Shown here: positions 1 through 64,000 of the stretch, piece by piece | How the letters are laid out: the number at the start of each line of letters is the position of its first letter | Numbering within the stretch: position 1 is the stretch's first letter | From: an uncultured Gammaproteobacteria bacterium | GTDB taxonomy: Bacteria > Pseudomonadota > Gammaproteobacteria > PS1 > Pseudothioglobaceae | Direction of reading: 5' to 3' | Assembly (NCBI GenBank): GCA_902509905.1 | Contig: CABWZI010000008.1 | Span: forward strand, 1 to 64,000 | Length of the DNA: 64,000 nucleotides | Made by a program: the position numbers and the translations under genes | Notes under the pieces: model-generated | What the model was told of the DNA's origin: nothing | The model's database searches: none | The model's input: only the letters and a program-made list of their open reading frames with translations

Positions 1-1
1 T

Positions 2-748
2 AAAACTATAGTTTTAGCAAATGGCCCTTCGCTTAAAGATGATATTAAACTTGTTGTTAAAGAAAAAGAAACATCTGAGATATATGTATTAAATTATTTT
101 GCGTCAACAGATTATTTTGAGAAATTAAAGCCGCAGTTTTATGTTCTTGCTGATCGCGTATTTTGGGATCAAGGCGTTAATGATGATATCAAAGAAGATA
201 ATATAAAGTTATTCCAAAATTTAGATAAGGTTGATTGGAAAATGAATATTCTTTGCCATGAAAAGGGATTTAAATGGGTTAGTGAGCGATTGGATAAGAA
301 TAAAAATATAAAAATAATAAGTGCAAGGTCTGTCAATATTGAGTTTAAATCTGAAAAAATATATTTACTTTCTATCAACCAAAAAATCACCACTCCACAT
401 TTTATAAATGGACTTGTATTGGAACTTTGGCATGCTATTTACAGAAAGAGAGCTGATATAGAAATTTATGGCGCAGATTTTTCATTATTCAAAGAATACT
501 ATGTTGATCAGAAAACAAATGATTTGTATTCATCATTTTCACACTTTTATCAAAATACTGATGCGCAAAAAAATGCAGCTCATAAATATCCAGGGGAACC
601 AAAGAAGATGCTTCACACTAGGCTTAACCAACAATGGAGTTCTTTCTATCAAATGTACCTGCTCTCAAAGTTAGCAAAAAAAAATAAAATAAAAATTACA
701 AATCTTTCCTCAAACTCTTTTCTTGATTGTTTTGATCGATCAAGATAA
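2..748 (+). CDS. GNGPSL-type putative glycosyltransferase (5' partial)
   Basis: The frame is open from base 2 and stops at 748, so the start lies outside the window; 248 residues are visible. The visible N-terminus carries an A-N-G-P-S-L motif, as found near the nucleotide-binding start of GT42 sialyltransferase-like and DUF115-like proteins. A later I-E-I-Y-G-A-D-F stretch resembles the conserved strand that follows in such proteins. There are no membrane segments. It sits 12 bp before another gene on the same strand, at the head of a polysaccharide locus, which supports a role in glycan transfer. The substrate cannot be read. The family assignment is from motif memory only; the role is inference. 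Confidence 0.5.
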   Translation, partial: KTIVLANGPSLKDDIKLVVKEKETSEIYVLNYFASTDYFEKLKPQFYVLADRVFWDQGVNDDIKEDNIKLFQNLDKVDWKMNILCHEKGFKWVSERLDKNKNIKIISARSVNIEFKSEKIYLLSINQKITTPHFINGLVLELWHAIYRKRADIEIYGADFSLFKEYYVDQKTNDLYSSFSHFYQNTDAQKNAAHKYPGEPKKMLHTRLNQQWSSFYQMYLLSKLAKKNKIKITNLSSNSFLDCFDRSR

Positions 749-760
749 CTGAATTTAAAA

Positions 761-1597
761 ATGCAATTAATAAAAAATTTTTTGATTATTGCGGCTGATT
801 TCTTAAAAAAATCTTTGTTACTTTGTAATCTTGATAGTAAGGAATCAAAAGGGTACATCTCTTTAGTTTCAATGATTCGCTTTTTACCCTTTACAAGAGT
901 AGTAGTTCCTTTCTCTTTGGGAAGAACTATTAGGGGCACCTCATTCAATGCGAATTTCACAGAAGATCCTTATGGTAAATTATGCATGGATATTTTTAAA
1001 GGTGAAGATGACAAAGTTATATTTGAAAATTTATTAAATGCATTCAAAATAGAGAAGGATTTGAATGCATCAGATATAGTTAAATTAAAAAACCATAACT
1101 TAATGAATTATCCTGCTTGGGCGGTTGTTATGCCTTGGGAAAAGCAAAGTATTAAAGAAAAGTTCGAAAATTACCCTCATACCTTCTATAAGAATAGATC
1201 TAATAACAACTTGATTTTTGATGATAACTCTAGATTATCAATAATTGAAACTATGTATTCGTCAGAGTCAATAAAAAGCAAAATTAATCAAATGAAAAAA
1301 CTATATTTAAGTATAAAAAACAATGGTTTAAAAAAAAATAATGATTTACCAAAAATTAATATAATGATTGATTCAAATGAATGGAGATGGTTTATGGGTG
1401 ATGCAGGCAATCATCGATCTTATATTTGTGCATGCTGTGATTATAAGCTGTTTGAAGGAAGGATTGCTTCGATCATAAATAAAAATAAAATTAGTAGTTG
1501 GCCAAATGTCAAGAATGGAACCTATTCGATAAAAGATGCTGAGAAAATTTTTGATAATTACTTTGACGGATCTAATGTTCTAAGAGGTGTTGTGTAG
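761..1597 (+). CDS. Unknown protein with G-N-H-R motif in glycan locus
   Basis: A 278-residue protein that I do not recognise. The N-terminus (about residues 5-25) is moderately hydrophobic and could be a short amphipathic helix, but there is no clear signal peptide. The C-terminal third contains D-A-G-N-H-R-S-Y, which resembles the G-x-H-R signature of ParB/sulfiredoxin-like folds, followed by C-A-C-C. The gene is very AT-rich like its neighbours and lies 12 bp after the upstream gene, so it is probably cotranscribed. A kinase- or ligase-like role in surface glycan decoration is conceivable but nothing in the sequence proves it. Confidence 0.55.
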   Translation: MQLIKNFLIIAADFLKKSLLLCNLDSKESKGYISLVSMIRFLPFTRVVVPFSLGRTIRGTSFNANFTEDPYGKLCMDIFKGEDDKVIFENLLNAFKIEKDLNASDIVKLKNHNLMNYPAWAVVMPWEKQSIKEKFENYPHTFYKNRSNNNLIFDDNSRLSIIETMYSSESIKSKINQMKKLYLSIKNNGLKKNNDLPKINIMIDSNEWRWFMGDAGNHRSYICACCDYKLFEGRIASIINKNKISSWPNVKNGTYSIKDAEKIFDNYFDGSNVLRGVV

Positions 1598-1629
1598 AAT
1601 GACTAGAATTTTAGTTATATTTTTAGCTT

Positions 1630-2379
1630 ATGTTTATTAAGACTTTTTATTTTAGTATTAAGCAATTTTGCAAACTAACTGGAACATCTTTTTCTTTTTC
1701 TTCAGATGGAGAAGATGTTATTCTTATGAAATATCTTTGTAGAATTAAAAATGGTATTTACATTGATATTGGATCAAATCAACCTGTAAAACACTCTAAC
1801 ACTTTTTTATTTTATTTATCAGGATGGAAAGGAGTTTGCATTGATCCATTGCCAAAACTAAAGACTAAATACAGATTTCTTCGACATAGAGATAAATTTA
1901 TCAATGCTGGAATCCTTGGATCAAAAACAAAAGTCGAAAAAAAACTCAAATTTTTTTATTTTAATAAAAATAGAGACAATAGTACCTTTGATCAAACCAG
2001 AGTCAAAGAACTAAGTGAAAATTTTGGAAGAGAGCCATCTTTGGTTATCGATATTCCTACGGTTAAAATTAATGAGATACTAGCTTCTTGTAAGAATATT
2101 TTTGGAAGAAGTAAAGAAATAAATTTATTGAACCTTGATATTGAGGGTTTTGAGATAGATATATTAGAAGATATTTTTGCTAATGAGATCTACCCTTGGG
2201 TTGTATGTGTTGAAGAATTAGGGCAGTTAGCTGAAACAATAAGAAGTGGTGACATTCATCGTTTGATGACTAGTAAAGGATACATTCTTGGATCAAGAAC
2301 GTTTTTGTCTAGTATTTATATTCTTAGAAATCAGATAAATAATTTACCATCTCCTTATATAAAAGAATTAAAAATATGA
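1630..2379 (+). CDS. FkbM family methyltransferase
   Basis: A 249-residue SAM-dependent methyltransferase of the FkbM type. Motif I appears as Y-I-D-I-G-S-N-Q-P near residues 38-46, followed by the family pattern in which an S-N-T segment leads to G-W-K-G-V-C-I-D-P. A later L-N-L-D-I-E-G-F-E-I-D block matches the conserved FkbM C-terminal strand. Members of this family O-methylate sugars or polyketides; in this locus the likely substrate is a sugar of the surface polysaccharide. Its stop overlaps the next start by four bases, indicating translational coupling to the glycosyltransferase that follows. Confidence 0.82.
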   Translation: MFIKTFYFSIKQFCKLTGTSFSFSSDGEDVILMKYLCRIKNGIYIDIGSNQPVKHSNTFLFYLSGWKGVCIDPLPKLKTKYRFLRHRDKFINAGILGSKTKVEKKLKFFYFNKNRDNSTFDQTRVKELSENFGREPSLVIDIPTVKINEILASCKNIFGRSKEINLLNLDIEGFEIDILEDIFANEIYPWVVCVEELGQLAETIRSGDIHRLMTSKGYILGSRTFLSSIYILRNQINNLPSPYIKELKI

Positions 2380-3602
2380 AGGTAGTTCATCTTAATAATG
2401 CTGATATTACTGGTGGAGCTGCTCGAGCGGCATTCCGAATTCATAAATCATTAATTAAGAATGGCCTTCATTCTCGAATGTGGGTTAATGATGCAAAATC
2501 TGGTGATTATACTGTTAATGGTCCAAATGGAAAGTTAAGAAAAGCATTTGCTCAATTTCGAAGACATTCTGTATATCCAATTATGCAAACAATGAAAACT
2601 CAAAATTCTATACTTCATTCTCCAGCAATTCTCCATTCAGCATGGGGCAAACTTATTAATAATTCTGAGGTGGATATCGCACACTTGCATTGGATTGGTG
2701 GTGAAATGGCTTCAATTTCAGATATTGGTAAAATTAAAAAACCTGTAGTGTGGACACTTCATGATATGTGGGCTTTTTGTGGCGCAGAGCACGTTTCTTG
2801 GGATCAACGGTGGAGAGATGGCTATACTAAACTAAATCGTCCTAGTGAGGACAGAGGTCTGGATATTAATCGGTGGACTTGGAAAAGAAAACTTAAGCAC
2901 TGGAAGAATCCAATCCATATTGTTGCTCCAAGTGAATGGCTAGCAGATTGTGCAAGGAGTAGTCAAATTATGCACGATTGGCCAGTGACAATGATTCCAA
3001 ATTGCTTAGATACTGATGTCTGGAGGCCTGTAGAAAAAAAAATTGCCCGTAAACTGCTTGGTTTACCAATAGATGAACCCTTAATAGCTTTTGGTTCTTA
3101 TGGTGCTAACTCACAATATCATAAAGGTTTTGATTTGCTTGCTCAGGCACTAAGTCATCTTTGTGAATTAAATGAGAATGCTGAGCTAGTAATTTTTGGG
3201 CAACCTACTCCAAAAAAGAAACTTAAGCTTGGATTTCCTGTGAATTTTATGGGGCATCTTTATGATGACCTCACCTTACGTGTACTTTACAGCGCAGTTG
3301 ATGTGTTGGTAGTTCCTTCCCGAAAAGAGGCATTTGGGCAAACGGCCGCTGAAGCACAATCTTGTGGAACCCCCGTTGTTGCTTTTGAAATTGGTGGCTT
3401 ATCAGATATTGTAAAACACAAAAATACTGGTTATTTAGCTGCTCCTTTTGATACAGAAGATTTGGCAGACGGGATTCGATGGATTTTGTCAAATGATGCT
3501 ATTGAAAGTATTTCTGAGAAAGCACGCAAAAGGTCAGTTCAAAAATTTTCTTACGATATAGTTTCAGAACAATATAAAGTTTTATACAAAAGTTTGTTAT
3601 GA
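2376..3602 (+). CDS. Glycosyltransferase family 4 (WcaC-like)
   Basis: A 408-residue GT-B glycosyltransferase. The N-terminal domain has the G-G-A-A-R-A-A glycine-rich loop and W-T-L-H-D-M-W-A-F, typical of WcaC-like colanic-acid enzymes. The C-terminal domain has the GT4 donor-binding E-A-F-G-Q-T-A-A-E pattern followed by C-G-T-P-V-V-A-F. It should transfer a sugar from a nucleotide donor to a lipid-linked glycan at the inner face of the cytoplasmic membrane. It overlaps the FkbM gene by four bases. The acceptor and sugar cannot be deduced. Confidence 0.85.
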   Translation: MKVVHLNNADITGGAARAAFRIHKSLIKNGLHSRMWVNDAKSGDYTVNGPNGKLRKAFAQFRRHSVYPIMQTMKTQNSILHSPAILHSAWGKLINNSEVDIAHLHWIGGEMASISDIGKIKKPVVWTLHDMWAFCGAEHVSWDQRWRDGYTKLNRPSEDRGLDINRWTWKRKLKHWKNPIHIVAPSEWLADCARSSQIMHDWPVTMIPNCLDTDVWRPVEKKIARKLLGLPIDEPLIAFGSYGANSQYHKGFDLLAQALSHLCELNENAELVIFGQPTPKKKLKLGFPVNFMGHLYDDLTLRVLYSAVDVLVVPSRKEAFGQTAAEAQSCGTPVVAFEIGGLSDIVKHKNTGYLAAPFDTEDLADGIRWILSNDAIESISEKARKRSVQKFSYDIVSEQYKVLYKSLL

Positions 3603-3671
3603 TTTATTTAGGTCAAAAATTTGAAGGATTTCCAAATGATTTTTTTGGCCTTATTTAAAATGGTTTAATTT

Positions 3672-4973
3672 ATGGATGAATTGATAAAAAAGATTAGTGA
3701 AAATAATGCCACTGTTGGTGTAATAGGCTTGGGTTATGTTGGCTTGCCACTGTTGCTAAGATTTTCTGAGATAGGGGCTTCAGTTATTGGTTTTGATATT
3801 GATACTACAAAAATTGAGAAACTCAATAATGGCGAAAGTTATATTGAAACAATTTCGTCATCTAGAGTAATTGACTCTATTAAAAGAGGCTTTGAATGTA
3901 CTTGCGATTTTTCCCGAATTACTGAAGTTGATGCAATTATTATTTGCGTCCCAACTCCTCTAAATAAATATCGTGAACCAGATTTAAGTTTTATTTTAGG
4001 GACCATGAAAACTATTTTACCCTTTCTTCGTGAGGGTCAAATTGTTTCACTAGAAAGTACGACTTATCCTGGAACAACTGAAGAAGAATTACTTCCTTTG
4101 ATTAAGTCAACCGGTTTAAAGGTTGGAGAGAACATATTTTTAGTTTATTCTCCAGAGAGAGAAGATCCTGGAAATCAAGATTTCAAGACTCATAATATTT
4201 CAAAAATAGTTGGAGGTCTTTCACCTGCTTGTCTTGAGGTTGGCAAAGCACTTTATGAACTTGCTATTGACAATGTTATACCTGTAAGCTCCTCTAAAAC
4301 TGCAGAAATGACAAAGCTATTGGAAAATATTTATAGAGCTGTAAATATTGGACTAGTTAATGAAATGAAAATTGTTGCTGACAAAATGGGCATAGATATT
4401 CATGAGGTTATTCGAGCTGCCTCTTCAAAACCTTTTGGGTTTACACCTTTTTATCCTGGGCCGGGCCTAGGTGGCCATTGTATACCTATAGACCCTTTTT
4501 ACTTGACATGGAAGGCACGTGAATATGATTTGAGTACCAGATTTATTGAACTTGCTGGTGAAGTCAACTCTAATATGCCATTTTGGGTTTTAGACAAGGT
4601 AATTGATACACTTAATAATCATGGAAGGCCTGTTAAAGATGCTAATATATTAATTCTTGGAATTGCATATAAGAAAAATGTAGATGATATGCGTGAATCC
4701 CCCTCAGTTAAATTAATGGAGCTTCTAACTGCCAAGGGTGCAAAAATTAAATATAGTGACCCTCTAATTCCATTTTTCCCAAAAATTAGAAAATATTCTT
4801 TTGATCTAAACAGTCTTAATCTCACCCCAAAAAATATAGCGAATAATGATTTAATTTTATTAGTTACAGATCATGATGAATTTGACTATGAGTTGATACA
4901 GAAACACGCAAAAATTATTATTGATACAAGAGGTGTATATCTAGAAAATTATGAAAACGTAATCAAGGCTTAA
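3672..4973 (+). CDS. wbpA: UDP-N-acetylglucosamine 6-dehydrogenase-like (WbpA/UGD family)
   Basis: A 433-residue nucleotide-sugar dehydrogenase that oxidises the C6 of a UDP-sugar to a uronic acid in two NAD-dependent steps. The Rossmann loop G-L-G-Y-V-G is at residues 19-24. The catalytic cysteine is C270 in G-G-H-C-I-P-I-D-P. The length matches WbpA/WecC-type enzymes acting on UDP-GlcNAc more closely than the shorter UDP-glucose dehydrogenases, and the V-P-T-P-L and E-S-T-T-Y-P-G-T motifs agree. It supplies an activated uronate for the surrounding polysaccharide genes. Exact substrate is inferred from family resemblance. Confidence 0.85.
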
Positions 4974-4978
4974 AAATA

Positions 4979-5824
4979 ATGATACACGTAGTTATTCCTG
5001 TTTTTAATCGGCTAGAATTAACAAAGCCTTGTATTGAATCTATTAAGAAAAACGAAAAATTTTGTGCACTAAGTATTGTTTTGATAGATGATGGATCATC
5101 TGATGGTACATCTGAATGGATCAAAAAAAACTATCCAGAAATAACAATCCTCCATGGAACTGGTTCATTATTTTGGGGTGGAGCTGTTCATTATGGAATT
5201 GAATATATTTTAAAAAGTTTCAATTCAAATGACTATATTTTGCTAGTAAATAATGATGTTTTTCTTGCTGAAAATACCATTAGTGAATTGGTAAGTTTCT
5301 GTGAGCAAAAAAATCGAAAAGCAATAGTAGGTGCGCTTTCATTGGATCCTAACAATGAAGGAAGAATTTTAAAATCTGGTACGATTGTTAAAAGCTGGTT
5401 TTTTAATTGGACAAGACATGTCTTTATAGGTCAAAAAATTGAAAATATCAGTTCCAATTATGGTCAAGAGGTTGATTTTCTTACAGGAAGATGTTTATTG
5501 CACCCTATTGAAGTATTTTTGAGAGCAGGTAATTATGATTCAATTTCCTTTAGGCATTATGGAGGAGATGATGAATTTTCGATGAGAGTAAAAAAATTCG
5601 GTTTTAAAACATTTCTTTATACATCTGCGTTTATTTATATGCAGCAAACAAGTCCATTAAAATTAGGTTTGTTCGATACTTTTTTTAGCATCAAATCTAG
5701 CTCTAATATAATAAATAAATTTAAATTAAGTTATAGAGTGGCTCCACCATTAGCTAAGTTTAATTTTTTCTTAATTGGAGTATTTAAGTCAATTTTTGTA
5801 GCTCTAAAAAATGTTAACAGATAA
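4979..5824 (+). CDS. Glycosyltransferase family 2
   Basis: A 281-residue GT-A enzyme. The N-terminal V-I-P-V-F-N-R and D-D-G-S-S-D-G-T segments form the nucleotide-binding part. N-N-D-V-F occupies the place of the D-x-D metal site. The G-G-D-D-E-F-S-M-R stretch is the usual GT2 catalytic-base region. It starts five bases after the dehydrogenase stop and overlaps the next gene by 14 bases, so the three are almost certainly cotranscribed. It resembles rhamnosyltransferase-like GT2 proteins, but the donor sugar is unknown. Confidence 0.85.
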   Translation: MIHVVIPVFNRLELTKPCIESIKKNEKFCALSIVLIDDGSSDGTSEWIKKNYPEITILHGTGSLFWGGAVHYGIEYILKSFNSNDYILLVNNDVFLAENTISELVSFCEQKNRKAIVGALSLDPNNEGRILKSGTIVKSWFFNWTRHVFIGQKIENISSNYGQEVDFLTGRCLLHPIEVFLRAGNYDSISFRHYGGDDEFSMRVKKFGFKTFLYTSAFIYMQQTSPLKLGLFDTFFSIKSSSNIINKFKLSYRVAPPLAKFNFFLIGVFKSIFVALKNVNR

Positions 5825-6803
5825 AAAAGTTAATATAAGTAGTTCTTCCTTGCTAATATTTTTTGTTTCAACGATATTTGCATTGATTGTTGGTTCCGGT
5901 ATTTATGGATATGGAATTGATTATTTCGCAGCTTATCATAAGCCTAATTTAATTTGGGGTGGGTTTTTTGATCGCTTTGGATATAGAGTGGCAACACTAA
6001 GTATTAATGGGGTTCACATTGGTGTCCATTTAACCACTTTCATTCTTTCAATTTCAGTAGGTTTTTTCATTAGAAATCAACTTAAGTTAAAGTTAAATTA
6101 CTCTTTTGCTTTTTTTGCTTTTATTTATCTAATATCAATTCACACCTGGCCTATCATAATGTCTACTTCTAATGCTATGAGGCAAGGTTTGACAATGTCC
6201 TTCATATTTTTGGCTTTGATTTCTAGTTCTCAAAAAAACTATATTAGCATGTTATTTTTTTGCCTTATTTCGGTCTTCATGCATAAGAGTGGTTTAATTC
6301 TGACTATGATTATTGTTTTAGCAACCTTTTTAAGTGATACTTTGAAGTTTGATAATTTAGCTAGAAGAAAATTGATTAATAGTCTCATTGGAGTTATTGG
6401 TTTTTTTGCACTATATATTGCCATTAATTTCATTTTCAATATACTCGATGATAATGGTCCCTCAAAGATAATTGAAGGAGATTTTAGAGCTGCATTTTTT
6501 ATGATTGCTTTTTTTTATATAACGTTATCTTTTTTTTATGAAAATCTTACAACTGGCCCAATAAATTTGACTTTATATTATTATAGTTTTCTTTCTCCAG
6601 CAATTTTATTTAGTGGATTAAATTGGGAGTATGAAAGATTAGGAATGATGATGTTAATTCCTTACATTCTCTCTTTTGGTAGTATATTTAATAAAAGCTC
6701 AAATACAATATACCTTTCTATATCCTTTATAGCGTTGCTTGCTATGACTATCTTTACTGGGATGTATGATATTGGATTACGAAATTGGAATGAATATTTA
6801 TAA
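5811..6803 (+). CDS. EpsG family polysaccharide polymerase-like membrane protein
   Basis: A 330-residue protein with about eight hydrophobic membrane segments and a short soluble start. The S-N-A-M-R-Q-G-L motif near the middle is characteristic of the EpsG/Wzy-like polymerase family. It would join repeat units on undecaprenyl diphosphate at the outer face of the inner membrane. It overlaps the preceding GT2 gene by 14 bases. No Wzx-type flippase is visible in the window, so the export partner must lie upstream of base 1 or elsewhere. Confidence 0.75.
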   Translation: MLTDKKVNISSSSLLIFFVSTIFALIVGSGIYGYGIDYFAAYHKPNLIWGGFFDRFGYRVATLSINGVHIGVHLTTFILSISVGFFIRNQLKLKLNYSFAFFAFIYLISIHTWPIIMSTSNAMRQGLTMSFIFLALISSSQKNYISMLFFCLISVFMHKSGLILTMIIVLATFLSDTLKFDNLARRKLINSLIGVIGFFALYIAINFIFNILDDNGPSKIIEGDFRAAFFMIAFFYITLSFFYENLTTGPINLTLYYYSFLSPAILFSGLNWEYERLGMMMLIPYILSFGSIFNKSSNTIYLSISFIALLAMTIFTGMYDIGLRNWNEYL

Positions 6804-6820
6804 TCAATCAGTTAAGCTTT

Positions 6821-8071
6821 ATGAAAATTATTTATCTTCACCAATTTTTTAATACACCCTCAATGCATGGTGGCGTAAGATCTTATGATATTGCAAAATC
6901 TTTAGTTAATAATGGACATACCGTTACCATGCTTACTTCTTCGAGAGAGGTTTCAGATAAGGCAGGATGGGGTTACACTAATGAAGATGGAATTGATGTC
7001 CATTGGTTGCAATTGCCCTATTCAAATAAATTAAGCTATGTAAAAAGATTAAAGTCATTTTTTTTATTTGCATTTCATTCAGCAAAAAAAGGCTCAAGTG
7101 TGAGCGGTGATATCATTTATGCAACTAGCGCTCCATTAAGTATTGCAATTCCGGCAATATATATTTCATGGAGAAAGTCAATACCGATGGTATTTGAAGT
7201 TAGAGATCTTTGGCCAGAGGTACCTATTGCAATTGGTGCTATAAAAAACTCATTAATTAAGTTTTTAGCAAAACTCTTAGAAAAATATACTTATAAAAAA
7301 TCTGAAGCTGTTGTCGCATTATCTGAAGGGATGAAAAATGGAGTAATTGCTACGGGATATGATGCAAATAAAGTCTTTGTAATTCCAAACTTTTCCAATT
7401 TGGAATTGTTTAATGCAGAGTTTTCATCCGAAAAATTTCGAAGTAAGAGAGAGTGGTACCGTGGCTCACCATTATTGGTATACACTGGAACCTTTGGCCT
7501 GATTAATGGAGTAACTTACCTTGTCGATGTTGCAGAGCATTTGGCATTATTGAATTCTAATGTAACGATTTTATTGATTGGCCATGGGCGAGAATATGAT
7601 TTTGTAAAATCTTATGCCGAAGAAAAAAATGTACTAAATATAAATCTATTTATTGAGCCAAGTATTAAAAAGGAGGATTTACCAGAAGTATTAGCAGCTG
7701 CAGACCTCGCTAGTAATCTAGTTATAGATTTGCCAGAACTATGGAATAACTCTGCTAACAAATTTTTTGATGCACTTGCTAGTGGAACGCCTTTACTAAT
7801 AAATGGAAGCGGATGGCAGGCAGATTTAATAAATGAAACAAAATCAGGAATTGTAACTTATGGCAAAACTATTGAACAGTCAGCCAAACTTATTGATGAT
7901 TTTTTGAGAAATAAAAGTTTAGTTAAAGAGTCATCAAAGAACGCCCTAAATTTATCTAAAAAGCTATTTGATAAAGATAAACTAGTGAAAGAAGTTGAGG
8001 AAGTATTGGACTATTCATTGAGGCAAAGAATATCAAGGATATCGCAAAGAAGAAAAAATGAGAAAGTATAA
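6821..8071 (+). CDS. Glycosyltransferase family 4 (WbuB-like)
   Basis: A 416-residue GT-B protein. The start K-I-I-Y-L-H-Q-F-F and the following G-G-V-R-S-Y-D-I-A region match WbuB-like transferases. The V-F-E-V-R-D-L-W-P-E-V-P stretch is the family's conserved segment. The C-terminal domain has S-A-N-K-F-F-D-A-L-A-S-G-T-P, the donor-binding region. WbuB-type enzymes commonly add an N-acetylfucosamine-type sugar to the lipid-linked first sugar; here the sugar is only a guess. It overlaps the following PglC-type gene by 14 bases, and the initiating enzyme and an early transferase are often paired this way. Confidence 0.83.
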   Translation: MKIIYLHQFFNTPSMHGGVRSYDIAKSLVNNGHTVTMLTSSREVSDKAGWGYTNEDGIDVHWLQLPYSNKLSYVKRLKSFFLFAFHSAKKGSSVSGDIIYATSAPLSIAIPAIYISWRKSIPMVFEVRDLWPEVPIAIGAIKNSLIKFLAKLLEKYTYKKSEAVVALSEGMKNGVIATGYDANKVFVIPNFSNLELFNAEFSSEKFRSKREWYRGSPLLVYTGTFGLINGVTYLVDVAEHLALLNSNVTILLIGHGREYDFVKSYAEEKNVLNINLFIEPSIKKEDLPEVLAAADLASNLVIDLPELWNNSANKFFDALASGTPLLINGSGWQADLINETKSGIVTYGKTIEQSAKLIDDFLRNKSLVKESSKNALNLSKKLFDKDKLVKEVEEVLDYSLRQRISRISQRRKNEKV

Positions 8072-8660
8072 GTATTCATTTGATTTAATATTAATATTTT
8101 TAACTCTACCAATATTAATTCCTGTTTTCTTGCTTATTGCAATACTGGTTTTTTTCAAGTCAGATTTTGAAGTATTTTTTAAACAGGAACGCCCAGGATT
8201 AAATGGAAAGGTTTTTTACTTGTACAAGTTCAAAACAATGATGGATAAATTTGATTCTGAAGGAAAATTGAAATCTGATACTGAAAGACTAACTAAATTT
8301 GGAAAATTTTTGAGATCAACAAGTTTAGATGAATTGCCTGGATTATGGAGTGTACTAAAAGGTGATATGAGCCTTGTGGGGCCTAGGCCATTGCTTGTGG
8401 ACTACTTGCCATTTTATTCTGAAATACAGAATAGGAGGCATGAAGTAAAGCCAGGAATTACAGGTTGGGCTCAAGTCAATGGAAGAAATGCAATTAGTTG
8501 GGATGAAAAATTTGAATTAGATGTTTGGTATGTCGATAATCAATCGCTTCTATTAGATATAAAAATCTTATGGCTGACAGTAAAAAAAGTGATAAATCGA
8601 AAAGATATTTCACCAGAAGGGTTGGATATTATGCCAAGGTTTGACAAAAATGAAAACTAG
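8058..8660 (+). CDS. Initiating sugar-phosphate transferase (PglC/WcaJ C-terminal type)
   Basis: A 200-residue monotopic phosphoglycosyltransferase that places the first sugar phosphate on undecaprenyl phosphate. One hydrophobic segment at about residues 8-32 forms the re-entrant anchor. The catalytic core follows: K-Q-E-R-P-G, Y-K-F-K-T-M, S-L-D-E-L-P, then D-M-S-L-V-G-P-R-P and G-I-T-G-W-A-Q-V-N-G-R. The short form without the N-terminal multi-span domain matches PglC. It overlaps the GT4 gene before it and the phosphoesterase gene after it. Confidence 0.9.
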   Translation: MRKYKYSFDLILIFLTLPILIPVFLLIAILVFFKSDFEVFFKQERPGLNGKVFYLYKFKTMMDKFDSEGKLKSDTERLTKFGKFLRSTSLDELPGLWSVLKGDMSLVGPRPLLVDYLPFYSEIQNRRHEVKPGITGWAQVNGRNAISWDEKFELDVWYVDNQSLLLDIKILWLTVKKVINRKDISPEGLDIMPRFDKNEN

Positions 8661-9423
8661 AATAGCTGTCATTTCAGATATTCATGCCAATGCAGATGCA
8701 CTGTCAGCTGTTCTCAATGAATTAAAAAGTAAAGCTGTAGATAAATTAATAGTATTGGGAGATATTCTCACATATGGTTGCCAACCGATTGAAGTTATTA
8801 ATTTATTAAAGAAATATAATAAAATCAATAAAGTTGTTTTTATAAAGGGAAATCATGATCAGATGTATTTTGATCATAGTAGTAATTTAAAGAGCCAAAC
8901 ATATAATCCACCAAAATTTGTTCAAGAATCTTTAAGTTGGACAATGAAAACAATTAGAAATATTCAGTTGAATGAAATTTTTTCTTGGCAAAACAACTAC
9001 TTTTATGGAAATGTTTTTTTCGCTCATGCAAACCCTTTTAAATATGGAGATTGGAGTTATATTGAAGACGAGCAAAAATTGCAAAAATCATTTCAAATAT
9101 TAAGCAAAAATGATTTTTTTGCAGGAGTATTTGGTCATTCTCATAGACAAATTTTCATTTGTAAAAAAGATGATGTAATGGTAGAAATGGAAAAATTTAG
9201 CTCTTATGATAATATCGATCAGTTGATAATTAATACTGGATCAGTAGGCCAGCCTAGAGGAAAAGGTCTGGGTTACGTTGTTTTAGATTTTGATAACAAA
9301 AAACTAGTAAAGGCAGGCTTTAAGAACTTAAAAATTGATTTCATCAATTCAATCAATCTTATTAAAAAGGCTAAGTTTAGTGCCGATACTGAGGCAAAAT
9401 TGCTAAATTACTTTAATGGATAA
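8650..9423 (+). CDS. Metallophosphoesterase (YfcE-like)
   Basis: A 257-residue calcineurin-like phosphoesterase. The metal-binding set is complete: S-D-I-H-A-N near the start, V-L-G-D-I, K-G-N-H-D-Q and G-H-S-H-R. I chose the ATG at 8650, which overlaps the previous stop; an in-frame TTG at 8641 would add three residues. Such enzymes cleave phosphomono- or diesters with two metal ions. A phosphatase is unusual within a glycan assembly operon, and its substrate (perhaps a sugar phosphate) is not evident. Confidence 0.8.
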   Translation: MKTRIAVISDIHANADALSAVLNELKSKAVDKLIVLGDILTYGCQPIEVINLLKKYNKINKVVFIKGNHDQMYFDHSSNLKSQTYNPPKFVQESLSWTMKTIRNIQLNEIFSWQNNYFYGNVFFAHANPFKYGDWSYIEDEQKLQKSFQILSKNDFFAGVFGHSHRQIFICKKDDVMVEMEKFSSYDNIDQLIINTGSVGQPRGKGLGYVVLDFDNKKLVKAGFKNLKIDFINSINLIKKAKFSADTEAKLLNYFNG

Positions 9424-9429
9424 TTTGGA

Positions 9430-10449
9430 ATGAATGTATTAGTCACAGGAGTTGGCGGTGGTATTGGACAGGGTATTATTAAGTCACTAAGAATGATTGA
9501 GAATATTAAAATTAATGTTGTCGCTGCTGATATTAGTGAGTTTGCTACTGGTTTGTATACAGCAGATGCTTCTTATTTGGTTGACAAATACGACTCAGAT
9601 AGATATTTAGAGAGCTTAAGTAAAATTTTTATAAAGGAATCGATAGATTTTTATTTTCCTGGCACTGATGTTGAGTTAATATTTTGCTCTAAAAATAAAC
9701 AATTGATTATGGATACCTTTGGTGTGCATACAGTAATTTCATCTGAAGCAGTAATTAATATTGCTCATGATAAGTATAAAACTGCTATGTTTTTAAAAGA
9801 AAATAATTTTCATTATCCTAAAACAATTCATTTGCAAGATGCTGATGAGGATAATATTGTTTTTCCAGTAATTATCAAACCATGTGTCGGATATGGCTCC
9901 AATGGTGTCTATAAAGTAAATAACTTAATTGAACTGAAAGCTCATTTAAAAAATCCCCAGGATATTTTAATTCAAGAGTGCATTGGAGATGATAATGCAG
10001 AATATACTTGTACCGTAGTTAAAGTTAATGGATTGTTGTCACCCGTTTTGGCTTTAAAAAGAATCTTACGTGCTGGAGATACTTATCGCGCAACTCCTGA
10101 AAAATCCAAAAAAATTGAGCAATATGTTTCAGATGTAGCTAAAGAGCTTGATATTGATGGGGGTTGTAATTTTCAATTAAGACTAGATACAAATGGGAAT
10201 CCTAAAATCTTTGAAATTAATAGTCGTTTTTCAGGAACTACGCCATTTTGTGCACAAATTGGTTTCAATCCCGTCGAGTTTTACTTGAAAAAAAACCTTG
10301 GGCTTGAATGTGATATTAATATTGACTACAATTCAATTTTATTAAGATATTGGTCAGAAGCTGTAGTGCAAAAAAGTTCATTGAAAAAACTTTCTGATGA
10401 TGGCACTTTAAATCCATCCGAAATCCAACAGTTTCAACTTTTTCAATGA
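9430..10449 (+). CDS. ATP-grasp carboxylate-amine ligase (CarB/PylC-like)
   Basis: A 339-residue protein with an N-terminal pre-ATP-grasp Rossmann fold (V-T-G-V-G-G-G-I-G-Q-G) and a central ATP-grasp domain (P-V-I-I-K-P-C-V-G-Y-G-S-N-G-V). F-E-I-N-S-R-F-S-G-T supplies the metal and ATP ligands near residues 255-265. Family members activate a carboxylate with ATP and join it to an amine. The gene lies directly before an SDR and an aminotransferase gene, so it may make an amide on an amino sugar. It overlaps the next gene by four bases. The substrate is inference. Confidence 0.78.
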   Translation: MNVLVTGVGGGIGQGIIKSLRMIENIKINVVAADISEFATGLYTADASYLVDKYDSDRYLESLSKIFIKESIDFYFPGTDVELIFCSKNKQLIMDTFGVHTVISSEAVINIAHDKYKTAMFLKENNFHYPKTIHLQDADEDNIVFPVIIKPCVGYGSNGVYKVNNLIELKAHLKNPQDILIQECIGDDNAEYTCTVVKVNGLLSPVLALKRILRAGDTYRATPEKSKKIEQYVSDVAKELDIDGGCNFQLRLDTNGNPKIFEINSRFSGTTPFCAQIGFNPVEFYLKKNLGLECDINIDYNSILLRYWSEAVVQKSSLKKLSDDGTLNPSEIQQFQLFQ

Positions 10450-11324
10450 GTATGATTGCAGTAACAGGAGCTAATGGTATGACTGGCAGTCATATGGTTC
10501 ATTTTTTAAAAAAAAACGGTATTCCTTTTAAATCAGTAACTAGAAAAGAATGGGATTTAACTGATTGGAAAAGCTTTAATGAATTAGATAATATTTTTGG
10601 AGAAGTTGAAGTTATTTTTCATTTTGCTGCTCAGCTCCCATTTGATGTTGTGAGCCAAACCTCTATACAAACAAATCAGATTTTTGATACAAATGTTCGT
10701 TCCTGTATGAATCTAGCGCAATGGGCAAGCATTAGGAATATTGCAATTGTTTTTCTTTCTAGCTCTGTTGTTTACAAGAATCCACATGCAACTCGTATTG
10801 AAGAGAGTGATTCTAAAGTAGTCAATGGTTATGGAGGGTTATATGGTTACTCAAAACTGCTTGCAGAGGGTATTTTTAAATTCTGGTCAGAAAATAATTT
10901 GAAATGCATTATTCTTAGACCTTCGTCTCTTTATGGGTATGGATTGCCATCTAATAAACTGATTCAAAATTTTTTAGATATTGCTTCTTCTGGGGGAGTT
11001 ATTCCTATCAAAGGGCCAGAAAATAAAGTGAATTTTATACACGCTCTTGATGTTTCTAAGGCTGCATGGCAGGCATATATTAATAAATCATGGGGAATTT
11101 TTAATATTTCATCGAATAAAACTAACTCGATTTTAGAAGTTGCTCAAATAGCAATATCTATTTCAAAGAGTGGTAGCATATCGATTCATGATAGTCCAAA
11201 TAATAAACATTTTGTTAGATTTAACTTAAATTCAGAATTAGCAAAATTTTCTTTTGAATTTAATCCCACAATTGACCTTGAAAGAGGAATGACTTTAATG
11301 AAGAATAAGATGGTTACATTTTGA
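10446..11324 (+). CDS. NAD-dependent epimerase/dehydratase (extended SDR)
   Basis: A 292-residue extended short-chain dehydrogenase. The NAD loop V-T-G-A-N-G-M-T-G is at the N-terminus, F-L-S-S-S-V-V-Y holds the catalytic serine region, and Y-G-Y-S-K is the Tyr-x3-Lys pair. Such enzymes epimerise, dehydrate or reduce nucleotide sugars. It starts inside the ATP-grasp stop and its own stop overlaps the aminotransferase start, so it belongs to one translation-coupled set with them. The particular sugar reaction is not determinable. Confidence 0.82.
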   Translation: MSMIAVTGANGMTGSHMVHFLKKNGIPFKSVTRKEWDLTDWKSFNELDNIFGEVEVIFHFAAQLPFDVVSQTSIQTNQIFDTNVRSCMNLAQWASIRNIAIVFLSSSVVYKNPHATRIEESDSKVVNGYGGLYGYSKLLAEGIFKFWSENNLKCIILRPSSLYGYGLPSNKLIQNFLDIASSGGVIPIKGPENKVNFIHALDVSKAAWQAYINKSWGIFNISSNKTNSILEVAQIAISISKSGSISIHDSPNNKHFVRFNLNSELAKFSFEFNPTIDLERGMTLMKNKMVTF

Positions 11325-12487
11325 TGGATATTAAGTTTAATGACTGGCCAATGCATACAAAAGAAGAAGCTGATGCAATTCAAGCTGTTTTATTATCAAA
11401 TAAAACTAACTACTGGACAGGTCAAGAGTGTAGGAAGTTTGAGAGTGAGTTTGCAGAATTTTTTGAATCAAAATATGCGGTTGCATTAGGCAATGGAACT
11501 CTTGCATTAGATGCTGCTTTAAATGCATTAAATATTGGCCCTAGTGATGAAGTGATTGTAACATCTCGAACTTTTATTGCCTCGATATCATCAATTGTAA
11601 ATACAGGTGCCACCCCTGTTTTTGCTGATGTTAGTTTTTCATCTCAAAATATTACTTGCGATTCTATTAGAAAAAAAATTTCTAAAAAAACAAAAGCAAT
11701 TGTTTGTGTTCATTTAGCAGGCTGGCCATGTGAAATGGATTTAATTATGAATTTAGCACAAAAGCACGGCTTATTGGTTGTTGAAGATTGCTCACAAGCA
11801 CATGGAGCAAAATTTAAAGGTCAATCAGTAGGTTCTTTTGGACATATTGGTACATGGTCATTCTGTCAAGATAAGATAATGACGACTGGTGGTGAAGGTG
11901 GGATGGTTACTACTAATGATGAGTCTTTGTGGCGTAAGATGTGGGCTTATAAGGATCATGGAAAAAGTTATGACGCTGTTTACCAAAAAAATCATCCTAA
12001 AGGTTTTCGATGGCTTCATGAATCTTTTGGTTCAAACTATCGCATGACTGAAATACAGGCTGTAATTGGCAGGATACAGCTTAAAAAAATGTTTGATTGG
12101 CATAAGAAGCGTCTTATAAACGCTGAGCTTATTTGGAATGCTGCTCGAAAATGCCAGATTTTTAGAGTGCCTTCTGTTCCAAGTCATATAGATCATGCAG
12201 CATATAAGTGCTATATATTTGTCAATGGAGATAGAGTTCTTCGTGACCAAATAATGCTTGAAATTAATAAAAAAGGAGTTCCCTGCTATTCTGGAACATG
12301 TTCTGAGGTCTATTTAGAAAAGGCATTTGAAAACACAAGCTTTATACCTAAAGAGAGACTATCTGTCGCCAAAGAGCTTGGAGAGTCAAGTTTAATGTTC
12401 TTAGTTCACCCGACTTTAACTGAGAGTGAAGTTATTAAAACTTGTGCAGTTTTAACTGAAGTTGCTTCAAAATATATCAAAAATTAA
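11324..12487 (+). CDS. DegT/DnrJ/EryC1 family sugar aminotransferase
   Basis: A 387-residue PLP-dependent aminotransferase that turns a keto sugar bound to a nucleotide into an amino sugar. S-Q-D-K-I-M-T-T-G-G-E-G-G carries the PLP-binding lysine; E-D-C-S-Q-A-H-G-A and G-S-N-Y-R-M-T-E are family hallmarks. The ATG at 11324 overlaps the upstream stop in a TGATG arrangement; a TTG at 11321 is a less likely start. With the WbpM-type dehydratase that follows, it would make a 4-amino-4,6-dideoxy sugar from a UDP-sugar; that coupling is inference from gene order. Confidence 0.87.
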   Translation: MDIKFNDWPMHTKEEADAIQAVLLSNKTNYWTGQECRKFESEFAEFFESKYAVALGNGTLALDAALNALNIGPSDEVIVTSRTFIASISSIVNTGATPVFADVSFSSQNITCDSIRKKISKKTKAIVCVHLAGWPCEMDLIMNLAQKHGLLVVEDCSQAHGAKFKGQSVGSFGHIGTWSFCQDKIMTTGGEGGMVTTNDESLWRKMWAYKDHGKSYDAVYQKNHPKGFRWLHESFGSNYRMTEIQAVIGRIQLKKMFDWHKKRLINAELIWNAARKCQIFRVPSVPSHIDHAAYKCYIFVNGDRVLRDQIMLEINKKGVPCYSGTCSEVYLEKAFENTSFIPKERLSVAKELGESSLMFLVHPTLTESEVIKTCAVLTEVASKYIKN

Positions 12488-12552
12488 GAATAATAAGTTA
12501 ACCCAATGCTAAATCTCTGTGAGTTATAGTTAAGTTAATCTATAATTCTACA

Positions 12553-14391
12553 ATGGTTCAGACTCTTCTTCATCTCTCAAGAAAAATAAAGCAAATGATA
12601 ATGGTATTTTTTGACATTATCGCGGTATTAACTATCTTATTTGCTGCTTTTTCAATCCGTTTAGGTTATTTTTATTTCCCAAGAGGTGATGATCAATCGC
12701 TTATTATAATGTTGCTTGCGCCTCTAATTGCCATACCTATTTTTTATAATTATGGCTTTTATAATGATGTTATTCGTTACATAAGTTTTAAAGCGCTTTG
12801 GAGGATTTTCCAGGGTTCTTCAATTTATGCAGTACTATGGGGTTTGACAACATTTATGGTAGATGTTGAATTTATTCCCCGCTCTGTTGTCTTGATAAAT
12901 TGGTTGCTAATTGTCTTAATTATCTCTGGCTCTAGATTTTTCATTCGTTGGCTTTTATTAGCAAAAAGTAATAATAATGTCCTTATTTATGGAGCTGGAT
13001 CTGCTGGAAGGCAATTATCTACAGCATTGAATCAGTCAGATGACTATAACCCCATAGCATTTATTGATGATTCTAGTGATTTTGCCCTTAAAACTATTAA
13101 TGGTCTTAAGGTTTATGCAAGAGAAGATTTAAACGAATTAATCAATAAAAAAAATATCAAAGAGGTATTTATAGCTTTACCTTCAATATCAAGATCGGTA
13201 CGTCTTGATATTATAAATTTTTTGGAGAAGTATCCTGTTTTGGTTCGTTCATTGCCATCAGTATCGGAGCTAGCTAAAGGAAAAGTCGAAGTTAAAGATT
13301 TATTAGCAATAGATTTGAATGATCTACTCAATAGGGAGGTAGTCAAGTCAAATAAGATACTATTTAAAAAGAATATTACTAATAAAGTAATTATGGTTAC
13401 AGGTGCTGGAGGCTCAATAGGTTCAGAACTTTGTAGACAAATTTTGACACTCGAACCAAAAAAAATAATTCTATTTGAAATTAGTGAGTCTGCGCTCTAT
13501 CAAATTGAACATGAGCTAATAAATTTAAATAGAGCTAATATAGAGGTTTTCCCTGTTTTAGGGTCAGTCTTAGATAAAGATAGATTAGTAAAAATTTGTA
13601 CTTATTATGGAGTTAAAACAATTTATCATGCAGCTGCTTACAAACATGTACCACTTGTAGAATTTAATCAGTCCCAAGGAATTTTAAATAATACAATTGG
13701 TACATTGAAGATTGCTGAAGCGGCGATTCTTTCGAATATTGAGACTTTTGTTTTAATTTCTACTGATAAAGCTGTCCGACCTTCAAATGTAATGGGAGCA
13801 AGTAAGCGAGGTGCTGAAATGGTTTTACAGGCTTTGGCACAAAAATCTCACAATACTTGTTTTACTATGGTGCGTTTTGGTAATGTAATTGACTCAAGTG
13901 GGTCTGTAATCCCTTTATTCAGAAAACAAATTAATGAAGGTGGTCCTATAACAGTTACTCATTCTGATGTAGTTCGTTATTTCATGACCATACCTGAGGC
14001 AGTTGAGCTTGTAATTCAGGCTGGAGCAATGGCTGAAGGTGGCGAGGTTTTTGTATTAGACATGGGTAAGCCAGTAAGGATTTATGATTTGGCAGTTAAA
14101 ATGATTAATCTTAGTGGTCTGAAATTAAGAGATAAAAGTAATCCAGAAGGTGATATTGAAATTCAATTGACTGGTTTAAGGCCTGGTGAAAAGTTATACG
14201 AAGAACTCTTGGTTGGAGGAAATTTTTCATCTACTGAGAATACATTAATCATCAGAGCTGAAGAGGAAATGATGCCTTGGGACAAGTTAGAGCCAATTCT
14301 AATAAAATTAAATAAAAAAGCAATTTTGGGAGATGATGAAAAGCTTCAGCCCTTAATTAAAAAACTAGTATCAGACTATAAAAAACAATAA
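12553..14391 (+). CDS. wbpM: UDP-sugar 4,6-dehydratase, WbpM/PglF/FlaA1 family
   Basis: A 612-residue membrane-anchored enzyme. About four transmembrane segments fill residues 15-130. A CoA-binding-like Rossmann domain follows (Y-G-A-G-S-A-G). The catalytic SDR domain starts near residue 277 with V-T-G-A-G-G-S-I-G. The usual Tyr-x3-Lys is Met414-x3-Lys418, as in WbpM/PglF enzymes, not Tyr. It converts UDP-GlcNAc to the 4-keto-6-deoxy form used by DegT-type aminotransferases. The gene has its own upstream gap with a TATAAT hexamer at 12541, only six bases before the ATG. It is the last + strand gene of the locus before galU. Confidence 0.9.
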   Translation: MVQTLLHLSRKIKQMIMVFFDIIAVLTILFAAFSIRLGYFYFPRGDDQSLIIMLLAPLIAIPIFYNYGFYNDVIRYISFKALWRIFQGSSIYAVLWGLTTFMVDVEFIPRSVVLINWLLIVLIISGSRFFIRWLLLAKSNNNVLIYGAGSAGRQLSTALNQSDDYNPIAFIDDSSDFALKTINGLKVYAREDLNELINKKNIKEVFIALPSISRSVRLDIINFLEKYPVLVRSLPSVSELAKGKVEVKDLLAIDLNDLLNREVVKSNKILFKKNITNKVIMVTGAGGSIGSELCRQILTLEPKKIILFEISESALYQIEHELINLNRANIEVFPVLGSVLDKDRLVKICTYYGVKTIYHAAAYKHVPLVEFNQSQGILNNTIGTLKIAEAAILSNIETFVLISTDKAVRPSNVMGASKRGAEMVLQALAQKSHNTCFTMVRFGNVIDSSGSVIPLFRKQINEGGPITVTHSDVVRYFMTIPEAVELVIQAGAMAEGGEVFVLDMGKPVRIYDLAVKMINLSGLKLRDKSNPEGDIEIQLTGLRPGEKLYEELLVGGNFSSTENTLIIRAEEEMMPWDKLEPILIKLNKKAILGDDEKLQPLIKKLVSDYKKQ

Positions 14392-14402
14392 TTTTTTAAA
14401 TA

Positions 14403-15224
14403 TTATTTGTCTTTTGCAAAATGATTATTTGCTGCAAGGTACCCTTTGAAGTTTCCACAATCAAAGCGTTTTCCTTCGAATTTATAAGCTAAGACTTTTC
14501 CTTGCTTAGCTTGAATATTTAGAGCATTAGTAATTTGGATTTCACCATTCCTGTCAGGCTTAAGGTTTTTTAAGATTTCGAAAATTTCAGAAGTAAGTAT
14601 ATAGCGACCGATAATAGCCATACTACTAGGCGCTTTATCTATTTCAGGTTTTTCTATCATTTCTTTTACTTTATAGATTCTTTTAGATCCTTCGACTAAT
14701 GTCCCAGAAATTACTCCGTATTGATTAATTTTATTTATTGGTACATCTTCAATTGCTACTATAGGGCATTTATATTCGTTGAACAATTCGATCATTTGAA
14801 GAGTAACACTATCATTATTGCAAACACATAGATCATCAGCAAGAATCACAGCAAATGGCTCATCTCCAATTAGAGGCTCTCCTGTTAAAATAGCATGACC
14901 CAACCCTAACATTTTCTTTTGACGAGCATAAGTAAAAGTTGATATCTCAATAATCTTTTTTATATCATTTAAATAATGCTCTTTTGGTGTGCCCTTTAAT
15001 TGTGATTCAAGTTCATATGAGTTATCAAAGTGATCTTCAATAGCTCTTTTACCTCTACCAGTCACAATTGCCATTGTAGTAATACCAGCAGATAGAGCTT
15101 CCTCAACGCCATATTGTAATAAAGGTTTTGTAACGACTGGGAGCATTTCTTTTGGAACAGCTTTTGTAGCTGGTAAAAAACGAGTTCCATAACCAGCAGC
15201 AGGGAAAAGACATTTATTAACCAT
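14403..15224 (-). CDS. galU: UTP-glucose-1-phosphate uridylyltransferase
   Basis: A 273-residue nucleotidyltransferase making UDP-glucose from UTP and glucose-1-phosphate. The N-terminus has A-A-G-Y-G-T-R-F-L-P-A-T-K-A-V-P-K-E, with the G-x-G-T-R loop and the K-E-M-L-P motif. I-L-A-D-D-L-C sits at the metal and uracil-binding position, and E-K-P appears in the sugar-binding part. The length matches the GalU family. It is convergent with the WbpM-type gene, 11 bp apart, and closes the polysaccharide locus by feeding UDP-sugar precursors. Confidence 0.92.
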   Translation of the reverse strand: MVNKCLFPAAGYGTRFLPATKAVPKEMLPVVTKPLLQYGVEEALSAGITTMAIVTGRGKRAIEDHFDNSYELESQLKGTPKEHYLNDIKKIIEISTFTYARQKKMLGLGHAILTGEPLIGDEPFAVILADDLCVCNNDSVTLQMIELFNEYKCPIVAIEDVPINKINQYGVISGTLVEGSKRIYKVKEMIEKPEIDKAPSSMAIIGRYILTSEIFEILKNLKPDRNGEIQITNALNIQAKQGKVLAYKFEGKRFDCGNFKGYLAANNHFAKDK

Positions 15225-15435
15225 TAATTTTATTACATATTAAATGAATAAATAGTTATGTTACACCAGAGAAATTATTTTTTGATTTAGATTAAATTAT
15301 TAATATTAAGATTAATTTTATTAGATTGCTGTTAAATGATGCCCCTTAATATTTATTTGAAAAATCAAAGAAAAAATTTGATAAATTTGTGAATTATAGT
15401 ATCTATAATTGAATTTATTTTTTAAAATAAACATC

Positions 15436-16131
15436 ATGATTAAAAATGCCTACAAATATATTTTTATGTTGTTGTATCGCTTTGTTTATTGGGTCGTTAA
15501 GGGGGTTTCTATAGATTCACTTATTAATCAAAACTCTACCAAAGAAAACTTTGAACATTTTAAAGAAAGTTTTAAAACATCAGTTTTGTTTAGAAGAACT
15601 TGGGAAATCAGAAGGTTTGCAATAGAAAGTGCAATTCAAAATGATTTTGATGGTGAATTATATTACTTAGAACTCGGTGTTTGGAAGGGTAGTTCATCTA
15701 ATTTTTTTTCTAAATATGTAAAAAAAATCTATGCTTTTGACAGTTTTGAAGGATTAAGAGAAGACTGGATAGGGTATTTTATGGAAAAAGGGCATTTTAA
15801 TTTAAATAAAAAAATACCTAAATTGAATTCAAATGTTGAGCCAATTGTTGGATTTGTTCAAGACACGCTAGATGATTTTTTAAAACATAATAGCCCAATA
15901 ATTAATTTTGTGCATCTAGATATGGATACATATCCATCTACAAAGTATGCCTTAGAGAGACTTAAGCCCTTTTTAAATAAAGGTGCAATTATTATTTTTG
16001 ATGAACTTTACAATTATGCTGGCTGGGAATTTGGAGAATACAAAGCACTAAAAGAAGTATTTAGAGAAGATGAGTATATCTTCAAAGCATTTAATACATT
16101 AGGCCATCAAGTTGTCATTCAAATAAAGTGA
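15436..16131 (+). CDS. TylF/MycF-type O-methyltransferase
   Basis: A 231-residue SAM-dependent methyltransferase. Motif I reads Y-L-E-L-G-V-W-K-G-S-S-S-N-F. The metal-binding stretch appears as H-L-D-M-D-T-Y-P-S-T and F-D-E-L-Y-N, typical of the TylF macrocin O-methyltransferase family. I chose ATG 15436; an upstream in-frame TTG at 15409 has no visible ribosome-binding site. It follows a 211-bp AT-rich gap after the divergent galU and likely methylates a sugar of the surface glycan. It may be an independent unit. Confidence 0.8.
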   Translation: MIKNAYKYIFMLLYRFVYWVVKGVSIDSLINQNSTKENFEHFKESFKTSVLFRRTWEIRRFAIESAIQNDFDGELYYLELGVWKGSSSNFFSKYVKKIYAFDSFEGLREDWIGYFMEKGHFNLNKKIPKLNSNVEPIVGFVQDTLDDFLKHNSPIINFVHLDMDTYPSTKYALERLKPFLNKGAIIIFDELYNYAGWEFGEYKALKEVFREDEYIFKAFNTLGHQVVIQIK

Positions 16132-16210
16132 TTTCTTTGTTTTTATTAAAATTTATCTTAACAATAATCTAAGTTCCTTTTTTCAATGTGGGTGCAATAA
16201 TTCATTATCT

Positions 16211-16390
16211 GTGAGGGCTAGAACTAAAGATTGTAATGTCTGTAATAACTCAAACGCTATACTATATAGATGTAAATATCAAGAGTTGACTGATTGGGCA
16301 TTTCTTTGTCAGAAATGTCTGTCAGATGTAAAAACAAAGTTTGAGGATACCTATCAATATGGCGGAACTTGGAAAAGTAAGAAGAGTTAG
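16211..16390 (+). CDS. Small four-cysteine (zinc-ribbon-like) protein
   Basis: A 59-residue frame beginning with GTG and ending 11 bases before the left glmS-like repeat. Cysteines occur as C-N-V-C (residues 8 and 11), then Cys21 and a later C-Q-K-C pair, and the protein ends in Y-Q-Y-G-G-T-W-K-S-K-K-S. A C-x2-C pair, a second C-x2-C pair and a Y-x-Y-G-G-T-W-K tail recur, as I recall, in small uncharacterised marine bacterial proteins. The frame is also open upstream without an ATG, so the GTG start is a choice, not a certainty. Function unknown; metal binding is inferred. Confidence 0.55.
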   Translation: MRARTKDCNVCNNSNAILYRCKYQELTDWAFLCQKCLSDVKTKFEDTYQYGGTWKSKKS

Positions 16391-16400
16391 AGAGTGTAAA

Positions 16401-16460
16401 CTGTTAACCAACCAATTTCACCAAATTTAATGCAAAACCAGATTGATTCAACAGTAAAAA
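16401..16460. repeat. Left copy of glmS-end repeat (att-like)
   Basis: This stretch matches 18530-18589 at about 45 of 54 positions by hand alignment with one indel. The match includes both the intergenic part and, read on the minus strand, a T-V-E coding end like the true glmS terminus. Here the stop codon has changed, so it reads on. Direct repeats of this kind at both ends of a gene cluster look like the two ends of an integrated element. Which enzyme would act on them is unknown. Confidence 0.7.
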
Positions 16461-16835
16461 ACTGAAACCGTATGTACATTTAAATGAGACCGTTATTCCA
16501 CATCTCGAGTTCACTATGGAATTCCAATCCAACTAACTCATTTTCCAAAAAGAATACACTAAACGACAACAAATCATTTATCTTCTTATTTCACATCTTC
16601 ACGATTGAGAAGGGCGGGGATATCAAAAGATATCCAATAGGTTGAATAAAATTCCATATTGACCCATACAAGAAAGAAATGGTTTTCTTTATCGGTTATC
16701 TCAGTCTTAAAAAAAACATGAAAAGGATGTAATGGATGAGCAGATAAGAAATCAACATTTTCCAAGTAAGATTTCAAAGTTTGAAGTGAATTATTATGTT
16801 TTTGATTGAATAGAATAGTAGAATTAACTCATAGT
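16430..16835 (+). repeat. 400-bp module, left (decayed) copy
   Basis: Aligns along its whole length with 17644-18046, starting at the same A-T-G-C-A-A-A-A-C next to the glmS-end-like core and ending at the same C-A-T-A-G-T. The similarity stops abruptly at both ends, which defines the module. Several substitutions, small indels and stops separate the copies, so the duplication is not recent. Confidence 0.8.
16516..16809 (+). pseudogene. Decayed copy of the small recombinase-domain ORF
   Basis: This corresponds to the intact ORF at 17724-18020. Reading it in the homologous frame gives the same order of conserved segments (Q-K-E-Y-T-K-R-Q-Q-I-I-Y-L-L, D-E-Q-I-R-N-Q-H-F-P and a final Y-V-F-D). 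It has a stop after six codons, further internal stops near H-D and before P-I-Q-E, and a shifted middle segment. It cannot make the full protein. It sits immediately right of the left glmS-like repeat, as its intact sister sits right of the middle one. Confidence 0.8.
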
Positions 16836-16902
16836 AAAAAAAGACTCTATTATGAAAGAATTAAACATATCTTTCTTTGAAATATGTTTTCTTTGTCAAT
16901 TA

Positions 16903-17226
16903 TTATTGTTTGTATGCTGAAACCTCAATAATCTTATTTTCATCATTAAATTTTATAATGTCTATGACTTTAAGTATTTCTTCATTATTAATAATTATTT
17001 CAATTAAGCAAATTGCAACCAATTCGTTCAAATAAAGATCGTTTAAAGTTACTGAAATACTTTCAACAGAATCAAAAATATTTTTATTTGAATCTAGAGC
17101 CTGTTTTTTCCCTTTCGCAAGTATTTCCCAATCTTGCAAAATAACATCATCTGAAAATATATTATCTAATCCTTTAATATCTTTATTAGAAAATATTTCA
17201 AAGTAAGTTTTAACTAAATTTTCCAT
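16903..17226 (-). CDS. NTF2/SnoaL-like small protein
   Basis: A 107-residue protein with the cone-fold pattern of SnoaL/NTF2-like proteins: an N-terminal helix Y-F-E-I-F-S-N-K-D, then D-D-V-I-L-Q-D-W, and several alternating beta strands ending in I-K-F-N-D-E-N-K-I. Such proteins are small isomerases, hydrolases or binding proteins, and sequence alone does not tell which. It is on the minus strand within the island, between the left module and the remnants, and appears to be cargo. No partner gene is adjacent. Confidence 0.65.
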   Translation of the reverse strand: MENLVKTYFEIFSNKDIKGLDNIFSDDVILQDWEILAKGKKQALDSNKNIFDSVESISVTLNDLYLNELVAICLIEIIINNEEILKVIDIIKFNDENKIIEVSAYKQ

Positions 17227-17316
17227 TCAATTCCAATTAGTATTAACTATCCTTAATTAAAATGCAAAGAAGCCAGCACCAATAAAAATAGAAAGTTAAT
17301 TATAACAGATTGATTT

Positions 17317-17454
17317 CTAGACCTTTTTTTGGGCATCTACTTCATAGTGTACCCTTTTTTCATAGTGTACCCTTTTTGGAGGCATTAAAAAAACTATCTT
17401 TTGATTAAGTTCAGTGTAGTTTTCAGGGTAGTCCCTTATTCCCATAGAGATCAT
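17317..17454 (-). pseudogene. Gene remnant with internal 18-bp in-frame duplication
   Basis: A 45-residue frame from ATG 17454 to TAG 17317; the frame is open further upstream for about 18 codons (A-C-Q-E-W-R-L-E-T-L) before a stop, so it looks like the tail of a larger gene that has lost its start. The hexapeptide K-R-V-H-Y-E occurs twice in a row because of an exact 18-bp tandem duplication at 17341-17376. I do not recognise the family. It lies just left of a NERD-like fragment on the same strand. Confidence 0.45.
17341..17376. repeat. Exact 18-bp tandem duplication
   Basis: Two perfect 18-bp units lie side by side, each beginning TTCATAGTGTACCC and ending in a T run. On the minus strand they fall in frame in the remnant at 17317-17454 and duplicate six codons. 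Perfect identity implies a more recent event than the decay of the 400-bp module nearby. Confidence 0.9.
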
Positions 17455-17514
17455 ATTTCTATCAACCAGTTTTAAGGTCTCCAGTCTCCATTCCTGACAA
17501 GCATTACACTAGAC

Positions 17515-17601
17515 TTAATGAAATCGACGGTATAGTTCTTTATCTAAACTAAACCATAAATTTAATTCTGTTCTCTGTTCCCCAATCCATCCTTTAAACA
17601 T
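17515..17601 (-). pseudogene. N-terminal fragment resembling a NERD-domain nuclease-related protein
   Basis: A 28-residue frame with ATG at 17601 and stop at 17515. It begins M-F-K-G-W-I-G-E-Q-R-T-E-L and continues L-W-F-S-L-D-K-E-L-Y-R-R-F-H. This resembles the start of NERD-domain proteins, in which a G-E motif is followed by a linker leading to the nuclease-like core. The core (normally D-G-x-T-Q-I-D-H) is absent, so only a stump remains. The family call is from memory of the pattern and would need a profile search. Confidence 0.4.
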
Positions 17602-17637
17602 AAAAGGTATTCTACCTTCTACCTCTAACCTTTAAAA

Positions 17638-17687
17638 GGGTCCATGCAAAACTACTCAACAGTAACAAATTGTTTCCGTATGGACCC
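17638..17687. repeat. Middle att-like core with inverted GGGTCCAT arms
   Basis: The centre, read on the minus strand, spells V-T-V-E-stop like the glmS terminus. It is bracketed by a perfect 8-bp inverted repeat, GGGTCCAT at 17638-17645 and ATGGACCC at 17680-17687. An 11-bp palindrome, AACAAATTGTT, lies inside it. The upstream flank shared by the left and right copies is missing here. Inverted arms around a core are what recombinase binding sites look like, but no recombination was observed. Confidence 0.55.
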
Positions 17688-18046
17688 CTATATGAATCAG
17701 TAATCCCATGTCTAGAGTTCTCAATGGAATTTCAATCCAATAATCTCATTTCCCAAAAAGAATACACTAAACGACAACAGATCATTTATCTTCTTATCCA
17801 TCATCTTCACGATAGAGAAGGGTGGGGTTACAGAAAGATATCAAAATGGTTGAATCAGAGTGGAATAAAGACCCTTAGAGGGAAGAACTGGTTCTCTTCA
17901 TCAGTTATCTCAGTCTTAAAGAGAAAACACGAGAGAGATCTAATGAATGAACAGATCAGAAATCAACATTTCCCAATTAAGGTTTCAAGATTTGAGGTGA
18001 ATTACTATATTTTTGATTGAATAGAATAGTACAATTAATTCATAGT
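17644..18046 (+). repeat. 400-bp module, middle (intact) copy
   Basis: Homologous along its full length to 16430-16835. Both copies start within the glmS-end-like core and end with the same short sequence downstream of the ORF stop. The next gene starts 18 bases after the module end, so module and cargo are tightly joined. This copy retains an uninterrupted coding frame, unlike the left one. Confidence 0.8.
17724..18020 (+). CDS. Small protein with recombinase-type DNA-binding segment
   Basis: A 98-residue protein. Residues about 31-66 read G-W-G-Y-R-K-I-S-K-W-L-N-Q-S-G-I-K-T, then R-G-K-N-W-F-S-S-S-V-I-S-V-L-K-R. This is the pattern of the Recombinase domain (PF07508-like) that follows the catalytic domain of large serine recombinases and binds DNA by helix-turn-helix. 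No catalytic serine domain precedes it. I chose ATG 17724; a TTG at 17670 would add 18 residues. The module copy at 16516 is broken. It may be a DNA-binding accessory factor or a stable remnant. Confidence 0.65.
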   Translation: MEFQSNNLISQKEYTKRQQIIYLLIHHLHDREGWGYRKISKWLNQSGIKTLRGKNWFSSSVISVLKRKHERDLMNEQIRNQHFPIKVSRFEVNYYIFD

Positions 18047-18064
18047 TCAAAATAATCTTTATTT

Positions 18065-18508
18065 ATGAGTATATTTACAGATAGGGGATGTGCGGGATGT
18101 TTAGCATTAAAGTTAGTTGTTTTATTCTTTATATTTACATACCCTCCATTTATCTCATTATTTTTTAAGGTCAAATCTATCCATCCAAATTGGGAACTTG
18201 GATTGATAATTTTGGGTCTTATTCTATGGGTTTTTATTTTTAAATTATTTGATTATTTTTATAAAAGATTCCCTATTTTTGTAAAATTATTACTATATGG
18301 ACCTTTATTACTTGTTATTTATGTATTGGTGTTTGGGTTAAGTCCAGATTATGCATCGATTAATCCATTGCATAACACCTATGTTTCGTCTCTAGTATTA
18401 ATTTTTGCTTCTTTAGTGGTCATAATTTGGATTTATTGTCAAATTTTTAATGGTAAATATTGTACCGCAGGTAGTAATGAGGATAGTGATACTGAGGATG
18501 GAAGTTAA
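18065..18508 (+). CDS. Small multi-span membrane protein (island cargo)
   Basis: A 147-residue protein with four likely membrane segments (about residues 15-35, 43-62, 70-90 and 107-125) and an acidic tail E-D-S-D-T-E-D-G. The start D-R-G-C-A-G-C-L holds two cysteines before the first helix. I do not recognise the family. It begins 18 bp after the intact module and ends 21 bp before the right glmS repeat, so it is the cargo of the right-hand element. A role in defence or transport would be a guess. Confidence 0.6.
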   Translation: MSIFTDRGCAGCLALKLVVLFFIFTYPPFISLFFKVKSIHPNWELGLIILGLILWVFIFKLFDYFYKRFPIFVKLLLYGPLLLVIYVLVFGLSPDYASINPLHNTYVSSLVLIFASLVVIIWIYCQIFNGKYCTAGSNEDSDTEDGS

Positions 18509-18529
18509 GTTCAAGTGTATCAGTGGAGA

Positions 18530-18589
18530 CTGTTAACTAACCAAATTCACCAATTTTAATGTACACCCAAATCATTCAACGGTGACTGA
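18530..18589. repeat. Right copy of glmS-end repeat (authentic glmS terminus)
   Basis: This contains the last codons of glmS (S-V-T-V-E, stop at 18572-18574, minus strand) plus about 42 bases downstream. It is repeated at 16401-16460 in the same orientation. The end of glmS is strongly conserved and is known as the target of Tn7-type elements; this repeat is longer than a Tn7 target duplication and includes coding sequence, so a different mechanism is more likely. Confidence 0.7.
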
Positions 18590-20419
18590 CTTTGCTAAAT
18601 TTCTCGGCTTATCAACATCTGTGCCTTTCTCAAGTGCGACATGATAGCTAAGTAACTGAAGTGGTATGGTAAATATAATAGGTGCAGTTATTCTGCCAAG
18701 GTTTGAAGTGATTTGAATAACTTCCATGGCATCCATGGATTGAACTTTTGAGCTCTCATCTTCAAAAACAATCATTTGCGACCCCCTGGATTTTACTTCC
18801 TGTAAATTAGATTTAAGTTTCTCTAAAAGTTCATCATTTGGTGCAATCGCAATCACAGGCATATTTTTATCAATTAAAGCAATTGGCCCATGTTTAAGCT
18901 CACCTGCAGGATATGCTTCGGCATGAATATAACTTATTTCCTTAAGTTTTAATGCTCCTTCCATAGCAATTGCATGCATAGTTCCTCTTCCTAAAAATAA
19001 AGCACTACTATTATTTTTGAAGCGTTTTGCCAAATGCATTATCTGTTTTTCTTGAAGCAGTGTTTCATTAATAAGTCCAGGCAATTTTTTTAAACCACTT
19101 ACAATTTCGCTTTCTTGCATTTTACTTATGCTGCCTTTTAGCTTACCAATAGCACAGAGTAATAATGCTAGAGAAACTAGTTGTGTAGTAAAAGCTTTTG
19201 TGCTTGCCACTCCAATTTCTGGGCCAGCATGAGTTAAAAATGTTAAATCAGATAATCTAGTAAGGCTTGATTCAGGTGAGTTAGTTATACAAAGAGATTT
19301 TAATGTATTGTTTAATTTTTTAGCTATTTTAAGAGCCTCTAATGTATCAGCTGTTTCACCACTTTGTGATAAAGCAATAAAAAGAGTTTGATCCAAAATA
19401 ATAGGGCGTCGATATCGATATTCGCTGGCTATTTCAACATTACATGGAATTTTTGCAATGTCTTCCATCCAATATTTTGCAACAAGGCCTGCATTATAGC
19501 TGGTCCCACAGGCAACAATTTGAATTTGAGTTATTGATCTAAAAATTTCATCTGCCTGATGACCAAAAGATGAAGAAATAACAGAATTATTAGTGATTCG
19601 AGATTCTAACGTATCCCTTATTGCTTGTGGTTGCTCAAAAATCTCTTTTTGCATGAAATGATCAAAATTACCCTTGTTAGCCTGCCCAGCTTTAAGCTTG
19701 GATTCTTGAGCTGGGCGGTTCACTATTTTTCCATTTAAATCATAAATAGTAACTTTATCTAATTTAACTTCAGCAATGTCACCTTCCTCAAGATAGATAA
19801 ACTTTTTTGTTGTCGACAATAGGGCCATTTGATCGGAAGCAATATAGTTTCCATTTTCACCAATTCCAATTAATAAGGGAGAGCCTTTTCTTGCAGCAAT
19901 TATTTGATCTGGATATTTTGATGAAATAACTCCAATTCCATATGAACCTTGCAAGGATTTAACAGCTTTTTGAACTGATTCAACAAGAGAAGTGCATGAA
20001 TTCATTTCTAAATCAATTGAGTGCGCAATAACTTCTGTATCAGTTTCAGATTTGAATTCATAACCTTGCCTTATTTGGCTATTTTTCAATTCAATATAAT
20101 TCTCAATAATTCCATTATGAACTACACTCACAGTGTTTTTTGATATGTGTGGATGAGCATTGCGACTTGATGGCTCGCCATGAGTAGCCCATCTAGTATG
20201 AGCAATTCCTATATTTCCATTGATTTCTTTATTCCTTAACTTTAGATTTTTTTCTAAATTACTAACTTTTCCAACTGACCTTGCTCGATCAAAAGAATTT
20301 TTTTGAGAAAGAACAATTAGGCCAGATGAATCATAGCCTCGATACTCTAAACGATTTAAACCTTCTAAAAGAAGCGGAGTAATATTTTTATCTGTAACGC
20401 CACCAACTATTCCGCACAT
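18572..20419 (-). CDS. glmS: Glutamine-fructose-6-phosphate aminotransferase (isomerizing)
   Basis: A 615-residue enzyme making glucosamine-6-phosphate from fructose-6-phosphate and glutamine, the first step to UDP-GlcNAc. Cys2 (M-C-G-I-V-G-G) is the glutaminase nucleophile; H-T-R-W-A-T-H-G and H-N-G-I-I-E-N-Y complete that domain. Two SIS domains follow (A-C-G-T-S-Y and S-Q-S-G-E-T-A-D-T), and the C-terminus L-A-K-S-V-T-V-E is the conserved end. The full length fits the family. It feeds both cell wall and the polysaccharide locus. Its 3' end is the apparent integration target of the adjacent island. Confidence 0.97.
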   Translation of the reverse strand: MCGIVGGVTDKNITPLLLEGLNRLEYRGYDSSGLIVLSQKNSFDRARSVGKVSNLEKNLKLRNKEINGNIGIAHTRWATHGEPSSRNAHPHISKNTVSVVHNGIIENYIELKNSQIRQGYEFKSETDTEVIAHSIDLEMNSCTSLVESVQKAVKSLQGSYGIGVISSKYPDQIIAARKGSPLLIGIGENGNYIASDQMALLSTTKKFIYLEEGDIAEVKLDKVTIYDLNGKIVNRPAQESKLKAGQANKGNFDHFMQKEIFEQPQAIRDTLESRITNNSVISSSFGHQADEIFRSITQIQIVACGTSYNAGLVAKYWMEDIAKIPCNVEIASEYRYRRPIILDQTLFIALSQSGETADTLEALKIAKKLNNTLKSLCITNSPESSLTRLSDLTFLTHAGPEIGVASTKAFTTQLVSLALLLCAIGKLKGSISKMQESEIVSGLKKLPGLINETLLQEKQIMHLAKRFKNNSSALFLGRGTMHAIAMEGALKLKEISYIHAEAYPAGELKHGPIALIDKNMPVIAIAPNDELLEKLKSNLQEVKSRGSQMIVFEDESSKVQSMDAMEVIQITSNLGRITAPIIFTIPLQLLSYHVALEKGTDVDKPRNLAKSVTVE

Positions 20420-20568
20420 ATTTAATATTGATATGAATAAGCTTAATATTATAGTTAATTATGAAACATAAGCATGTTCATAACTCAGGCTTTGATAAAT
20501 ATTCTTAGATTTTGATTGTTTAAGCAATTTATGGTTCTTTAGTGTTTTAGCCTATAATGAGAATCATA

Positions 20569-21393
20569 ATGAAAGTTGATTTACATAATCATTCATACTT
20601 TTCTGATGGCTTTCTATCGCCTAAGGAGATTGTTAGGCTTGCAAGCGAAGCAAATTGTGATCTATTTTCCTTAACTGATCATGATAATACTGATGGAATT
20701 GCTGAAGCTAAGGATGAAGCACATAAATTAGGTATTAGTCTGGTTAATGGGGTGGAAATCTCTGCATTTTGGCGAAATAGTGCAATTCATATTGTAGGCT
20801 TAGGAATTGATATTGATAATGATTTTCTCCAAACAGGTTTGGAGTTTAATCAAACCTTGCGTAAGGAAAGAGCTAAAAAAATAGCTTTAGGTTTATGGCG
20901 TTCGGGAATTAAGGATGCATTAGAGAAAGCTCAAAAGATAAGTGGTGGAAACATGCTCACAAGAACGCATTTTGCTCAGATGTTAATTCAAGAAGGTTAT
21001 TGCAAGGACATGAAGTCTGTCTTTCGAAGATATTTGTCAGGTCGAAAACCTGGTGGAGTAAGGGTTGAATGGAAGGATTTTAATGAGGTTATCAAATGGA
21101 TACATTCTGCTGGGGGCAAGGCTTTAATTGCTCATCCATTCAGGTATAGAATGACTCATACGAAAATAAAAAAAATGCTTAATGACTTTAAAGAAGCAAA
21201 TGGGGATGGTTTTGAGGTTGTTAATGCCAATAGTTCTGCAGAAGAAATTTCTCTTGGAAATCAATGGATCGAAGAATACGATTTACTTGCATCAGTTGGT
21301 TCAGATTTTCATGGATGGCCAAATCAGAGAGTTCAAATTGGTAATTTAGCTGATCTACCAAATAATAGCAGAGCTATTTGGGGCTATTTGTAA
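20569..21393 (+). CDS. rnm: PHP-domain phosphoesterase (RNase AM / YciV family)
   Basis: A 274-residue PHP-domain metalloenzyme. D-L-H-N-H-S near the start, D-H-D-N, N-G-V-E-I-S and the late G-S-D-F-H-G are its metal-binding motifs. In E. coli the homologue removes 5' nucleotides from rRNA precursors and hydrolyses nucleoside 3',5'-bisphosphates. I chose ATG 20569, giving the usual M-K-V-D-L-H start; an ATG at 20557 lies inside a TATAAT hexamer. It is divergent from glmS and overlaps yciO by one base. The rnm-yciO order is common in gammaproteobacteria. Confidence 0.88.
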   Translation: MKVDLHNHSYFSDGFLSPKEIVRLASEANCDLFSLTDHDNTDGIAEAKDEAHKLGISLVNGVEISAFWRNSAIHIVGLGIDIDNDFLQTGLEFNQTLRKERAKKIALGLWRSGIKDALEKAQKISGGNMLTRTHFAQMLIQEGYCKDMKSVFRRYLSGRKPGGVRVEWKDFNEVIKWIHSAGGKALIAHPFRYRMTHTKIKKMLNDFKEANGDGFEVVNANSSAEEISLGNQWIEEYDLLASVGSDFHGWPNQRVQIGNLADLPNNSRAIWGYL

Positions 21394-22007
21394 TGGCATT
21401 AATTCTTGATATTCATCCAAAAAACCCTCAAGTGAGGCTTATTAATAAAGTCACAGAAATAATTGAGAAGGGTGGTGTTATTGCCTATCCAACTGATTCA
21501 GGATACGCCCTAGGGTGTGCTCTTGGCAATAAAGCTGCGATGGAAAGAATAGTAAAGATTAGAAAATTAAAAAGACATCACCACTTTACATTAATGCTAA
21601 AAGATTTGTCTCATGTTGGAGAATATGCAAAGCTGAATAATTCAGGTTTTAGGTTGTTAAAAAAAATACTTCCTGGGGCTTATACATTTATTCTTGAAGG
21701 TGCTAAGGATATACCAAATCGTCTTCTCAATGGCAATCGAAAGACAATCGGAGTTAGGGTTTCAAGTAATACGATAGTTCAGGCAATTCTAGGGGACTTG
21801 GAAGATCCTTTGATGAGTGTATCCCTCATAATGCAGGGGTATGAATTCTATAATGGTAATGATATAAAGACAGTTTTGAGTAATTCAATTGATCTGATTA
21901 TTGACTCAGGACACTGTCCTCCAGAGCCAACTTCAGTAATAGATATCTCCGAAGATGAAATATTAATTTTGAGAGAGGGCGCAGGTAGCCTTGAATCTAT
22001 AATCTAA
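21393..22007 (+). CDS. yciO: Sua5/YciO/YrdC family protein
   Basis: A 204-residue protein of the threonylcarbamoyl-AMP synthase superfamily. The G-G-V-I-A-Y-P-T-D-S-G-Y start of the fold and K-R-H-H-H-F-T-L-M substrate region are clear, as is the P-E-P-T-S-V-I-D-I end. The S-G-Y variant and length fit YciO, whose function is less certain than that of TsaC. I chose ATG 21393, which overlaps the rnm stop as TAATG; an upstream in-frame start at 21378 would lie inside rnm. Confidence 0.85.
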   Translation: MALILDIHPKNPQVRLINKVTEIIEKGGVIAYPTDSGYALGCALGNKAAMERIVKIRKLKRHHHFTLMLKDLSHVGEYAKLNNSGFRLLKKILPGAYTFILEGAKDIPNRLLNGNRKTIGVRVSSNTIVQAILGDLEDPLMSVSLIMQGYEFYNGNDIKTVLSNSIDLIIDSGHCPPEPTSVIDISEDEILILREGAGSLESII

Positions 22008-22020
22008 ATTGCTTGTTTTT

Positions 22021-22049
22021 ATAATGTAATTACAATATAATTACATTAT
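22021..22049. promoter_or_regulatory. Perfect inverted repeat over the mazE start
   Basis: Two 12-bp arms, ATAATGTAATTA and TAATTACATTAT, are separated by five bases. The right arm runs into the mazE start codon at 22048. Toxin-antitoxin operons are usually repressed by the antitoxin at such a palindrome. The position is well suited to block transcription or initiation. Use as operator is inferred. Confidence 0.6.
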
Positions 22050-22254
22050 GGCTAAAATCATTCAAATAGGCAATTCACAGGGTGTCAGAATACCTAAGCC
22101 ACTCATTGCACTAGCTAATCTTGAGGGTAAAGAGCTTGAATATGTTGTGATGGATAGTGGTCTTCTGATTACACCAGAAAAAAAAGTTCGAGTGGGTTGG
22201 GAAATTGATATTGATGATCTGAGCGTTGATTGGGAGTGGAGTAAGAGCTCATGA
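22048..22254 (+). CDS. mazE: AbrB/MazE-type antitoxin
   Basis: A 68-residue protein with the SpoVT-AbrB swapped-hairpin pattern: I-I-Q-I-G-N-S-Q-G-V-R-I-P-K-P near the N-terminus, then a short strand and an acidic, tryptophan-rich tail (D-W-E-W-S). The N-terminal part would bind the palindrome at 22021 and the tail would cover the toxin. Its stop overlaps the toxin start as ATGA. The pair sits between yciO and alaS and interrupts otherwise core genes. Confidence 0.8.
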   Translation: MAKIIQIGNSQGVRIPKPLIALANLEGKELEYVVMDSGLLITPEKKVRVGWEIDIDDLSVDWEWSKSS

Positions 22255-22565
22255 GGCGCTTTGAAGTCTGGCTAATTATGAAAAATCCAGAATTTGGGCG
22301 TGTAGTTGATAATCTTGGTCTGTGCACTATAGTCACTCCAGATGAGTTGAATAAACTGCCTAGCCTGCTAGTTGCCCCTATGACTACATCATTTGAGTCA
22401 ATACCTAGTCGAGTCGAATGCATTTTTGAAGGGGCAAAAGGATTCATCATGATTGATCAAATTAGAACGATAGAAAAATTATGCTTTATCAAAAAATTAG
22501 GAGAACTTGAAAATGACGTTCAAATAAATTTATGTGATCGCTTTCAAGAGTTTTTTGCTTACTAA
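22251..22565 (+). CDS. mazF: MazF/PemK-type toxin
   Basis: A 104-residue protein of the MazF/PemK family, whose members are mostly sequence-specific mRNA endoribonucleases. The early R-R-F-E-V-W-L-I segment corresponds to the usual G-D-I-W-x-V start, T-I-V-T-P-D-E-L-N is the family loop, and V-A-P-M-T-T holds the catalytic strand. D-Q-I-R-T-I corresponds to the conserved D-Q-x-R-T/S-x-D region. It overlaps the antitoxin by four bases. The N-terminal G-D is absent, so activity cannot be assumed. Confidence 0.78.
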   Translation: MRRFEVWLIMKNPEFGRVVDNLGLCTIVTPDELNKLPSLLVAPMTTSFESIPSRVECIFEGAKGFIMIDQIRTIEKLCFIKKLGELENDVQINLCDRFQEFFAY

Positions 22566-22578
22566 CTAGGGCTGTGAG

Positions 22579-22584
22579 TATAAT
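22579..22584 (+). promoter_or_regulatory. Candidate -10 box for alaS
   Basis: A TATAAT hexamer 30 bases before the alaS ATG, with a TTGCTT hexamer 18 bp upstream (22555-22560) as a weak -35. Position and spacing are reasonable for a sigma70 promoter, but TATAAT is common by chance in DNA this AT-rich. Confidence 0.4.
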
Positions 22585-22614
22585 CATCTCATTTATAAAT
22601 TATTCAACTTTGAA

Positions 22615-25215
22615 ATGAAAACTGCTGAAATACGTCAGAAATTTCTAACTTACTTTGAGAGTCATGGACATTCAATTCAGCAGAGCGCCCCTTTAGTTCC
22701 TCATAATGACAATACTTTGCTTTTTGTTAATGCAGGAATGGTTCCTTTTAAAGATTTCTTTACAGGTGCTGCAAAGACACCCTTTAATAGGGCAGTTTCC
22801 TGTCAAAGATGCGTTAGAGCAGGTGGAAAACACAACGACCTAGATAATGTTGGATATACAGCCCGCCACCATACTTTTTTTGAAATGCTTGGTAACTTCA
22901 GTTTTGGTGACTACTTTAAAAGTGAAGCTATACGTTTCTGCTGGGATTTTTTAACTGTAGAGCTTGGCCTTCCAAAAGATAAACTCTGGGTGAGTGTTTT
23001 TGAGGATGATGATGAGGCTGCTGATATTTGGGTCAAAGAGATTGGCTTTCCTTTGGAAAGAATCTCTCGCTGCGGTGCAAAAGATAATTTTTGGCAAATG
23101 GGTGATACAGGGCCTTGTGGCCCTTGTAGTGAAGTCTTTTATGATCATGGAGATCATATAGAAGGTGGACCACCTGGAACACCAGAGGAAGATGGCGACA
23201 GATTTATTGAGATTTGGAATTTAGTCTTTATGCAATTTGACCGTCAGCAAGACGGAACCTTGGTTCCTTTAAAATCAATTGGAGTTGATACTGGAATGGG
23301 CCTTGAGAGGCTAGCTGCAGTGATTCAGCACGAAAATAATAATTATGATATCGATAGCTTTAAAGAATTAACGAATGCAGTTGCAGCACTAGTTCCAAAA
23401 GAGCAAGGTATCGAATCCACTCATGCCTCAGTAAGAGTCATAGCTGATCATATTAGATCAACTGCATTTATGATTGTTGATGGGATTAGCCCTTCAAATG
23501 AGGGAAGAGGTTATGTTCTGAGAAGAATTATTCGAAGGGCTATACGCCATGGGCACAAGTTGGGTATCAGTGAAATATTCTTCTACAAGTTGGTATCAAT
23601 TCTTTCAAGCCAGAACAAGTTAGCCTATCCTGAACTTATTTCTAATCAGGGGCAAGTTGAGCAAATCCTCAAAAAAGAAGAGGAGCGTTTCATTCAAACT
23701 CTTGATACCGGAATGAGCATTCTTGAGAGTGCTATTGAAGATATTTCAGGAAGTGAAATTTCTGGTGAAGTGGCCTTTAAGCTCTACGATACTTATGGAT
23801 TTCCTGTTGATCTAACGGCTGATGTTGCAAGAGAGCGGGGTTTAACGATTGATATGGCAGGCTTTGATTCTGAAATGAATATTCAAAAAGAGCGTGCAAG
23901 AAAGGCTGGCGACTTTGAGTCCAAAAAATCATCAGTAGTTATAGAAAATCCAACAGAGTTTCTTGGTTATGACTACTTTGATAATAATGCTACTATTACT
24001 GCTATTATTAAAAATAATGAGTCTGTTAATGAGCTTAGTGAAGGACAAGAGGCAATTGTGATTCTAGATCAAAGCAGCTTTTATGGAGAATCTGGAGGGC
24101 AGGTGGGTGACCAGGGTAATTTATTCAATAAGACTTCACAATTCAAAGTTTCGGATACTCAAAAGCAAGCATCAAGTGCTTTTGAGCATTTTGGCATTTT
24201 AGATTCAGGCTCTCTTAAAGTTGGAGATAAAGTCAATGCTATCGTAGATATTGACAGACGAAAGAAGATTATGGGAAATCATTCTGCCACCCATCTTCTT
24301 CATGAGTCATTGAGACTTATCCTTGGTGATAAGGTCAATCAGAAAGGCTCTCTAGTTGAGCCTGATAAATTGAGATTTGACTTCTCTCATGACGAAGCTG
24401 TATCCAAATCAATTCTCAATCAAGTAGAAGCTCTAGTAAACAAACAAATACTAGGAAATTCTGAAGTCATTACTGAGGAGACTGACATTGAGTCAGCCAA
24501 GAAAAAAGGTGCTATGGCTCTTTTTGGTGAAAAATATGGAGAAAATGTTAGAGTTCTTTCAATGGGAGATGATAATTTCTCTGTTGAGCTTTGCGGCGGT
24601 ACACATGTTGAAAGATTGGGCGATATTGGAAGATTTAAAATTATTTCTGAGAGCGGCATAGCTTCTGGAGTCAGAAGGATAGAAGCAGTTACTGGTCTAG
24701 AAGCCTACAAGCTTGATAAGATTAATGAGGATAATTTGGACATGATTGCTAGCCTCACAAAATCTAATTCAGTTAATCTTCTTGAAAAGATAAAGCAGTT
24801 AATCTCTGATCAAAAAAGCCTTGAGAAGCAGATTACAAATTTTCAAAAACAATTAGCTAGTGATCAGAGTGTTGATTTAATTTCCAAAGCTGAGAAAATT
24901 AATGGCATTAAGCTTCTTGCAACTGAAGTCTCAAGAGTTTCTGCTAAAGACTTAAGGGATCTTGCAGATAAATTAAAAGACAAGTTAGGAACCGCAGTCG
25001 TTGTTCTGGCAGTGGTGTCAGGAAAAAAAGTTTCACTTATCTCTGCTGTTACTAAAAACCTAACTGATAAATACCAAGCTGGCACTATCTTGAATCATGT
25101 AGCATCTCAAATCGGCGGTAAAGGTGGAGGACGTGCCGACATGGCTCAGGGTGGAGGCACTGAACCAGAGAAATTAAAAGATGCATTAAATTCAGTCAAA
25201 GATCTGATTGGATAA
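22615..25215 (+). CDS. alaS: Alanyl-tRNA synthetase
   Basis: An 866-residue class II synthetase charging tRNA-Ala. The N-terminal catalytic core has the F-L-T-Y-F start and the R-C-V-R-A-G-G-K-H-N-D-L stretch. The editing domain carries H-S-A-T-H-L-L-H and C-G-G-T-H-V, the zinc-binding set that clears mischarged serine. The C-terminal domain ends with G-G-K-G-G-G-R-A-D-M-A-Q-G-G-G. Length matches E. coli AlaRS. Its stop overlaps an upstream-extended frame of prmA. Confidence 0.97.
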   Translation: MKTAEIRQKFLTYFESHGHSIQQSAPLVPHNDNTLLFVNAGMVPFKDFFTGAAKTPFNRAVSCQRCVRAGGKHNDLDNVGYTARHHTFFEMLGNFSFGDYFKSEAIRFCWDFLTVELGLPKDKLWVSVFEDDDEAADIWVKEIGFPLERISRCGAKDNFWQMGDTGPCGPCSEVFYDHGDHIEGGPPGTPEEDGDRFIEIWNLVFMQFDRQQDGTLVPLKSIGVDTGMGLERLAAVIQHENNNYDIDSFKELTNAVAALVPKEQGIESTHASVRVIADHIRSTAFMIVDGISPSNEGRGYVLRRIIRRAIRHGHKLGISEIFFYKLVSILSSQNKLAYPELISNQGQVEQILKKEEERFIQTLDTGMSILESAIEDISGSEISGEVAFKLYDTYGFPVDLTADVARERGLTIDMAGFDSEMNIQKERARKAGDFESKKSSVVIENPTEFLGYDYFDNNATITAIIKNNESVNELSEGQEAIVILDQSSFYGESGGQVGDQGNLFNKTSQFKVSDTQKQASSAFEHFGILDSGSLKVGDKVNAIVDIDRRKKIMGNHSATHLLHESLRLILGDKVNQKGSLVEPDKLRFDFSHDEAVSKSILNQVEALVNKQILGNSEVITEETDIESAKKKGAMALFGEKYGENVRVLSMGDDNFSVELCGGTHVERLGDIGRFKIISESGIASGVRRIEAVTGLEAYKLDKINEDNLDMIASLTKSNSVNLLEKIKQLISDQKSLEKQITNFQKQLASDQSVDLISKAEKINGIKLLATEVSRVSAKDLRDLADKLKDKLGTAVVVLAVVSGKKVSLISAVTKNLTDKYQAGTILNHVASQIGGKGGGRADMAQGGGTEPEKLKDALNSVKDLIG

Positions 25216-25252
25216 AAATAATACTTATAGTGATTCCAGTATAACTAAATCA

Positions 25253-26134
25253 ATGCATTGGAATCAAATCTCTTTTGAAGTCAATAAGCAGCAAGCTGAT
25301 CTAGTCTCGGAGATTTTAATGGGTCTCGGGAGTATTTCAATCTCTTATTCTGATAGCCAAGACAATGCAATCTTTGAACCTCCTATCGGGGAGACTCCTC
25401 TTTGGGAGTCAATTCAAGTTAAAGCCCTATTCCAATCAGAAGTGGATATTAATCTAGTTGCTGGCACATTAAGTGAGAGCTGTAATATTAAAATCGTTGA
25501 CTCTTTAAAAGTAGAGGATAAGATTTGGGAGGAGGAGTGTCAAAAGGATTTTCCCTCTATGCAGTTTGGAAAAAATCTTTGGGTCTGCCCATCATGGGAT
25601 TCAAAAAAAATGAGTTCAGAAGATGCAATAGTTATTAACATGGACCCTGGATTAGCCTTTGGAACTGGGACTCATCAAACGACAAGTCTATGTTTAGAGT
25701 TTTTAGATGAAAATCCTCCAATTGGTTTAACTGCCATTGATTTTGGTTGCGGTACAGGAATTTTAGCTATTGCAGCTGCAAAATTAGGCGCCATATGGGT
25801 TACAGCTATAGACAATGATCCTCAGGCTGTAACTTCAAGTTATGAAAATGTTAAAAAAAATCATTGTGAAGAAGTCATTAAAACTTTTCATACTGATGAA
25901 GAATTTAAATATAAGCCTTGCGATTTATTAATGGCCAATATTCTTGCTAACCCTATCATTGAGTTTGAGCCTTTATTTTCAGAAATAGTCAAACCCAATG
26001 GCACTATTGTTCTATCAGGAATTCTTGAGGAGCAAGTCGAGAAAGTTACAGATTGCTATTCCAAAAATTTCAATAATATTAAAACTGACAATAAGAGTGA
26101 GTGGTTCAGAATTAGTGCTTCAAGAAACACCTAA
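25253..26134 (+). CDS. prmA: Ribosomal protein L11 methyltransferase
   Basis: A 293-residue SAM-dependent methyltransferase that methylates ribosomal protein L11. Motif I is D-F-G-C-G-T-G-I-L-A-I-A-A, followed by D-N-D-P-Q-A-V and M-A-N-I-L-A-N-P, the latter being the N-P-P-Y-like active-site segment of PrmA. The ATG at 25253 (M-H-W-N-Q-I) gives the same length as the E. coli protein; an earlier in-frame start at 25208 would overlap alaS. It is 37 bp after alaS. Confidence 0.93.
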   Translation: MHWNQISFEVNKQQADLVSEILMGLGSISISYSDSQDNAIFEPPIGETPLWESIQVKALFQSEVDINLVAGTLSESCNIKIVDSLKVEDKIWEEECQKDFPSMQFGKNLWVCPSWDSKKMSSEDAIVINMDPGLAFGTGTHQTTSLCLEFLDENPPIGLTAIDFGCGTGILAIAAAKLGAIWVTAIDNDPQAVTSSYENVKKNHCEEVIKTFHTDEEFKYKPCDLLMANILANPIIEFEPLFSEIVKPNGTIVLSGILEEQVEKVTDCYSKNFNNIKTDNKSEWFRISASRNT

Positions 26135-26149
26135 GACATAGAATAGTCC

Positions 26150-26350
26150 TTAACCTCCACCAACAGCATTAATGACCTCAACCCTATCTGAGCTCTCTAA
26201 GAGGTAAGACTGATGTTTCGACTTTGGAATAATTACCTCATTAACTTCGATGGCGATTCTTTTATTTTTATAACCTAATTCAGCAACAAGATCTTGGATA
26301 TTTGAATCTTTTGGAATTGATATTTCTTCGCCATTGACTATTATTTTCAC
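26150..26350 (-). CDS. thiS: Sulfur carrier protein ThiS
   Basis: A 66-residue ubiquitin-like sulfur carrier. It begins M-K-I-I-V-N-G-E-E, the usual ThiS start, and ends in V-G-G-G, whose terminal glycine is adenylated and thiocarboxylated. It donates sulfur to ThiG in thiazole synthesis for thiamine. The gene is alone on the minus strand between prmA and carA, and thiG is about 31 kb away, so the two are not in one operon here. Confidence 0.85.
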   Translation of the reverse strand: MKIIVNGEEISIPKDSNIQDLVAELGYKNKRIAIEVNEVIIPKSKHQSYLLESSDRVEVINAVGGG

Positions 26351-26471
26351 AAATATATCGAGTTTATTTATTAAATTAAATTATAACATTGGTTTGTGAA
26401 ATTCAAGATAATTTAATGATCAACACATGGTAAAATTTCCCGTGTTTTGAACCCCAAAAAGGAGTAATACT

Positions 26472-27593
26472 TTGCCTCAAATTGCCATATTAGCACTAGA
26501 AGATGGCAAAGTTTTTTGGGGAAAATCAATTGGTTCTATTGGTCACACAGTCGGTGAAGTAGTCTTTAATACTGCAATGACAGGTTACCAGGAAATTCTG
26601 ACTGACCCATCATATTGTCAACAGATAGTAGCTTTAACCTATCCCCACATTGGCAATACAGGAATCAACATTGTTGATGAGGAGTCTTCTAATGTTTATG
26701 CGTCAGGACTCATCATCAGAGACCTGCCTTTAGCGCAAAGTAATTGGCGCTCAGAGATGAGTCTTGATAATTACCTTTCGAGCAATAATATTGTTGCGAT
26801 ATCTAATATCGACACGCGTGCCCTTACAAGACATCTTCGAATTAATGGAGCACTCAAAGGCTGTATTATGGCAGGAGATTCAATAAACTTAGGTTTAGCA
26901 ATTCAGTATGCAAAAGATTTTGCAGGCCTTAAAAATATGGATCTGGCTAAAGTTGTTTCTACCTCTAAAACCTACTCCTTTAATCAAGGAACATTTGATA
27001 TTGCTAATTCCACTTTTAATAAAGAGTCTTCTAAATTTAAAGTAGCTGTTTACGACTATGGTGTGAAGAAAAATATACTAAGAATGCTGGTAGATAGGGG
27101 ATGTGAACTGACGGTTTTTAACGCACAAGCCTCACTTGATAACCTGCTAGCTATGAATCCGGATGGTGTTTTTCTCTCTAATGGTCCTGGAGACCCTGAG
27201 CCATGCGAATATGCAATTCAAAATATTAAAGAACTACTAGAGAGGAATATTCCCATCTTTGGAATATGTCTTGGGCACCAGCTTTTATCCTTGGCATCTG
27301 GCGCCAGAACAGAAAAAATGAAGTTTGGCCATCACGGCGCAAATCATCCTGTTCAAGATTTAAAGTCTGAAAGAGTGATGATTACTTCGCAAAATCATGG
27401 CTTTGCAGTCTCTGAAAAAGACTTGCCCGAATCGATTGAGATTAGCCATCGCTCATTATTTGATCAAAGTATTCAGGGGATAAGAATTAAGAATAAACCT
27501 GCATACAGTTTTCAAGGTCACCCAGAAGCATCACCTGGACCACATGACGTTAGTTATTTGTTTGATGAATTTATAGAGCTTATGAAACAATGA
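26472..27593 (+). CDS. carA: Carbamoyl-phosphate synthase small subunit
   Basis: A 373-residue glutaminase subunit. Its C-terminal class I glutamine amidotransferase domain has G-I-C-L-G-H-Q-L with the catalytic cysteine and G-H-P-E-A-S with the catalytic His-Glu. The N-terminal domain starts A-I-L-A-L-E-D-G. The start is TTG at 26472 behind a strong A-A-G-G-A-G ribosome-binding site at 26459-26464; no ATG fits. It pairs with CarB, 31 bp downstream, to make carbamoyl phosphate for arginine and pyrimidines. Confidence 0.95.
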
Positions 27594-27624
27594 ATCTTAA
27601 CTTTTCATTTTATTTTATTTAGAT

Positions 27625-30600
27625 ATGCCTAAAAGACAGGACATTAAAAGTATTCTAATCATCGGAGCAGGGCCAATTGTCATAGGACAGGCCTGTGAGT
27701 TTGATTATTCTGGCGCACAGGCATGCAAGGCTCTTCGTGAAGAGGGTTACAGAGTTATTCTGGTTAATTCAAATCCTGCCACCATTATGACTGACCCAAA
27801 AATGGCTGATGCAACCTACATTGAGCCAATTGAATGGAAAACTGTTGAGAAAATCATTGAAAAAGAGAAACCTGATGCACTTCTTCCAACTATGGGTGGG
27901 CAAACAGCTCTGAACTGTGCATTAGATCTTGATCGTCATGGTATTCTTGAAAAACACGGCGTAGAGATGATTGGTGCAAATAAACAGGCAATTGATAAGG
28001 CTGAGGATAGAGAATTGTTTCGCCAGGCGATGCTTAAAATTGGTCTTGACATGCCTAAGGCAGCCATCGCACATTCTCTTGAAGATGCCTTAAAAGTTCA
28101 AGAGGAAGTCGGCTTCCCAACAATCATTCGGCCCTCATTTACAATGGGTGGCTCTGGAGGAGGGGTTGCTTTCAATAAGGAGCAATTTGTTGAGATATGT
28201 CAACGTGGCTTAGATCTATCTCCAACCAATGAGTTGCTCATAGAAGAATCTATTCTTGGATGGAAAGAGTTCGAGATGGAGGTAGTTAGAGATAACAAAG
28301 ATAACTGCATCATCATCTGCTCAATAGAAAACTTTGACCCAATGGGTATTCATACTGGAGACTCGATTACAGTTGCACCAGCTCAAACGCTGACCGATAA
28401 AGAGTACCAGATTATGCGCAACGCTTCACTCATGGTGCTCAGAGAGATTGGAGTTGACACTGGAGGTTCAAACGTTCAGTTTGCTGTCAATCCAGATAAT
28501 GGTAGATTGACAATTATTGAAATGAATCCAAGAGTCTCCAGATCTTCTGCTTTAGCATCAAAAGCGACTGGTTTTCCTATTGCAAAAGTAGCAGCTAAGC
28601 TTGCCGTGGGATATACACTAGACGAACTTGATAACGATATTACTGGGGGAAAGACTCCTGCGTCATTCGAACCTTCAATTGATTACGTCGTTACCAAGAT
28701 TCCAAGATTCGCTTTTGAAAAATTCCCCCAGGCAGATGACAGGTTAACAACACAAATGAAGTCAGTTGGCGAAGTCATGGCTATGGGTTCAACCTTCCAG
28801 GAGTCTCTTCAAAAGGCACTTAGAGGACTCGAGACTGACAAGTCTGGCCTCGACCCAATAATAGATATTACTGCTGATGACTCTAAAGCAAAAATAAGAA
28901 GTGAACTTCTCTCTGCTGGAGCGGAAAGAATATTCTATTTGGCAGATGCTTTTAGAATGGGTATGACTCTTCAAAATGCATTCGAACTATCAAAGATTGA
29001 CCCATGGTTTTTGGCTCAAGTCGAAGACATTGTTTTGTCAGAAAAGTCAATCGAAGGTAAAGAGATTGGTGATATCCAACCTGAAACCATTAGAGAACTG
29101 AAGCAAAAAGGTTTTTCTGATAAGAGGTTATCTGAAATCTTGAATTGTACTGAAGAGGTCTTTCGTAAAAAGAGACTAGCACTTGATATTCAACCTGTTT
29201 TCAAAAGGGTGGATAGCTGCGCGGCTGAATTTGATACTGAAACTGCTTATCTTTACTCAACTTATCAGTCAGAGTGTGAGGCAAACCCATCAGATAACAA
29301 AAAAATAATGATTTTAGGTGGTGGTCCAAATAGAATAGGACAAGGCATTGAGTTTGACTACTGCTGTGTTCATGCTTCATTGGCGCTTCAAAAAGTTGGC
29401 TATGAAACTATCATGGTTAACTGTAACCCAGAAACGGTCTCAACCGACTATGATGTCTCAGATAGGCTTTATTTTGAGCCACTGACACTTGAGGATGTGC
29501 TCCAGGTTATCGAAATTGAAAAACCTGAAGGCATCATTGTACATTATGGTGGGCAAACTCCACTGAAGCTTGCAGCAGCCCTTGAAAAGAGTGGTGCAAA
29601 TATTATTGGGACTAGTCCTGATTCTATTGATTTAGCTGAAGATAGAGAACGTTTTCAGAAGATGATTCAAAAGTTAAACCTTAAGCAGCCAGTGAATGAT
29701 ACTGCAAGATCTCAAGATGAAGCAGTAGAAATAGCTAACTCGATAGGTTTTCCTCTAGTTGTTAGGCCATCTTACGTCTTGGGCGGTCGGGCAATGGAAA
29801 TTGTTTATGATAATGAGAGCCTAGAGCGTTATATGACAACTGCTGTCAAGGTATCCAATGATTCCCCTGTGCTTCTTGACTCATTCTTAGATCATGCAAT
29901 TGAGGTTGATATCGATGTTATTAGTGATGGAAAAGACATTGTTATTGGAGGCATAATGGAGCATATCGAGCAAGCAGGCATTCATTCAGGAGATTCAGCT
30001 TGCTCGCTTCCACCACATTCTCTTCCCTCAAGTGTTCTTGATGAAATGAGAAGACAAGTCAAGCTAATGGCGAAAGAATTGAAAGTTATTGGGCTAATGA
30101 ATACTCAGCTTGCATACCAGGATGAAGAAATTTATGTTATCGAGGTCAATCCTCGAGCTTCGAGAACAGTTCCTTTTGTATCAAAAGCGACTGGAGCTCC
30201 CTTGGCGAATATTGCTGCGAGAGTGATGGCTGGAATTTCTTTGGAAGAGCAAAACTTTACGAGTGAAATTATTCCTGAGCACTATTCTGTGAAGGAGTCA
30301 GTCTTTCCGTTTAATAAATTTTTAGGAGTAGATCCATTTTTGGGTCCAGAGATGAGGTCAACTGGCGAGGTGATGGGTGTTGGAAAAGACTTTCCTTCAG
30401 CTTTCGACAAGGCCTTTCTTGCAGCCGGTGATGTAGTTCCTACAAGCGGAAAAGTTCTTGTGAGTCTTAGAACACTAGATCGTGGAAGATTAGTTGAACT
30501 CGGTGAAAGGCTTATCAGTCAGGGTTTCGAGATTGTTGCTACACGTACAAACCAAGAAATACTCTCACAAGCTGGTCTTGAATGTACAATGGTAAATAAA

Positions 30601-30834
30601 GTTTCAGAAGGGTCTCCGCACATTGTTGATGCTATTAAAAATGAAGAAATCAGCCTTATTATTAATTCCACAGATGATACTCAAGGCCTAGAAGACGCTA
30701 CAGTGATTCGATGTCAAGCATTGATCCATAAGATACCTTGCACGACAACAGTTGCTGCTGCCTTTGCAATGCTTGATGGATTGAAAACCCAAGATAAGTT
30801 AGTTGTTAGGTCCTTACAATCTATTCATAATTGA
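27625..30834 (+). CDS. carB: Carbamoyl-phosphate synthase large subunit
   Basis: A 1069-residue enzyme with two homologous ATP-grasp halves. The first starts at [12 protein letters not shown] and the second near residue 560 at [12 protein letters not shown]. Conserved R-P-S-F-T-M-G-G and R-P-S-Y-V-L-G-G loops mark the two active sites. A C-terminal allosteric domain ends the protein. The length fits the family. It follows carA and is followed three bases later by greA, suggesting a carAB-greA operon as in many proteobacteria. Confidence 0.97.
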
Positions 30835-30837
30835 TCT

Positions 30838-31314
30838 ATGGAAACAATACCAATAACGGTTAGTGGCGCTAAATTTCTTGAAGATGAGTTACTCAGACTC
30901 AAGGATGAGGAGCGCCCAAGAATAGTGAATGACATTGCCACAGCTAGAGAGCATGGAGACCTAAAAGAAAATGCTGAATATCACGCTGCAAAGGAAGAGC
31001 AAGCCTTTGTTGAAGGAAGAATTCAAGAAATAGAGTCTAAATTATCTCGTTTGCAAATTATTGATGTAAAGCAATTGAATCAAGATGGTCGCTGTGTGTT
31101 CGGAACGACTGTCAGTTTATTAAATTTGTCTGACGATAGCGAAATTGTCTATCAAATTGTTGGTGAGGATGAGGCTGACATTGAAAAAGGCAAAATTTCT
31201 TGCCATTCTCCTATAGCTAGAGCCTTAATGGGAAATGAAGAAGGCGACGAGGTCACTGTAAATGCACCCAAAGGCGACATAAGATACGAAATTCTTAACG
31301 TCCAATACCTGTAG
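30838..31314 (+). CDS. greA: Transcription elongation factor GreA
   Basis: A 158-residue protein. The N-terminal coiled coil has [22 protein letters not shown], the loop with the acidic residues that reach into RNA polymerase to trigger cleavage of backtracked RNA. The C-terminal FKBP-like domain carries S-P-I-A-R-A-L-M-G and ends in V-Q-Y-L. It begins three bases after the carB stop. Confidence 0.96.
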
Positions 31315-31414
31315 CATAATTCAAATACAGCGAACAATGTTTTAATTTTTTTCTTTGTCTTCATTTTTTATTTCTGTGTAGAATTGTAATTTTTTTTCTG
31401 AATGGAATTTAAGA

Positions 31415-32542
31415 ATGCCAGGTTTACTTCCCAATATTGATCCAGATGGACTTCTGGAGTATTCAGTAGTCTATACAGATAGATCACTCAATCACATGTC
31501 TAGCTCATTTCAGCAAGCAATGAATGACGTCTCATCATCGCTCAAAACAGTTTATAACGCAGAATCGGTAGTTCTTGTACCTGGCGGTGGAACCTATGGC
31601 ATGGAGGCTGTTGCTAGGCAATTTGCTAATGACAAAGATTGCTTAGTCATAAGAAATGGTTGGTTCAGTTATCGTTGGTCTCAAATTTTAGAGGTTGGAA
31701 AAATTCCATCAAAATTAACTGTTTTGAAAGCAACTCGTAAAAATCCTGGTAGTCAAGAGCCATTTTCTCCAGTAGATATTGATGAAGTTGTTCATAAAAT
31801 TAAATCCGAAAAGCCAGCCATAGTTTTTGCACCTCATGTTGAAACATCAGCAGGCATCATTCTTCCTGATGAATATATAAAAGCTGTCTCTGAGGCCGTC
31901 CATTCTGTTGGAGGCATGTTTGTATTGGATTGTATTGCATCTGGCGCTATATGGGTTGATATGCAGAAATGCGGTGTCGATATTTTGGTTAGTGCGCCGC
32001 AAAAAGGCTGGAGTGCATCTCCAGCTTTTGGCATGGTCATGTTATCTTCAAATGCGTCTGAGAGGATACACGAAACTCAAAGCACAAGCTTCTCATGTGA
32101 TCTTCTAAAATGGCTTCAAATGATGCAGGCTTATGAAAATGGTGGGCACGCCTATCATGCTACTATGCCGACAGACGCAATCAAACACTTCAGAGACACC
32201 ATAAATGAAACGGCTGAGTTTGGTTTTGATAATGCTAGAGATAAACAACAAGAGCTTGGAGATAGGGTTAGGTCTCTACTAAAAAAACATGGTTTTATCA
32301 GCGTTGCTGCAGATGGGTTTTTAGCTCCGGGAGTCGTTGTCAGTTACACCTCAGACAAGGGTTTGCATAATGGATCTAAGTTTAAAGATTTAGGTATGCA
32401 AATTGCTGCTGGTGTTCCGCTTCAATGCGATGAAGGAGAGGACTATCAAACATTTCGTCTTGGGCTTTTTGGTCTAGACAAGCTCAAGGATGTAGACTCA
32501 GCAGTCCAGAGACTTGAAGAGGTATTTAATCAATTAAAATAA
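31415..32542 (+). CDS. Class V PLP aminotransferase (alanine-glyoxylate type)
   Basis: A 375-residue fold-type I enzyme. V-P-G-G-G-T-Y-G-M-E is the phosphate-binding region, V-L-D-C-I-A-S-G holds the cofactor-binding aspartate, and S-A-P-Q-K-G-W-S contains the Schiff-base lysine. The overall pattern resembles alanine-glyoxylate or serine-pyruvate aminotransferases, with no cysteine-desulfurase features. It is likely cotranscribed with the GNAT gene 8 bp downstream. The exact amino donor and acceptor are not determinable. Confidence 0.8.
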   Translation: MPGLLPNIDPDGLLEYSVVYTDRSLNHMSSSFQQAMNDVSSSLKTVYNAESVVLVPGGGTYGMEAVARQFANDKDCLVIRNGWFSYRWSQILEVGKIPSKLTVLKATRKNPGSQEPFSPVDIDEVVHKIKSEKPAIVFAPHVETSAGIILPDEYIKAVSEAVHSVGGMFVLDCIASGAIWVDMQKCGVDILVSAPQKGWSASPAFGMVMLSSNASERIHETQSTSFSCDLLKWLQMMQAYENGGHAYHATMPTDAIKHFRDTINETAEFGFDNARDKQQELGDRVRSLLKKHGFISVAADGFLAPGVVVSYTSDKGLHNGSKFKDLGMQIAAGVPLQCDEGEDYQTFRLGLFGLDKLKDVDSAVQRLEEVFNQLK

Positions 32543-32550
32543 CCATTTAT

Positions 32551-32994
32551 ATGAAGGTTGCAGCGTTAAATCTAAATGACAAAGACAAATGGGCACAGCT
32601 TTATGATGGCTATGCAGAGTTCTATGAAATGAAAATGAACCAAGATATTCTTGATACTGTTTGGTCATGGATACATAGCCCTGAAGTAAAGTTTTATTCT
32701 ATAGGAGTAAAATCTATCGAAAATGAGTTAATTGGATTTATGCATTACAGAGAAATGCCTTCACCACTAAGAGGAAAACTTGTTGGTTTCCTAGACGATC
32801 TCTTCGTGCATCCTGACTTTAGGGGAACTGGAGCTGTTCAACTATTATTTGGTGAGCTTAAAATACAAGCTAAAAAAAATGATTGGCCTTATGTTCGTTG
32901 GATCACTGCTACTGATAACTCAAGGGCTCGAAAAGTTTATAACCAGATTTCTAAGCCAATAGATTTTGTCACTTATCAGATGCAAATAAATTAA
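32551..32994 (+). CDS. GNAT family N-acetyltransferase
   Basis: A 147-residue acetyltransferase. The acetyl-CoA loop appears as V-H-P-D-F-R-G-T-G-A, following L-D-D-L-F-V. The C-terminal part, T-A-T-D-N-S-R-A-R-K-V-Y-N, is the typical GNAT alpha4 region. It is eight bases downstream of the aminotransferase gene, so it may act on a product or related amino compound. The substrate is unknown. Confidence 0.82.
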   Translation: MKVAALNLNDKDKWAQLYDGYAEFYEMKMNQDILDTVWSWIHSPEVKFYSIGVKSIENELIGFMHYREMPSPLRGKLVGFLDDLFVHPDFRGTGAVQLLFGELKIQAKKNDWPYVRWITATDNSRARKVYNQISKPIDFVTYQMQIN

Positions 32995-33037
32995 CTCATC
33001 ATCAAACTCATCAATTCTGGAGCAGCAGCTAGTAATT

Positions 33038-33090
33038 AATTGGTTCTAAATCATTCAAATGCTTATACCTATTCTGATTTAGAATCAATT
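33038..33090. promoter_or_regulatory. Imperfect inverted repeat before the second GNAT gene
   Basis: Two 16-bp arms, AATTGGTTCTAAATCA (33038-33053) and TGATTTAGAATCAATT (33075-33090), match with one mismatch and are 21 bases apart. The element lies 30 bases before the ATG at 33120. It could be a protein-binding operator or an RNA hairpin. No poly-T run follows, so it is not a simple terminator. Confidence 0.5.
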
Positions 33091-33119
33091 AAATCATTAA
33101 TTCTTTGGATTTTTAGCAA

Positions 33120-33833
33120 ATGAAACAGGGCAATTTAGTTGGCGATTTTCAAGTTCCTCCGCATCCTAAAGGTATCTCAATTGATGGGAGAATGGTGACC
33201 CTGAAACCTCTAATTGCAAGCCAGTTCGCTGAAGAGCTTTTTCTTTCAAACTCAATTGATAAAGATGGTACAAACTGGGCATATCTTCCTTATGGGCCGT
33301 TTGAAAGTCTTGAAACATATTCTCAATGGATAAAGTCATTTGAGGGTAAAGAAGACCCAGTTTTTTTTGCAATTATTAGTAAAAAACTAAAAAAAGCGAT
33401 AGGTATAGCTAGCTATTTGAGAATTAATCCTAAGGATGGGTCAATAGAGGTTGGGCACATCAATTATTCACCACTTTTACAAAGAACAACAGAGGCAACC
33501 GAAGCTATGTTTCTTATGATGAAGTGGGCCTTTGATAATGGATATAGGAGATATGAATGGAAATGCAATGCTCTAAATTTAAGATCGCGAAGTGCAGCTC
33601 AAAGACTTGGTTTTTCTTACGAAGGAGTCTTTAGACAGATGGCCATTGTCAAGGGAAGAAATCGTGATACTGCTTGGTTTGCAATGATTGATAAAGAATG
33701 GAAAGAACTTGAATGTTGTTTCAAGGAGTTTTTATCTGATGATAATTTTGACCACAATGGAAAACCAAAAAAGTCTTTAAGGTCCCTTACAAAGTCATTA
33801 CTCTATAAGGTTGATAACTTAGATTCAACTTGA
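33120..33833 (+). CDS. RimJ-type GNAT acetyltransferase
   Basis: A 237-residue GNAT protein of the larger RimJ/RimL-like form. G-H-I-N-Y-S-P-L-L-Q-R-T-T-E-A-T-E-A-M occupies the acetyl-CoA region and N-L-R-S-R-S-A-A-Q-R-L-G-F-S-Y-E-G-V-F-R is the highly conserved C-terminal motif of this subfamily. Members acetylate protein N-termini or small molecules. The last 40 residues extend beyond the usual domain. It is separated from the previous gene by a 125-bp gap with the inverted repeat. Confidence 0.85.
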   Translation: MKQGNLVGDFQVPPHPKGISIDGRMVTLKPLIASQFAEELFLSNSIDKDGTNWAYLPYGPFESLETYSQWIKSFEGKEDPVFFAIISKKLKKAIGIASYLRINPKDGSIEVGHINYSPLLQRTTEATEAMFLMMKWAFDNGYRRYEWKCNALNLRSRSAAQRLGFSYEGVFRQMAIVKGRNRDTAWFAMIDKEWKELECCFKEFLSDDNFDHNGKPKKSLRSLTKSLLYKVDNLDST

Positions 33834-33842
33834 GAATTTTTT

Positions 33843-34730
33843 CTACCCTCTAGGGTGATGTTTCTGATGCTGAGTTTTGAGATGCGCGTTCTGAATATGG
33901 GTATAGAGCTGAGTGCTTGAGATATCACTATGACCAAGCATCAGTTGAACTGAGCGCAAGTCAGCTCCTTTTTGAACAAGGTGAGTAGCAAAGGCATGCC
34001 TCAGTGAGTGCGGTGAGATGGGTTTGTCAATTCCAGCTTGAGCGGCATATCCCTTAATAATATAAAAGAAATTTTGCCTTGACATCGCGCTTCCACGATT
34101 TGACAGAAAATAACTATCGCATTGGCCATTTTTTAAAAGTAGGGGCCTGACATTTTTTTCATACGCACCTAAATAATCAATTGCAATCTCACCAAGCGGC
34201 AACATTCTCTCTTTGTTGCCCTTTCCATGAACACGAATAAACTCGTCTTTCAGATTGATATTATGAAAACTTAAGTTTATAAGTTCTGAAACCCTGAGAC
34301 CACAAGAATAGAGAAGTTCAATCATAGCACGATCCCTTTGACCAATAGTAGAATTGATATTAGGTGTATTCATTAGCTTTTCTACTTCTTGAATATTTAA
34401 AAAAATAGGTAGCTTTTTATCTAACTTCGGGTAATTCATTTGATCTGTTGGATCATTAGTGATGACTTGATGCTCTATTAAATACTGAAAGAATGAGTGG
34501 AGGCAGGTGAGAATTCGTGATTGAGATGAGACGCTTAGCTTAGAGTCTTTTCGAAATGAGAAATATTCATTAACCAAGACTCTATTAACATTTTCAAATG
34601 GGATATCCTTAAGCCATTTACTAAAAATATTAAGATCAGAGCGATAGGCGCTTAGAGTATTTTGACTCGCTCCAGTGGTTAGCCAGTAGAAATCAATAAA
34701 TTGGTCAATGAGTTGATTATTCATCACCAT
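33843..34730 (-). CDS. xerD: Tyrosine recombinase XerD
   Basis: A 295-residue tyrosine recombinase with a SAM-like N-terminal core-binding domain and a C-terminal catalytic domain. The catalytic set is visible: Arg in S-C-G-L-R-V-S-E-L, His and Arg in H-S-L-R-H-A-F-A-T-H, His in L-G-H-S-D-I-S-S-T, and the nucleophile Tyr in Q-L-Y-T-H. It resolves chromosome dimers with XerC. It is convergent with the GNAT gene, about 10 bp apart, and lies downstream of rplS with a terminator between. Confidence 0.93.
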   Translation of the reverse strand: MVMNNQLIDQFIDFYWLTTGASQNTLSAYRSDLNIFSKWLKDIPFENVNRVLVNEYFSFRKDSKLSVSSQSRILTCLHSFFQYLIEHQVITNDPTDQMNYPKLDKKLPIFLNIQEVEKLMNTPNINSTIGQRDRAMIELLYSCGLRVSELINLSFHNINLKDEFIRVHGKGNKERMLPLGEIAIDYLGAYEKNVRPLLLKNGQCDSYFLSNRGSAMSRQNFFYIIKGYAAQAGIDKPISPHSLRHAFATHLVQKGADLRSVQLMLGHSDISSTQLYTHIQNAHLKTQHQKHHPRG

Positions 34731-34760
34731 TTATTCTACTTAAGAATTTTTTAAAAAAGA

Positions 34761-34787
34761 TAAAAAATGCCAGCTAGTGCTGGCATT
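34761..34787 (-). terminator. Rho-independent terminator of rplS
   Basis: A 9-bp stem, AATGCCAGC with GCTGGCATT, and a 4-base loop at 34766-34787. Read on the minus strand it is followed by a run of six T. It lies 17 bases past the rplS stop, directly upstream of xerD. Confidence 0.85.
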
Positions 34788-34803
34788 AAAATTTGATTAA
34801 GAA

Positions 34804-35154
34804 TTACTTTTTATTAAGCTTTTCTTTAATTCTAGCAGCCTTACCTGTAAGACCTCGTAAATAATATAGCTTAGCTTTTCTAACCTTACCGCTTCTTTTA
34901 ACAGTAACGCTGTCAATCATTGAAGAGTGAGTTTGGAAGACTCTCTCAACGCCTTCACCATGAGAGATTTTACGAACTGTAAAAGCAGAGTTTAACCCTC
35001 TGTTTTTCTTGGCAATCACAACACCCTCAAAGGCCTGAAGTCTTTGGCGATTTCCTTCGCGAACTTTCACCTGAACAACAACCGTGTCACCCGCAGAAAA
35101 TTTAGGAATGTCTGTTCTGAGTTGCTCACTTTCAATTTGATCAATTAAATTCAC
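34804..35154 (-). CDS. rplS: 50S ribosomal protein L19
   Basis: A 116-residue ribosomal protein. The start I-D-Q-I-E-S-E-Q, the [13 protein letters not shown] segment and the basic [14 protein letters not shown] end are those of L19. In many bacteria rplS follows rpsP, rimM and trmD; here it stands alone with its own promoter and terminator, and gltD is divergent upstream. Confidence 0.96.
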
Positions 35155-35189
35155 GATTGCACCTATATTGGGTTTGAAAAAAAGCGCTA

Positions 35190-35218
35190 ATTATACATAT
35201 CTTTTAGTATTTTCACAA
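35190..35218 (-). promoter_or_regulatory. Candidate promoter of rplS
   Basis: On the minus strand a TATAAT at 35195-35190 is preceded at 17-bp spacing by TTGTGA at 35218-35213. This fits a sigma70 promoter about 35 bases before the rplS start. The hexamers match well; activity is inferred. Confidence 0.6.
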
Positions 35219-35328
35219 GAATCTATTGTCTTAAATCACTCTTAAAAATAGATGTTATTGATGTTATTTTTTAAATGTTTTTCATGATATTATGAGATAA
35301 TGTTGCGCACAAAAATTAAAAGGAAGGC

Positions 35329-36768
35329 ATGGGTAAAGCAACTGGATTTTTAGAGCTAGACAGGCAAGTTGAGTCATATCGCGAGGTTGATGTTCGCATA
35401 AATGATTATGATGAAATTTTCTCAGGTAGCCATAATTTAGATCTACTTCAAGAACAAGGTTCAAGATGCATGGATTGCGGTGTTCCTTTTTGTCAATCAT
35501 CAAATGGGTGTCCAATTGATAATCTAATTCCTGAATGGAATGATCTAGTTTATAAAAACGAATGGCAAGAGGCACTAGAGCGCCTTGAGAAAACTAATAA
35601 TTTCCCTGAGTTCACCGGAAGAGTATGTCCTGCTCCATGCGAAGGTTCATGTGTCCTTGGTCTTAACAACCCTGCCGTTACAATTAAAAATATTGAATTA
35701 GCAATTGTCGATAAGGGCTTTGAAGAAGGATGGATTAAGCCCAAAGTGATTGAGTATCGCTCAGGAAAAAATATTGCAATAGTAGGATCAGGCCCTGCAG
35801 GTCTTGCAGCTGCAGATGAGCTGAATAAAATGGGACACTCTGTGAAAGTTTATGAGAGAAGTGACAGAATTGGTGGTCTATTGATGTATGGTATACCCAA
35901 CATGAAGCTTGGTAAAGATGTTGTTGAGCGCCGAGTGCAATTGTTAGAGAGTGAAGGAATAGAATTTATAACCAATGTAGATATTGGAAAAGATTTAACT
36001 ACCAAAGAGCTTAAGGAGACTTGTGATGCTGTTATTTTTGCAACCGGCGCCACTCAAGCGCGTGACTTGCCAGCAGAAAACAGAGATGCAAAAGGCATTT
36101 ATCCTGCAATGGATTTCCTAACATCAAATACCAAAAGCCTTCTTGATAGTGGTCAGCCAGATCAAAGTGATTTATCTGCAAAAGGTAAAAATGTGATTGT
36201 TATAGGCGGTGGTGATACTGGGACTGACTGTATTGGAACTTCTTTGAGACAGGGTGCTAAATCAATCATTAATTTTGAATTAATGAGTCGCCCTCCTGAG
36301 GATCGTTCAGACAATAACCCATGGCCAGAGTGGCCGGTAATCTATAGAGTAGACTATGGCCACGAAGAGTCGAGTCAAGTTTTTGGCGAGGATCCAAGAC
36401 ATTACCAGCTTCTTACTAAGGCATTCATAAAAGATACTGATGGCAATGTTAAAGGTATAAAAACAGTAAACGTCGATTTGATTAAGGGCAAGTTAACTGA
36501 GATTGAAGGAACTGAAAAAACTTGGGATGCTGAACTCGTTTTGTTGTCGATGGGCTTTTTATCTCCAGAACATTATTTAAGTGACGATTCAGAAATCGAG
36601 CTTGATCAGAGAGGCAACTACCTATCCGAACATGGGGATTATAAAACATCAAAAGATGGGATTTTTTCGGCAGGTGACTGCAGGAGAGGCCAATCATTGG
36701 TCGTCTGGGCAATAAATGAAGGCCGAGGAGTAGCCTCGAGTGTGAATGATTTTTTAGCAAATTCTTAA
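35329..36768 (+). CDS. gltD: Glutamate synthase small subunit
   Basis: A 479-residue NADPH-linked oxidoreductase. N-terminal cysteines in C-M-D-C-G-V-P-F-C and C-P-A-P-C-E-G-S-C bind two [4Fe-4S] clusters. Two Rossmann folds follow: [12 protein letters not shown] for FAD and [10 protein letters not shown] for NADPH. The length (E. coli GltD is about 472) and the N-P-W-P-E-W-P motif fit GltD; DsrL is longer by a C-terminal ferredoxin domain not seen here. It stands directly before dsrC, 14 bp apart, with no gltB nearby, so a redox link to sulfur oxidation is possible but unproven. Confidence 0.87.
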
Positions 36769-36782
36769 AGGTAATAACAGTT

Positions 36783-37106
36783 ATGGCAGAAATATTAGGT
36801 GCAGAGGTTGATGAAGAGGGCTACTTGCTTAAGGTGTCTGATTGGACAGCTGATATTGCACAGGCTATGTCAGAGGAAGACGGAATAGAGCTATCACCTG
36901 AGCATTGGGAGGTCATCAATTTTCTTCAGGAGTATTATGAGGAATATGAGTTTGCTCCCGCAGTAAGAGTTCTTACAAAAGCTATTGCAAAAAAGCTTGG
37001 AAATGACAAGGGAAATTCTCGATATCTTTATTCACTTTTTCCATATGGCCCTGCAAAGCAAGGATGTCGATTCGCTGGTTTGCCAAAACCAACAGGCTGT
37101 GTTTGA
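36783..37106 (+). CDS. dsrC: Sulfur carrier DsrC
   Basis: A 107-residue protein of the DsrC/TusE family. The C-terminal arm has both conserved cysteines, C95 in Q-G-C-R-F-A-G and the penultimate C106 in P-T-G-C-V, separated by ten residues. Having both is the mark of true DsrC, which forms the trisulfide and persulfide intermediates of dissimilatory sulfur metabolism; TusE keeps only C106. It comes 14 bp after gltD and 64 bp before dsrM. DsrAB, its main partner, is not in this window. Confidence 0.93.
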   Translation: MAEILGAEVDEEGYLLKVSDWTADIAQAMSEEDGIELSPEHWEVINFLQEYYEEYEFAPAVRVLTKAIAKKLGNDKGNSRYLYSLFPYGPAKQGCRFAGLPKPTGCV

Positions 37107-37170
37107 ATAAACATTGTTGGTTTTGCCACAAAGCATTGACTTCCATTTTTTATCTAAGAGATAGAGTCAT

Positions 37171-37944
37171 ATGTCACTGATAAGTATTTTTTTAATTTTC
37201 TTTTTTTATGTCTCTGCCCTGATATTTATATCTGGATTATCATATAAACTGATTCAATATAGGAGAACGCCTGCTCCACTTAAGATTCCAATTGCACCAT
37301 CTGCACTGGATAAAAAAGGAGTTTTGTTAAGATACTTTCGCGAGATTTTTTTGTTTGCAAGCCTGTTCAAAGCCAACAAATGGACCTGGCTTTTTGGATG
37401 GAGTTTTCATTTAGCTTTGGTCTTATTATTTTTTCGACATTTAGTTTATTTTTGGCCAGGTGAAGTGCCTTTGATTCTTTATAAAACTGAATCATTAAAA
37501 TATGCCGCTTATCCACTCATTTTTGGTCTTTTAGGGTTGCTAGCTAGAAGAGTTTTTGTTGATAGGATTCGTTACATATCTGCACCTTCCGATTACCTGA
37601 TGTTGCTCGTATTTATATTTATTGCTTTAACTGGAATGATGATGACTTTTGCGAATTATCATCCCAATATACTTATGGTTAAAAATTTTGCATCAGGTTT
37701 GATTACCTTTAAGTGGTCAGAATTGCCTGGAGAAATTATCTTTGTATTCCATATTCTTCCTGTTTTTTGTATTATTGCTATTTTCCCATTATCTAAGTTA
37801 CTGCACGCACCAGGTGTATTTTTTGCACCTACCTTTAATCAGGTGGATAATGCACGAAAGAAAAGGCATCTCTCTGATTGGGCTTCTAAAAAAGAAGATA
37901 ATTTGGAAATAAATCTTGAATCCAAAAATTTAAAGGATAAATAA
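37171..37944 (+). CDS. dsrM: DsrM-like membrane cytochrome b subunit
   Basis: A 257-residue NarI-like membrane protein with about six hydrophobic segments. Histidines suited to haem b ligation include H80 and H90 in the second and third hydrophobic stretches and H194 and H212 near the end. DsrM passes electrons between menaquinone or ubiquinone and DsrK. It ends two bases before dsrK. DsrJOP, the periplasmic-side partners in the full complex, are absent here. Confidence 0.88.
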   Translation: MSLISIFLIFFFYVSALIFISGLSYKLIQYRRTPAPLKIPIAPSALDKKGVLLRYFREIFLFASLFKANKWTWLFGWSFHLALVLLFFRHLVYFWPGEVPLILYKTESLKYAAYPLIFGLLGLLARRVFVDRIRYISAPSDYLMLLVFIFIALTGMMMTFANYHPNILMVKNFASGLITFKWSELPGEIIFVFHILPVFCIIAIFPLSKLLHAPGVFFAPTFNQVDNARKKRHLSDWASKKEDNLEINLESKNLKDK

Positions 37945-37946
37945 TC

Positions 37947-39485
37947 TTGTCAACTGATAATCAAATTAAACTTCCAACATATGTTGAAACGCCATCAATA
38001 AGAAAAGATTCTATGGCTGGTGATGGCCCATTTAAGGCTTCAGTTGAGATTCAAAATAAGCTTGGATTTCCTGGAGAAAAGGTTGAGAATTGGCAACAAG
38101 TCGCCATCAATAAAATGGCTGAAACTAAGTCGAAATATAAATCGGTTCAAGTTTTCTTGGATAGCTGTATGAAATGCGGTGCATGCACAGATAAGTGCCA
38201 CTACTTTTTAGGAACAGCTGACCCAAAGAACATGCCAGTTGCGCGACAGGACTTATTTAGAAGTGTTTACAGAAGACACTTTACGTTTGCCGGAAAGTAT
38301 TTTCCAAGACTGGTTGGAGCTAAGGACTTTGATGAAGATATGTTGAATGATTGGTATAACTATTTTCATCAATGCTCACAATGCAGAAGATGCGCTGTAT
38401 TCTGTCCGTCAGGAATAGATACTGCAGAGATTTCAATGGCAGCAAGAGAGGTGATGAATGTCATTGGAGTGGGTCAAAAATATACCAATCAAATTTTAGG
38501 TAAAGTCAAGAAAATTGGAAACAATCTTGGGATGCCTGAGCCTGCGCTTAAAGATACCCTCATGGATCTTGAAGAAGAGATTAAAGAAGATACTGGTGTT
38601 GATGTTAAGTTGCCTATAGATATTAAAAATTCTGAAATATTGATGGTTTCACCATCAGCTGATTTTTTTGCTGAGCCTCATATTGATGGGCTCATTGGAT
38701 ATGCAAAAGTTTTTCATGAGAGTGGAGTCAGTTGGACGCTAAGTTCCTATGCTTCAGAGGCCGCCAACTTTGGAATGTTTATTGGGAATTATGATGTCAT
38801 GAGAGAAGGTGCTCTCAGAATTCGAAAGGCCGCACTGGATTTAAATGTAAAGCGAGTCATTATTGGAGAGTGTGGACATGCTTGGCGAGTAGCATATAGT
38901 TTTTGGAATACTCTCTCTGGTATAGGCACTGGTGCAGAGGATGAGTATGCCATGAGACTTCAAAATCAACTTGATAGTCAATATCCTCAGCCTCAACATA
39001 TGATTGAATTTACCTATGATTTAATTAAAAATAATAAATTAACATTTGAAAAATCAAACAACGACCATCGAGTAGTCACATTTCATGATTCTTGTAATGT
39101 TGCTCGAGGCAGTAATATGGGTGACATAGAAAATGGTCAATTTATCTTACCTAGAGAGGTAATAAAAGCTGCCTGCAATAACTTTATAGATATGCCCAAA
39201 AATACAATAAAGTCCTCTACTTTTTGTTGTGGTGGTGGTGCGGGACTTCTCACTGATGACCTTATTGACCTCAGAATAAAAGGCGCTAAACCGAGGATGC
39301 ACGCACTCAGAAAAAGTGAGCAAGAAAGTGGAGTGAACACCTTAGCTGCTATTTGTGCTATTTGTAAATCACAGTTTTCAAAAGTTCTACCAAATTATGA
39401 TTTTGATCCTTACATGGTCGTAAGCGTTCATCAGCTGGTAAGTGATGCAATTGTTCTTAGTGAGTCATTAAAGCAAAAAGACTAA
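37947..39485 (+). CDS. dsrK: DsrK-like heterodisulfide reductase subunit
   Basis: A 512-residue iron-sulfur protein. The N-terminal part has two [4Fe-4S] motifs, C74-x2-C77-x2-C80-x3-C84 and C143-x2-C146-x2-C149-x3-C153. The C-terminal half has CCG-type features, including G-E-C-G-H, H-D-S-C-N, F-C-C-G-G-G-A-G and A-I-C-A-I-C, which bind the catalytic cluster. It reduces or oxidises the DsrC disulfide in the cytoplasm while bound to DsrM. The start is TTG at 37947, two bases after the dsrM stop. The amidase gene overlaps its end on the other strand. Confidence 0.92.
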   Translation: MSTDNQIKLPTYVETPSIRKDSMAGDGPFKASVEIQNKLGFPGEKVENWQQVAINKMAETKSKYKSVQVFLDSCMKCGACTDKCHYFLGTADPKNMPVARQDLFRSVYRRHFTFAGKYFPRLVGAKDFDEDMLNDWYNYFHQCSQCRRCAVFCPSGIDTAEISMAAREVMNVIGVGQKYTNQILGKVKKIGNNLGMPEPALKDTLMDLEEEIKEDTGVDVKLPIDIKNSEILMVSPSADFFAEPHIDGLIGYAKVFHESGVSWTLSSYASEAANFGMFIGNYDVMREGALRIRKAALDLNVKRVIIGECGHAWRVAYSFWNTLSGIGTGAEDEYAMRLQNQLDSQYPQPQHMIEFTYDLIKNNKLTFEKSNNDHRVVTFHDSCNVARGSNMGDIENGQFILPREVIKAACNNFIDMPKNTIKSSTFCCGGGAGLLTDDLIDLRIKGAKPRMHALRKSEQESGVNTLAAICAICKSQFSKVLPNYDFDPYMVVSVHQLVSDAIVLSESLKQKD

Positions 39486-40606
39486 TCAAGTTTTTGATAA
39501 AAACTTACTATCCCTTCATAAATTGACTGAGCAATTTTTTCTTGTTGATTCTTGTTAGTCAAGCGTTTTTCTTGAGTAGGGTTTGATATAAAAGCAGTCT
39601 CAACTAATACAGAAGGAATAGAAGGCGACTTGAGGACAACAAAGTTAGCTTTTTGAGGTATTTTTTTGTGAATAGGACCAACTTTACTTAGTTGAGAAAT
39701 TATTTCTTGAGCTAATTGAAATGATTGTTTCTCTTTATCTTTTCGAGAATAGTCAGTCAATATATTCTTTAAAAATTGATCATTGTCAATGACTTTCTCA
39801 ACGCCACCAAACTGATCAACCACGTTTTGCGAATCCTCGAGCTGCCTAGCTAGTTTACTATTATTCCCTTTTTCACTTAATATATAGACAGAGGCTCCTT
39901 TTGCACTAACGCTCTCAACTGAATCGGCATGAATAGAAATAAACATCGATGCCTTTTGTTTTTGGGCTATGGTTAGTCTTTTTGTGAGGGGAATATAATA
40001 ATCTCCTCCTCTACTTAGTACCGCATTAAAATCCTTATTTTTATTAATGATGGCTACAAGTTTTTTTGCTATTGCCAAATTTACATTTTTTTCTAGTGAC
40101 TTATTTCTTCCTACTGCTCCAGAATCCTCGCCTCCATGACCGGCATCAACCAGAATAATTTGTTGGTTTTTTATCGAAGGCGGTTTGACTGGTCCTAAGA
40201 TTTTTTTTGTAGGCTTTGGTTCTGAGTCAATAATATCTACTACCAGTCTATGATGTTTATATTTAGCGTTTGGGATGAGAGTAAAGTGCTTTACATTAAA
40301 TTTACTATTGATATGAACGATTAATTTGATGGTGCTTTTTTCGCGCTTAATTCTTACTTTTTGTATCCGATCGTCTTTAAAAAAAATATTTGAAAAGGTT
40401 TCAGATAAAACTTCCGCATCATCAAAGCTAATAATCACATAATCATTAGAGCTGTTAATATTGAAAAGAGTATCCTCGTCTTTATCGATAACTATTCGAG
40501 TATGGTCAGGCGCAGACCAATATCTAAAATCATAGAGTGTTGTTTTGTCTTCCCCAGAAGCAATAGATGAGAAAAAAATTAAAAGAAGACTTATCCAATT
40601 GCGCAT
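39482..40606 (-). CDS. amiC: N-acetylmuramoyl-L-alanine amidase
   Basis: A 374-residue periplasmic peptidoglycan amidase. The first 18 residues form a signal peptide (R-N-W-I-S-L-L-L-I-F-F-S-S-I-A-S-G). An AMIN domain of about 100 residues follows, which localises such enzymes to septa. The amidase_3 domain has V-D-A-G-H-G-G-E-D-S-G-A and I-S-I-H-A-D-S with the zinc ligands, and V-E-T-A-F-I-S-N near the end with the catalytic glutamate. It overlaps tsaE by 16 bases. Confidence 0.92.
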   Translation of the reverse strand: MRNWISLLLIFFSSIASGEDKTTLYDFRYWSAPDHTRIVIDKDEDTLFNINSSNDYVIISFDDAEVLSETFSNIFFKDDRIQKVRIKREKSTIKLIVHINSKFNVKHFTLIPNAKYKHHRLVVDIIDSEPKPTKKILGPVKPPSIKNQQIILVDAGHGGEDSGAVGRNKSLEKNVNLAIAKKLVAIINKNKDFNAVLSRGGDYYIPLTKRLTIAQKQKASMFISIHADSVESVSAKGASVYILSEKGNNSKLARQLEDSQNVVDQFGGVEKVIDNDQFLKNILTDYSRKDKEKQSFQLAQEIISQLSKVGPIHKKIPQKANFVVLKSPSIPSVLVETAFISNPTQEKRLTNKNQQEKIAQSIYEGIVSFYQKLD

Positions 40607-41049
40607 TTTTGAATTGCTCTGCCTAATTTGGATTCAAATAAAATTTGAGCTTCTCTAGAGTCTCCATTGCCGCTAAGTTTGATTGAAATATCAGCATTTG
40701 CTATTGATCCCTTTCCTAATTCTGGCCATTCAATTAACTGAAGACTATTTGATTTAAGATAATCTCGAATACCAATATATTCTAACTCTTCAGGATCAGT
40801 TAGTCGATAACAATCAAAGTGGTGGATATCTGCTTGATCATTTTGATATGATTCCACTAATGTATAAGTTGGGCTTTTGACCTTATCAAAGCCAAAACAT
40901 CTTATAAAAAATTGAGCAAAAGTAGTTTTTCCAACTCCTAAATCACCAACTAAATAGATTACGCAGGGAGATTTTATTTTAGAGCAGCACTTAGCAATTG
41001 TTTCTGCTAAATCTCTAGTCTCATTAAGATTTTTTAATTTTAAATCCAA
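40591..41049 (-). CDS. tsaE: tRNA threonylcarbamoyladenosine biosynthesis ATPase TsaE
   Basis: A 152-residue ATPase. The Walker A loop is G-D-L-G-V-G-K-T-T-F, and S-P-T-Y-T-L-V-E and H-F-D-C-Y-R-L are the other conserved motifs. It works with TsaB and TsaD in forming t6A37 of tRNAs. It overlaps amiC (downstream) and the antiporter gene (upstream) on the same strand, so the three are probably cotranscribed; tsaE-amiC adjacency is common in proteobacteria. Confidence 0.95.
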   Translation of the reverse strand: MDLKLKNLNETRDLAETIAKCCSKIKSPCVIYLVGDLGVGKTTFAQFFIRCFGFDKVKSPTYTLVESYQNDQADIHHFDCYRLTDPEELEYIGIRDYLKSNSLQLIEWPELGKGSIANADISIKLSGNGDSREAQILFESKLGRAIQKCAIG

Positions 41050-41978
41050 ATTAGTTGGTAAAGATATGAGACTAGAATTCCTAAAAGAATTATGCCCCCA
41101 AATCGGTTTATTTTTAGTTTAAATGATAAAACTAGGATTAACAGAGTAAGAACAATCATATAAATGAAATCCCTATTCATTACTTCTTCAGGGATCTGAA
41201 AAGGTAGAATTAATCCCGGTATTGCTAGAACACCCAAGGTATTAAATAAATTAGATCCAACAATATTTCCAATAATCATTTGATGTTGTCTTTTTAAAGC
41301 ACTGCTAATTACAACGGCAAGTTCAGGGAGACTGGTTCCAAGAGCAACCACTGTTAACCCAATAATTAAATCACTCACACCAAAAGCCAGAGCGAGATTA
41401 GTTCCGCCCCAAACAACAAGCCTTGCACTAGACACTAAAATGATAGCTGAGACTAATAGAAGAGTCCATACCCTTCCCTTGTCTTGTTTATCAATCGACT
41501 CTTCTGAAACCTCTAATTCACTATTGTTTCCTTTTTTAGACTCACTAAAAACGTAATAAAGAAATAGAAAAAGTAAAGCCAAAAGGATTAATCCATCTAA
41601 AAAGCTCAAGAAGCCGTCCATCAGTAAAAAACCCACAACCAAGGAAGAAAGAAATAGAAAAACCCACTCTTTCTTTAAAACTGCCTTTTCAACCGTTATC
41701 GGATAAATAATTGCAGCTACTCCTAGGACTAAACCTATATTGAAAATGTTAGAACCAAAAGCATTTCCAATGCTGAGTTCAGGGTGCCCGTCGAATGCCG
41801 CCAGAGCTGAGACTAACATTTCAGGTGCAGAAGTACCAAACCCAAAAATTAGTAGACCAATAATCAACGGAGAAATATTGAAGATTCTAGCGATTTTAGC
41901 TCCATTGTCTGTGAACGTATCTGCGCTCCATATGAGCAAAACAAAGCCAATTAAAAGAGATAAAATGGAAATTAACAT
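41040..41978 (-). CDS. yrbG: Calcium/sodium antiporter YrbG
   Basis: A 312-residue inner-membrane cation exchanger with about ten membrane segments in two inverted halves. Each half has the ion-binding signature: G-T-S-A-P-E-M-L-V-S and G-T-S-L-P-E-L-A-V-V. It exchanges calcium for sodium or protons. It overlaps tsaE by ten bases and may share its transcript. The loop at about residues 150-165 is acidic and soluble. Confidence 0.93.
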   Translation of the reverse strand: MLISILSLLIGFVLLIWSADTFTDNGAKIARIFNISPLIIGLLIFGFGTSAPEMLVSALAAFDGHPELSIGNAFGSNIFNIGLVLGVAAIIYPITVEKAVLKKEWVFLFLSSLVVGFLLMDGFLSFLDGLILLALLFLFLYYVFSESKKGNNSELEVSEESIDKQDKGRVWTLLLVSAIILVSSARLVVWGGTNLALAFGVSDLIIGLTVVALGTSLPELAVVISSALKRQHQMIIGNIVGSNLFNTLGVLAIPGLILPFQIPEEVMNRDFIYMIVLTLLILVLSFKLKINRFGGIILLGILVSYLYQLIWI

Positions 41979-42125
41979 ATTATTGTATTAATAAAATTTA
42001 TTGACCATTATAAAGTCAACCCAGTTTGAAATAAACAAACACTCGTGAAGTTATTTGATTCAATTTGGGCTATTCAAAAGAAATGAAAAGAAAAGTTTTT
42101 TACTAAATGTATTTATAATGCATGT

Positions 42126-42851
42126 ATGTTACTGATTACTAGACCAATAGTGCAATCTAAAAACCTTGAATCACTTCTGGTATCTAACGAAATTGATTTC
42201 GCTTTGTTTCCAACTTTTGAGATAAAAAAACTTAAACCTATTTTTCTTACATACAAATATGATGTCATAATTTTTATAAGTGTAAATGCGGTTAATTATG
42301 GCCAAGCATATTTTGATAAATTACTTCTAACCTCTCCGAAAGTTTTTGCAGTTGGACCGGCTACAGCGAACCAACTCAAGAGAAAAAATATCAAAGTTGA
42401 CTGTTACCCCAAGAAAAATGCTTCTAGCCAGGAGCTTTTAAAGATGAAAGAGTGTCTAATTTTGTCTAACAATAAAATCCTAATTATTAGAGGCAAGGGT
42501 GGCTCTGAAACTTTGAAAAATACTCTTGGCATTAAAAATCAAGTTGATTATTTAGAAGTTTACGAGAGAGTTCAGTGCGAATTAACATTTTTACATAGTC
42601 AGTCATTTGAGAGATTTATGAAATATTCTAATGGTGTTCTTATGGCCACTAGTGAAGAGAGCCTTGTAAATATTATGCGTTTAGTTCATAGTATTTCTGT
42701 TGATTTTATTCAAATGCTCCTAACAAAAAAAATTATTGTTTTTAGTGAAAGGCTCAGAGTTCTTGCAATGGATCATGGTTTCAAAAATATTGAGGTTACG
42801 GAAAATCCTTCAGACGAGGATTTAGTTAATCTTTTAGTTAATAAAAAGTAA
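42126..42851 (+). CDS. hemD: Uroporphyrinogen-III synthase
   Basis: A 241-residue enzyme that cyclises hydroxymethylbilane with inversion of ring D, in haem and sirohaem synthesis. It has the weakly conserved HemD pattern: L-L-I-T-R-P at the start, F-I-S-V-N-A-V-N in the first domain, A-V-G-P-A-T in the hinge and K-I-L-I-I-R-G-K-G-G as the central motif. A TATAAT hexamer at 42114 ends six bases before the ATG, which would give a nearly leaderless mRNA. hemC is not adjacent. Confidence 0.85.
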   Translation: MLLITRPIVQSKNLESLLVSNEIDFALFPTFEIKKLKPIFLTYKYDVIIFISVNAVNYGQAYFDKLLLTSPKVFAVGPATANQLKRKNIKVDCYPKKNASSQELLKMKECLILSNNKILIIRGKGGSETLKNTLGIKNQVDYLEVYERVQCELTFLHSQSFERFMKYSNGVLMATSEESLVNIMRLVHSISVDFIQMLLTKKIIVFSERLRVLAMDHGFKNIEVTENPSDEDLVNLLVNKK

Positions 42852-42913
42852 TAAAAAAATCCACAAATATAAATTGTTTGGGTAACATATACAAAACTAT
42901 ATCAGGAGTTCAG

Positions 42914-43369
42914 GTGATAAGATTTGGAATTTCATGGGTTGCACGCTTACTGGGTGTTAGTGGCTTCACCGTCCAACAACCTACAACTCGTGGCTCCCTC
43001 CAAGACTTAAACATTTCTGAAAGAGTTATTCCATTTAATCCAAGTAATCTAGCTACTGATGATTTTTTATCATCTGGAAATGACCCATCTGAATCAACGC
43101 ATTATCAGAAGCGATTCCAAGATACTCAATCCAAGCTAAATTCAGATTCATTGATTAATGAAGCAATTAATGATCAAGATTTAGTTTCAGTCATTGCAAC
43201 TCTTAAGTCTAAGCTTTATCAAGAATCTATTAAGAGCAAACACTATACAAACGCGTTTAATGAACTTAATGATAGGCTTGTTGAACTTGAAAAAATTGTA
43301 CAACCCGAAAAGAAGACAGATTTTCAAAAACTTCAGGGTTGGGTCCACTCTAAAAGGCATATTCATTAG
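42914..43369 (+). CDS. Unknown protein downstream of hemD
   Basis: A 151-residue protein that I do not recognise. I chose GTG 42914 because A-G-G-A-G at 42904-42908 lies just before it; a TTG at 42878 would add twelve residues. Residues 1-20 (I-R-F-G-I-S-W-V-A-R-L-L-G-V) are amphipathic, the middle is polar, and the last third (K-L-Y-Q-E-S-I-K-S-K and N-E-L-N-D-R-L-V-E-L-E-K-I) is predicted coiled coil. In many proteobacteria hemX follows hemD, but this protein lacks the transmembrane helix of HemX. Confidence 0.55.
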   Translation: MIRFGISWVARLLGVSGFTVQQPTTRGSLQDLNISERVIPFNPSNLATDDFLSSGNDPSESTHYQKRFQDTQSKLNSDSLINEAINDQDLVSVIATLKSKLYQESIKSKHYTNAFNELNDRLVELEKIVQPEKKTDFQKLQGWVHSKRHIH

Positions 43370-43435
43370 TTTAATTATTTATTGCTTTTCTCCAATAATA
43401 GTCAAACATATTAATAACATACTCGGTTTTTTGTA

Positions 43436-44068
43436 ATGAAGCCTATTTGGTTAGCATCATACCCCCGAAGCGGTAATACCTTAGTCAGAACTATTTTATT
43501 CCATTGCTTTAATTTAAAAACTGGAAGTGTTTACAGTGAAGATTTTGGTGAGAATAAAAAGCTGGAGGAATATGTTGGCCATATTGAGCAAAATGCAGAT
43601 CGGTCAATCTCATTTCCTGAAGGTAATCTTCCTATTATTAAAACTCATGCATTACACAAGGGTGATAATTCTTCAATTTACATTGTTCGAGATGGTCGAG
43701 CAGTCGCAGCGAGCTTCTGGCAATTTACTAACCCCAAAGTACCAATGAGAAATATCATTGATGGTAATCATAAGTTTGGTAAATGGTCTGATCATCTTGA
43801 CTTTTGGAGGCCTCTCTCAAGACCTAATACTTTGTTGTTGAGATATGAAGATATTCTTGATGATTTTGAAAACTCTCTTGAAAAGATTAGTGTTTTTTTG
43901 GAACGTGAGATAATTTCTAACTATTTACCATCAAGAAATGAAATAGCAGAGAATGATGGAAAATGGGTTCGTAAAAAAACTGATTGGAAGCAGGTTTTAG
44001 CTGATGAAGATTTAGATAGATTTAATGAGCAAAATATTCATTATCTAAATCAATTTAATTATAAGTAG
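43436..44068 (+). CDS. Sulfotransferase family protein
   Basis: A 210-residue PAPS-dependent sulfotransferase-like protein. The 5' phosphosulfate loop is Y-P-R-S-G-N-T at residues 9-15, and Y-I-V-R-D-G-R-A-V-A-A-S holds the 3' phosphate-binding site. L-L-L-R-Y-E-D-I and K-I-S-V-F-L belong to the C-terminal part. It transfers sulfate from PAPS to a hydroxyl, probably on a glycan or lipid. It is smaller than most family members but has all core motifs. Confidence 0.83.
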   Translation: MKPIWLASYPRSGNTLVRTILFHCFNLKTGSVYSEDFGENKKLEEYVGHIEQNADRSISFPEGNLPIIKTHALHKGDNSSIYIVRDGRAVAASFWQFTNPKVPMRNIIDGNHKFGKWSDHLDFWRPLSRPNTLLLRYEDILDDFENSLEKISVFLEREIISNYLPSRNEIAENDGKWVRKKTDWKQVLADEDLDRFNEQNIHYLNQFNYK

Positions 44069-44193
44069 AAATAAATAACACTTTCTGAATTTTTCAAATG
44101 AAGGATACTATTTTTTCAATTCTAATTGAGTTTTTTTCTTTCTAATAATGGTCTTTTAAGGGCTTAGCATCATAAAAATAAAAAGTATTTAGG

Positions 44194-44199
44194 TATAAT
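44194..44199 (+). promoter_or_regulatory. Candidate -10 box for infA
   Basis: A TATAAT hexamer 34 bases before the infA ATG, in a 165-bp intergenic stretch. No convincing -35 is seen at 16-18 bp spacing, so this is weak support. Confidence 0.35.
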
Positions 44200-44233
44200 A
44201 CATCTTGGTTTTAATATTATATCGAATGAATAT

Positions 44234-44452
44234 ATGTCAAAAAGTGATTACATTGAGTTAGAGGGAGTAGTAAAGGAGAAGCTACCTAATACAACGTTTA
44301 AAGTTGAATTAGAGAATGGACACAACGTTCTTGCTCACATATCTGGAAAGATTCGTAAACACTATATACGTATATTGCCTGGCGATAAGGTTACTGTTGA
44401 AATGACTCCTTATGATTTGACAAAAGGAAGAATTACTTTTAGACACAAATAA
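44234..44452 (+). CDS. infA: Translation initiation factor IF-1
   Basis: A 72-residue OB-fold protein. It has the family length and the conserved [19 protein letters not shown] and [16 protein letters not shown] segments. It blocks the ribosomal A site during initiation. It stands alone, 11 bp before a tRNA-Leu gene, with which it may be cotranscribed. Confidence 0.97.
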
Positions 44453-44463
44453 ACCTAATTAAT

Positions 44464-44550
44464 GCCAGTGTGGTGGAATTGGTAGACACGCCGGATTCAA
44501 AATCCGGTTCCTTCACGGGAGTGACGGTTCGAGCCCGTCCACTGGTACCA
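44464..44550 (+). tRNA. tRNA-Leu (CAA)
   Basis: An 87-base class II tRNA. The acceptor stem pairs GCCAGTG with CACTGGT, the anticodon stem is CCGGA/TCCGG around loop TTCAAAA, giving anticodon CAA. The long variable arm and GGTTCGAGCCC T-arm are typical of leucine tRNAs. The 3' CCA is encoded. Confidence 0.96.
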
Positions 44551-44665
44551 AATATGAATTGAAAGATTATTCATATAATTGATTTTTGGGGTATCAATAG
44601 GATTAAAACTAATTATTCGATATTAAAATTTTAACCATAGAATCAATTTTTTATGGCTATCTATT

Positions 44666-44899
44666 ATGGACAATAATTTACTTAGTGAAGCAATCAACCT
44701 AACCCTTTTTGGGATGGGATTTGTATTTGTATTTTTGGCTTTAATGGTGGTTCTGACTAGGTTTATGTCAGCTGCTGTCTTAAAAATCCAGCCTTTTGCA
44801 CCCAGTAATTCTGTTGCACCAATCCAAACGGATAATTTAATAGATGAGGATACAAAATCAATCATTGAGAAAGCAATTAAATTGCATACTGGAGCTTAA
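44666..44899 (+). CDS. oadG: Oxaloacetate decarboxylase gamma subunit
   Basis: A 77-residue single-span protein. A hydrophobic helix at about residues 12-38 (L-F-G-M-G-F-V-F-V-F-L-A-L) is preceded by the short polar start and followed by a soluble tail. The F-G-M-G-x-V-F-x-F-L pattern and place immediately before oadA fit OadG, which anchors the complex. Zinc-binding histidines of the tail are not evident. Confidence 0.85.
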   Translation: MDNNLLSEAINLTLFGMGFVFVFLALMVVLTRFMSAAVLKIQPFAPSNSVAPIQTDNLIDEDTKSIIEKAIKLHTGA

Positions 44900-44902
44900 T
44901 AT

Positions 44903-46687
44903 ATGTCAAATGATGTCAACACACAACCCGTAGGAATTACTGAACTTGTTTTAAGAGATGGGCACCAGTCACTTTTCGCAACTAGGATGAGAATCGATGA
45001 TATGCTGCCAATTGCTGAAAAGATAGATAAAGTGGGGTATTGGTCAACTGAATCATGGGGCGGCGCTACTTTTGATGCATGTATCCGGTTTTTGGGTGAA
45101 GACCCTTGGGATAGAATTAGAGAAATTAGCAAAGCGATGCCTAATACGCCGCAGCAGATGCTGCTTAGAGCGCAGAATTTATTAGGCTATCGTCATTACG
45201 GTGACGACGTGGTAAGGAATTTTGTTGATCGTTGCGCAGAAAATGGTGTTGGCGTTTTACGCATTTTTGATGCAATGAACGATATGCGAAACCTAAAAAC
45301 AGCGGTTGACCAAACGGTAAAAGTTGGTAAGCATGCACAGGGTACTATTTCTTACACACTTAGTCCAGTTCACACTACAGAGCTTTGGATTGATATGGCT
45401 AAGCAAATTGAAGATATGGGCGCTCATTCACTCTGTATTAAAGATATGGCTGGACTTCTTCAGCCTTATGTTGCCTATGACCTTGTGAAAAAACTGAAGA
45501 AGGCAATTGATATTCCTATACAGCTTCATGCCCATGCAACAACAGGCCTCTCAACAGCAACCTTAATTAAATCAATTGAGGCGGGCATTGATCGTGTAGA
45601 TACATCAATTGCTTCGATGAGCATGACATATGGGCACTCTTCGACTAATGCAGTGGTCTCAATTTTGGATCATGGTCCTCGCAAAACTGGCATCGATATG
45701 GAGCAGTTAGAAGAGATTGATGCTTACTTTAGAAAGGTGCGTCCAAAATATGCCAAATTTGAAGGTTCATTGAAAGGTATTGATCCTCGTATATTGTTGG
45801 CTCAAGTGCCTGGTGGCATGTTAACAAATATGGAAAGCCAGCTTCGGGAGAATAATGCTCTAGATAGACTCGATGAGGTATTAAAAGAGATCCCACGCGT
45901 AAGGGAAGATCTAGGTTATATTCCTCTTGTAACACCAACATCTCAGATTGTGGGTACTCAAGCTGTTATGAATGTTTTACTGGGTGAGCGTTATAAATCA
46001 ATTGCAAAAGAGTCAGCAGGAATACTTAAGGGTGAATATGGCGCATCACCTGCGCCTGTCAATGCTGAACTTCAGGCCCGTGTTCTTGATGGTGGTGAGG
46101 CAATTACCTGTCGTCCAGCAGATAATATTGATCCAGAAATGGATACCTTGGAAGCAGAATTCGATTCAATCATTGCAGAAAAAGGTATCAAACTAGTAAA
46201 TGAAAAAATTGATGATTTGTTAATTTACATTCTATTTCCGCAAGTGGGAATGCAGTTCTTAGAAAATCGAAATAATCCTGATTTCTTCGAGCCAGTTCCG
46301 CAGGCTCCAAGTGAAGGGCCAAAAGAAGATGCTGTTTATACAGTCAAACATAATGGCCAAGAGTATGTTGTTGAAGTGAAATCTGGTGGAGATATTTCTT
46401 CAATCCAGGTTGCTGGACAGGCATCTGCAGTGCCTCAAGCATCAGCGCCTCAAGCAGCAACACCTGCAGTTAATGCTGAAGACATTCCAGCACCACTTGC
46501 TGGTAATATCTGGAAGGTTTTGGTTTCACCAAACCAACAAATTAATGAAGGAGACACGCTTGTTATTCTTGAGGCAATGAAAATGGAAACTGAAGTTAAA
46601 GCTGCTCGATCAGGAACAGTTGTAGCCGTCAATGTTAGTGAGGGTGATCAGGTTTCTGCTGGACAAGCAATAATTTCTTTAGCTTAA
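44903..46687 (+). CDS. oadA: Oxaloacetate decarboxylase alpha subunit
   Basis: A 594-residue biotin enzyme with an N-terminal carboxyltransferase domain (L-R-D-G-H-Q-S-L, then K-D-M-A-G-L and H-A-H-A-T-T-G for the metal site), an alanine/proline-rich linker near 490-515, and a C-terminal biotinyl domain. Lys560 in E-A-M-K-M-E is biotinylated. It removes CO2 from oxaloacetate, and the membrane OadB uses the carboxybiotin to pump sodium. Pyruvate carboxylase-B-type proteins are similar, but the flanking oadG and oadB settle the call. Confidence 0.95.
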
Positions 46688-46693
46688 TCAATT

Positions 46694-47995
46694 ATGGAAA
46701 ATTTATACACTCTGTTGGAAAACTCTGGGCTCTATCAGCTAGACTTTGGTTCTGGGGCGATGATATTAGTTGGTCTTCTGTTGTTGTACCTTGCAATCGT
46801 AAAAAAATTTGAACCCTTGCTTTTACTGCCAATTGGATTTGGTGCAATTTTAAGTAATATCCCTGGTGCTGGGCTTGCTTTATCTGCTATGGGAAGTGCA
46901 ATTTATGCAGCTGATCCTGAAGTTTTAAGTGCTTTGGCTAACAGCCTTAATTTGGCGAGTTGGAATACAGCTTCAGAGATTTATGATGCATTTAAAGAAA
47001 GTTCTGGTGCTCAGCACGCTTTGGCAATTCAAACTGTAAGTGATTTGGGATATAGGGATGGAATGTTGTACACTTTTTATACTATTGCAATTGCTAGCGG
47101 GATAGCTCCTTTAATCATTTTTATGGGTGTTGGTGCGATGACAGACTTTGGACCACTTTTGGCCAATCCCAAGACTTTACTTCTGGGAGCTGCAGCACAA
47201 TTCGGTATTTTTGCAACGTTGTTAGGTGCGATTGCGTTGACATCCCTAGGTATATTTGACTTTAGTCTAAAGCAAGCAGCAGCGATTGGTATTATTGGAG
47301 GTGCGGATGGACCAACCTCTATTTATGTTGCTTCAAAATTAGCTCCTGAATTGCTTGGTGCTATTGCAGTTGCCTCATACTCTTATATGGCACTAGTGCC
47401 ACTCATTCAGCCGCCAATTATGAAGTTTTTTACGACAGAAACAGAGCGTCAAATACAAATGGTACAACTGCGTGAAGTGTCAAAGACTGAGAAAATTGTA
47501 TTTCCAATCATGCTATTGTTGCTTGTTGGTTTACTGCTTCCAGATGCCGCCCCTCTTCTTGGAATGTTTGCTTTTGGAAATCTGATGAAAGAGTGTGGTG
47601 TGGTTGACCGTTTAAGTGATACAACTCAAAATGCTCTCATTAATATTGTGACCATTTTTCTTGGACTGGCTGTTGGTTCTAAATTAATTGCAGCAGAGTT
47701 CTTAAAACTAGATACTTTAGGAATTTTATTGTTAGGTATGGTTGCCTTTGCTATCGGAACAATGAGTGGATTATTGATGGCGAAGTTGATGAATGTATTT
47801 AGCAAAACAAAAATAAACCCACTGATTGGCTCTGCTGGTGTTTCTGCAGTTCCAATGGCTGCTCGAGTTTCAAACAGAGTGGGTCTTGAATCTAACCCTC
47901 AAAACTTCTTATTGATGCACGCAATGGGTCCAAACGTCGCCGGCGTTATTGGATCTGCAATCGCTGCAGGAATTATGATTCAGTTTTTAGCCTAG
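46694..47995 (+). CDS. oadB: Oxaloacetate decarboxylase beta subunit (sodium pump)
   Basis: A 433-residue membrane protein with about nine or more membrane segments. [10 protein letters not shown] is the sodium-binding and carboxybiotin-decarboxylating motif, and [10 protein letters not shown] near the C-terminus is also typical. It lies six bases after oadA. It exports sodium as carboxybiotin is decarboxylated, suggesting a sodium gradient has a role in this marine organism's energetics. Confidence 0.95.
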
Positions 47996-48007
47996 ATTCA
48001 GAGCTCT

Positions 48008-48841
48008 TTATTTATCAATCAGCGGTGCATTCATTTTTTTAGGGATACTGAGCCCCAGTATTGACAAAATACTGGGAGCTACCGAAAGTTGAGAGACTTC
48101 TTTGCTCCCTACACCAGGTATTGGATGACCAATGTCATAAAAAGGCGTCCATCTTTCAATTTCACTGCTACCACCATGATTACCAGAGTCCGTAAATCCA
48201 TGATCTGATGTAATTAAAATTCGGTATCCTTCCTCGATCCAAAAAGGAACATGTTGAGCTAATTGATTATTCACTTGCCATGCTTGCTTTGCGTATTCGA
48301 GTGAGTTTCCTCCAAATTTGTGACCAATAGAATCACAACTGCAAGAATGAATCATTAGATAGTGGGGCTCATATCGACTAACCAACATACTCGCTTGATT
48401 CATTAAATCATGATCTGATGGTAATGCAATATTAAACGCTGAATAACCATTCTCTGAATAAAAACGTCCATGCTGTATAGCTTGATCAGGATCATTAACC
48501 TCTTGATCTCTAATCGGAATATAGGGATCTTCATTATACAAAGTGGAAAAAAAGGAGTGCGCGGCAGCAGCTGTTACTAATCCGCTAGCCTTAGCAATTG
48601 CGAAGATATTTTTAAATTTAGATTTACGAAGATTGTCGTTAGAAGTTATGCCATGCTCCAAAGGCTCAAGTCCTGTATGAAGCGTTTCATAGATTGGTGC
48701 AGATAAGGTAGGCAAAACTGCAATCATTTTCATTCTTCGTGCCTTTTTTGACTCCACAAGGGCTTCTAAATAACCACACTGTTCAATTGCAGTCTGATAC
48801 TTTAGTCCATCGATTATGACAAGAATTACTTTATCTTTCAT
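48008..48841 (-). CDS. Alkaline phosphatase-superfamily phosphodiesterase
   Basis: A 277-residue protein of the nucleotide pyrophosphatase/phosphodiesterase type. I-I-D-G-L is the first metal site, L-P-T-L-S-A-P carries the nucleophile, and S-D-H-G-F-T-D-S-G-N-H-G-G holds the second site. I chose ATG 48841, which overlaps lolD by 11 bases; ATG 48853 would add four residues. No signal peptide is seen, so it appears cytoplasmic. The substrate is unknown. Confidence 0.8.
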   Translation of the reverse strand: MKDKVILVIIDGLKYQTAIEQCGYLEALVESKKARRMKMIAVLPTLSAPIYETLHTGLEPLEHGITSNDNLRKSKFKNIFAIAKASGLVTAAAAHSFFSTLYNEDPYIPIRDQEVNDPDQAIQHGRFYSENGYSAFNIALPSDHDLMNQASMLVSRYEPHYLMIHSCSCDSIGHKFGGNSLEYAKQAWQVNNQLAQHVPFWIEEGYRILITSDHGFTDSGNHGGSSEIERWTPFYDIGHPIPGVGSKEVSQLSVAPSILSILGLSIPKKMNAPLIDK

Positions 48842-49508
48842 TAAGGCTGCCATCAGTTAAATCGAAACGCCTTGACATCTTATTGGCTATAGAAAGGTCA
48901 TGGGTAACTATCAAAAGCGCTGTATTTTGATTGTTATTAAGCTCGATAATCAAATCCAATACATCTCGAGCATTTTTTTCATCTAAATTACCAGTAGGTT
49001 CATCAGCTAAAAGACAGGCAGGCTCTGTAATCATTGCTCTTGCAATAGCAACTCTCTGTCTCTCACCACCAGAAAGTTCAGAGGGTTTATGGGTGATACG
49101 ATTTTCTAATCCAACTTTTTTTAAGATATTTTCAGCTTTTTTTAGTGCTTCATTTTTATCAACATCATTAATAAGAAGAGGGAGAGCGGTATTGTAGATT
49201 GCTGAAAAATCTTTAAGCAAGTGATGAAATTGATAAACAAAGCCAAGATTTTTTGCTCTAAGTTCTGTTCTTTGGCGTTCTTTTAGATTAGAGATGTTAA
49301 TGTTATTTATGAGTACTTCGCCTTCTGATGGTGTATCAAGACCAGCCATTAAATTAAGGAGAGTGGATTTACCGCAGCCTGACTGACCAACGATCGCTAT
49401 TTTTTCATTAGTTTCAACTTTAAAGTTTAAATTATTAAGTACAGATGTCTTAGAATCTCCATCACCATAATTAAAACATAAGGACCGACACTCGATAATA
49501 TCACTCAT
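48831..49508 (-). CDS. lolD: Lipoprotein-releasing ABC transporter ATP-binding protein
   Basis: A 225-residue ABC ATPase. Walker A is G-Q-S-G-C-G-K-S-T-L, the signature is L-S-G-G-E-R-Q-R-V, and Walker B is C-L-L-A-D-E-P-T-G-N-L-D. It drives release of lipoproteins from the inner membrane to LolA. It overlaps lolC upstream by eight bases and the phosphodiesterase gene downstream. Confidence 0.94.
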   Translation of the reverse strand: MSDIIECRSLCFNYGDGDSKTSVLNNLNFKVETNEKIAIVGQSGCGKSTLLNLMAGLDTPSEGEVLINNINISNLKERQRTELRAKNLGFVYQFHHLLKDFSAIYNTALPLLINDVDKNEALKKAENILKKVGLENRITHKPSELSGGERQRVAIARAMITEPACLLADEPTGNLDEKNARDVLDLIIELNNNQNTALLIVTHDLSIANKMSRRFDLTDGSLNER

Positions 49509-50736
49509 GTCTCAATACCTCAGAAATATTAATTCTACCTGCACGTTTTGCTGGATATATGGCTGCAATAATGACTAAAACAAAAGAACCTATCACAATA
49601 CTAATGACATCACTTGGCATAATCTTTGATGGAAAACGATTGATATAAAAGACATCCTTAGGAAAAAATTGAAATCCAATAATGCTCTCAATTCCAGAAA
49701 TGACTGACTCGATGTTAACTGCTAAAAGTAATCCAAGAATAGTGCCTATGCTTATTCCAATTAAGCCAATACTGATCCCTTGATAATAAAAAATTTTAAC
49801 GATTCTTTTTGGTGTCATCCCTAGGGTTCTAAGAATTGCAATATCAGATTTTTTATCCGTGACTACCATCACCATCATAGAGACAATATTGAAGGCAGCT
49901 ACCGCAATTATTAATGAGAGGATAATAGCAATCATCTGTTTTTCAAGATTTAATGCCCTGATAAAATGCTTTTGTTGTTGCATCCAATCCACACCGTAAT
50001 AGCCATCACCTAAAGATCCTACAACTTCGTTTGTTATTTGATTCGCTTTAAATAGATCATCAACCTTGAGTCGAATTCCAGAAACTTTATTGCCAAGAGT
50101 AAATAAATCCTGAGCATCAAAAAGGTGAATAAAAGCTAATCCATTGTTATAGTCGTTCAGTCCAGCATTAAAAATACCACTAATAATAAAGCTTTGAGAT
50201 TGAGGAACTAGAATGCCCAGTGCATTTCTCGCTGGTGCGATAAGAGTTATTTCGTCACCCACTCCAGTACCCATCAGAGTTGCCAATCCCACACCAATTA
50301 TTGCAGAGGATTGGTTTTCCTCAAGGCTCAGCGATCCATATTTAATATCATCTAAGAGGACAGAAGTTAAAGATTCCTGGTCAATAATGATTCCTCGAAC
50401 GCTAACTCCTTGAGTTGCGCTCTTTGAGGTCATTAAAGCAAAGTCTTCAACATAAGGTGAGGAGGCGATAACGCGATCATTAGAATTAATTTTTATTTGA
50501 ATATCATCCCAACTTTCAATCGTATCATCTGACCCAGTTATATATGAGTGAGAAATGGTATTGAGAACTCTGTTTGTTAGTTCTTCATGAAAGCCGTTCA
50601 TCACAGACATGACTGTAATTAAGGACATTACAGCCAAAATGAGACCAATCATTGAGACGCCTGAAATGAAAGAAACAAAACCTTTTTTTCGGTTTGATCT
50701 TAAATATTGGTTGGAAATCTGAAATTCAACACTCAT
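49501..50736 (-). CDS. lolC: Lipoprotein-releasing system permease (LolC/LolE)
   Basis: A 411-residue permease with one N-terminal membrane helix (about 22-44), a large periplasmic MacB-type domain and three C-terminal helices of the FtsX domain. The start S-N-Q-Y-L-R-S-N-R-K-K-G-F-V-S-F-I is typical of LolC/E. Only one permease gene is present, so a single LolF-type protein may serve as both halves. Its start is divergent from lpxK. Confidence 0.9.
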   Translation of the reverse strand: MSVEFQISNQYLRSNRKKGFVSFISGVSMIGLILAVMSLITVMSVMNGFHEELTNRVLNTISHSYITGSDDTIESWDDIQIKINSNDRVIASSPYVEDFALMTSKSATQGVSVRGIIIDQESLTSVLLDDIKYGSLSLEENQSSAIIGVGLATLMGTGVGDEITLIAPARNALGILVPQSQSFIISGIFNAGLNDYNNGLAFIHLFDAQDLFTLGNKVSGIRLKVDDLFKANQITNEVVGSLGDGYYGVDWMQQQKHFIRALNLEKQMIAIILSLIIAVAAFNIVSMMVMVVTDKKSDIAILRTLGMTPKRIVKIFYYQGISIGLIGISIGTILGLLLAVNIESVISGIESIIGFQFFPKDVFYINRFPSKIMPSDVISIVIGSFVLVIIAAIYPAKRAGRINISEVLRHE

Positions 50737-50789
50737 GGTCAGAATATTTTGTCATAATAAATGTTTTTAAAGTAATTAAAGTCATCAAA

Positions 50790-51758
50790 ATGTTAGGCAA
50801 TCTAAGTTCTATAAACCATAGCAAGTTTGGCATTATCAACTTTTTACTTCTTCCTTTATCTTTAGTTTTTTATACCGTTTCTAGAATACACTTTTGGCTA
50901 TATAAGTCCAGTATTCTGAATGTTAAAAAGTCAAATGTACCAGTAGTTGTGGTTGGTAATATAACCGCTGGAGGAACCGGTAAAACTCCAATTGTGATTT
51001 CAATTGTAAATTATTTTGAATCAAGAAATAAAAAGGTAGGGGTGGTTTCTAGAGGTTATGGTGGTAATTATTCTAAGGAGGTTTTAGAAGTTTTGCCTGC
51101 AAGTAATCCAATGGAGTGTGGTGATGAACCTTTATTAATTAAGCAGAAAACTCATGCTGTAGTTGCAGTATCAAAAAAAAGAATCAAAGCGGTTGAGTAT
51201 TTGAGTCAACAATATCAACTAGACATTATTATTAGTGATGATGGCCTTCAGCACTATTCTATGGGGTGTGATATTGAAGTTGCGGTTATTGATGGAAAGA
51301 GCAGGTTAGGTAATGGCTTATTTCTACCTTCCGGCCCATTAAGAGACTCAAAAAATAGACTTAATTCTGTCGATTTTATAATCAATAATGGCTCATCTTT
51401 GGATGGAGAAATTTCTAGTCAATTAGAGTACAAGGGCTTTTTAAACTTAATTACAGGTGAAAAGAAAGATCTTGAATTTTTTAGGGGGAGGCGATGTTAC
51501 GCAGTTGCTGGAATAGGGAAGCCTAATAATTTCTTTTCAATTCTTGAAGATCTTGGAATTGACATCATAGCCAAACCATTTCCAGATCATTACCAGTTTA
51601 AGAAAGAAGATTTGAGTTTTGATAATGAATATCCAATCCTAATGACTTCTAAGGATTGTGTAAAATGTTCTCAGTTTGCATCTAGTGCGATGTGGCACTT
51701 GGATGTAAACGCAAAAATAGAACCTGAGTTTTATCATCAGTTGGAGTCAAAGTTGTGA
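50790..51758 (+). CDS. lpxK: Tetraacyldisaccharide 4'-kinase
   Basis: A 322-residue lipid A kinase. The P-loop reads [12 protein letters not shown], and S-R-G-Y-G-G, D-D-G-L-Q-H and P-F-P-D-H are the other family motifs. A hydrophobic N-terminal helix anchors it to the inner membrane. I chose ATG 50790; the upstream frame overlaps lolC and lacks the conserved start. The stop overlaps the next small gene's GTG. Confidence 0.93.
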
Positions 51759-51925
51759 TTGATAATGATTTATTACAAATGCTCGTATGCCCCCTTAGTA
51801 AGGCGCCTTTAGAGCTAGTTGGTGAAGAGTTAATTTGTGAGAAAAGTCAATTAGCCTATCCAATTATTGATGGCATTCCAATTCTTCTCGTTGAAGAAGC
51901 CAGAAAAATAGAACCCTCAAAATAA
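51755..51925 (+). CDS. Trm112-like small protein (YcaR family)
   Basis: A 56-residue protein starting with GTG at 51755, inside the lpxK stop, and ending at the kdsB ATG (TAATG). It shows the YcaR/Trm112 pattern [14 protein letters not shown], then [12 protein letters not shown]. Two cysteines remain where some homologues have four. The lpxK-ycaR-kdsB order is common in gammaproteobacteria, which supports a real gene. Function is unclear. Confidence 0.87.
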
Positions 51926-52659
51926 TGGACTTTACCATTATTATTCCTGCCAGATACGCTTCAAGTCGATTACCGGCAAAACTATTAAAGGACATTAATG
52001 GGAAAACTCTTATTGAGCACACATACTCAAATGCAATCAAGAGCAATGCTGCACGAGTGATCATTGCAACAGATGATGAGAAAATAAGGCAAGTTGCACT
52101 AGACTTTGGTGCCGAGGTATGTATGACCAGTCTGAAGCATACTTCAGGCACATCTCGTTTGTCTCAAGTCGTTTCTGACTTGAACTTTGAGGATCATCAA
52201 ATCATTGTAAATTTGCAGGGTGATGAGCCAATGATGGCTCCTGAAGCGTTGAATCAAGTGGCTTCAAACCTAGCTACTTCAGGTATGAGTGTGGCAACTT
52301 TGTGTGAAAAAATTAATTCGCAAGAGGAATACTTTGACGAGAACTGCGTCAAAGTTGTATATAATTCGCGCGGAAAAGCTTTATATTTCTCAAGATCTCC
52401 TGTTCCAGCATTTAGATCTAGCAGTGAGATAGATTTAGATCTTTGCTTTAGGCATGTTGGTTTGTATGCCTATAAAGCAGATTTCTTAAAAGGGCATTCT
52501 AAGATGAAAGTATCTAGCCTCGAGATTGCTGAAAAATTAGAGCAGCTTACTTTTTTAGCAAACGGGTTTGATATACATGTTGAGATTTCTACAGCTGAAA
52601 CTGGATTAGGTGTGGATACAGAGAGTGATTTAAAAAAAGTAAAAAAGGAATTTAAATAA
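51925..52659 (+). CDS. kdsB: 3-deoxy-manno-octulosonate cytidylyltransferase
   Basis: A 244-residue CMP-Kdo synthetase. I-I-P-A-R-Y-A-S-S-R-L-P-A-K is the nucleotide-binding start, I-V-N-L-Q-G-D-E-P is the metal-binding region and F-R-H-V-G-L-Y-A-Y is typical. It activates Kdo for lipopolysaccharide. It starts in the stop of the small upstream gene and ends in the folD start. kdsA is also in this window, at the far end. Confidence 0.94.
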   Translation: MDFTIIIPARYASSRLPAKLLKDINGKTLIEHTYSNAIKSNAARVIIATDDEKIRQVALDFGAEVCMTSLKHTSGTSRLSQVVSDLNFEDHQIIVNLQGDEPMMAPEALNQVASNLATSGMSVATLCEKINSQEEYFDENCVKVVYNSRGKALYFSRSPVPAFRSSSEIDLDLCFRHVGLYAYKADFLKGHSKMKVSSLEIAEKLEQLTFLANGFDIHVEISTAETGLGVDTESDLKKVKKEFK

Positions 52660-53492
52660 TGAATATTATTGACGGTAAAGAAATTGCAAAAAATCTTCGT
52701 TCAAAAATTGCTGAAGAGGTAAGTACTTTTGAGCGTCCACCAGGCCTTGCTGTTATTTTGGTTGGTGAAGATCCAGCATCAGCTGTTTATGTTCGAAATA
52801 AAGAGCTTGCTTGCAAACAAGCTGGTTTTTTTTCTGACAAGATTATTAAGTCCGAAAACATAACTGAAGAGCAGTTACTTGAAGAGGTGGAGCGATTGAA
52901 TAATAATCCACAGATTGATGGTATTCTTGTGCAACTTCCGTTGCCCAAACATATCGATGCAAACAAAGTCATTGAACATATTTCTCCACTAAAAGATGTT
53001 GATGGTTTTCATAGTGAGAACATTGGCAAGTTAATGCAAAATAAGTCTCATTTGAGACCCTGTACACCTAAAGGTGTAATGACAATGTTAGAGTCAATTG
53101 ATTGTCAGATTGAAGGCATGAATTGTGTGGTCATTGGTGCTTCCAATATTGTTGGAAGACCCATGGCGATGGAGCTGTTAAATGCTAGAGGTACTGTCAC
53201 AATTTGTAATAGCAAAACAAAGGATCTCCCAGGCAAAGTAAGAGAGGCTGACATCCTCGTTGTTGGCGTTGGCATTCCAAAGATGGTTAAAGGTGATTGG
53301 GTTAAGGAAGGAGCAGTCGTGATCGATGTAGGAATCAATCGTTTAGAGGATGGTTCGCTTGTTGGAGATGTTGATTATGATGCTATTAAAGATACAGCTG
53401 GAGCAATAACACCAGTTCCTGGAGGAGTTGGCCCAATGACTATAGCTACTTTGCTTGAAAATACTTTGATTGCTTATAAGCAAAGTCTATGA
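52659..53492 (+). CDS. folD: Methylenetetrahydrofolate dehydrogenase/cyclohydrolase
   Basis: A 277-residue bifunctional enzyme interconverting one-carbon tetrahydrofolates. S-A-V-Y-V-R-N-K with the catalytic Lys, G-I-L-V-Q-L-P-L-P, V-V-I-G-A-S-N-I-V-G-R-P and the closing T-P-V-P-G-G-V-G-P-M-T are all present. It overlaps kdsB by one base and the next gene by four. Confidence 0.96.
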   Translation: MNIIDGKEIAKNLRSKIAEEVSTFERPPGLAVILVGEDPASAVYVRNKELACKQAGFFSDKIIKSENITEEQLLEEVERLNNNPQIDGILVQLPLPKHIDANKVIEHISPLKDVDGFHSENIGKLMQNKSHLRPCTPKGVMTMLESIDCQIEGMNCVVIGASNIVGRPMAMELLNARGTVTICNSKTKDLPGKVREADILVVGVGIPKMVKGDWVKEGAVVIDVGINRLEDGSLVGDVDYDAIKDTAGAITPVPGGVGPMTIATLLENTLIAYKQSL

Positions 53493-53854
53493 GATTAATC
53501 TTAAAGCTCCTTAGAGAGGGTTCTGGAAGAATTTTAATTTTCTTAGACTGGATGATTAAGCCAAGAGTTGTTCAAAGGAGCTCTGAAAAACAATTACAGG
53601 TTGATAATCAAACTGAGTCACTTAAGCTTTATGAATTCTATGCTTGTCCTTTTTGTATCAAAACTCGAAGAGCAATTAAACGATTAAATTTAAAACTAGA
53701 GACTCGTAATGCTCAGCAAGGTGATTTCAGAAAAGAGCTCGAATTGAACGGAGGCAAAGTACAAGTTCCATGCCTCAGAATTGATTATGCTGGAGAAGTG
53801 AGTTGGCTTTATGAGTCTGACGATATAATTAATTATCTAGAAAAGCATTTTTAA
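53489..53854 (+). CDS. Glutaredoxin-like protein with N-terminal extension
   Basis: A 121-residue protein. The first 45 residues include a hydrophobic stretch (R-I-L-I-F-L-D-W-M) and may be a membrane anchor. The thioredoxin-fold domain follows with C-P-F-C at about residues 53-56, V-P-C-L-R-I-D and S-D-D-I-I-N-Y-L. This matches glutaredoxin/GST-N-type proteins that reduce disulfides with glutathione. It overlaps folD by four bases. Confidence 0.82.
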   Translation: MRLILKLLREGSGRILIFLDWMIKPRVVQRSSEKQLQVDNQTESLKLYEFYACPFCIKTRRAIKRLNLKLETRNAQQGDFRKELELNGGKVQVPCLRIDYAGEVSWLYESDDIINYLEKHF

Positions 53855-53873
53855 ATAGATACATCATTAATCT

Positions 53874-54245
53874 ATGATTTACATTCATGGTGGCAATAAG
53901 GAACAAATAGAGCTCTCGCGACAATTGTTTAATTTTTGCTGTAATGGTTTATTTAATAAGAACAACCTTCCTACTATAGACCTCACTATCCATAAGGTTC
54001 AAGACGCTCTGGCATGGACAGATTATGAGGGCGATGGAAAATTTTTCATCGAGATTGAAGAGTCATTAGATCAGAAAAAATTTATCATTACGATGTGCCA
54101 TGAAATGATCCATGTTTGCCAGTTTCTAGCAGAAGTTGAGGTGAGTGAATTATCAGCCTATCAGTATGAAGAAAAGCTTGCAGAGCAGTTTTATCATGAA
54201 GAGTTAGAGAGGCATGGAAGTGAGCTAGATCTCAATGAGGACTAG
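53874..54245 (+). CDS. SprT-like metallopeptidase-fold small protein
   Basis: A 123-residue protein. M-C-H-E-M-I-H-V-C holds the zinc-binding H-E-x-x-H; the third ligand may be in the later H-E-E-L-E. SprT-like proteins are longer, so this is a minimal form without the C-terminal zinc ribbon. A conserved-fold enzyme or a DNA-repair relative are both possible. It starts 19 bases after the glutaredoxin-like gene and overlaps the purK end by four bases on the other strand. Confidence 0.55.
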   Translation: MIYIHGGNKEQIELSRQLFNFCCNGLFNKNNLPTIDLTIHKVQDALAWTDYEGDGKFFIEIEESLDQKKFIITMCHEMIHVCQFLAEVEVSELSAYQYEEKLAEQFYHEELERHGSELDLNED

Positions 54246-55330
54246 GGTAGATAGCTACTAAGATTTTCAATTGATTTCTGAAGTTCTTTGTAAGAGTCAG
54301 AAGTAATTGTTATGTGACCTAATTTTCTATTTTCTCGCTCCTTCTTATCATACAAATGTAAGTGAGCATTCCTAGTTTCAAGAACCTTGTTTGTTGGGCC
54401 ATGCTTACTGATAATGTTAATCATTGCGTTGAATTTACTTTTAACTGATGTATCACCCAACGGGCTGTTTGTAATTGCTCTAATATGATTTTCAAACTGA
54501 GAAGTTTGTGCCCCTTCAATTGTCCAGTGCCCAGAATTATGAACTCTAGGAGCAATCTCATTAACAATCAAATCATCATCTGAGTCAAATAATTCAAGAG
54601 TTAAAACGCCAACATGGTTCATTTCAGTTATCAGCAGCTTCATATAACTTTCAGCTTTTTTTTGAAGTGAATCAGATATCTCTTGTGCTGGAGCCATTGT
54701 CAGTCTTAAGATTCCTTCATGGTGAGAGTTTTCAACTAAAGGGTAGAATTTTAGACTGCCATCAATTGCTCTAACTGCAATGAGCGATAGTTCTCTTTTG
54801 AAGTTAATAAAGCCTTCAAGAATAGACTCAACCCCAGACATCGCTTCCCAAGCATCATTCATTTGAGATTCAGTTTCAATTAGGAATTGACCTTTTCCAT
54901 CATATCCATCTTTTGTTGTTTTTAAAATAGCAGGAAGGCCGATATTTTTGATAGCTTGACTTAAATCTGAAAAGTTATTTACCAATGCAAATGGTGCACA
55001 AGGAATACTTAATTTTTGCAGCAAAGTTTTTTCTCTTCCTCTGTGTTGAGTTAAATGAAGAGACAAGTCTCCAGGATAAATCTTAGTAGTTTTAGCTATT
55101 TCATTGACAATAGTGAGATCTGTATTTTCACTTTCATAAGTTACAACATCAGAGTCATCAGAAAATTTATTGATTACATCTGGATTATTGTCATGAATGA
55201 AAGTCTTGCCAAGTAGGGATGACGGGTCCTCTTCAGTTAATGCTAAAAATCTCATTTTATGACCAAGAGGGTAGGCAGATAGTGCGAGCATTCTTCCTAA
55301 TTGACCAGCACCAAGAACACCAATTTTCAT
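54242..55330 (-). CDS. purK: N5-carboxyaminoimidazole ribonucleotide synthase
   Basis: A 362-residue ATP-grasp enzyme making N5-CAIR from AIR, ATP and bicarbonate. The start has I-G-V-L-G-A-G-Q-L-G-R-M-L, the ATP-grasp core is P-A-I-L-K-T-T-K-D-G-Y-D-G-K-G-Q, and E-I-A-P-R-V-H-N-S-G-H-W-T is a hallmark. It follows purE by three bases. Confidence 0.95.
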   Translation of the reverse strand: MKIGVLGAGQLGRMLALSAYPLGHKMRFLALTEEDPSSLLGKTFIHDNNPDVINKFSDDSDVVTYESENTDLTIVNEIAKTTKIYPGDLSLHLTQHRGREKTLLQKLSIPCAPFALVNNFSDLSQAIKNIGLPAILKTTKDGYDGKGQFLIETESQMNDAWEAMSGVESILEGFINFKRELSLIAVRAIDGSLKFYPLVENSHHEGILRLTMAPAQEISDSLQKKAESYMKLLITEMNHVGVLTLELFDSDDDLIVNEIAPRVHNSGHWTIEGAQTSQFENHIRAITNSPLGDTSVKSKFNAMINIISKHGPTNKVLETRNAHLHLYDKKERENRKLGHITITSDSYKELQKSIENLSSYLP

Positions 55331-55333
55331 ACT

Positions 55334-55822
55334 CTAATTTTCTGGGTTTGGATTATTTAAAACGTTTTGAGTTTGATCTGATCTAAACTTGCATACTCTA
55401 TCTCTTACAGTCTGATCATGGTTTCCTATAATCTGAGCTGCCAGAATGCCAGCATTTTTTGCCCCAGAGTTTCCAATAGCAAGAGTCCCAACTGGAATAC
55501 CTCCAGGCATTTGAACGATTGATAATAAAGAATCTTGGCCACTTAAAGCTTTAGATTGAACTGGAACCCCTAAGACTGGGACAACGGTTTTTGAGGCAAC
55601 CATTCCCGGCAAATGAGCAGAACCTCCAGCACCTGCAATAATGACTTTTAGGCCTCTTGCCTCTGCTGTTTCAGCATATTCAAACATTAAATCAGGAGTT
55701 CTATGAGCCGAAACTACTTTAACTTCGTAGGAGACACCTAACTCTTCCAGTATTTCCGTGGCATTTTTCATTGTGGTCCAATCAGATTTGGAACCCATAA
55801 TGACTCCGACTAATGCACTCAT
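55334..55822 (-). CDS. purE: N5-CAIR mutase
   Basis: A 162-residue mutase that rearranges N5-CAIR to CAIR. It shows [15 protein letters not shown] and [12 protein letters not shown], the active-site segments. It precedes purK on the minus strand as in many bacteria. Confidence 0.95.
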
Positions 55823-55850
55823 TTTTTTATTGGTGAAATAATTTACTTAA

Positions 55851-55859
55851 ATTATACCA
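55851..55859 (-). promoter_or_regulatory. Extended -10 promoter candidate for purEK
   Basis: On the minus strand TGGTATAAT (55859-55851) is an extended -10 element, about 29 bases before the purE start. No good -35 is seen, which is normal for extended -10 promoters. Confidence 0.45.
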
Positions 55860-55908
55860 AAATCCTTATATCTATTAGAGCTGATGCAGAGCTGTGACTC
55901 AATCAAAA

Positions 55909-56610
55909 TTAGATATAAAAGCTATTTTCTAAAAATGGGAGGTGTCCAGATTTTAGGACTTGAGTTTTGGTCTCAGCATCAGAATACCAATGTTGAATTT
56001 TTGCTGGGACAAGTGTATCAAGTTTTCCTAAAATGCATTTCTTTGGAATATTGATATCTCTAAATTCTGCCCTTAAGTCGGACTGCGTAATTATTTCTAT
56101 ACCATCATTTAAAGCGCTATGAGAGGCTGGATATTTTTGAATAGAGTGATGTAGTTCTTGGATTTGAGATTTATTTTTACTTTGCAGACTCACGAAACGC
56201 TTGAGTGCCTTAGTACTATCAACTTTGAGATTCTCAGCAAATTGATCAAATACTTCACGCCTTATTCCAAAATCCCAGTTATCATTGTTCACAAGGCATG
56301 GACTTGCAGCAACTAAAATCAGTTCCTTAAGTTTAATTTGATGAGCTATAAAAATAGAGAGTAACCCGCCCAGTGACCATCCTAAGAGAATAGACTTTTT
56401 AGGAATAAACCTGATGATTTCGTTGCACCAATCTTCAATGTCACCCTCAACATCTGGACTTCTTCCATGACCCGGTAAATCGATTACTGTAATACAGTAA
56501 TCATTCTTATATTTATCTACTAACTCAATAAAAATATCGCTGTTAAAAGCCCACCCATGCAATAAAACTAAGTTCTGACCTTTGCCAATTGTTCTATGCC
56601 ATAGCATCAT
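55909..56610 (-). CDS. bioH: Pimeloyl-ACP methyl ester carboxylesterase BioH-like
   Basis: A 233-residue alpha/beta hydrolase. L-L-H-G-W-A-F-N is the oxyanion loop, G-W-S-L-G-G holds the nucleophilic serine and G-H-L-P-F the histidine near the end. It frees pimeloyl-ACP for biotin synthesis. I chose the start at M-M-L-W-H-R (56610); ATG 56622 is also possible. It overlaps bioF, which supports the biotin role. Confidence 0.85.
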   Translation of the reverse strand: MMLWHRTIGKGQNLVLLHGWAFNSDIFIELVDKYKNDYCITVIDLPGHGRSPDVEGDIEDWCNEIIRFIPKKSILLGWSLGGLLSIFIAHQIKLKELILVAASPCLVNNDNWDFGIRREVFDQFAENLKVDSTKALKRFVSLQSKNKSQIQELHHSIQKYPASHSALNDGIEIITQSDLRAEFRDINIPKKCILGKLDTLVPAKIQHWYSDAETKTQVLKSGHLPFLENSFYI

Positions 56611-57703
56611 TGACCTTTTCAAGTAGAGCGTCTATTTGTTTAAGTGTATGATTAGCCGCAACAGTAAAACGAAGTCTTGCCGAATTAGGGGGGACCGTGG
56701 GGGGGCGAATTGCGCTCACAAAAAACCCTTCCTTAAATAAGACATCACTAATTAATAAAGCCTTCGAGCTAGAGCCTATAATGAGTGGCTGAATTGCACT
56801 ATTTGATTCTTCAAAACTCAGTCCAAGTTGTCCAGCCATAGACCTAAAATGCTGGATATTATTAATTAATTTCTCTCGTTGTTCTCCTTGGCTTATCAAT
56901 TCAAGACTTTTTTGGAGAGCATGACATAGGCTAGCTGGCAGTGCAGTAGTATAAGTGTAAGGCCTTGATTTTTGAATCAGAAACTCTATGAAGTCCTTGT
57001 CTCCAGAAACAAAAGCCCCCATAACGCCTGCAGCCTTTCCAAGAGTTGCCATATAGATAGAGTGCTTTGGAATAATTGGATCAAAGATACCAAAGCCGTG
57101 TGCATCATCCTGCATAAGAGTAGTATTAGATTTGTCAATAATCTTAGCAATTCCTTGAATATTCGCTCGATCTCCATCCATACTAAAGACATTGTCTGTA
57201 ACAACAAGTCCGGGGCCAGACTGTTTTTTTATTTTGTTAGCAAGAGACTCAAGATTATTATGATGGTACCTTTGAATTGGAAGGCCAACTAAACGGCATC
57301 CATCAATCAGTGAAGCGTGATTTAATTTGTCTTGAACTGACCATTCTATCTCATCCCTAAGAGCAGAAAATATTCCAAGATTAGCACTATAGCCTGATGA
57401 AAATAACAGTGCACTCTCCTGCCCTGTGAACTCTGCTAAAGACTCTTCAAGTAGGTTGTGAGACTCAGAATGACCACTAACTAAATGCGATGCACCTGAT
57501 CCAGCTCCATACTTCTCAACACCTTGAACTAGGGCTTCCTTGATCTTTGGATGATTCGCAAGAGACAAGTAATCATTTGAGCAAAAATTAATAATATCTT
57601 TGTTATCAATTTTCATTTTTGTGCCTTGGGCACTATTTGCAATTCTTCTAGAACGCAATAGGTGATTTTTTTCAAGATCACTTATTTTGTTTGAAAAATT
57701 CAT
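56594..57703 (-). CDS. bioF: 8-amino-7-oxononanoate synthase
   Basis: A 369-residue PLP enzyme that condenses pimeloyl-ACP with alanine. C-S-N-D-Y-L-S-L-A, G-S-G-A-S-H-L-V-S-G-H, D-D-A-H-G-F-G and the T-L-G-K-A-A-G lysine motif are all present. Other bio genes (bioB, bioA, bioC, bioD) are not in the window. It overlaps bioH. Confidence 0.93.
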   Translation of the reverse strand: MNFSNKISDLEKNHLLRSRRIANSAQGTKMKIDNKDIINFCSNDYLSLANHPKIKEALVQGVEKYGAGSGASHLVSGHSESHNLLEESLAEFTGQESALLFSSGYSANLGIFSALRDEIEWSVQDKLNHASLIDGCRLVGLPIQRYHHNNLESLANKIKKQSGPGLVVTDNVFSMDGDRANIQGIAKIIDKSNTTLMQDDAHGFGIFDPIIPKHSIYMATLGKAAGVMGAFVSGDKDFIEFLIQKSRPYTYTTALPASLCHALQKSLELISQGEQREKLINNIQHFRSMAGQLGLSFEESNSAIQPLIIGSSSKALLISDVLFKEGFFVSAIRPPTVPPNSARLRFTVAANHTLKQIDALLEKVNDAMA

Positions 57704-57718
57704 GAGTGGAGATTGTAA

Positions 57719-58501
57719 TTAGATAAGATTTTCCAATGGAGAGGTTGCACTAGCAAAGGCTTTTTTCATCATTCTGCCAGCAAGGTATGACTCTCTTCCA
57801 GCAATAATGGCATGTTTCATTGCGCTTGCCATTAATACAGGATCATTTGCATTAGCAATAGCTGAGTTCATTAGAACGCCGTCGCACCCAAGCTCCATTG
57901 CTCTGGCAGCGTCGCTTGCACAGCCAACGCCAGCATCTACAAGAACGGGCACGTTAGAGCTCTCTTTTATTAATTTAATGTTAAAGGGGTTGGATATACC
58001 TTGACCAGAGCCAATGAGAGAGCCTAGAGGCATGATTGCACAACACCCAATTTCTTCAAGCTCCATTGCAACAATAGGGTCATCAGAGGTATAGACCATG
58101 ACATCAAAGTTTTCTTTGATTAGTGTTTTTGCTGCATCAAGCGTTTCAACAATGTTGGGATAAAGTGTCTTTTCATCTCCAAGAACCTCCAGCTTTACTA
58201 GATTATGACCATCCAATAACTCTCTTGCAAGAAGGCAAGTTCTTACTGCATCTTTTGCATTATAGCAACCTGCAGTATTGGGAAGAATCGTGTATTTTTC
58301 TGGTGAGATGACATCTAGAAGGCTTTCTTCATTCACGTTTTGCCCAATATTTGTCCTTCGAATGGCCACAGTAATGATTTCAGAGCCAGAATTTTCTGTT
58401 GCCAATTTTGTTTCGTTAAGATCTTTATATTTACCTGAACCAACTAGAAGTCTTGAGTTAAAAGTTCGCCCAGCAATAACAAATGGAGTGTCAGTTTTCA
58501 T
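57719..58501 (-). CDS. thiG: Thiazole synthase
   Basis: A 260-residue TIM-barrel enzyme making the thiazole phosphate of thiamine with sulfur from Thi[13 protein letters not shown] is the conserved start, V-K-L-E-V-L-G carries the Schiff-base lysine, and [11 protein letters not shown] is the phosphate-binding loop. I chose ATG 58501; 58519 would add six residues. It is 16 bp upstream of bioF on the same strand. thiS lies 31 kb away. Confidence 0.93.
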
Positions 58502-58577
58502 AGCGTTATAAGATACCATGTGCCGGAATCAATAATGAAATATTGATTCGCAATCTTTTCAATTCTAGATGAATTTA

Positions 58578-59519
58578 TTAAATAGTTAAGCCAGCAATTG
58601 TTTGAATTTCATTAATTGCTTTAGTTACAATTTTTGAAAAGATGAAGTCTGATTTATCTCCAGACTCAGAACGCTTCACAAATTCCTCAACCATAAGCTG
58701 ATACTGATTACATGCTGGAAATTCAACATAGTTTCCTTCATGAAGTCCTCCAGCAGACCAATTGGCAGATGTTTTTTCTGGGGGGTTGACTGGAACATTT
58801 AATTCTGCCCATCCATCAGAACCCAGAACAGTGAATGATTGACAAAGAGCCGCATCAGCCGAAACGGTAAAGCTGAGTGTTTCCCCGTCCGGCCATCTAA
58901 GGGTTGCATCAACCTGTTTTTCGGTCTCGTATTGATCACACATTGTGGCAACTGCTGAGAGAACTTTAGGCTCTCCCTTGAAGATCATACAGCCCGATAA
59001 GATGGCATAACAACCAATATCAAATAACGGGCCGCCTCCATATCTAATGAGATTTCGAACATTGCCCTCAGGCTGTTTAGGGTAGCTGAAAATAAAGTGA
59101 GATGACTGGTATTTACCAATATTAAGATTTTGAAGCCATTGCCATTGTGGATGACTTCTGACCATAAAGGCTTCATAGAAAAATGCTTTGCTCTCATTGG
59201 CCGCCTTCTCAAGATGCTCTAATTCTTTTAGGTTGAGTGCAACGGGCTTTTCACATAAGACATGTTTATTGTTTTTAAGTGCTTCAATTGAGTAGGGGAC
59301 ATGAAGATGATTGGGGAGGGGGTTATAGATTGCCTCAATGGATGGATCATTGATAAGGCTTTCATAATCAGTCTGTATGGCATCACCATAGATTGCGGGT
59401 AGGGCAGACTGCCCTGGCTTTCTTCTTCCGACGTGAGTGACTTCATGTCCAGCATTAATTATTGCAGGAACGACATGCTCCCTTGCGATTTTTGCTTCAC
59501 CTAAAATTCCAAATTTCAT
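58578..59519 (-). CDS. Gfo/Idh/MocA family oxidoreductase
   Basis: A 313-residue NAD(P)-dependent oxidoreductase. The Rossmann start is F-G-I-L-G-E-A-K-I-A, Y-N-P-L-P-N-H-L-H and C-E-K-P-V-A-L are the family motifs, the latter with the catalytic lysine. The C-terminal domain shows G-G-G-P-L-F-D-I-G-C-Y-A. Substrates in this family are sugars, inositols or biliverdin-like compounds, and cannot be told here. Confidence 0.85.
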   Translation of the reverse strand: MKFGILGEAKIAREHVVPAIINAGHEVTHVGRRKPGQSALPAIYGDAIQTDYESLINDPSIEAIYNPLPNHLHVPYSIEALKNNKHVLCEKPVALNLKELEHLEKAANESKAFFYEAFMVRSHPQWQWLQNLNIGKYQSSHFIFSYPKQPEGNVRNLIRYGGGPLFDIGCYAILSGCMIFKGEPKVLSAVATMCDQYETEKQVDATLRWPDGETLSFTVSADAALCQSFTVLGSDGWAELNVPVNPPEKTSANWSAGGLHEGNYVEFPACNQYQLMVEEFVKRSESGDKSDFIFSKIVTKAINEIQTIAGLTI

Positions 59520-59644
59520 TTCAAAAAGACTTTATTTAAAATTTATATCTTACTTATTATCTTCCTAAGAGTTTTAGAATAATATTACATTTTGTATAAA
59601 CATGTAAAATCAAAATAAATTAAGATTAACTTTTAGGACTCACG

Positions 59645-60274
59645 ATGCCTCTCAATGCAATAAATCATCCATTAATAGCTCACAAGATTGCCCTTCTTAG
59701 GCAGCAAGGCATTAGTACAAAACAATTTCGTGAGCTTGCTAATGAGGTTGCAAGTCTTTTGACTTATGAAGCTACGAGAGACTTACCTCTGGAAAACAGA
59801 GAAGTCAATGGTTGGCAAGGGGAGCCAATTAATACTCAAATGCTCAGTGGTAAAAAACTTTCAGTTGTTCCTATTTTGCGTGCTGGTCTTGGGATGCTTG
59901 ATGGAGTTTTAACCCTTGTCCCCAATGCTAAAGTGAGTGTAGTAGGTCTATACAGAGATGAGGAAACGTTAGATCCGGTTGCTTATTTTGACAAAGTGAT
60001 CACCGATATTGATCAAAGAACTGCATTAATTATTGATCCTATGCTTGCTACTGGTGGAACTCTCCTGGCAACAATTGATCTCTTGAAGCAAAAAGGCTGT
60101 AAAAAAATTATCGGTTTGTTTTTGGTTGCATCACCTGAAGGTCTTGAGAGGGTTACGAAATTACATCCAGATGTAGATCTATTTATTGCAGCAATTGATG
60201 ATTCACTTAATGATCATGGTTATATATTGCCCGGGTTGGGAGATGCTGGAGATAAGATTTTTGGCACAAAGTAA
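59645..60274 (+). CDS. upp: Uracil phosphoribosyltransferase
   Basis: A 209-residue salvage enzyme making UMP from uracil and [14 protein letters not shown] is the PRPP-binding loop, and P-I-L-R-A-G-L-G-M and [12 protein letters not shown] are hallmarks. Length equals that of E. coli Upp (208). It is divergent from the oxidoreductase gene. Confidence 0.96.
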
Positions 60275-60289
60275 AGATAGAAATAGAAT

Positions 60290-61714
60290 CTAAGCCTCTT
60301 CTTTCTTTAATGATTTAAACGCATCTAACGCTTTTTCTCTTGAAGCTTTGAGGTTTACAATTGGAAATGGATAGTCTTTACCTAGGGTAATATTTGCATT
60401 ATCTAAAATTTCTTTTGGGGCCTCCCATGGGCTATAAAGGTATTTATTAGGTAGGTCTTTCAATTCAGGAATAAATTCTTTAATGTATTGTCCATCAGGG
60501 TCAAACTTTTCTCCCTGAGTTACTGGATTAAAGATTCTGAAATATGGTGCAGCGTCTGCCCCACAGCCCGCCACCCATTGCCAACTTGCGCTGTTACTGG
60601 CAAGATCAGCGTCAACTAGGCAGTCCCAAAACCAGCGCTCACCATGACGCCAATCTAACAAAAGATTTTTGACTAAAAATGAGCCCACAACCATTCTAAC
60701 TCGGTTGTGCATTGAGCCAGTCAACCATAGCTCTCTCATTCCTGCATCAACCATTGGTATACCAGTTTGACCTTTTTGCCAGGCTGACAAATTTTTAGAA
60801 CTATGCTCCCATGGGAATTGATCAAACTTAGTTTGAAGGTTTTTTGTTGGCAGGTCAGGATTAAAGAATAGCTGGCAATAGGAAAACTCTCTCCATCCTA
60901 ACTCACTTAAAAAGTGATCAATGTTCTTATCACTGCCTTTTTCCTTAGCTAAATACCATGCCTGATTTGGGGACAGCTCACCGAAATGTATGTGAGGAGA
61001 AATTCTGGATACAAATGGCTTTGCAGGAAAATTTCTACCTTCTTTGTATTGTTCAATTCCATTTTCAATAAATTTGGATAACCTCTTAAAAGCTCCGTTC
61101 TCTCCAATATCCCAAAATGATTGCATTGGGATACCCCATCTATTTGATGGGAGTAGAGATAGATCATTGAGATTAAGAGAATTATCTTTATCGTTAAAAT
61201 AATTTGAAGTATCTACCCTAGGAAGTGGTTCTCTAGGCTCTTCTGATTTAAGACATCCCTTGCGATAGAAAGGAGTAAAAACTTTATATGGCGAACCATC
61301 GTCTTTCTTTATTGTCCATGGCTCCCAAAGTAAAGATCCATTAAATGTTTTTACTAAAATCCCCTTGGATTCAAGTTCAGCTTTGATTTGAGTATCACGT
61401 CTAATACGCCATGGCTCATAACAACGATTCCAATAAACAATATCAATTTTAAAATTATTAATAATATCTAATAATGTTTGAAGTGGATCGCCTTCATAAA
61501 GAGATAAATTTTGATTTAAGTTGTTACTGAGATCATTCAGAGAGTGATGAAGCCAAAATCGGCTAGCATCACCCATAGAATGTTCACCAGAATTAAAGTC
61601 ATCTAGAATGTAGATAGGTAATACTTCATCATGCTTAGAGGCTTCGTAAAGGGCTGGATTGTCAGTTAATCTAAGGTCTTGACGAAACCAGTGCAATGCT
61701 TTTGTAATTTTCAT
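60290..61714 (-). CDS. phrB: Deoxyribodipyrimidine photolyase
   Basis: A 474-residue light-dependent DNA repair enzyme. The N-terminal antenna domain starts A-L-H-W-F-R-Q-D-L-R-L, and the FAD domain has L-G-W-R-E-F, W-Q-K-G-Q-T-G-I-P-M-V-D-A-G-M-R-E and N-S-A-S-W-Q-W-V-A-G-C. It repairs cyclobutane dimers. Its presence suggests exposure to sunlit water. It is convergent with upp. Confidence 0.94.
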   Translation of the reverse strand: MKITKALHWFRQDLRLTDNPALYEASKHDEVLPIYILDDFNSGEHSMGDASRFWLHHSLNDLSNNLNQNLSLYEGDPLQTLLDIINNFKIDIVYWNRCYEPWRIRRDTQIKAELESKGILVKTFNGSLLWEPWTIKKDDGSPYKVFTPFYRKGCLKSEEPREPLPRVDTSNYFNDKDNSLNLNDLSLLPSNRWGIPMQSFWDIGENGAFKRLSKFIENGIEQYKEGRNFPAKPFVSRISPHIHFGELSPNQAWYLAKEKGSDKNIDHFLSELGWREFSYCQLFFNPDLPTKNLQTKFDQFPWEHSSKNLSAWQKGQTGIPMVDAGMRELWLTGSMHNRVRMVVGSFLVKNLLLDWRHGERWFWDCLVDADLASNSASWQWVAGCGADAAPYFRIFNPVTQGEKFDPDGQYIKEFIPELKDLPNKYLYSPWEAPKEILDNANITLGKDYPFPIVNLKASREKALDAFKSLKKEEA

Positions 61715-61782
61715 GACAACATTATAAAAAATGGGCGTGAATGTTAGATGAAGATTAGAAGTTGTTTGAGCAATAAAAAGTA

Positions 61783-61874
61783 TGGCGGAGAGAGAGGGAT
61801 TCGAACCCTCGATAGGAGTTAAAGCCTATACTCCCTTAGCAGGGGAGCGCCTTCAGCCACTCGGCCACCTCTCC
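61783..61874 (-). tRNA. tRNA-Ser (GCT)
   Basis: A 92-base class II tRNA on the minus strand. The acceptor stem starts GGAGAGG, the anticodon stem is CTCCC/GGGAG around CTGCTAA giving anticodon GCT, a long variable arm follows, then GGTTCGAATCC. CCA is encoded at the 3' end. The plus-strand frame across it that starts M-A-E-R-E-G is an artefact. Confidence 0.96.
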
Positions 61875-61939
61875 GAAGAAGGCATATTATACTGCAAATA
61901 TATTGAACGAGTTTTTAGAAACAGGCCTTTTGACAAATA

Positions 61940-62353
61940 TTATCCTACAATTTCAAAATCATGAGTAATGGAGGCTGTTTTCCCCAACATTATTGATGCT
62001 GAGCAGTATTTTTCAGCTGACAGTGTGATTGCTTTTTCAACTTTTTTTGGATCTAAATCTTGTCCTTTGACAATGAATTGAATATGAATATCAGTAAAAA
62101 CTTTTGGATGCTCGTCAGCTCTTTCAGCGCTCAATTTAGTTTCACAATTTGTAAGGTCTTGACGCATTTTTTTTAGAGTAGTGACAACATCAATCATAGT
62201 ACAACCAGCAACACCCAGTAAAAGCATTTCCATTGGCCTGACCCCAAGATTGTTTCCTCCAATTTCTGGTGGGCCATCCATGGTAATACTATGCCCGCTA
62301 TGAGACTTACCCACCATAAGCATTCCATCAATCCAATTTACAGATATATTCAT
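61940..62353 (-). CDS. OsmC-family protein (YhfA-like)
   Basis: A 137-residue OsmC-fold protein. It has the central L-L-L-G-V-A-G-C-T-M-I-D-V helix with the first cysteine, and the late A-E-K-Y-C-S-A-S segment with the second. This two-cysteine pair marks OsmC/Ohr-like peroxidases, and the pattern fits the YhfA subgroup. It overlaps trpC by four bases. Confidence 0.87.
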   Translation of the reverse strand: MNISVNWIDGMLMVGKSHSGHSITMDGPPEIGGNNLGVRPMEMLLLGVAGCTMIDVVTTLKKMRQDLTNCETKLSAERADEHPKVFTDIHIQFIVKGQDLDPKKVEKAITLSAEKYCSASIMLGKTASITHDFEIVG

Positions 62354-63150
62354 TTAAAAAACTCCTTAAGTTTATGACCAGGATTAGGATCCTTCATAAA
62401 GGTCTCACCAATCAAAAAACCAAACACATTGTTCTGATGCATCAATTCGATATCTTGTTTGGTTTTGATGCCCGACTCTGTAATTACTAACTTATCATCG
62501 CTAATTTCTGAGAGTAAGTCAATGGTCGTTTGAAGAGTGACCTCAAAATTACGAAGGTTTCTATTGTTTATCCCAAGCAGTGGTAAGTCTAATTTCAAGG
62601 CTCGGTTAAGCTCGTCTCGGTCATGCACTTCAACCAGCGTATCCATTCCAAGTGAAGTAGCTAAATCACTTAAATCTTTCAATTCCTCATCATCAAGACA
62701 GGATGCGATTAATAATATACAGTCTGCGCCAATAGCTCTAGATTCATAGACCTGATAGGGATGAATAATAAAGTCTTTTCGAATGACTGGAATCTTTACC
62801 GCTGCTCTTGCTTTAATTAAGAATAAAGGATCTCCCTGAAAAAAATCGCGATCAGTTAAAATGGAAAGGCAGCTAGCCCCTCCCGACTCATAGCTCTTTG
62901 CTATTTCAACGGGATCAAAGTCTTCCCTGAGAACGCCTTTGCTCGGAGAAGCTTTCTTAATTTCAGCAATAACGCCGCTCTCTTGTTTTTGGACTTTATT
63001 GTGCAAAGCCATATAGAACCCTCGAGCTTTATCAGCACTAGAAGACAATTCAATCATTCTTTCGAGCGGGACTCTAGTTATTGAATCTGTAATTTCTTCG
63101 TGCTTTCTAGAAACAATTTTTTTAAGAATGTCAGGTGTTTTTTGTGCCAT
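62350..63150 (-). CDS. trpC: Indole-3-glycerol phosphate synthase
   Basis: A 266-residue TIM-barrel enzyme of tryptophan synthesis. I-A-E-I-K-K-A-S-P-S-K-G holds the catalytic lysines, V-I-R-K-D-F-I is another active-site strand, and L-L-G-I-N-N-R-N-L and V-I-T-E-S-G-I-K follow. It is separate from other trp genes here and lies upstream of the OsmC-like gene. Confidence 0.95.
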   Translation of the reverse strand: MAQKTPDILKKIVSRKHEEITDSITRVPLERMIELSSSADKARGFYMALHNKVQKQESGVIAEIKKASPSKGVLREDFDPVEIAKSYESGGASCLSILTDRDFFQGDPLFLIKARAAVKIPVIRKDFIIHPYQVYESRAIGADCILLIASCLDDEELKDLSDLATSLGMDTLVEVHDRDELNRALKLDLPLLGINNRNLRNFEVTLQTTIDLLSEISDDKLVITESGIKTKQDIELMHQNNVFGFLIGETFMKDPNPGHKLKEFFK

Positions 63151-63227
63151 GCTTCTAAGGATTTTGTAACTATGCCTATTTTAAACGAATATAATTTACT
63201 TATATATTTATGTATTGAGCAAAGTTC

Positions 63228-64000
63228 ATGAATTTACTAGATTTTCAAGCAGGGATAGAGCACCCATTTTTTTTGATTGCTGGGCCGTGCGTTATTGAAT
63301 CAGAGGCCTTAGCAATGGAGAGTGCGAGCTATCTTAAGAAAGTTTGTGAAGAGTTAGATATCAACTTTATATATAAATCATCTTTTGATAAGGCGAATAG
63401 AACCAGTGCAGAGAGTTTTCGTGGCTTGGGGATAGAAAAAGGTCTTCAGATTCTTGAAAAAGTTAAATCAGAAGTTGGTGTTGCAGTTTTAACTGATGTT
63501 CATGAAGACACGCCCTTAGGTGAAGTGAGTTCAGTAGTTGATGTTCTTCAAACGCCAGCATTTCTGGTAAGACAAACCAATTTTATTCAAAATGTTTGTA
63601 GCCAAGGATTGCCTGTGAATATTAAAAAAGGTCAATTCCAGGCGCCGTGGGATATGGAGAATGTTGTTGAGAAAGCTAAATCCACTGGCAATGAGAAAAT
63701 TATGATTTGCGATAGAGGCACTTCATTTGGTTATAACACTCTGGTTTCAGATATGAGAGGACTGTCCAGTATGAGGTCAACTAATTGCCCCATAATTTTT
63801 GATGCAACTCATTCTGTTCAGCAGCCTGGAGGTATGGGCACAACATCTGGCGGACAAAGAGAGATGGTTCCAGTTCTAGCGAGGGCGGCTATAGCCTCTG
63901 GAGTTTCGGGAGTCTTTATGGAGACTCATCCAAATCCAGATCAGGCAAAAAGTGACGGTCAAAACTCTATGCCTATGAACTTAATGTTTACACTTTTAGA
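63228..64000 (+). CDS. kdsA: 3-deoxy-8-phosphooctulonate synthase (3' partial)
   Basis: The frame starts at ATG 63228 and runs off the window end, showing 257 of about 280 codons. [12 protein letters not shown] and [11 protein letters not shown] are active-site segments, and T-D-V-H-E, F-L-V-R-Q-T-N and [11 protein letters not shown] confirm Kdo-8-phosphate synthase. It condenses PEP and arabinose-5-phosphate for lipopolysaccharide. It is divergent from trpC. Confidence 0.95.

Follow-up and report, generated by a model that had tools for sequence, protein, structure and literature searches.

How did three pieces resembling the end of glmS come to lie one after the other behind that gene, each module being followed by different cargo, in a genome in which no serine recombinase can be detected? 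The question is raised by a 2.2-kb stretch of the window, by which we mean the whole 64-kb stretch of DNA that was analysed. The genome to which it belongs is 1.52 Mb long and 89.6% complete, and its relatives include SUP05 / Candidatus Thioglobus genomes, several of them draft or single-cell assemblies. With considerable confidence, and on the basis of sequence comparison, we may understand this stretch as a short tandem array of non-autonomous integrative cassettes, set at the 3′ end of glmS and based on the action of a large serine recombinase (LSR). The image suggested by related genomes and viral contigs is that of tiny cassettes which an LSR carried on other elements inserted behind glmS, an essential gene, in a marine SUP05 bacterium. 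From glmS to the other border, the locus comprises the following features.

18572..20419, minus strand: glmS, its 3′ end being attB; the ORF ends ...DVDKPRNLAKSVTVE; 3′ ends were compared in 17 genomes of the genus
18547..18618, minus strand: junction R (attL type), glmS half / element half-site P′, outer arm TGTACATTAAAA; centre 18582/18583
18065..18508, plus strand: cargo of unit A (between R and M), a 147-aa protein with 4-5 predicted membrane segments
18021..18064, plus strand: leader, ending exactly at the cargo ATG; in G015, G016 and G022 related leaders stand before cargo genes that differ
17670..18020, plus strand: intact module, a 116-aa protein with the LSR 'Recombinase' (PF07508) DNA-binding domain alone and two flanking beta strands
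17627..17698, minus strand: junction M, with ATGGACCC arms on both sides; centre 17662/17663; glmS-like core GTTACTGTTGAGTAG
16903..17226, minus strand: ORF in the cargo region of unit B (between M and L), a SnoaL-like protein of 107 aa
16448..16841, plus strand: decayed module, with two TGA and two TAA in frame, then the same leader and a broken cargo start
16419..16490, minus strand: junction L, degenerate core, half-site P with arm TGTACATTTAAA (mate of R); centre 16454/16455
16390..16443, no strand assigned: terminal part of what is probably a third unit, most of it gone; homology with unit A at its cargo-side end
14403..15224, minus strand: galU-like gene that closes the variable interval on its far side and comes directly after glmS in empty-site genomes

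On the other side of glmS, at 22048-22565 and just upstream of alaS, the window also carries a MazE-like antitoxin and PemK/MazF-like toxin pair.

A first-pass annotation of this locus had proposed that small elements stacked at one site, starting from three glmS-end-like cores, which are indeed present where it had placed them (R, M and L) and which delimit two units, each with a module of about 400 bp. The motif GTNACNGTNGARTRRTTT, with at most one mismatch allowed, occurs twice in the 64-kb window, at M and R, with 0.03 occurrences expected and no shuffled sequence containing two; L is a degenerate third copy. The annotation had further matched the left and right copies and ascribed the match in part to the coding end of the gene. 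The resemblance is real (82% over 51 bp; 42 of 54 positions without gaps, nothing elsewhere in the window reaching 32 of 54), but it mostly covers the cargo-side end of a unit and not the end of glmS alone. As a consequence, what flanks L on the right seems to be the terminus of a third unit, most of which is gone, and a 28-bp piece of this cargo-side end matches a unit end in genome G022 at 96%.

We read the cores as the attachment junctions of an LSR, with a crossover in the Thr codon of the glmS end ...S-V-T-V-E-stop, and the last codons, V-E-stop, as being supplied by the adjoining element. In the relatives glmS ends with GTNACNGTNGAR-stop, followed by a genome-specific arm. The arms of the window pair in a nested fashion: R is matched by L, at an offset of one base, and M by itself. 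Simple tandem insertion does not produce such an order, which homologous exchange between modules would give, and we infer that either a circular cassette entered the module of unit A by homologous recombination, or modules were exchanged. None of the LSRs found in the genomes and contigs compared has the arm type of the window itself (ATGGNNC / TGTACATT).

Related genomes provide both empty and occupied versions of the site. In three sister genomes, G010, G025 and G028, galU lies 131 bp after glmS, with nothing of the array between them. Elsewhere, the variable number and kind of module-plus-cargo units that the stacking proposal anticipated are seen, with satellite units that extend from 78 bp to about 2.2 kb:

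G014: units of about 800, 78 and 345 bp
G027: one unit of 340 bp
G016, contig C26: units of 666, 1133, 763 and 1867 bp, with five junctions over 4.8 kb
G022: an array in which four junctions precede galU
G015, contig C13 (L084 6871-9084): a unit of 2213 bp with matching arms, in a polysaccharide gene region that the assembly does not join to glmS

Contigs C26 and C5 of G016 have no physical join to glmS either, and contig C150 of G022 (L080), where a copy of glmS beginning at residue 34 stands beside the array in opposite orientation, is likely an amplification chimera. Many units are compact and built alike, with a leader and a single gene for a secreted protein between two att sites. The cargo differs: its families include MORN repeats, Adhesin_E, a zinc ribbon with DUF805 or DUF4190, and DUF2306, and several of the proteins begin with MKKLL..., a secretion signal. 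The leader, of about 50 bp, is conserved and stops exactly at the ATG of different cargo genes in the window and in L080, L070 and L074; some of its copies contain a weak inverted repeat (TAGTAGA/TCTACTA). In the window itself the cargo differs after each module, as had been noticed at first sight, and the 147-aa protein of unit A has no family match above cut-off.

The structure of the junctions was further explored with a set of 23 units or attP sites taken from the relatives and from IMG/VR contigs. Unit ends match as inverted half-sites in exact register, scoring 12.57/18 at shift 0 as against 4.5-5.9 at shifts 1-4, and the two ends of a unit pair better with each other (17.2/27) than with those of other units (12.0), a value reached by none of 20,000 permutations, the same being true of the outer arm alone. 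Pairing is poor in some units, namely in G023 (10/27), and in G016 proximal and G016C5a (13/27 each). The LSR element of G014 illustrates the arrangement: its glmS-side arm CAGTGGAATAGATTTGAGAGTACC matches the reverse complement of the far-end arm TGACGGAATTGATTTGAGAGTACC, both being equidistant from a centre inside the Thr codon, which is the half-site layout of an LSR. An attP with inverted half-sites, split into attL and attR on integration, is what these sites display. Arms of satellites equal those of LSR elements across genomes: ATTTGAGAGTACC of G022 is that of the G014 LSR, and the arm CAGGACATTCTATCA of the 345-bp unit of G014 is close to the arm GAGGACATTCTACCA of the G024 LSR. The motif GTNACNGTNGARTAGTTTNG has 14 matches in the genus and its reversed control none. 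As arm sequences vary between units, several recombinases may be needed.

Where, then, would the recombinase come from? The window contains no integrase, in keeping with what had first been noted, and no protein with PF00239 or a full PF07508 is detectable in its genome, complete at 89.6%; it is for this reason that we consider its units as non-autonomous. The suggestion that a helper acts in trans finds its counterpart in sister genomes, where LSR elements with matching arms at both ends lie at glmS: an 11-kb element in G014, with an LSR of 573 aa and a resolvase of 203 aa, and a 9.8-kb element in G024, with an LSR of 547 aa. Among IMG/VR sequences, one complete circle, L100, measures about 9.95 kb and has a 99-bp terminal repeat; after its LSR come an uncut attP that includes the end of glmS (GTCACTGTCGAGTAA) and then a protein made of the Recombinase domain only (6802-7080), an order that L109 repeats; this circular intermediate is that of a helper-type element, not of the window's own units. 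Two LSR elements of this kind stand in tandem in L130, and L133 and L135 show one and the same 10.5-kb element in glmS of two different hosts, with flanks that diverge right outside the junctions. The LSR of L133 has the resolvase, recombinase and zinc-ribbon domains (PF00239, PF07508, PF13408); those of G014, G024, L100, L109 and L130 were aligned, or are adjacent to att. Used as a tblastn query against phage and plasmid collections, the L100 LSR retrieved only distant (<30%) integrases. Most of the 21 IMG/VR contigs with the exact core motif were discarded as chance matches in phage genes, and the pieces read of G018:C35 (with a resolvase) and G019:C1 had no att junction.

L133 also codes for a C5 DNA methylase and has a weak match to a rolling-circle Rep (REP_ORF2-G2P). 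Small proteins with an HxH motif that resemble rolling-circle Rep are found in L133 (8313-8819), in the G024 element (1786-2244 downstream of glmS) and in L100 (101-868), a resemblance which suggests that the helper elements replicate as plasmid-like circles. In L129 the LSR element is reversed relative to glmS (att at 8383, minus strand); this orientation may explain units with the module at their far end, as in the window.

The module deserves attention of its own. It had been described as intact once and decayed once, and so it is: its copies at 16448-16841 and 17656-18052 are 80-84% identical, the right one keeping an open frame and the left one having four in-frame stops. The 116-aa product of the intact copy matches PF07508 in its middle part, above the curated cut-off (Pfam E 3.4e-6), as well as a PHROG integrase family (1.6e-6), and has no catalytic domain. 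An AlphaFold2 model built from 13 relatives predicts a strand - helices - strand arrangement (pLDDT 79), for which a fold search of the PDB placed the LSR Bxb1 on top, with DeoR-type HTH proteins among the top matches; the E-values were not significant, and this may be taken as supporting evidence only. Pairs of intact copies have dN/dS values of 0.18-0.44, and another pair 0.06, so that the ORF is under purifying selection and looks like a working gene. It is present in 13 of 95 relatives, mostly near glmS, and its synonymous divergence (0.27-0.91) is lower than that of glmS in the same genome pairs (1.2 to saturated), which argues for horizontal spread. A module profile run against 398 genomes across the phylum gave matches that, outside the window's genome, were mostly in recombinase-sized frames, none of them shown to be tied to glmS.

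On the helper elements this Recombinase-only protein always sits next to attP, and many satellites have kept it. Both facts speak for a directionality or accessory factor in recombination, a role that we regard as a serious possibility, if somewhat short of probable; alternatively, it might bind an operator as a regulator, or compete at the site. It is dispensable in cis, since minimal G016 cassettes do without it. In two genomes, module copies have lost the Recombinase domain with the flanking beta-strand segments still in frame (L004 1889-2020, L080 5393-5561). A divergent module protein also stands beside an att-like site away from glmS (L083 430-826, G003 contig C1), possibly a second target site.

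That the units are in fact decayed, immobile remnants (CIMEs) of once complete LSR elements would preserve the same LSR mechanism, and differ only on present mobility. The window does hold a decayed module and a relic unit, and unit ends of G022 and G016 have GGTCAAAAA in common with the end of the G014 LSR element, which fits internal deletion; CIME decay followed by accretion is a described process (PMC5704250). Yet decay does not sit well with a module ORF that is under purifying selection and horizontally spread, nor with the many units which, five junctions being packed in 4.8 kb in one case, follow one compact plan with different cargo, and we hold this account to be unlikely, if far from negligible. 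A tyrosine recombinase, and not the LSR, could move the units if the proteins of about 200 aa noticed by sequence inspection in the G024 and L130 elements, which resemble such enzymes, were responsible. This is very improbable: no such protein could be recognised in L100, L133 or the G014 element from their ORFs, whereas in all three the LSR adjoins att, and half-sites symmetric about a central dinucleotide are a hallmark of LSRs.

It is well established that glmS is the classical target gene of Tn7, and a Tn7-like transposon family with that target might be thought to have inserted the units. We can give hardly any credence to this account: a Pfam search of module and element proteins gave no transposase family, serine recombinases are present at the site, insertion is inside the coding end with the last codons replaced, a duplication that the first-pass annotation had rightly set apart from Tn7, and LSR-bearing elements with matching half-sites contradict it. 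An AT-rich intergenic region, for its part, might harbour conserved terminators or chance similarities mistaken for cores, ordinary gene duplication of a module with its flank being enough to yield two copies. This too is exceedingly improbable, as the cores align with the codons of glmS, are missing behind that gene in the genomes with an empty site, turn up in circular and viral contigs, and show pairing in exact register; the L100 circle and the L133/L135 pair contradict it as well. The cores are the last glmS codons plus arms, and the terminator that had initially been envisaged as fatal to the proposal has not materialised.

Returning to the array of LSR-based cassettes, we may propose how it was built. 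Each cassette would carry at its two borders the half-sites (P′ and P) of an LSR attP, enter as a circle, and recombine within the Thr codon close to the end of glmS, the P′ arm providing the last codons and the stop so that glmS is kept intact. The resulting junctions would then serve later cassettes, hence the stacking. The LSR would be provided in trans by the autonomous elements of about 10 kb that use the same glmS site in relatives, with the order LSR - attP - small Recombinase-domain protein - resolvase - cargo, and it is that small protein which the module of the window's cassettes encodes. Comparison establishes, at the level of sequences, the site, the structure of its junctions, the helper elements, the circle, the empty sites, the purifying selection and the horizontal spread; from these we infer that the helper LSR acts in trans on the cassettes. 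A bolder generalization, which we put forward tentatively and with more doubt than belief, would see in SUP05 and related marine hosts an integron-like system built on serine, not tyrosine, recombination, where glmS is the anchor, where single-gene cassettes for secreted proteins, each bearing self-complementary att sites, are captured there to form a stack, and where a cassette-encoded, free-standing Recombinase-domain protein steers the helper LSR.

Little is known of how SUP05, a lineage abundant in the sea, gains genes. As many cassettes code for secreted or membrane proteins, and the interval from glmS to galU is a surface-polysaccharide region, such arrays are a candidate means of varying the cell surface rapidly. 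LSRs that target and rebuild the end of a gene conserved across bacteria could be useful integration tools, and the small protein with a Recombinase domain on its own, next to attP, is a candidate directionality or accessory factor of a new kind.

Among known systems, the staphylococcal and enterococcal cassette chromosomes (SCC and ECC) insert, by means of an LSR-type recombinase, into a conserved gene at its 3′ end, their att sites being direct repeats that carry inverted repeats and their cargo variable (PMC6222049). Recombinase type, gene-end insertion, att layout and variable cargo are alike in the CcrAB serine recombinase system at the rlmH 3′ end and in the present one. Here, in contrast, it is not ccrAB or ccrC at rlmH that we find, and the target is glmS, with a single LSR beside att instead of a CcrA/CcrB pair, a different att sequence, one-gene units of 0.1-2 kb and a stand-alone Recombinase-domain protein beside attP. 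In CIME/IME accretion, which concerns cis-mobilizable elements, those without an integrase keep attL and attR and accumulate in tandem at a gene end (PMC5704250); the present units likewise lack recombinase and transfer genes and retain attL and attR, but they resemble compact cassettes with a conserved leader and gene, and no transfer genes were recognised in the helper elements. Tn7 shares the host gene, yet it inserts downstream of glmS by means of TnsABCDE and leaves the codons unaltered, and no match to Tns-type families appeared among the module and element proteins scanned with Pfam. Integron gene cassettes are tandem single-gene units, each with a variable, internally complementary recombination site; integrons work with the tyrosine recombinase IntI, an attI site, and attC sites that recombine as folded single strands. 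The likeness lies only in the cassette logic: the sites at glmS have a serine-recombinase architecture, with half-sites at opposite ends of the unit, glmS and not attI as the anchor, and, in many units, a leader of their own. A search of a literature library returned no relevant paper on LSR insertion at glmS, LSR cassette arrays or SUP05 islands, an absence that is no proof of novelty, and the text of a 2022 survey of LSRs does not mention glmS. The nearest case of a recombinase and its directionality factor being split between genomes is that of the LSR-dependent PLE satellites of Vibrio cholerae (PMC6002521), where the satellite has the LSR and borrows the factor, whereas here it is without LSR and with a possible factor. 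What is new is the use of glmS as an LSR target, the arrays of single-gene cassettes, and the stand-alone domain protein with its putative role.

Follow-up and report, generated by a model that had tools for sequence, protein, structure and literature searches.

Among the staphylococci, the SCC and SCCmec elements (CcrAB) are large serine recombinase (LSR) elements that sit at the 3' end of a conserved gene, can be stacked, and in some cases are without a recombinase. Their target gene differs from glmS, the target of the elements described here, and to our knowledge no counterpart of P1, the small protein with which this work is concerned, is known from them. Tn7 targets the 3' region of glmS, but its position and ends are unlike those of the P1 elements. 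The closest known system is that of the ssrA islands of Dehalococcoides (DsiA/DsiB), which, as described in PMC3146451, are likewise found in tandem and are likewise bounded by copies of the 3' end of an essential gene. According to the same account a serine recombinase of ~540 aa and another of ~200 aa lie at the att edge of these islands, an arrangement comparable with the 573 aa and 203 aa proteins of one of our elements (G014), and the integrase frame runs over att, the authors suggesting that full function of DsiB may be confined to the circle; a comparison with CcrB and CcrA is made there also. Set against that description (PMC3146451), the elements reported here differ in using glmS rather than ssrA, in having a separate conserved protein resembling the recombinase domain (RD) across att, in their hosts and in the existence of glmS cassettes of about 0.6-2.6 kb. 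A second parallel comes from the integration-dependent immunity of mycobacteriophages (BPs gp33), where attP lies inside a gene and integration alters the product (PMC4557955). In the arrangement reported there the repressor loses its C-terminus, whereas P1 would lose its 5' end; the likeness drawn here is one of attP arrangement. A literature search, conducted mostly outside subscription journals, returned no description of a family of glmS LSR islands with a P1-like protein, and as far as that search extends neither a free-standing RD-like protein on the far side of attP nor glmS cassettes devoid of a recombinase have been described before.

Cassettes at the 3' end of glmS

The window, by which is meant the whole stretch of 64,000 nucleotides analysed here, contains the target gene glmS at 18572-20419 on the reverse strand (a homologue was found in 48 of 67 relatives), and the tail of this gene, encoding V-T-V-E-stop (18572-18586, reverse strand), is the current insertion point. 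The last glmS codons, GTNACNGTNGARTRR, occur twice in the 64 kb, once at 17652-17666 and once as the gene's own tail (18572-18586), where shuffling expects 0.01 occurrences; the first of these copies is the apparent attachment core beside which the initial annotation had placed P1, and that placement holds. The core is surrounded by the arms GGGTCCAT and ATGGACCC to form an att site between two cassettes (17638-17687), in which the crossover was placed at 17662|17663, the same centre as in two full elements. From crossover to crossover the newer cassette spans 17663-18582 (920 bp) and the older one 16455-17662 (about 1,208 bp), and a degenerate third glmS-tail core, recognised from its sequence and from repeat D4, lies at the far end of the older cassette (16444-16458, reverse strand). 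By eye the arms of the cassettes seem to be swapped over 16455-18582, the GTACAT type being outermost and the GGACCC type central.

The two modules are direct repeats (D1-D3), and P1 is the sole gene common to both. It had been described as the only gene of the repeated module, which is correct for the shared part, but each module also carries cargo: in the newer cassette a 147-aa predicted membrane protein (18065-18508, forward strand) with only weak sub-cut-off Pfam matches, and in the older a SnoaL-like protein (16903-17226, reverse strand; PF13474 at 27.3 bits, cut-off 22). Neither cassette contains a recombinase gene of its own, and P1 is the only PF07508 match in the window's own genome (G000, 89.6% complete); nor was an LSR found in G006, which is a single contig and 99% complete. 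Since full-size elements with an LSR and palindromic att sites are present at glmS in other genomes, the window is taken to hold a stack of two short cassettes without an LSR, of which the newer lies beside glmS.

The P1 gene and its product

P1 (17670-18020, forward strand) had been annotated as a protein of 98 residues with the residue pattern of the RD of LSRs. The open reading frame at 17724-18017, followed by a stop at 18018-18020, does translate as MEFQSNN...GWGYRKISKWLN...TLRGKNW..., and the profile search that had been proposed as a check gave a match to PF07508 of 28.1 bits against a curated cut-off of 21.1 (E about 2.4e-6 to 3.4e-6). The alignment is limited to profile positions 15-52 of 102, so that the domain is partial, and a Pfam profile search found no match in P1 to the Resolvase catalytic domain (PF00239), as had been claimed; P1 is not itself an LSR. 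Among other copies the same profile scores 26.1 bits in G014, and in G024 (18.9) and G053 (20.5) it falls below the 21.1 cut-off. The length of 98 residues probably has to be revised. The codon aligned with Met17724 in relatives is ATC, ATT, CTT or TTA and the upstream residues IPxLEF are conserved; because the methionine is not conserved while the residues before it are, the true start is probably the TTG at 17670, giving 116 aa, rather than the ATG at 17724. A TTG or ATG is found at the position of TTG 17670 in G015, G023, G014b and G018.

Six pairwise comparisons among four intact copies of P1 gave dN/dS values of 0.13-0.31, and the pair G014a/G022 gave 0.03 with dS near saturation. On this evidence P1 is a protein gene under purifying selection. 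Its N- and C-terminal strands, which lie outside the PF07508 match, are conserved across families, and full-length matches that include the strands set the P1 family apart from RD-only matches inside other recombinases. It might be supposed that P1 is a functionless remnant, either a decaying fragment of an LSR or a fixed leftover of insertion, as many copies are broken (those of G006, G004, G015b, G167 and G865, and the older copy in the window) and elements outside the Thioglobaceae often retain little besides P1. The older window copy (16516-16806, forward strand; repeats D1-D3) is a pseudogene, 65% identical to the intact P1 and interrupted by four in-frame stops (two TGA, two TAA). Such an explanation is very improbable given the dN/dS of 0.03-0.31 between intact copies, the conservation across families of strands beyond the PF07508 match and the coexistence of P1 with intact LSRs.

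Three further suggestions were rejected. A derivation of P1 from the RD of its own element's LSR gave a best BLASTP E of only 0.09, and fewer third-position differences, which would point to constraint on the DNA itself in the 5' part of P1, were seen in just one of seven pairs (G014a/G022, p=0.02). As for P1 being a phage gene, P1 as a query found no relative in viral contigs; an alignment query matched four viral contigs, and in the two that were inspected the matches lie inside serine recombinases. The LSRs P0002 and P0006 likewise had no match in viral contigs. Mini-P1 frames, consisting of the N- and C-terminal strands only with the whole helix-turn-helix (HTH) part gone, were observed in G015 after the second core (L034) and in G022 (L037, 5277-5561), that of G015 covering profile positions 2-21 and 85-104.

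An AlphaFold2 model of P1 (mean pLDDT 78, with weaker ends) consists of a strand, HTH helices and a second strand. As modelled, P1 would share the core three-helix RD-like fold of the PF07508 domain in the SPbeta and Bxb1 integrases (PDB 9dxd, 9dxh, 9iub), differing from these enzymes in matching only part of the profile (15-52), in the added N- and C-terminal strands and in lacking the catalytic and zinc-ribbon domains. VIA-align of the model against 9dxd gave Z 7.0 (2.5 A over 70 residues), a score to be read beside those of unrelated terminases of up to Z 7.2, and in its output the integrases of SPbeta and Bxb1 range over Z 5.2-7.2, a level that unrelated proteins reach as well. Foldseek with the model returned nothing at E<=0.001, the comparison with the SPbeta/Bxb1 RD fold giving E 0.7. 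The RD assignment of P1 rests mainly on sequence profiles.

The HTH fold is also weakly similar to the N-terminal domains of DeoR, SorC and LsrR, and P1 reads towards the cargo in several cassettes via a partly conserved linker. These features, and the precedent of attP within a repressor gene in the mycobacteriophages as described in PMC4557955, would suit an HTH transcriptional regulator or immunity factor that is switched by integration and controls an att-proximal promoter and the cargo. We consider such a role possible but rather unlikely, as the best profile matches of P1 are to recombinase DNA-binding domains, its link to the LSR and att is stronger than that to any promoter, and the cargo is sometimes on the opposite strand (16903-17226 in the window).

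Full-size elements and linkage to glmS

The elements that follow glmS in G014 (about 11,046 bp) and G024 (about 9,820 bp) end in an inverted copy of their own first bases together with the glmS tail. In both, the end next to glmS has a P1-like frame, and an LSR (573 and 547 aa respectively) occupies the opposite end. The two LSRs carry Resolvase, Recombinase and Zn-ribbon domains, all of them above cut-off in P0002 and with the Zn-ribbon of P0006 just below (25.2 against 25.3 bits), and are 28-30% identical to each other. A 203-aa resolvase is encoded just ahead of the LSR in G014. The G024 element also encodes a NERD protein, a 199-aa tyrosine recombinase and an ORF that falls just short of threshold against the replication protein ORF2/G2P (27.0 bits, cut-off 27.8). 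A 932-aa protein with no Pfam match was observed in the same element (L039, 13711-16509).

When the circles are joined, the att palindromes are 58 bp long in G014 and 52 bp in G024, compared with 50 bp at the window site; their arms differ, and in each of them the centre falls on A|C of the Thr codon in glmS. Inverted-repeat folding is pronounced in two of the att sites (z about -9.7) and weaker in the window site (z -2.9). Both ends bear direct repeats of the glmS tail, which restore the gene, as expected of an LSR-type element, and it is very probable from this anatomy that these are LSR elements inserting at the 3' end of glmS. Candidates for the helper enzyme that had been postulated for P1 exist: intact LSRs lie across attP from P1-like genes in G014 and G024, but none was found in the 89.6% complete genome of the window. 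The directionality or targeting role that had been suggested for P1 is a candidate one. In G243 an LSR broken by two IS-like insertions lies between two P1s, with a glmS-tail core between the LSR and the second P1. P0002 searched against 369 genomes of the class gave only fragments, in G062 and G243, and the G826, G865 and G857 regions hold no LSR related to P0002 or P0006.

As glmS is the classical target of Tn7, and G024 encodes a 199-aa tyrosine recombinase, the array could be thought a Tn7-like or tyrosine-recombinase island in which the LSRs are incidental. Inspection of the listed ORFs brought out no Tns gene, and no tyrosine recombinase was noticed in G014; furthermore the crossover inside the glmS tail, the palindromic arms and the shared A|C do not agree with Tn7, which inserts downstream of glmS. 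An island of either kind is extremely improbable.

Matches to P1 were found in 13 of 95 relatives (G000 included). The expectation that homologues would be tied to the glmS core, and not scattered, was borne out: glmS lies within the fetched region of ten of the 13 Thioglobaceae genomes with a P1 match, the others being G003, G018 and G032 (the contig of the last is only 5 kb), and P1 lies right after the glmS stop in seven further genomes from four other gammaproteobacterial families (G243, G167, G292, G619, G865, G857 and G826). The best matches on named contigs are from Candidatus Thioglobus, SUP05 and gammaproteobacterial single cells. The class sample gave a match in 7 of 369 genomes (G000 included), with P1 directly after glmS in G243 (the first of two copies), G167 and G292; the contig of G119 opens within a reversed glmS-tail match (13 of 15 positions, by eye), and the matches in G103 and G405 are weak and away from glmS. 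In the phylum sample 32 of 398 genomes had a match and the sole new glmS-linked genome was G619; glmS was present in only G000, G243 and G619 among the 33 loci examined for it, and most of the remaining matches lie within resolvases or LSRs, where they cover profile positions of about 25-80. Short RD-like proteins that are not at glmS occur in G103 and G741. Within the order of G292 a match was found in four of 53 genomes, all four of them glmS-adjacent, and the corresponding counts are 2 of 19 for the order of G243, 1 of 5 for that of G167 and 1 of 200 for that of G619. Full-length relatives of P1 away from glmS are found in G018 (L036, 17340-17657) and G003 (L029, 430-813), where another target, or a secondary one, may have been used; a broken pair of copies on one contig of G015 is likewise not at glmS. 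Genes resembling those of type I restriction-modification were seen by eye beside glmS-adjacent P1 in two distant families (L061 of G167, 2978-9582; L138 of G619, 3472-6098).

Sites that appear empty were found in G010, G025 and G028, in which galU lies 128 bp past the glmS stop, compared with 3,348 bp in the window. Exact downstream cores are present on the glmS strand in G000, G015, G016 and G027 and none was exact on the opposite strand, and different elements are flanked by different arms. From the strand of the cores, the differing arms and the empty sites we infer that every new insertion appropriates the glmS tail and moves its predecessor outward; as the element ends carry the last glmS codons, glmS would be restored each time. 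The cargo of a cassette on contig 150 of G022 (L037) appears by eye to include small proteins with a MORN-like repeat and a zinc ribbon; this contig looks chimeric inside repeats near 2150.

P1 across the attachment site

In the circles of G014 and G024, excised in silico, the order is LSR, attP, P1, all in the same reading direction. In the integrated state the glmS-adjacent P1 frame, at +1 or +2 relative to glmS, runs without a stop into the tail of that gene, and seven of ten such copies have no ATG, GTG or TTG ahead of the first conserved strand (one copy from each of ten genomes was counted, that of G051 being excluded as too decayed). An early TTG or GTG is present in G243, G292 and G619; in G167, G865 and G857 P1 is broken or shortened further downstream. 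On the G024 circle AAGGATAATG, a Shine-Dalgarno sequence with ATG, stands right behind the LSR stop and is in frame via attP into P1, and on the G014 circle a TTG overlapping the LSR stop is gained upstream of P1. The circle of G243, the third element of which both ends are known, has stops between LSR and P1 and gains nothing upstream, its only TTG following the crossover, so that the open circle reading is that of two elements, G014 and G024. That every copy has a conserved reading frame ahead of the crossover was considered and rejected, as the extra open length appeared chance-like by eye; the idea was retained for these two elements only. There is about an even chance that P1 is complete or switched on mainly in the circle.

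The account that we favour, with a confidence falling just short of even, is that P1 acts with the LSR as a partner that spans att, is complete in the circle and favours integration at glmS. In full elements attP would lie inside the P1 reading unit and P1 would therefore be made only from the excised circle, translated either after the LSR stop (as from the Shine-Dalgarno-ATG of G024) or, by slippage on a run of nine A, as a C-terminal extension of the LSR. We infer further that the RD-like HTH would let P1 bind att DNA, and that P1 would steer the LSR, by biasing or targeting it, to integration at glmS, although the assignment of P1 to the integration side of the reaction is distinctly tentative.

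A small protein linked to att and to an LSR might also be a recombination directionality factor for LSR excision, retained by the cassettes for mobilisation in trans, and the usable TTG or ATG of cassette copies on the P1 side of the crossover would suit this, as would the maintenance of P1 under selection where no LSR was found. With seven of ten glmS-adjacent copies having no early start codon, P1 would be absent when excision is needed, and the arrays persist; this role is improbable. For full elements the evidence speaks against an excision factor that is produced while integrated, because P1 there usually has no start codon.

Turning to the slippage that the favoured, att-spanning account allows, a run of nine or more A occurs once per element in G014 and G024, and a run of nine or more T is absent from about 11 kb. 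The A run lies 13 nt (G014; L032, glmS-offset 10991) and 4 nt (G024; L039, glmS-offset 9745) from the end of the LSR stop codon, in the same codon phase, a pattern that was noticed post hoc. A -1 slip, adding an extra A, is computed to give LSR-P1 fusions of 719 aa (G014) and 686 aa (G024) in the circle, and, in the integrated state, products of 634 and 577 aa whose tails are unrelated. That the integrase thus has a removable C-terminal domain, fused through attP in the circle and separated by integration, which would leave the LSR by itself at one end and P1 without a start codon behind glmS, is unlikely. If true, the recombination product would alter the enzyme itself, providing a built-in directionality, and small cassettes would survive on P1 alone.

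The window cassettes differ from the full elements in that P1 lies at the opposite end and in the opposite orientation, with its start inside the arm on its own side of the crossover. Integration therefore need not silence P1 there. An LSR supplied in trans may move small cassettes of this kind, P1 being retained as an att-binding factor that belongs to them; for the window cassettes such movement is an assumption, because of this orientation and own-side start and because no LSR was found in G000 or G006.

How serine integrases become directional is an open question of practical importance. A family that is conserved over at least five gammaproteobacterial families, has an RD-like domain on the other side of attP from its integrase and is retained in recombinase-less cassettes of about 0.6-2.6 kb would be a natural testable system. 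For marine Thioglobus/SUP05 bacteria, the 3' end of glmS is an accretion site that stores small genes, the order of which probably reflects the time of their insertion.
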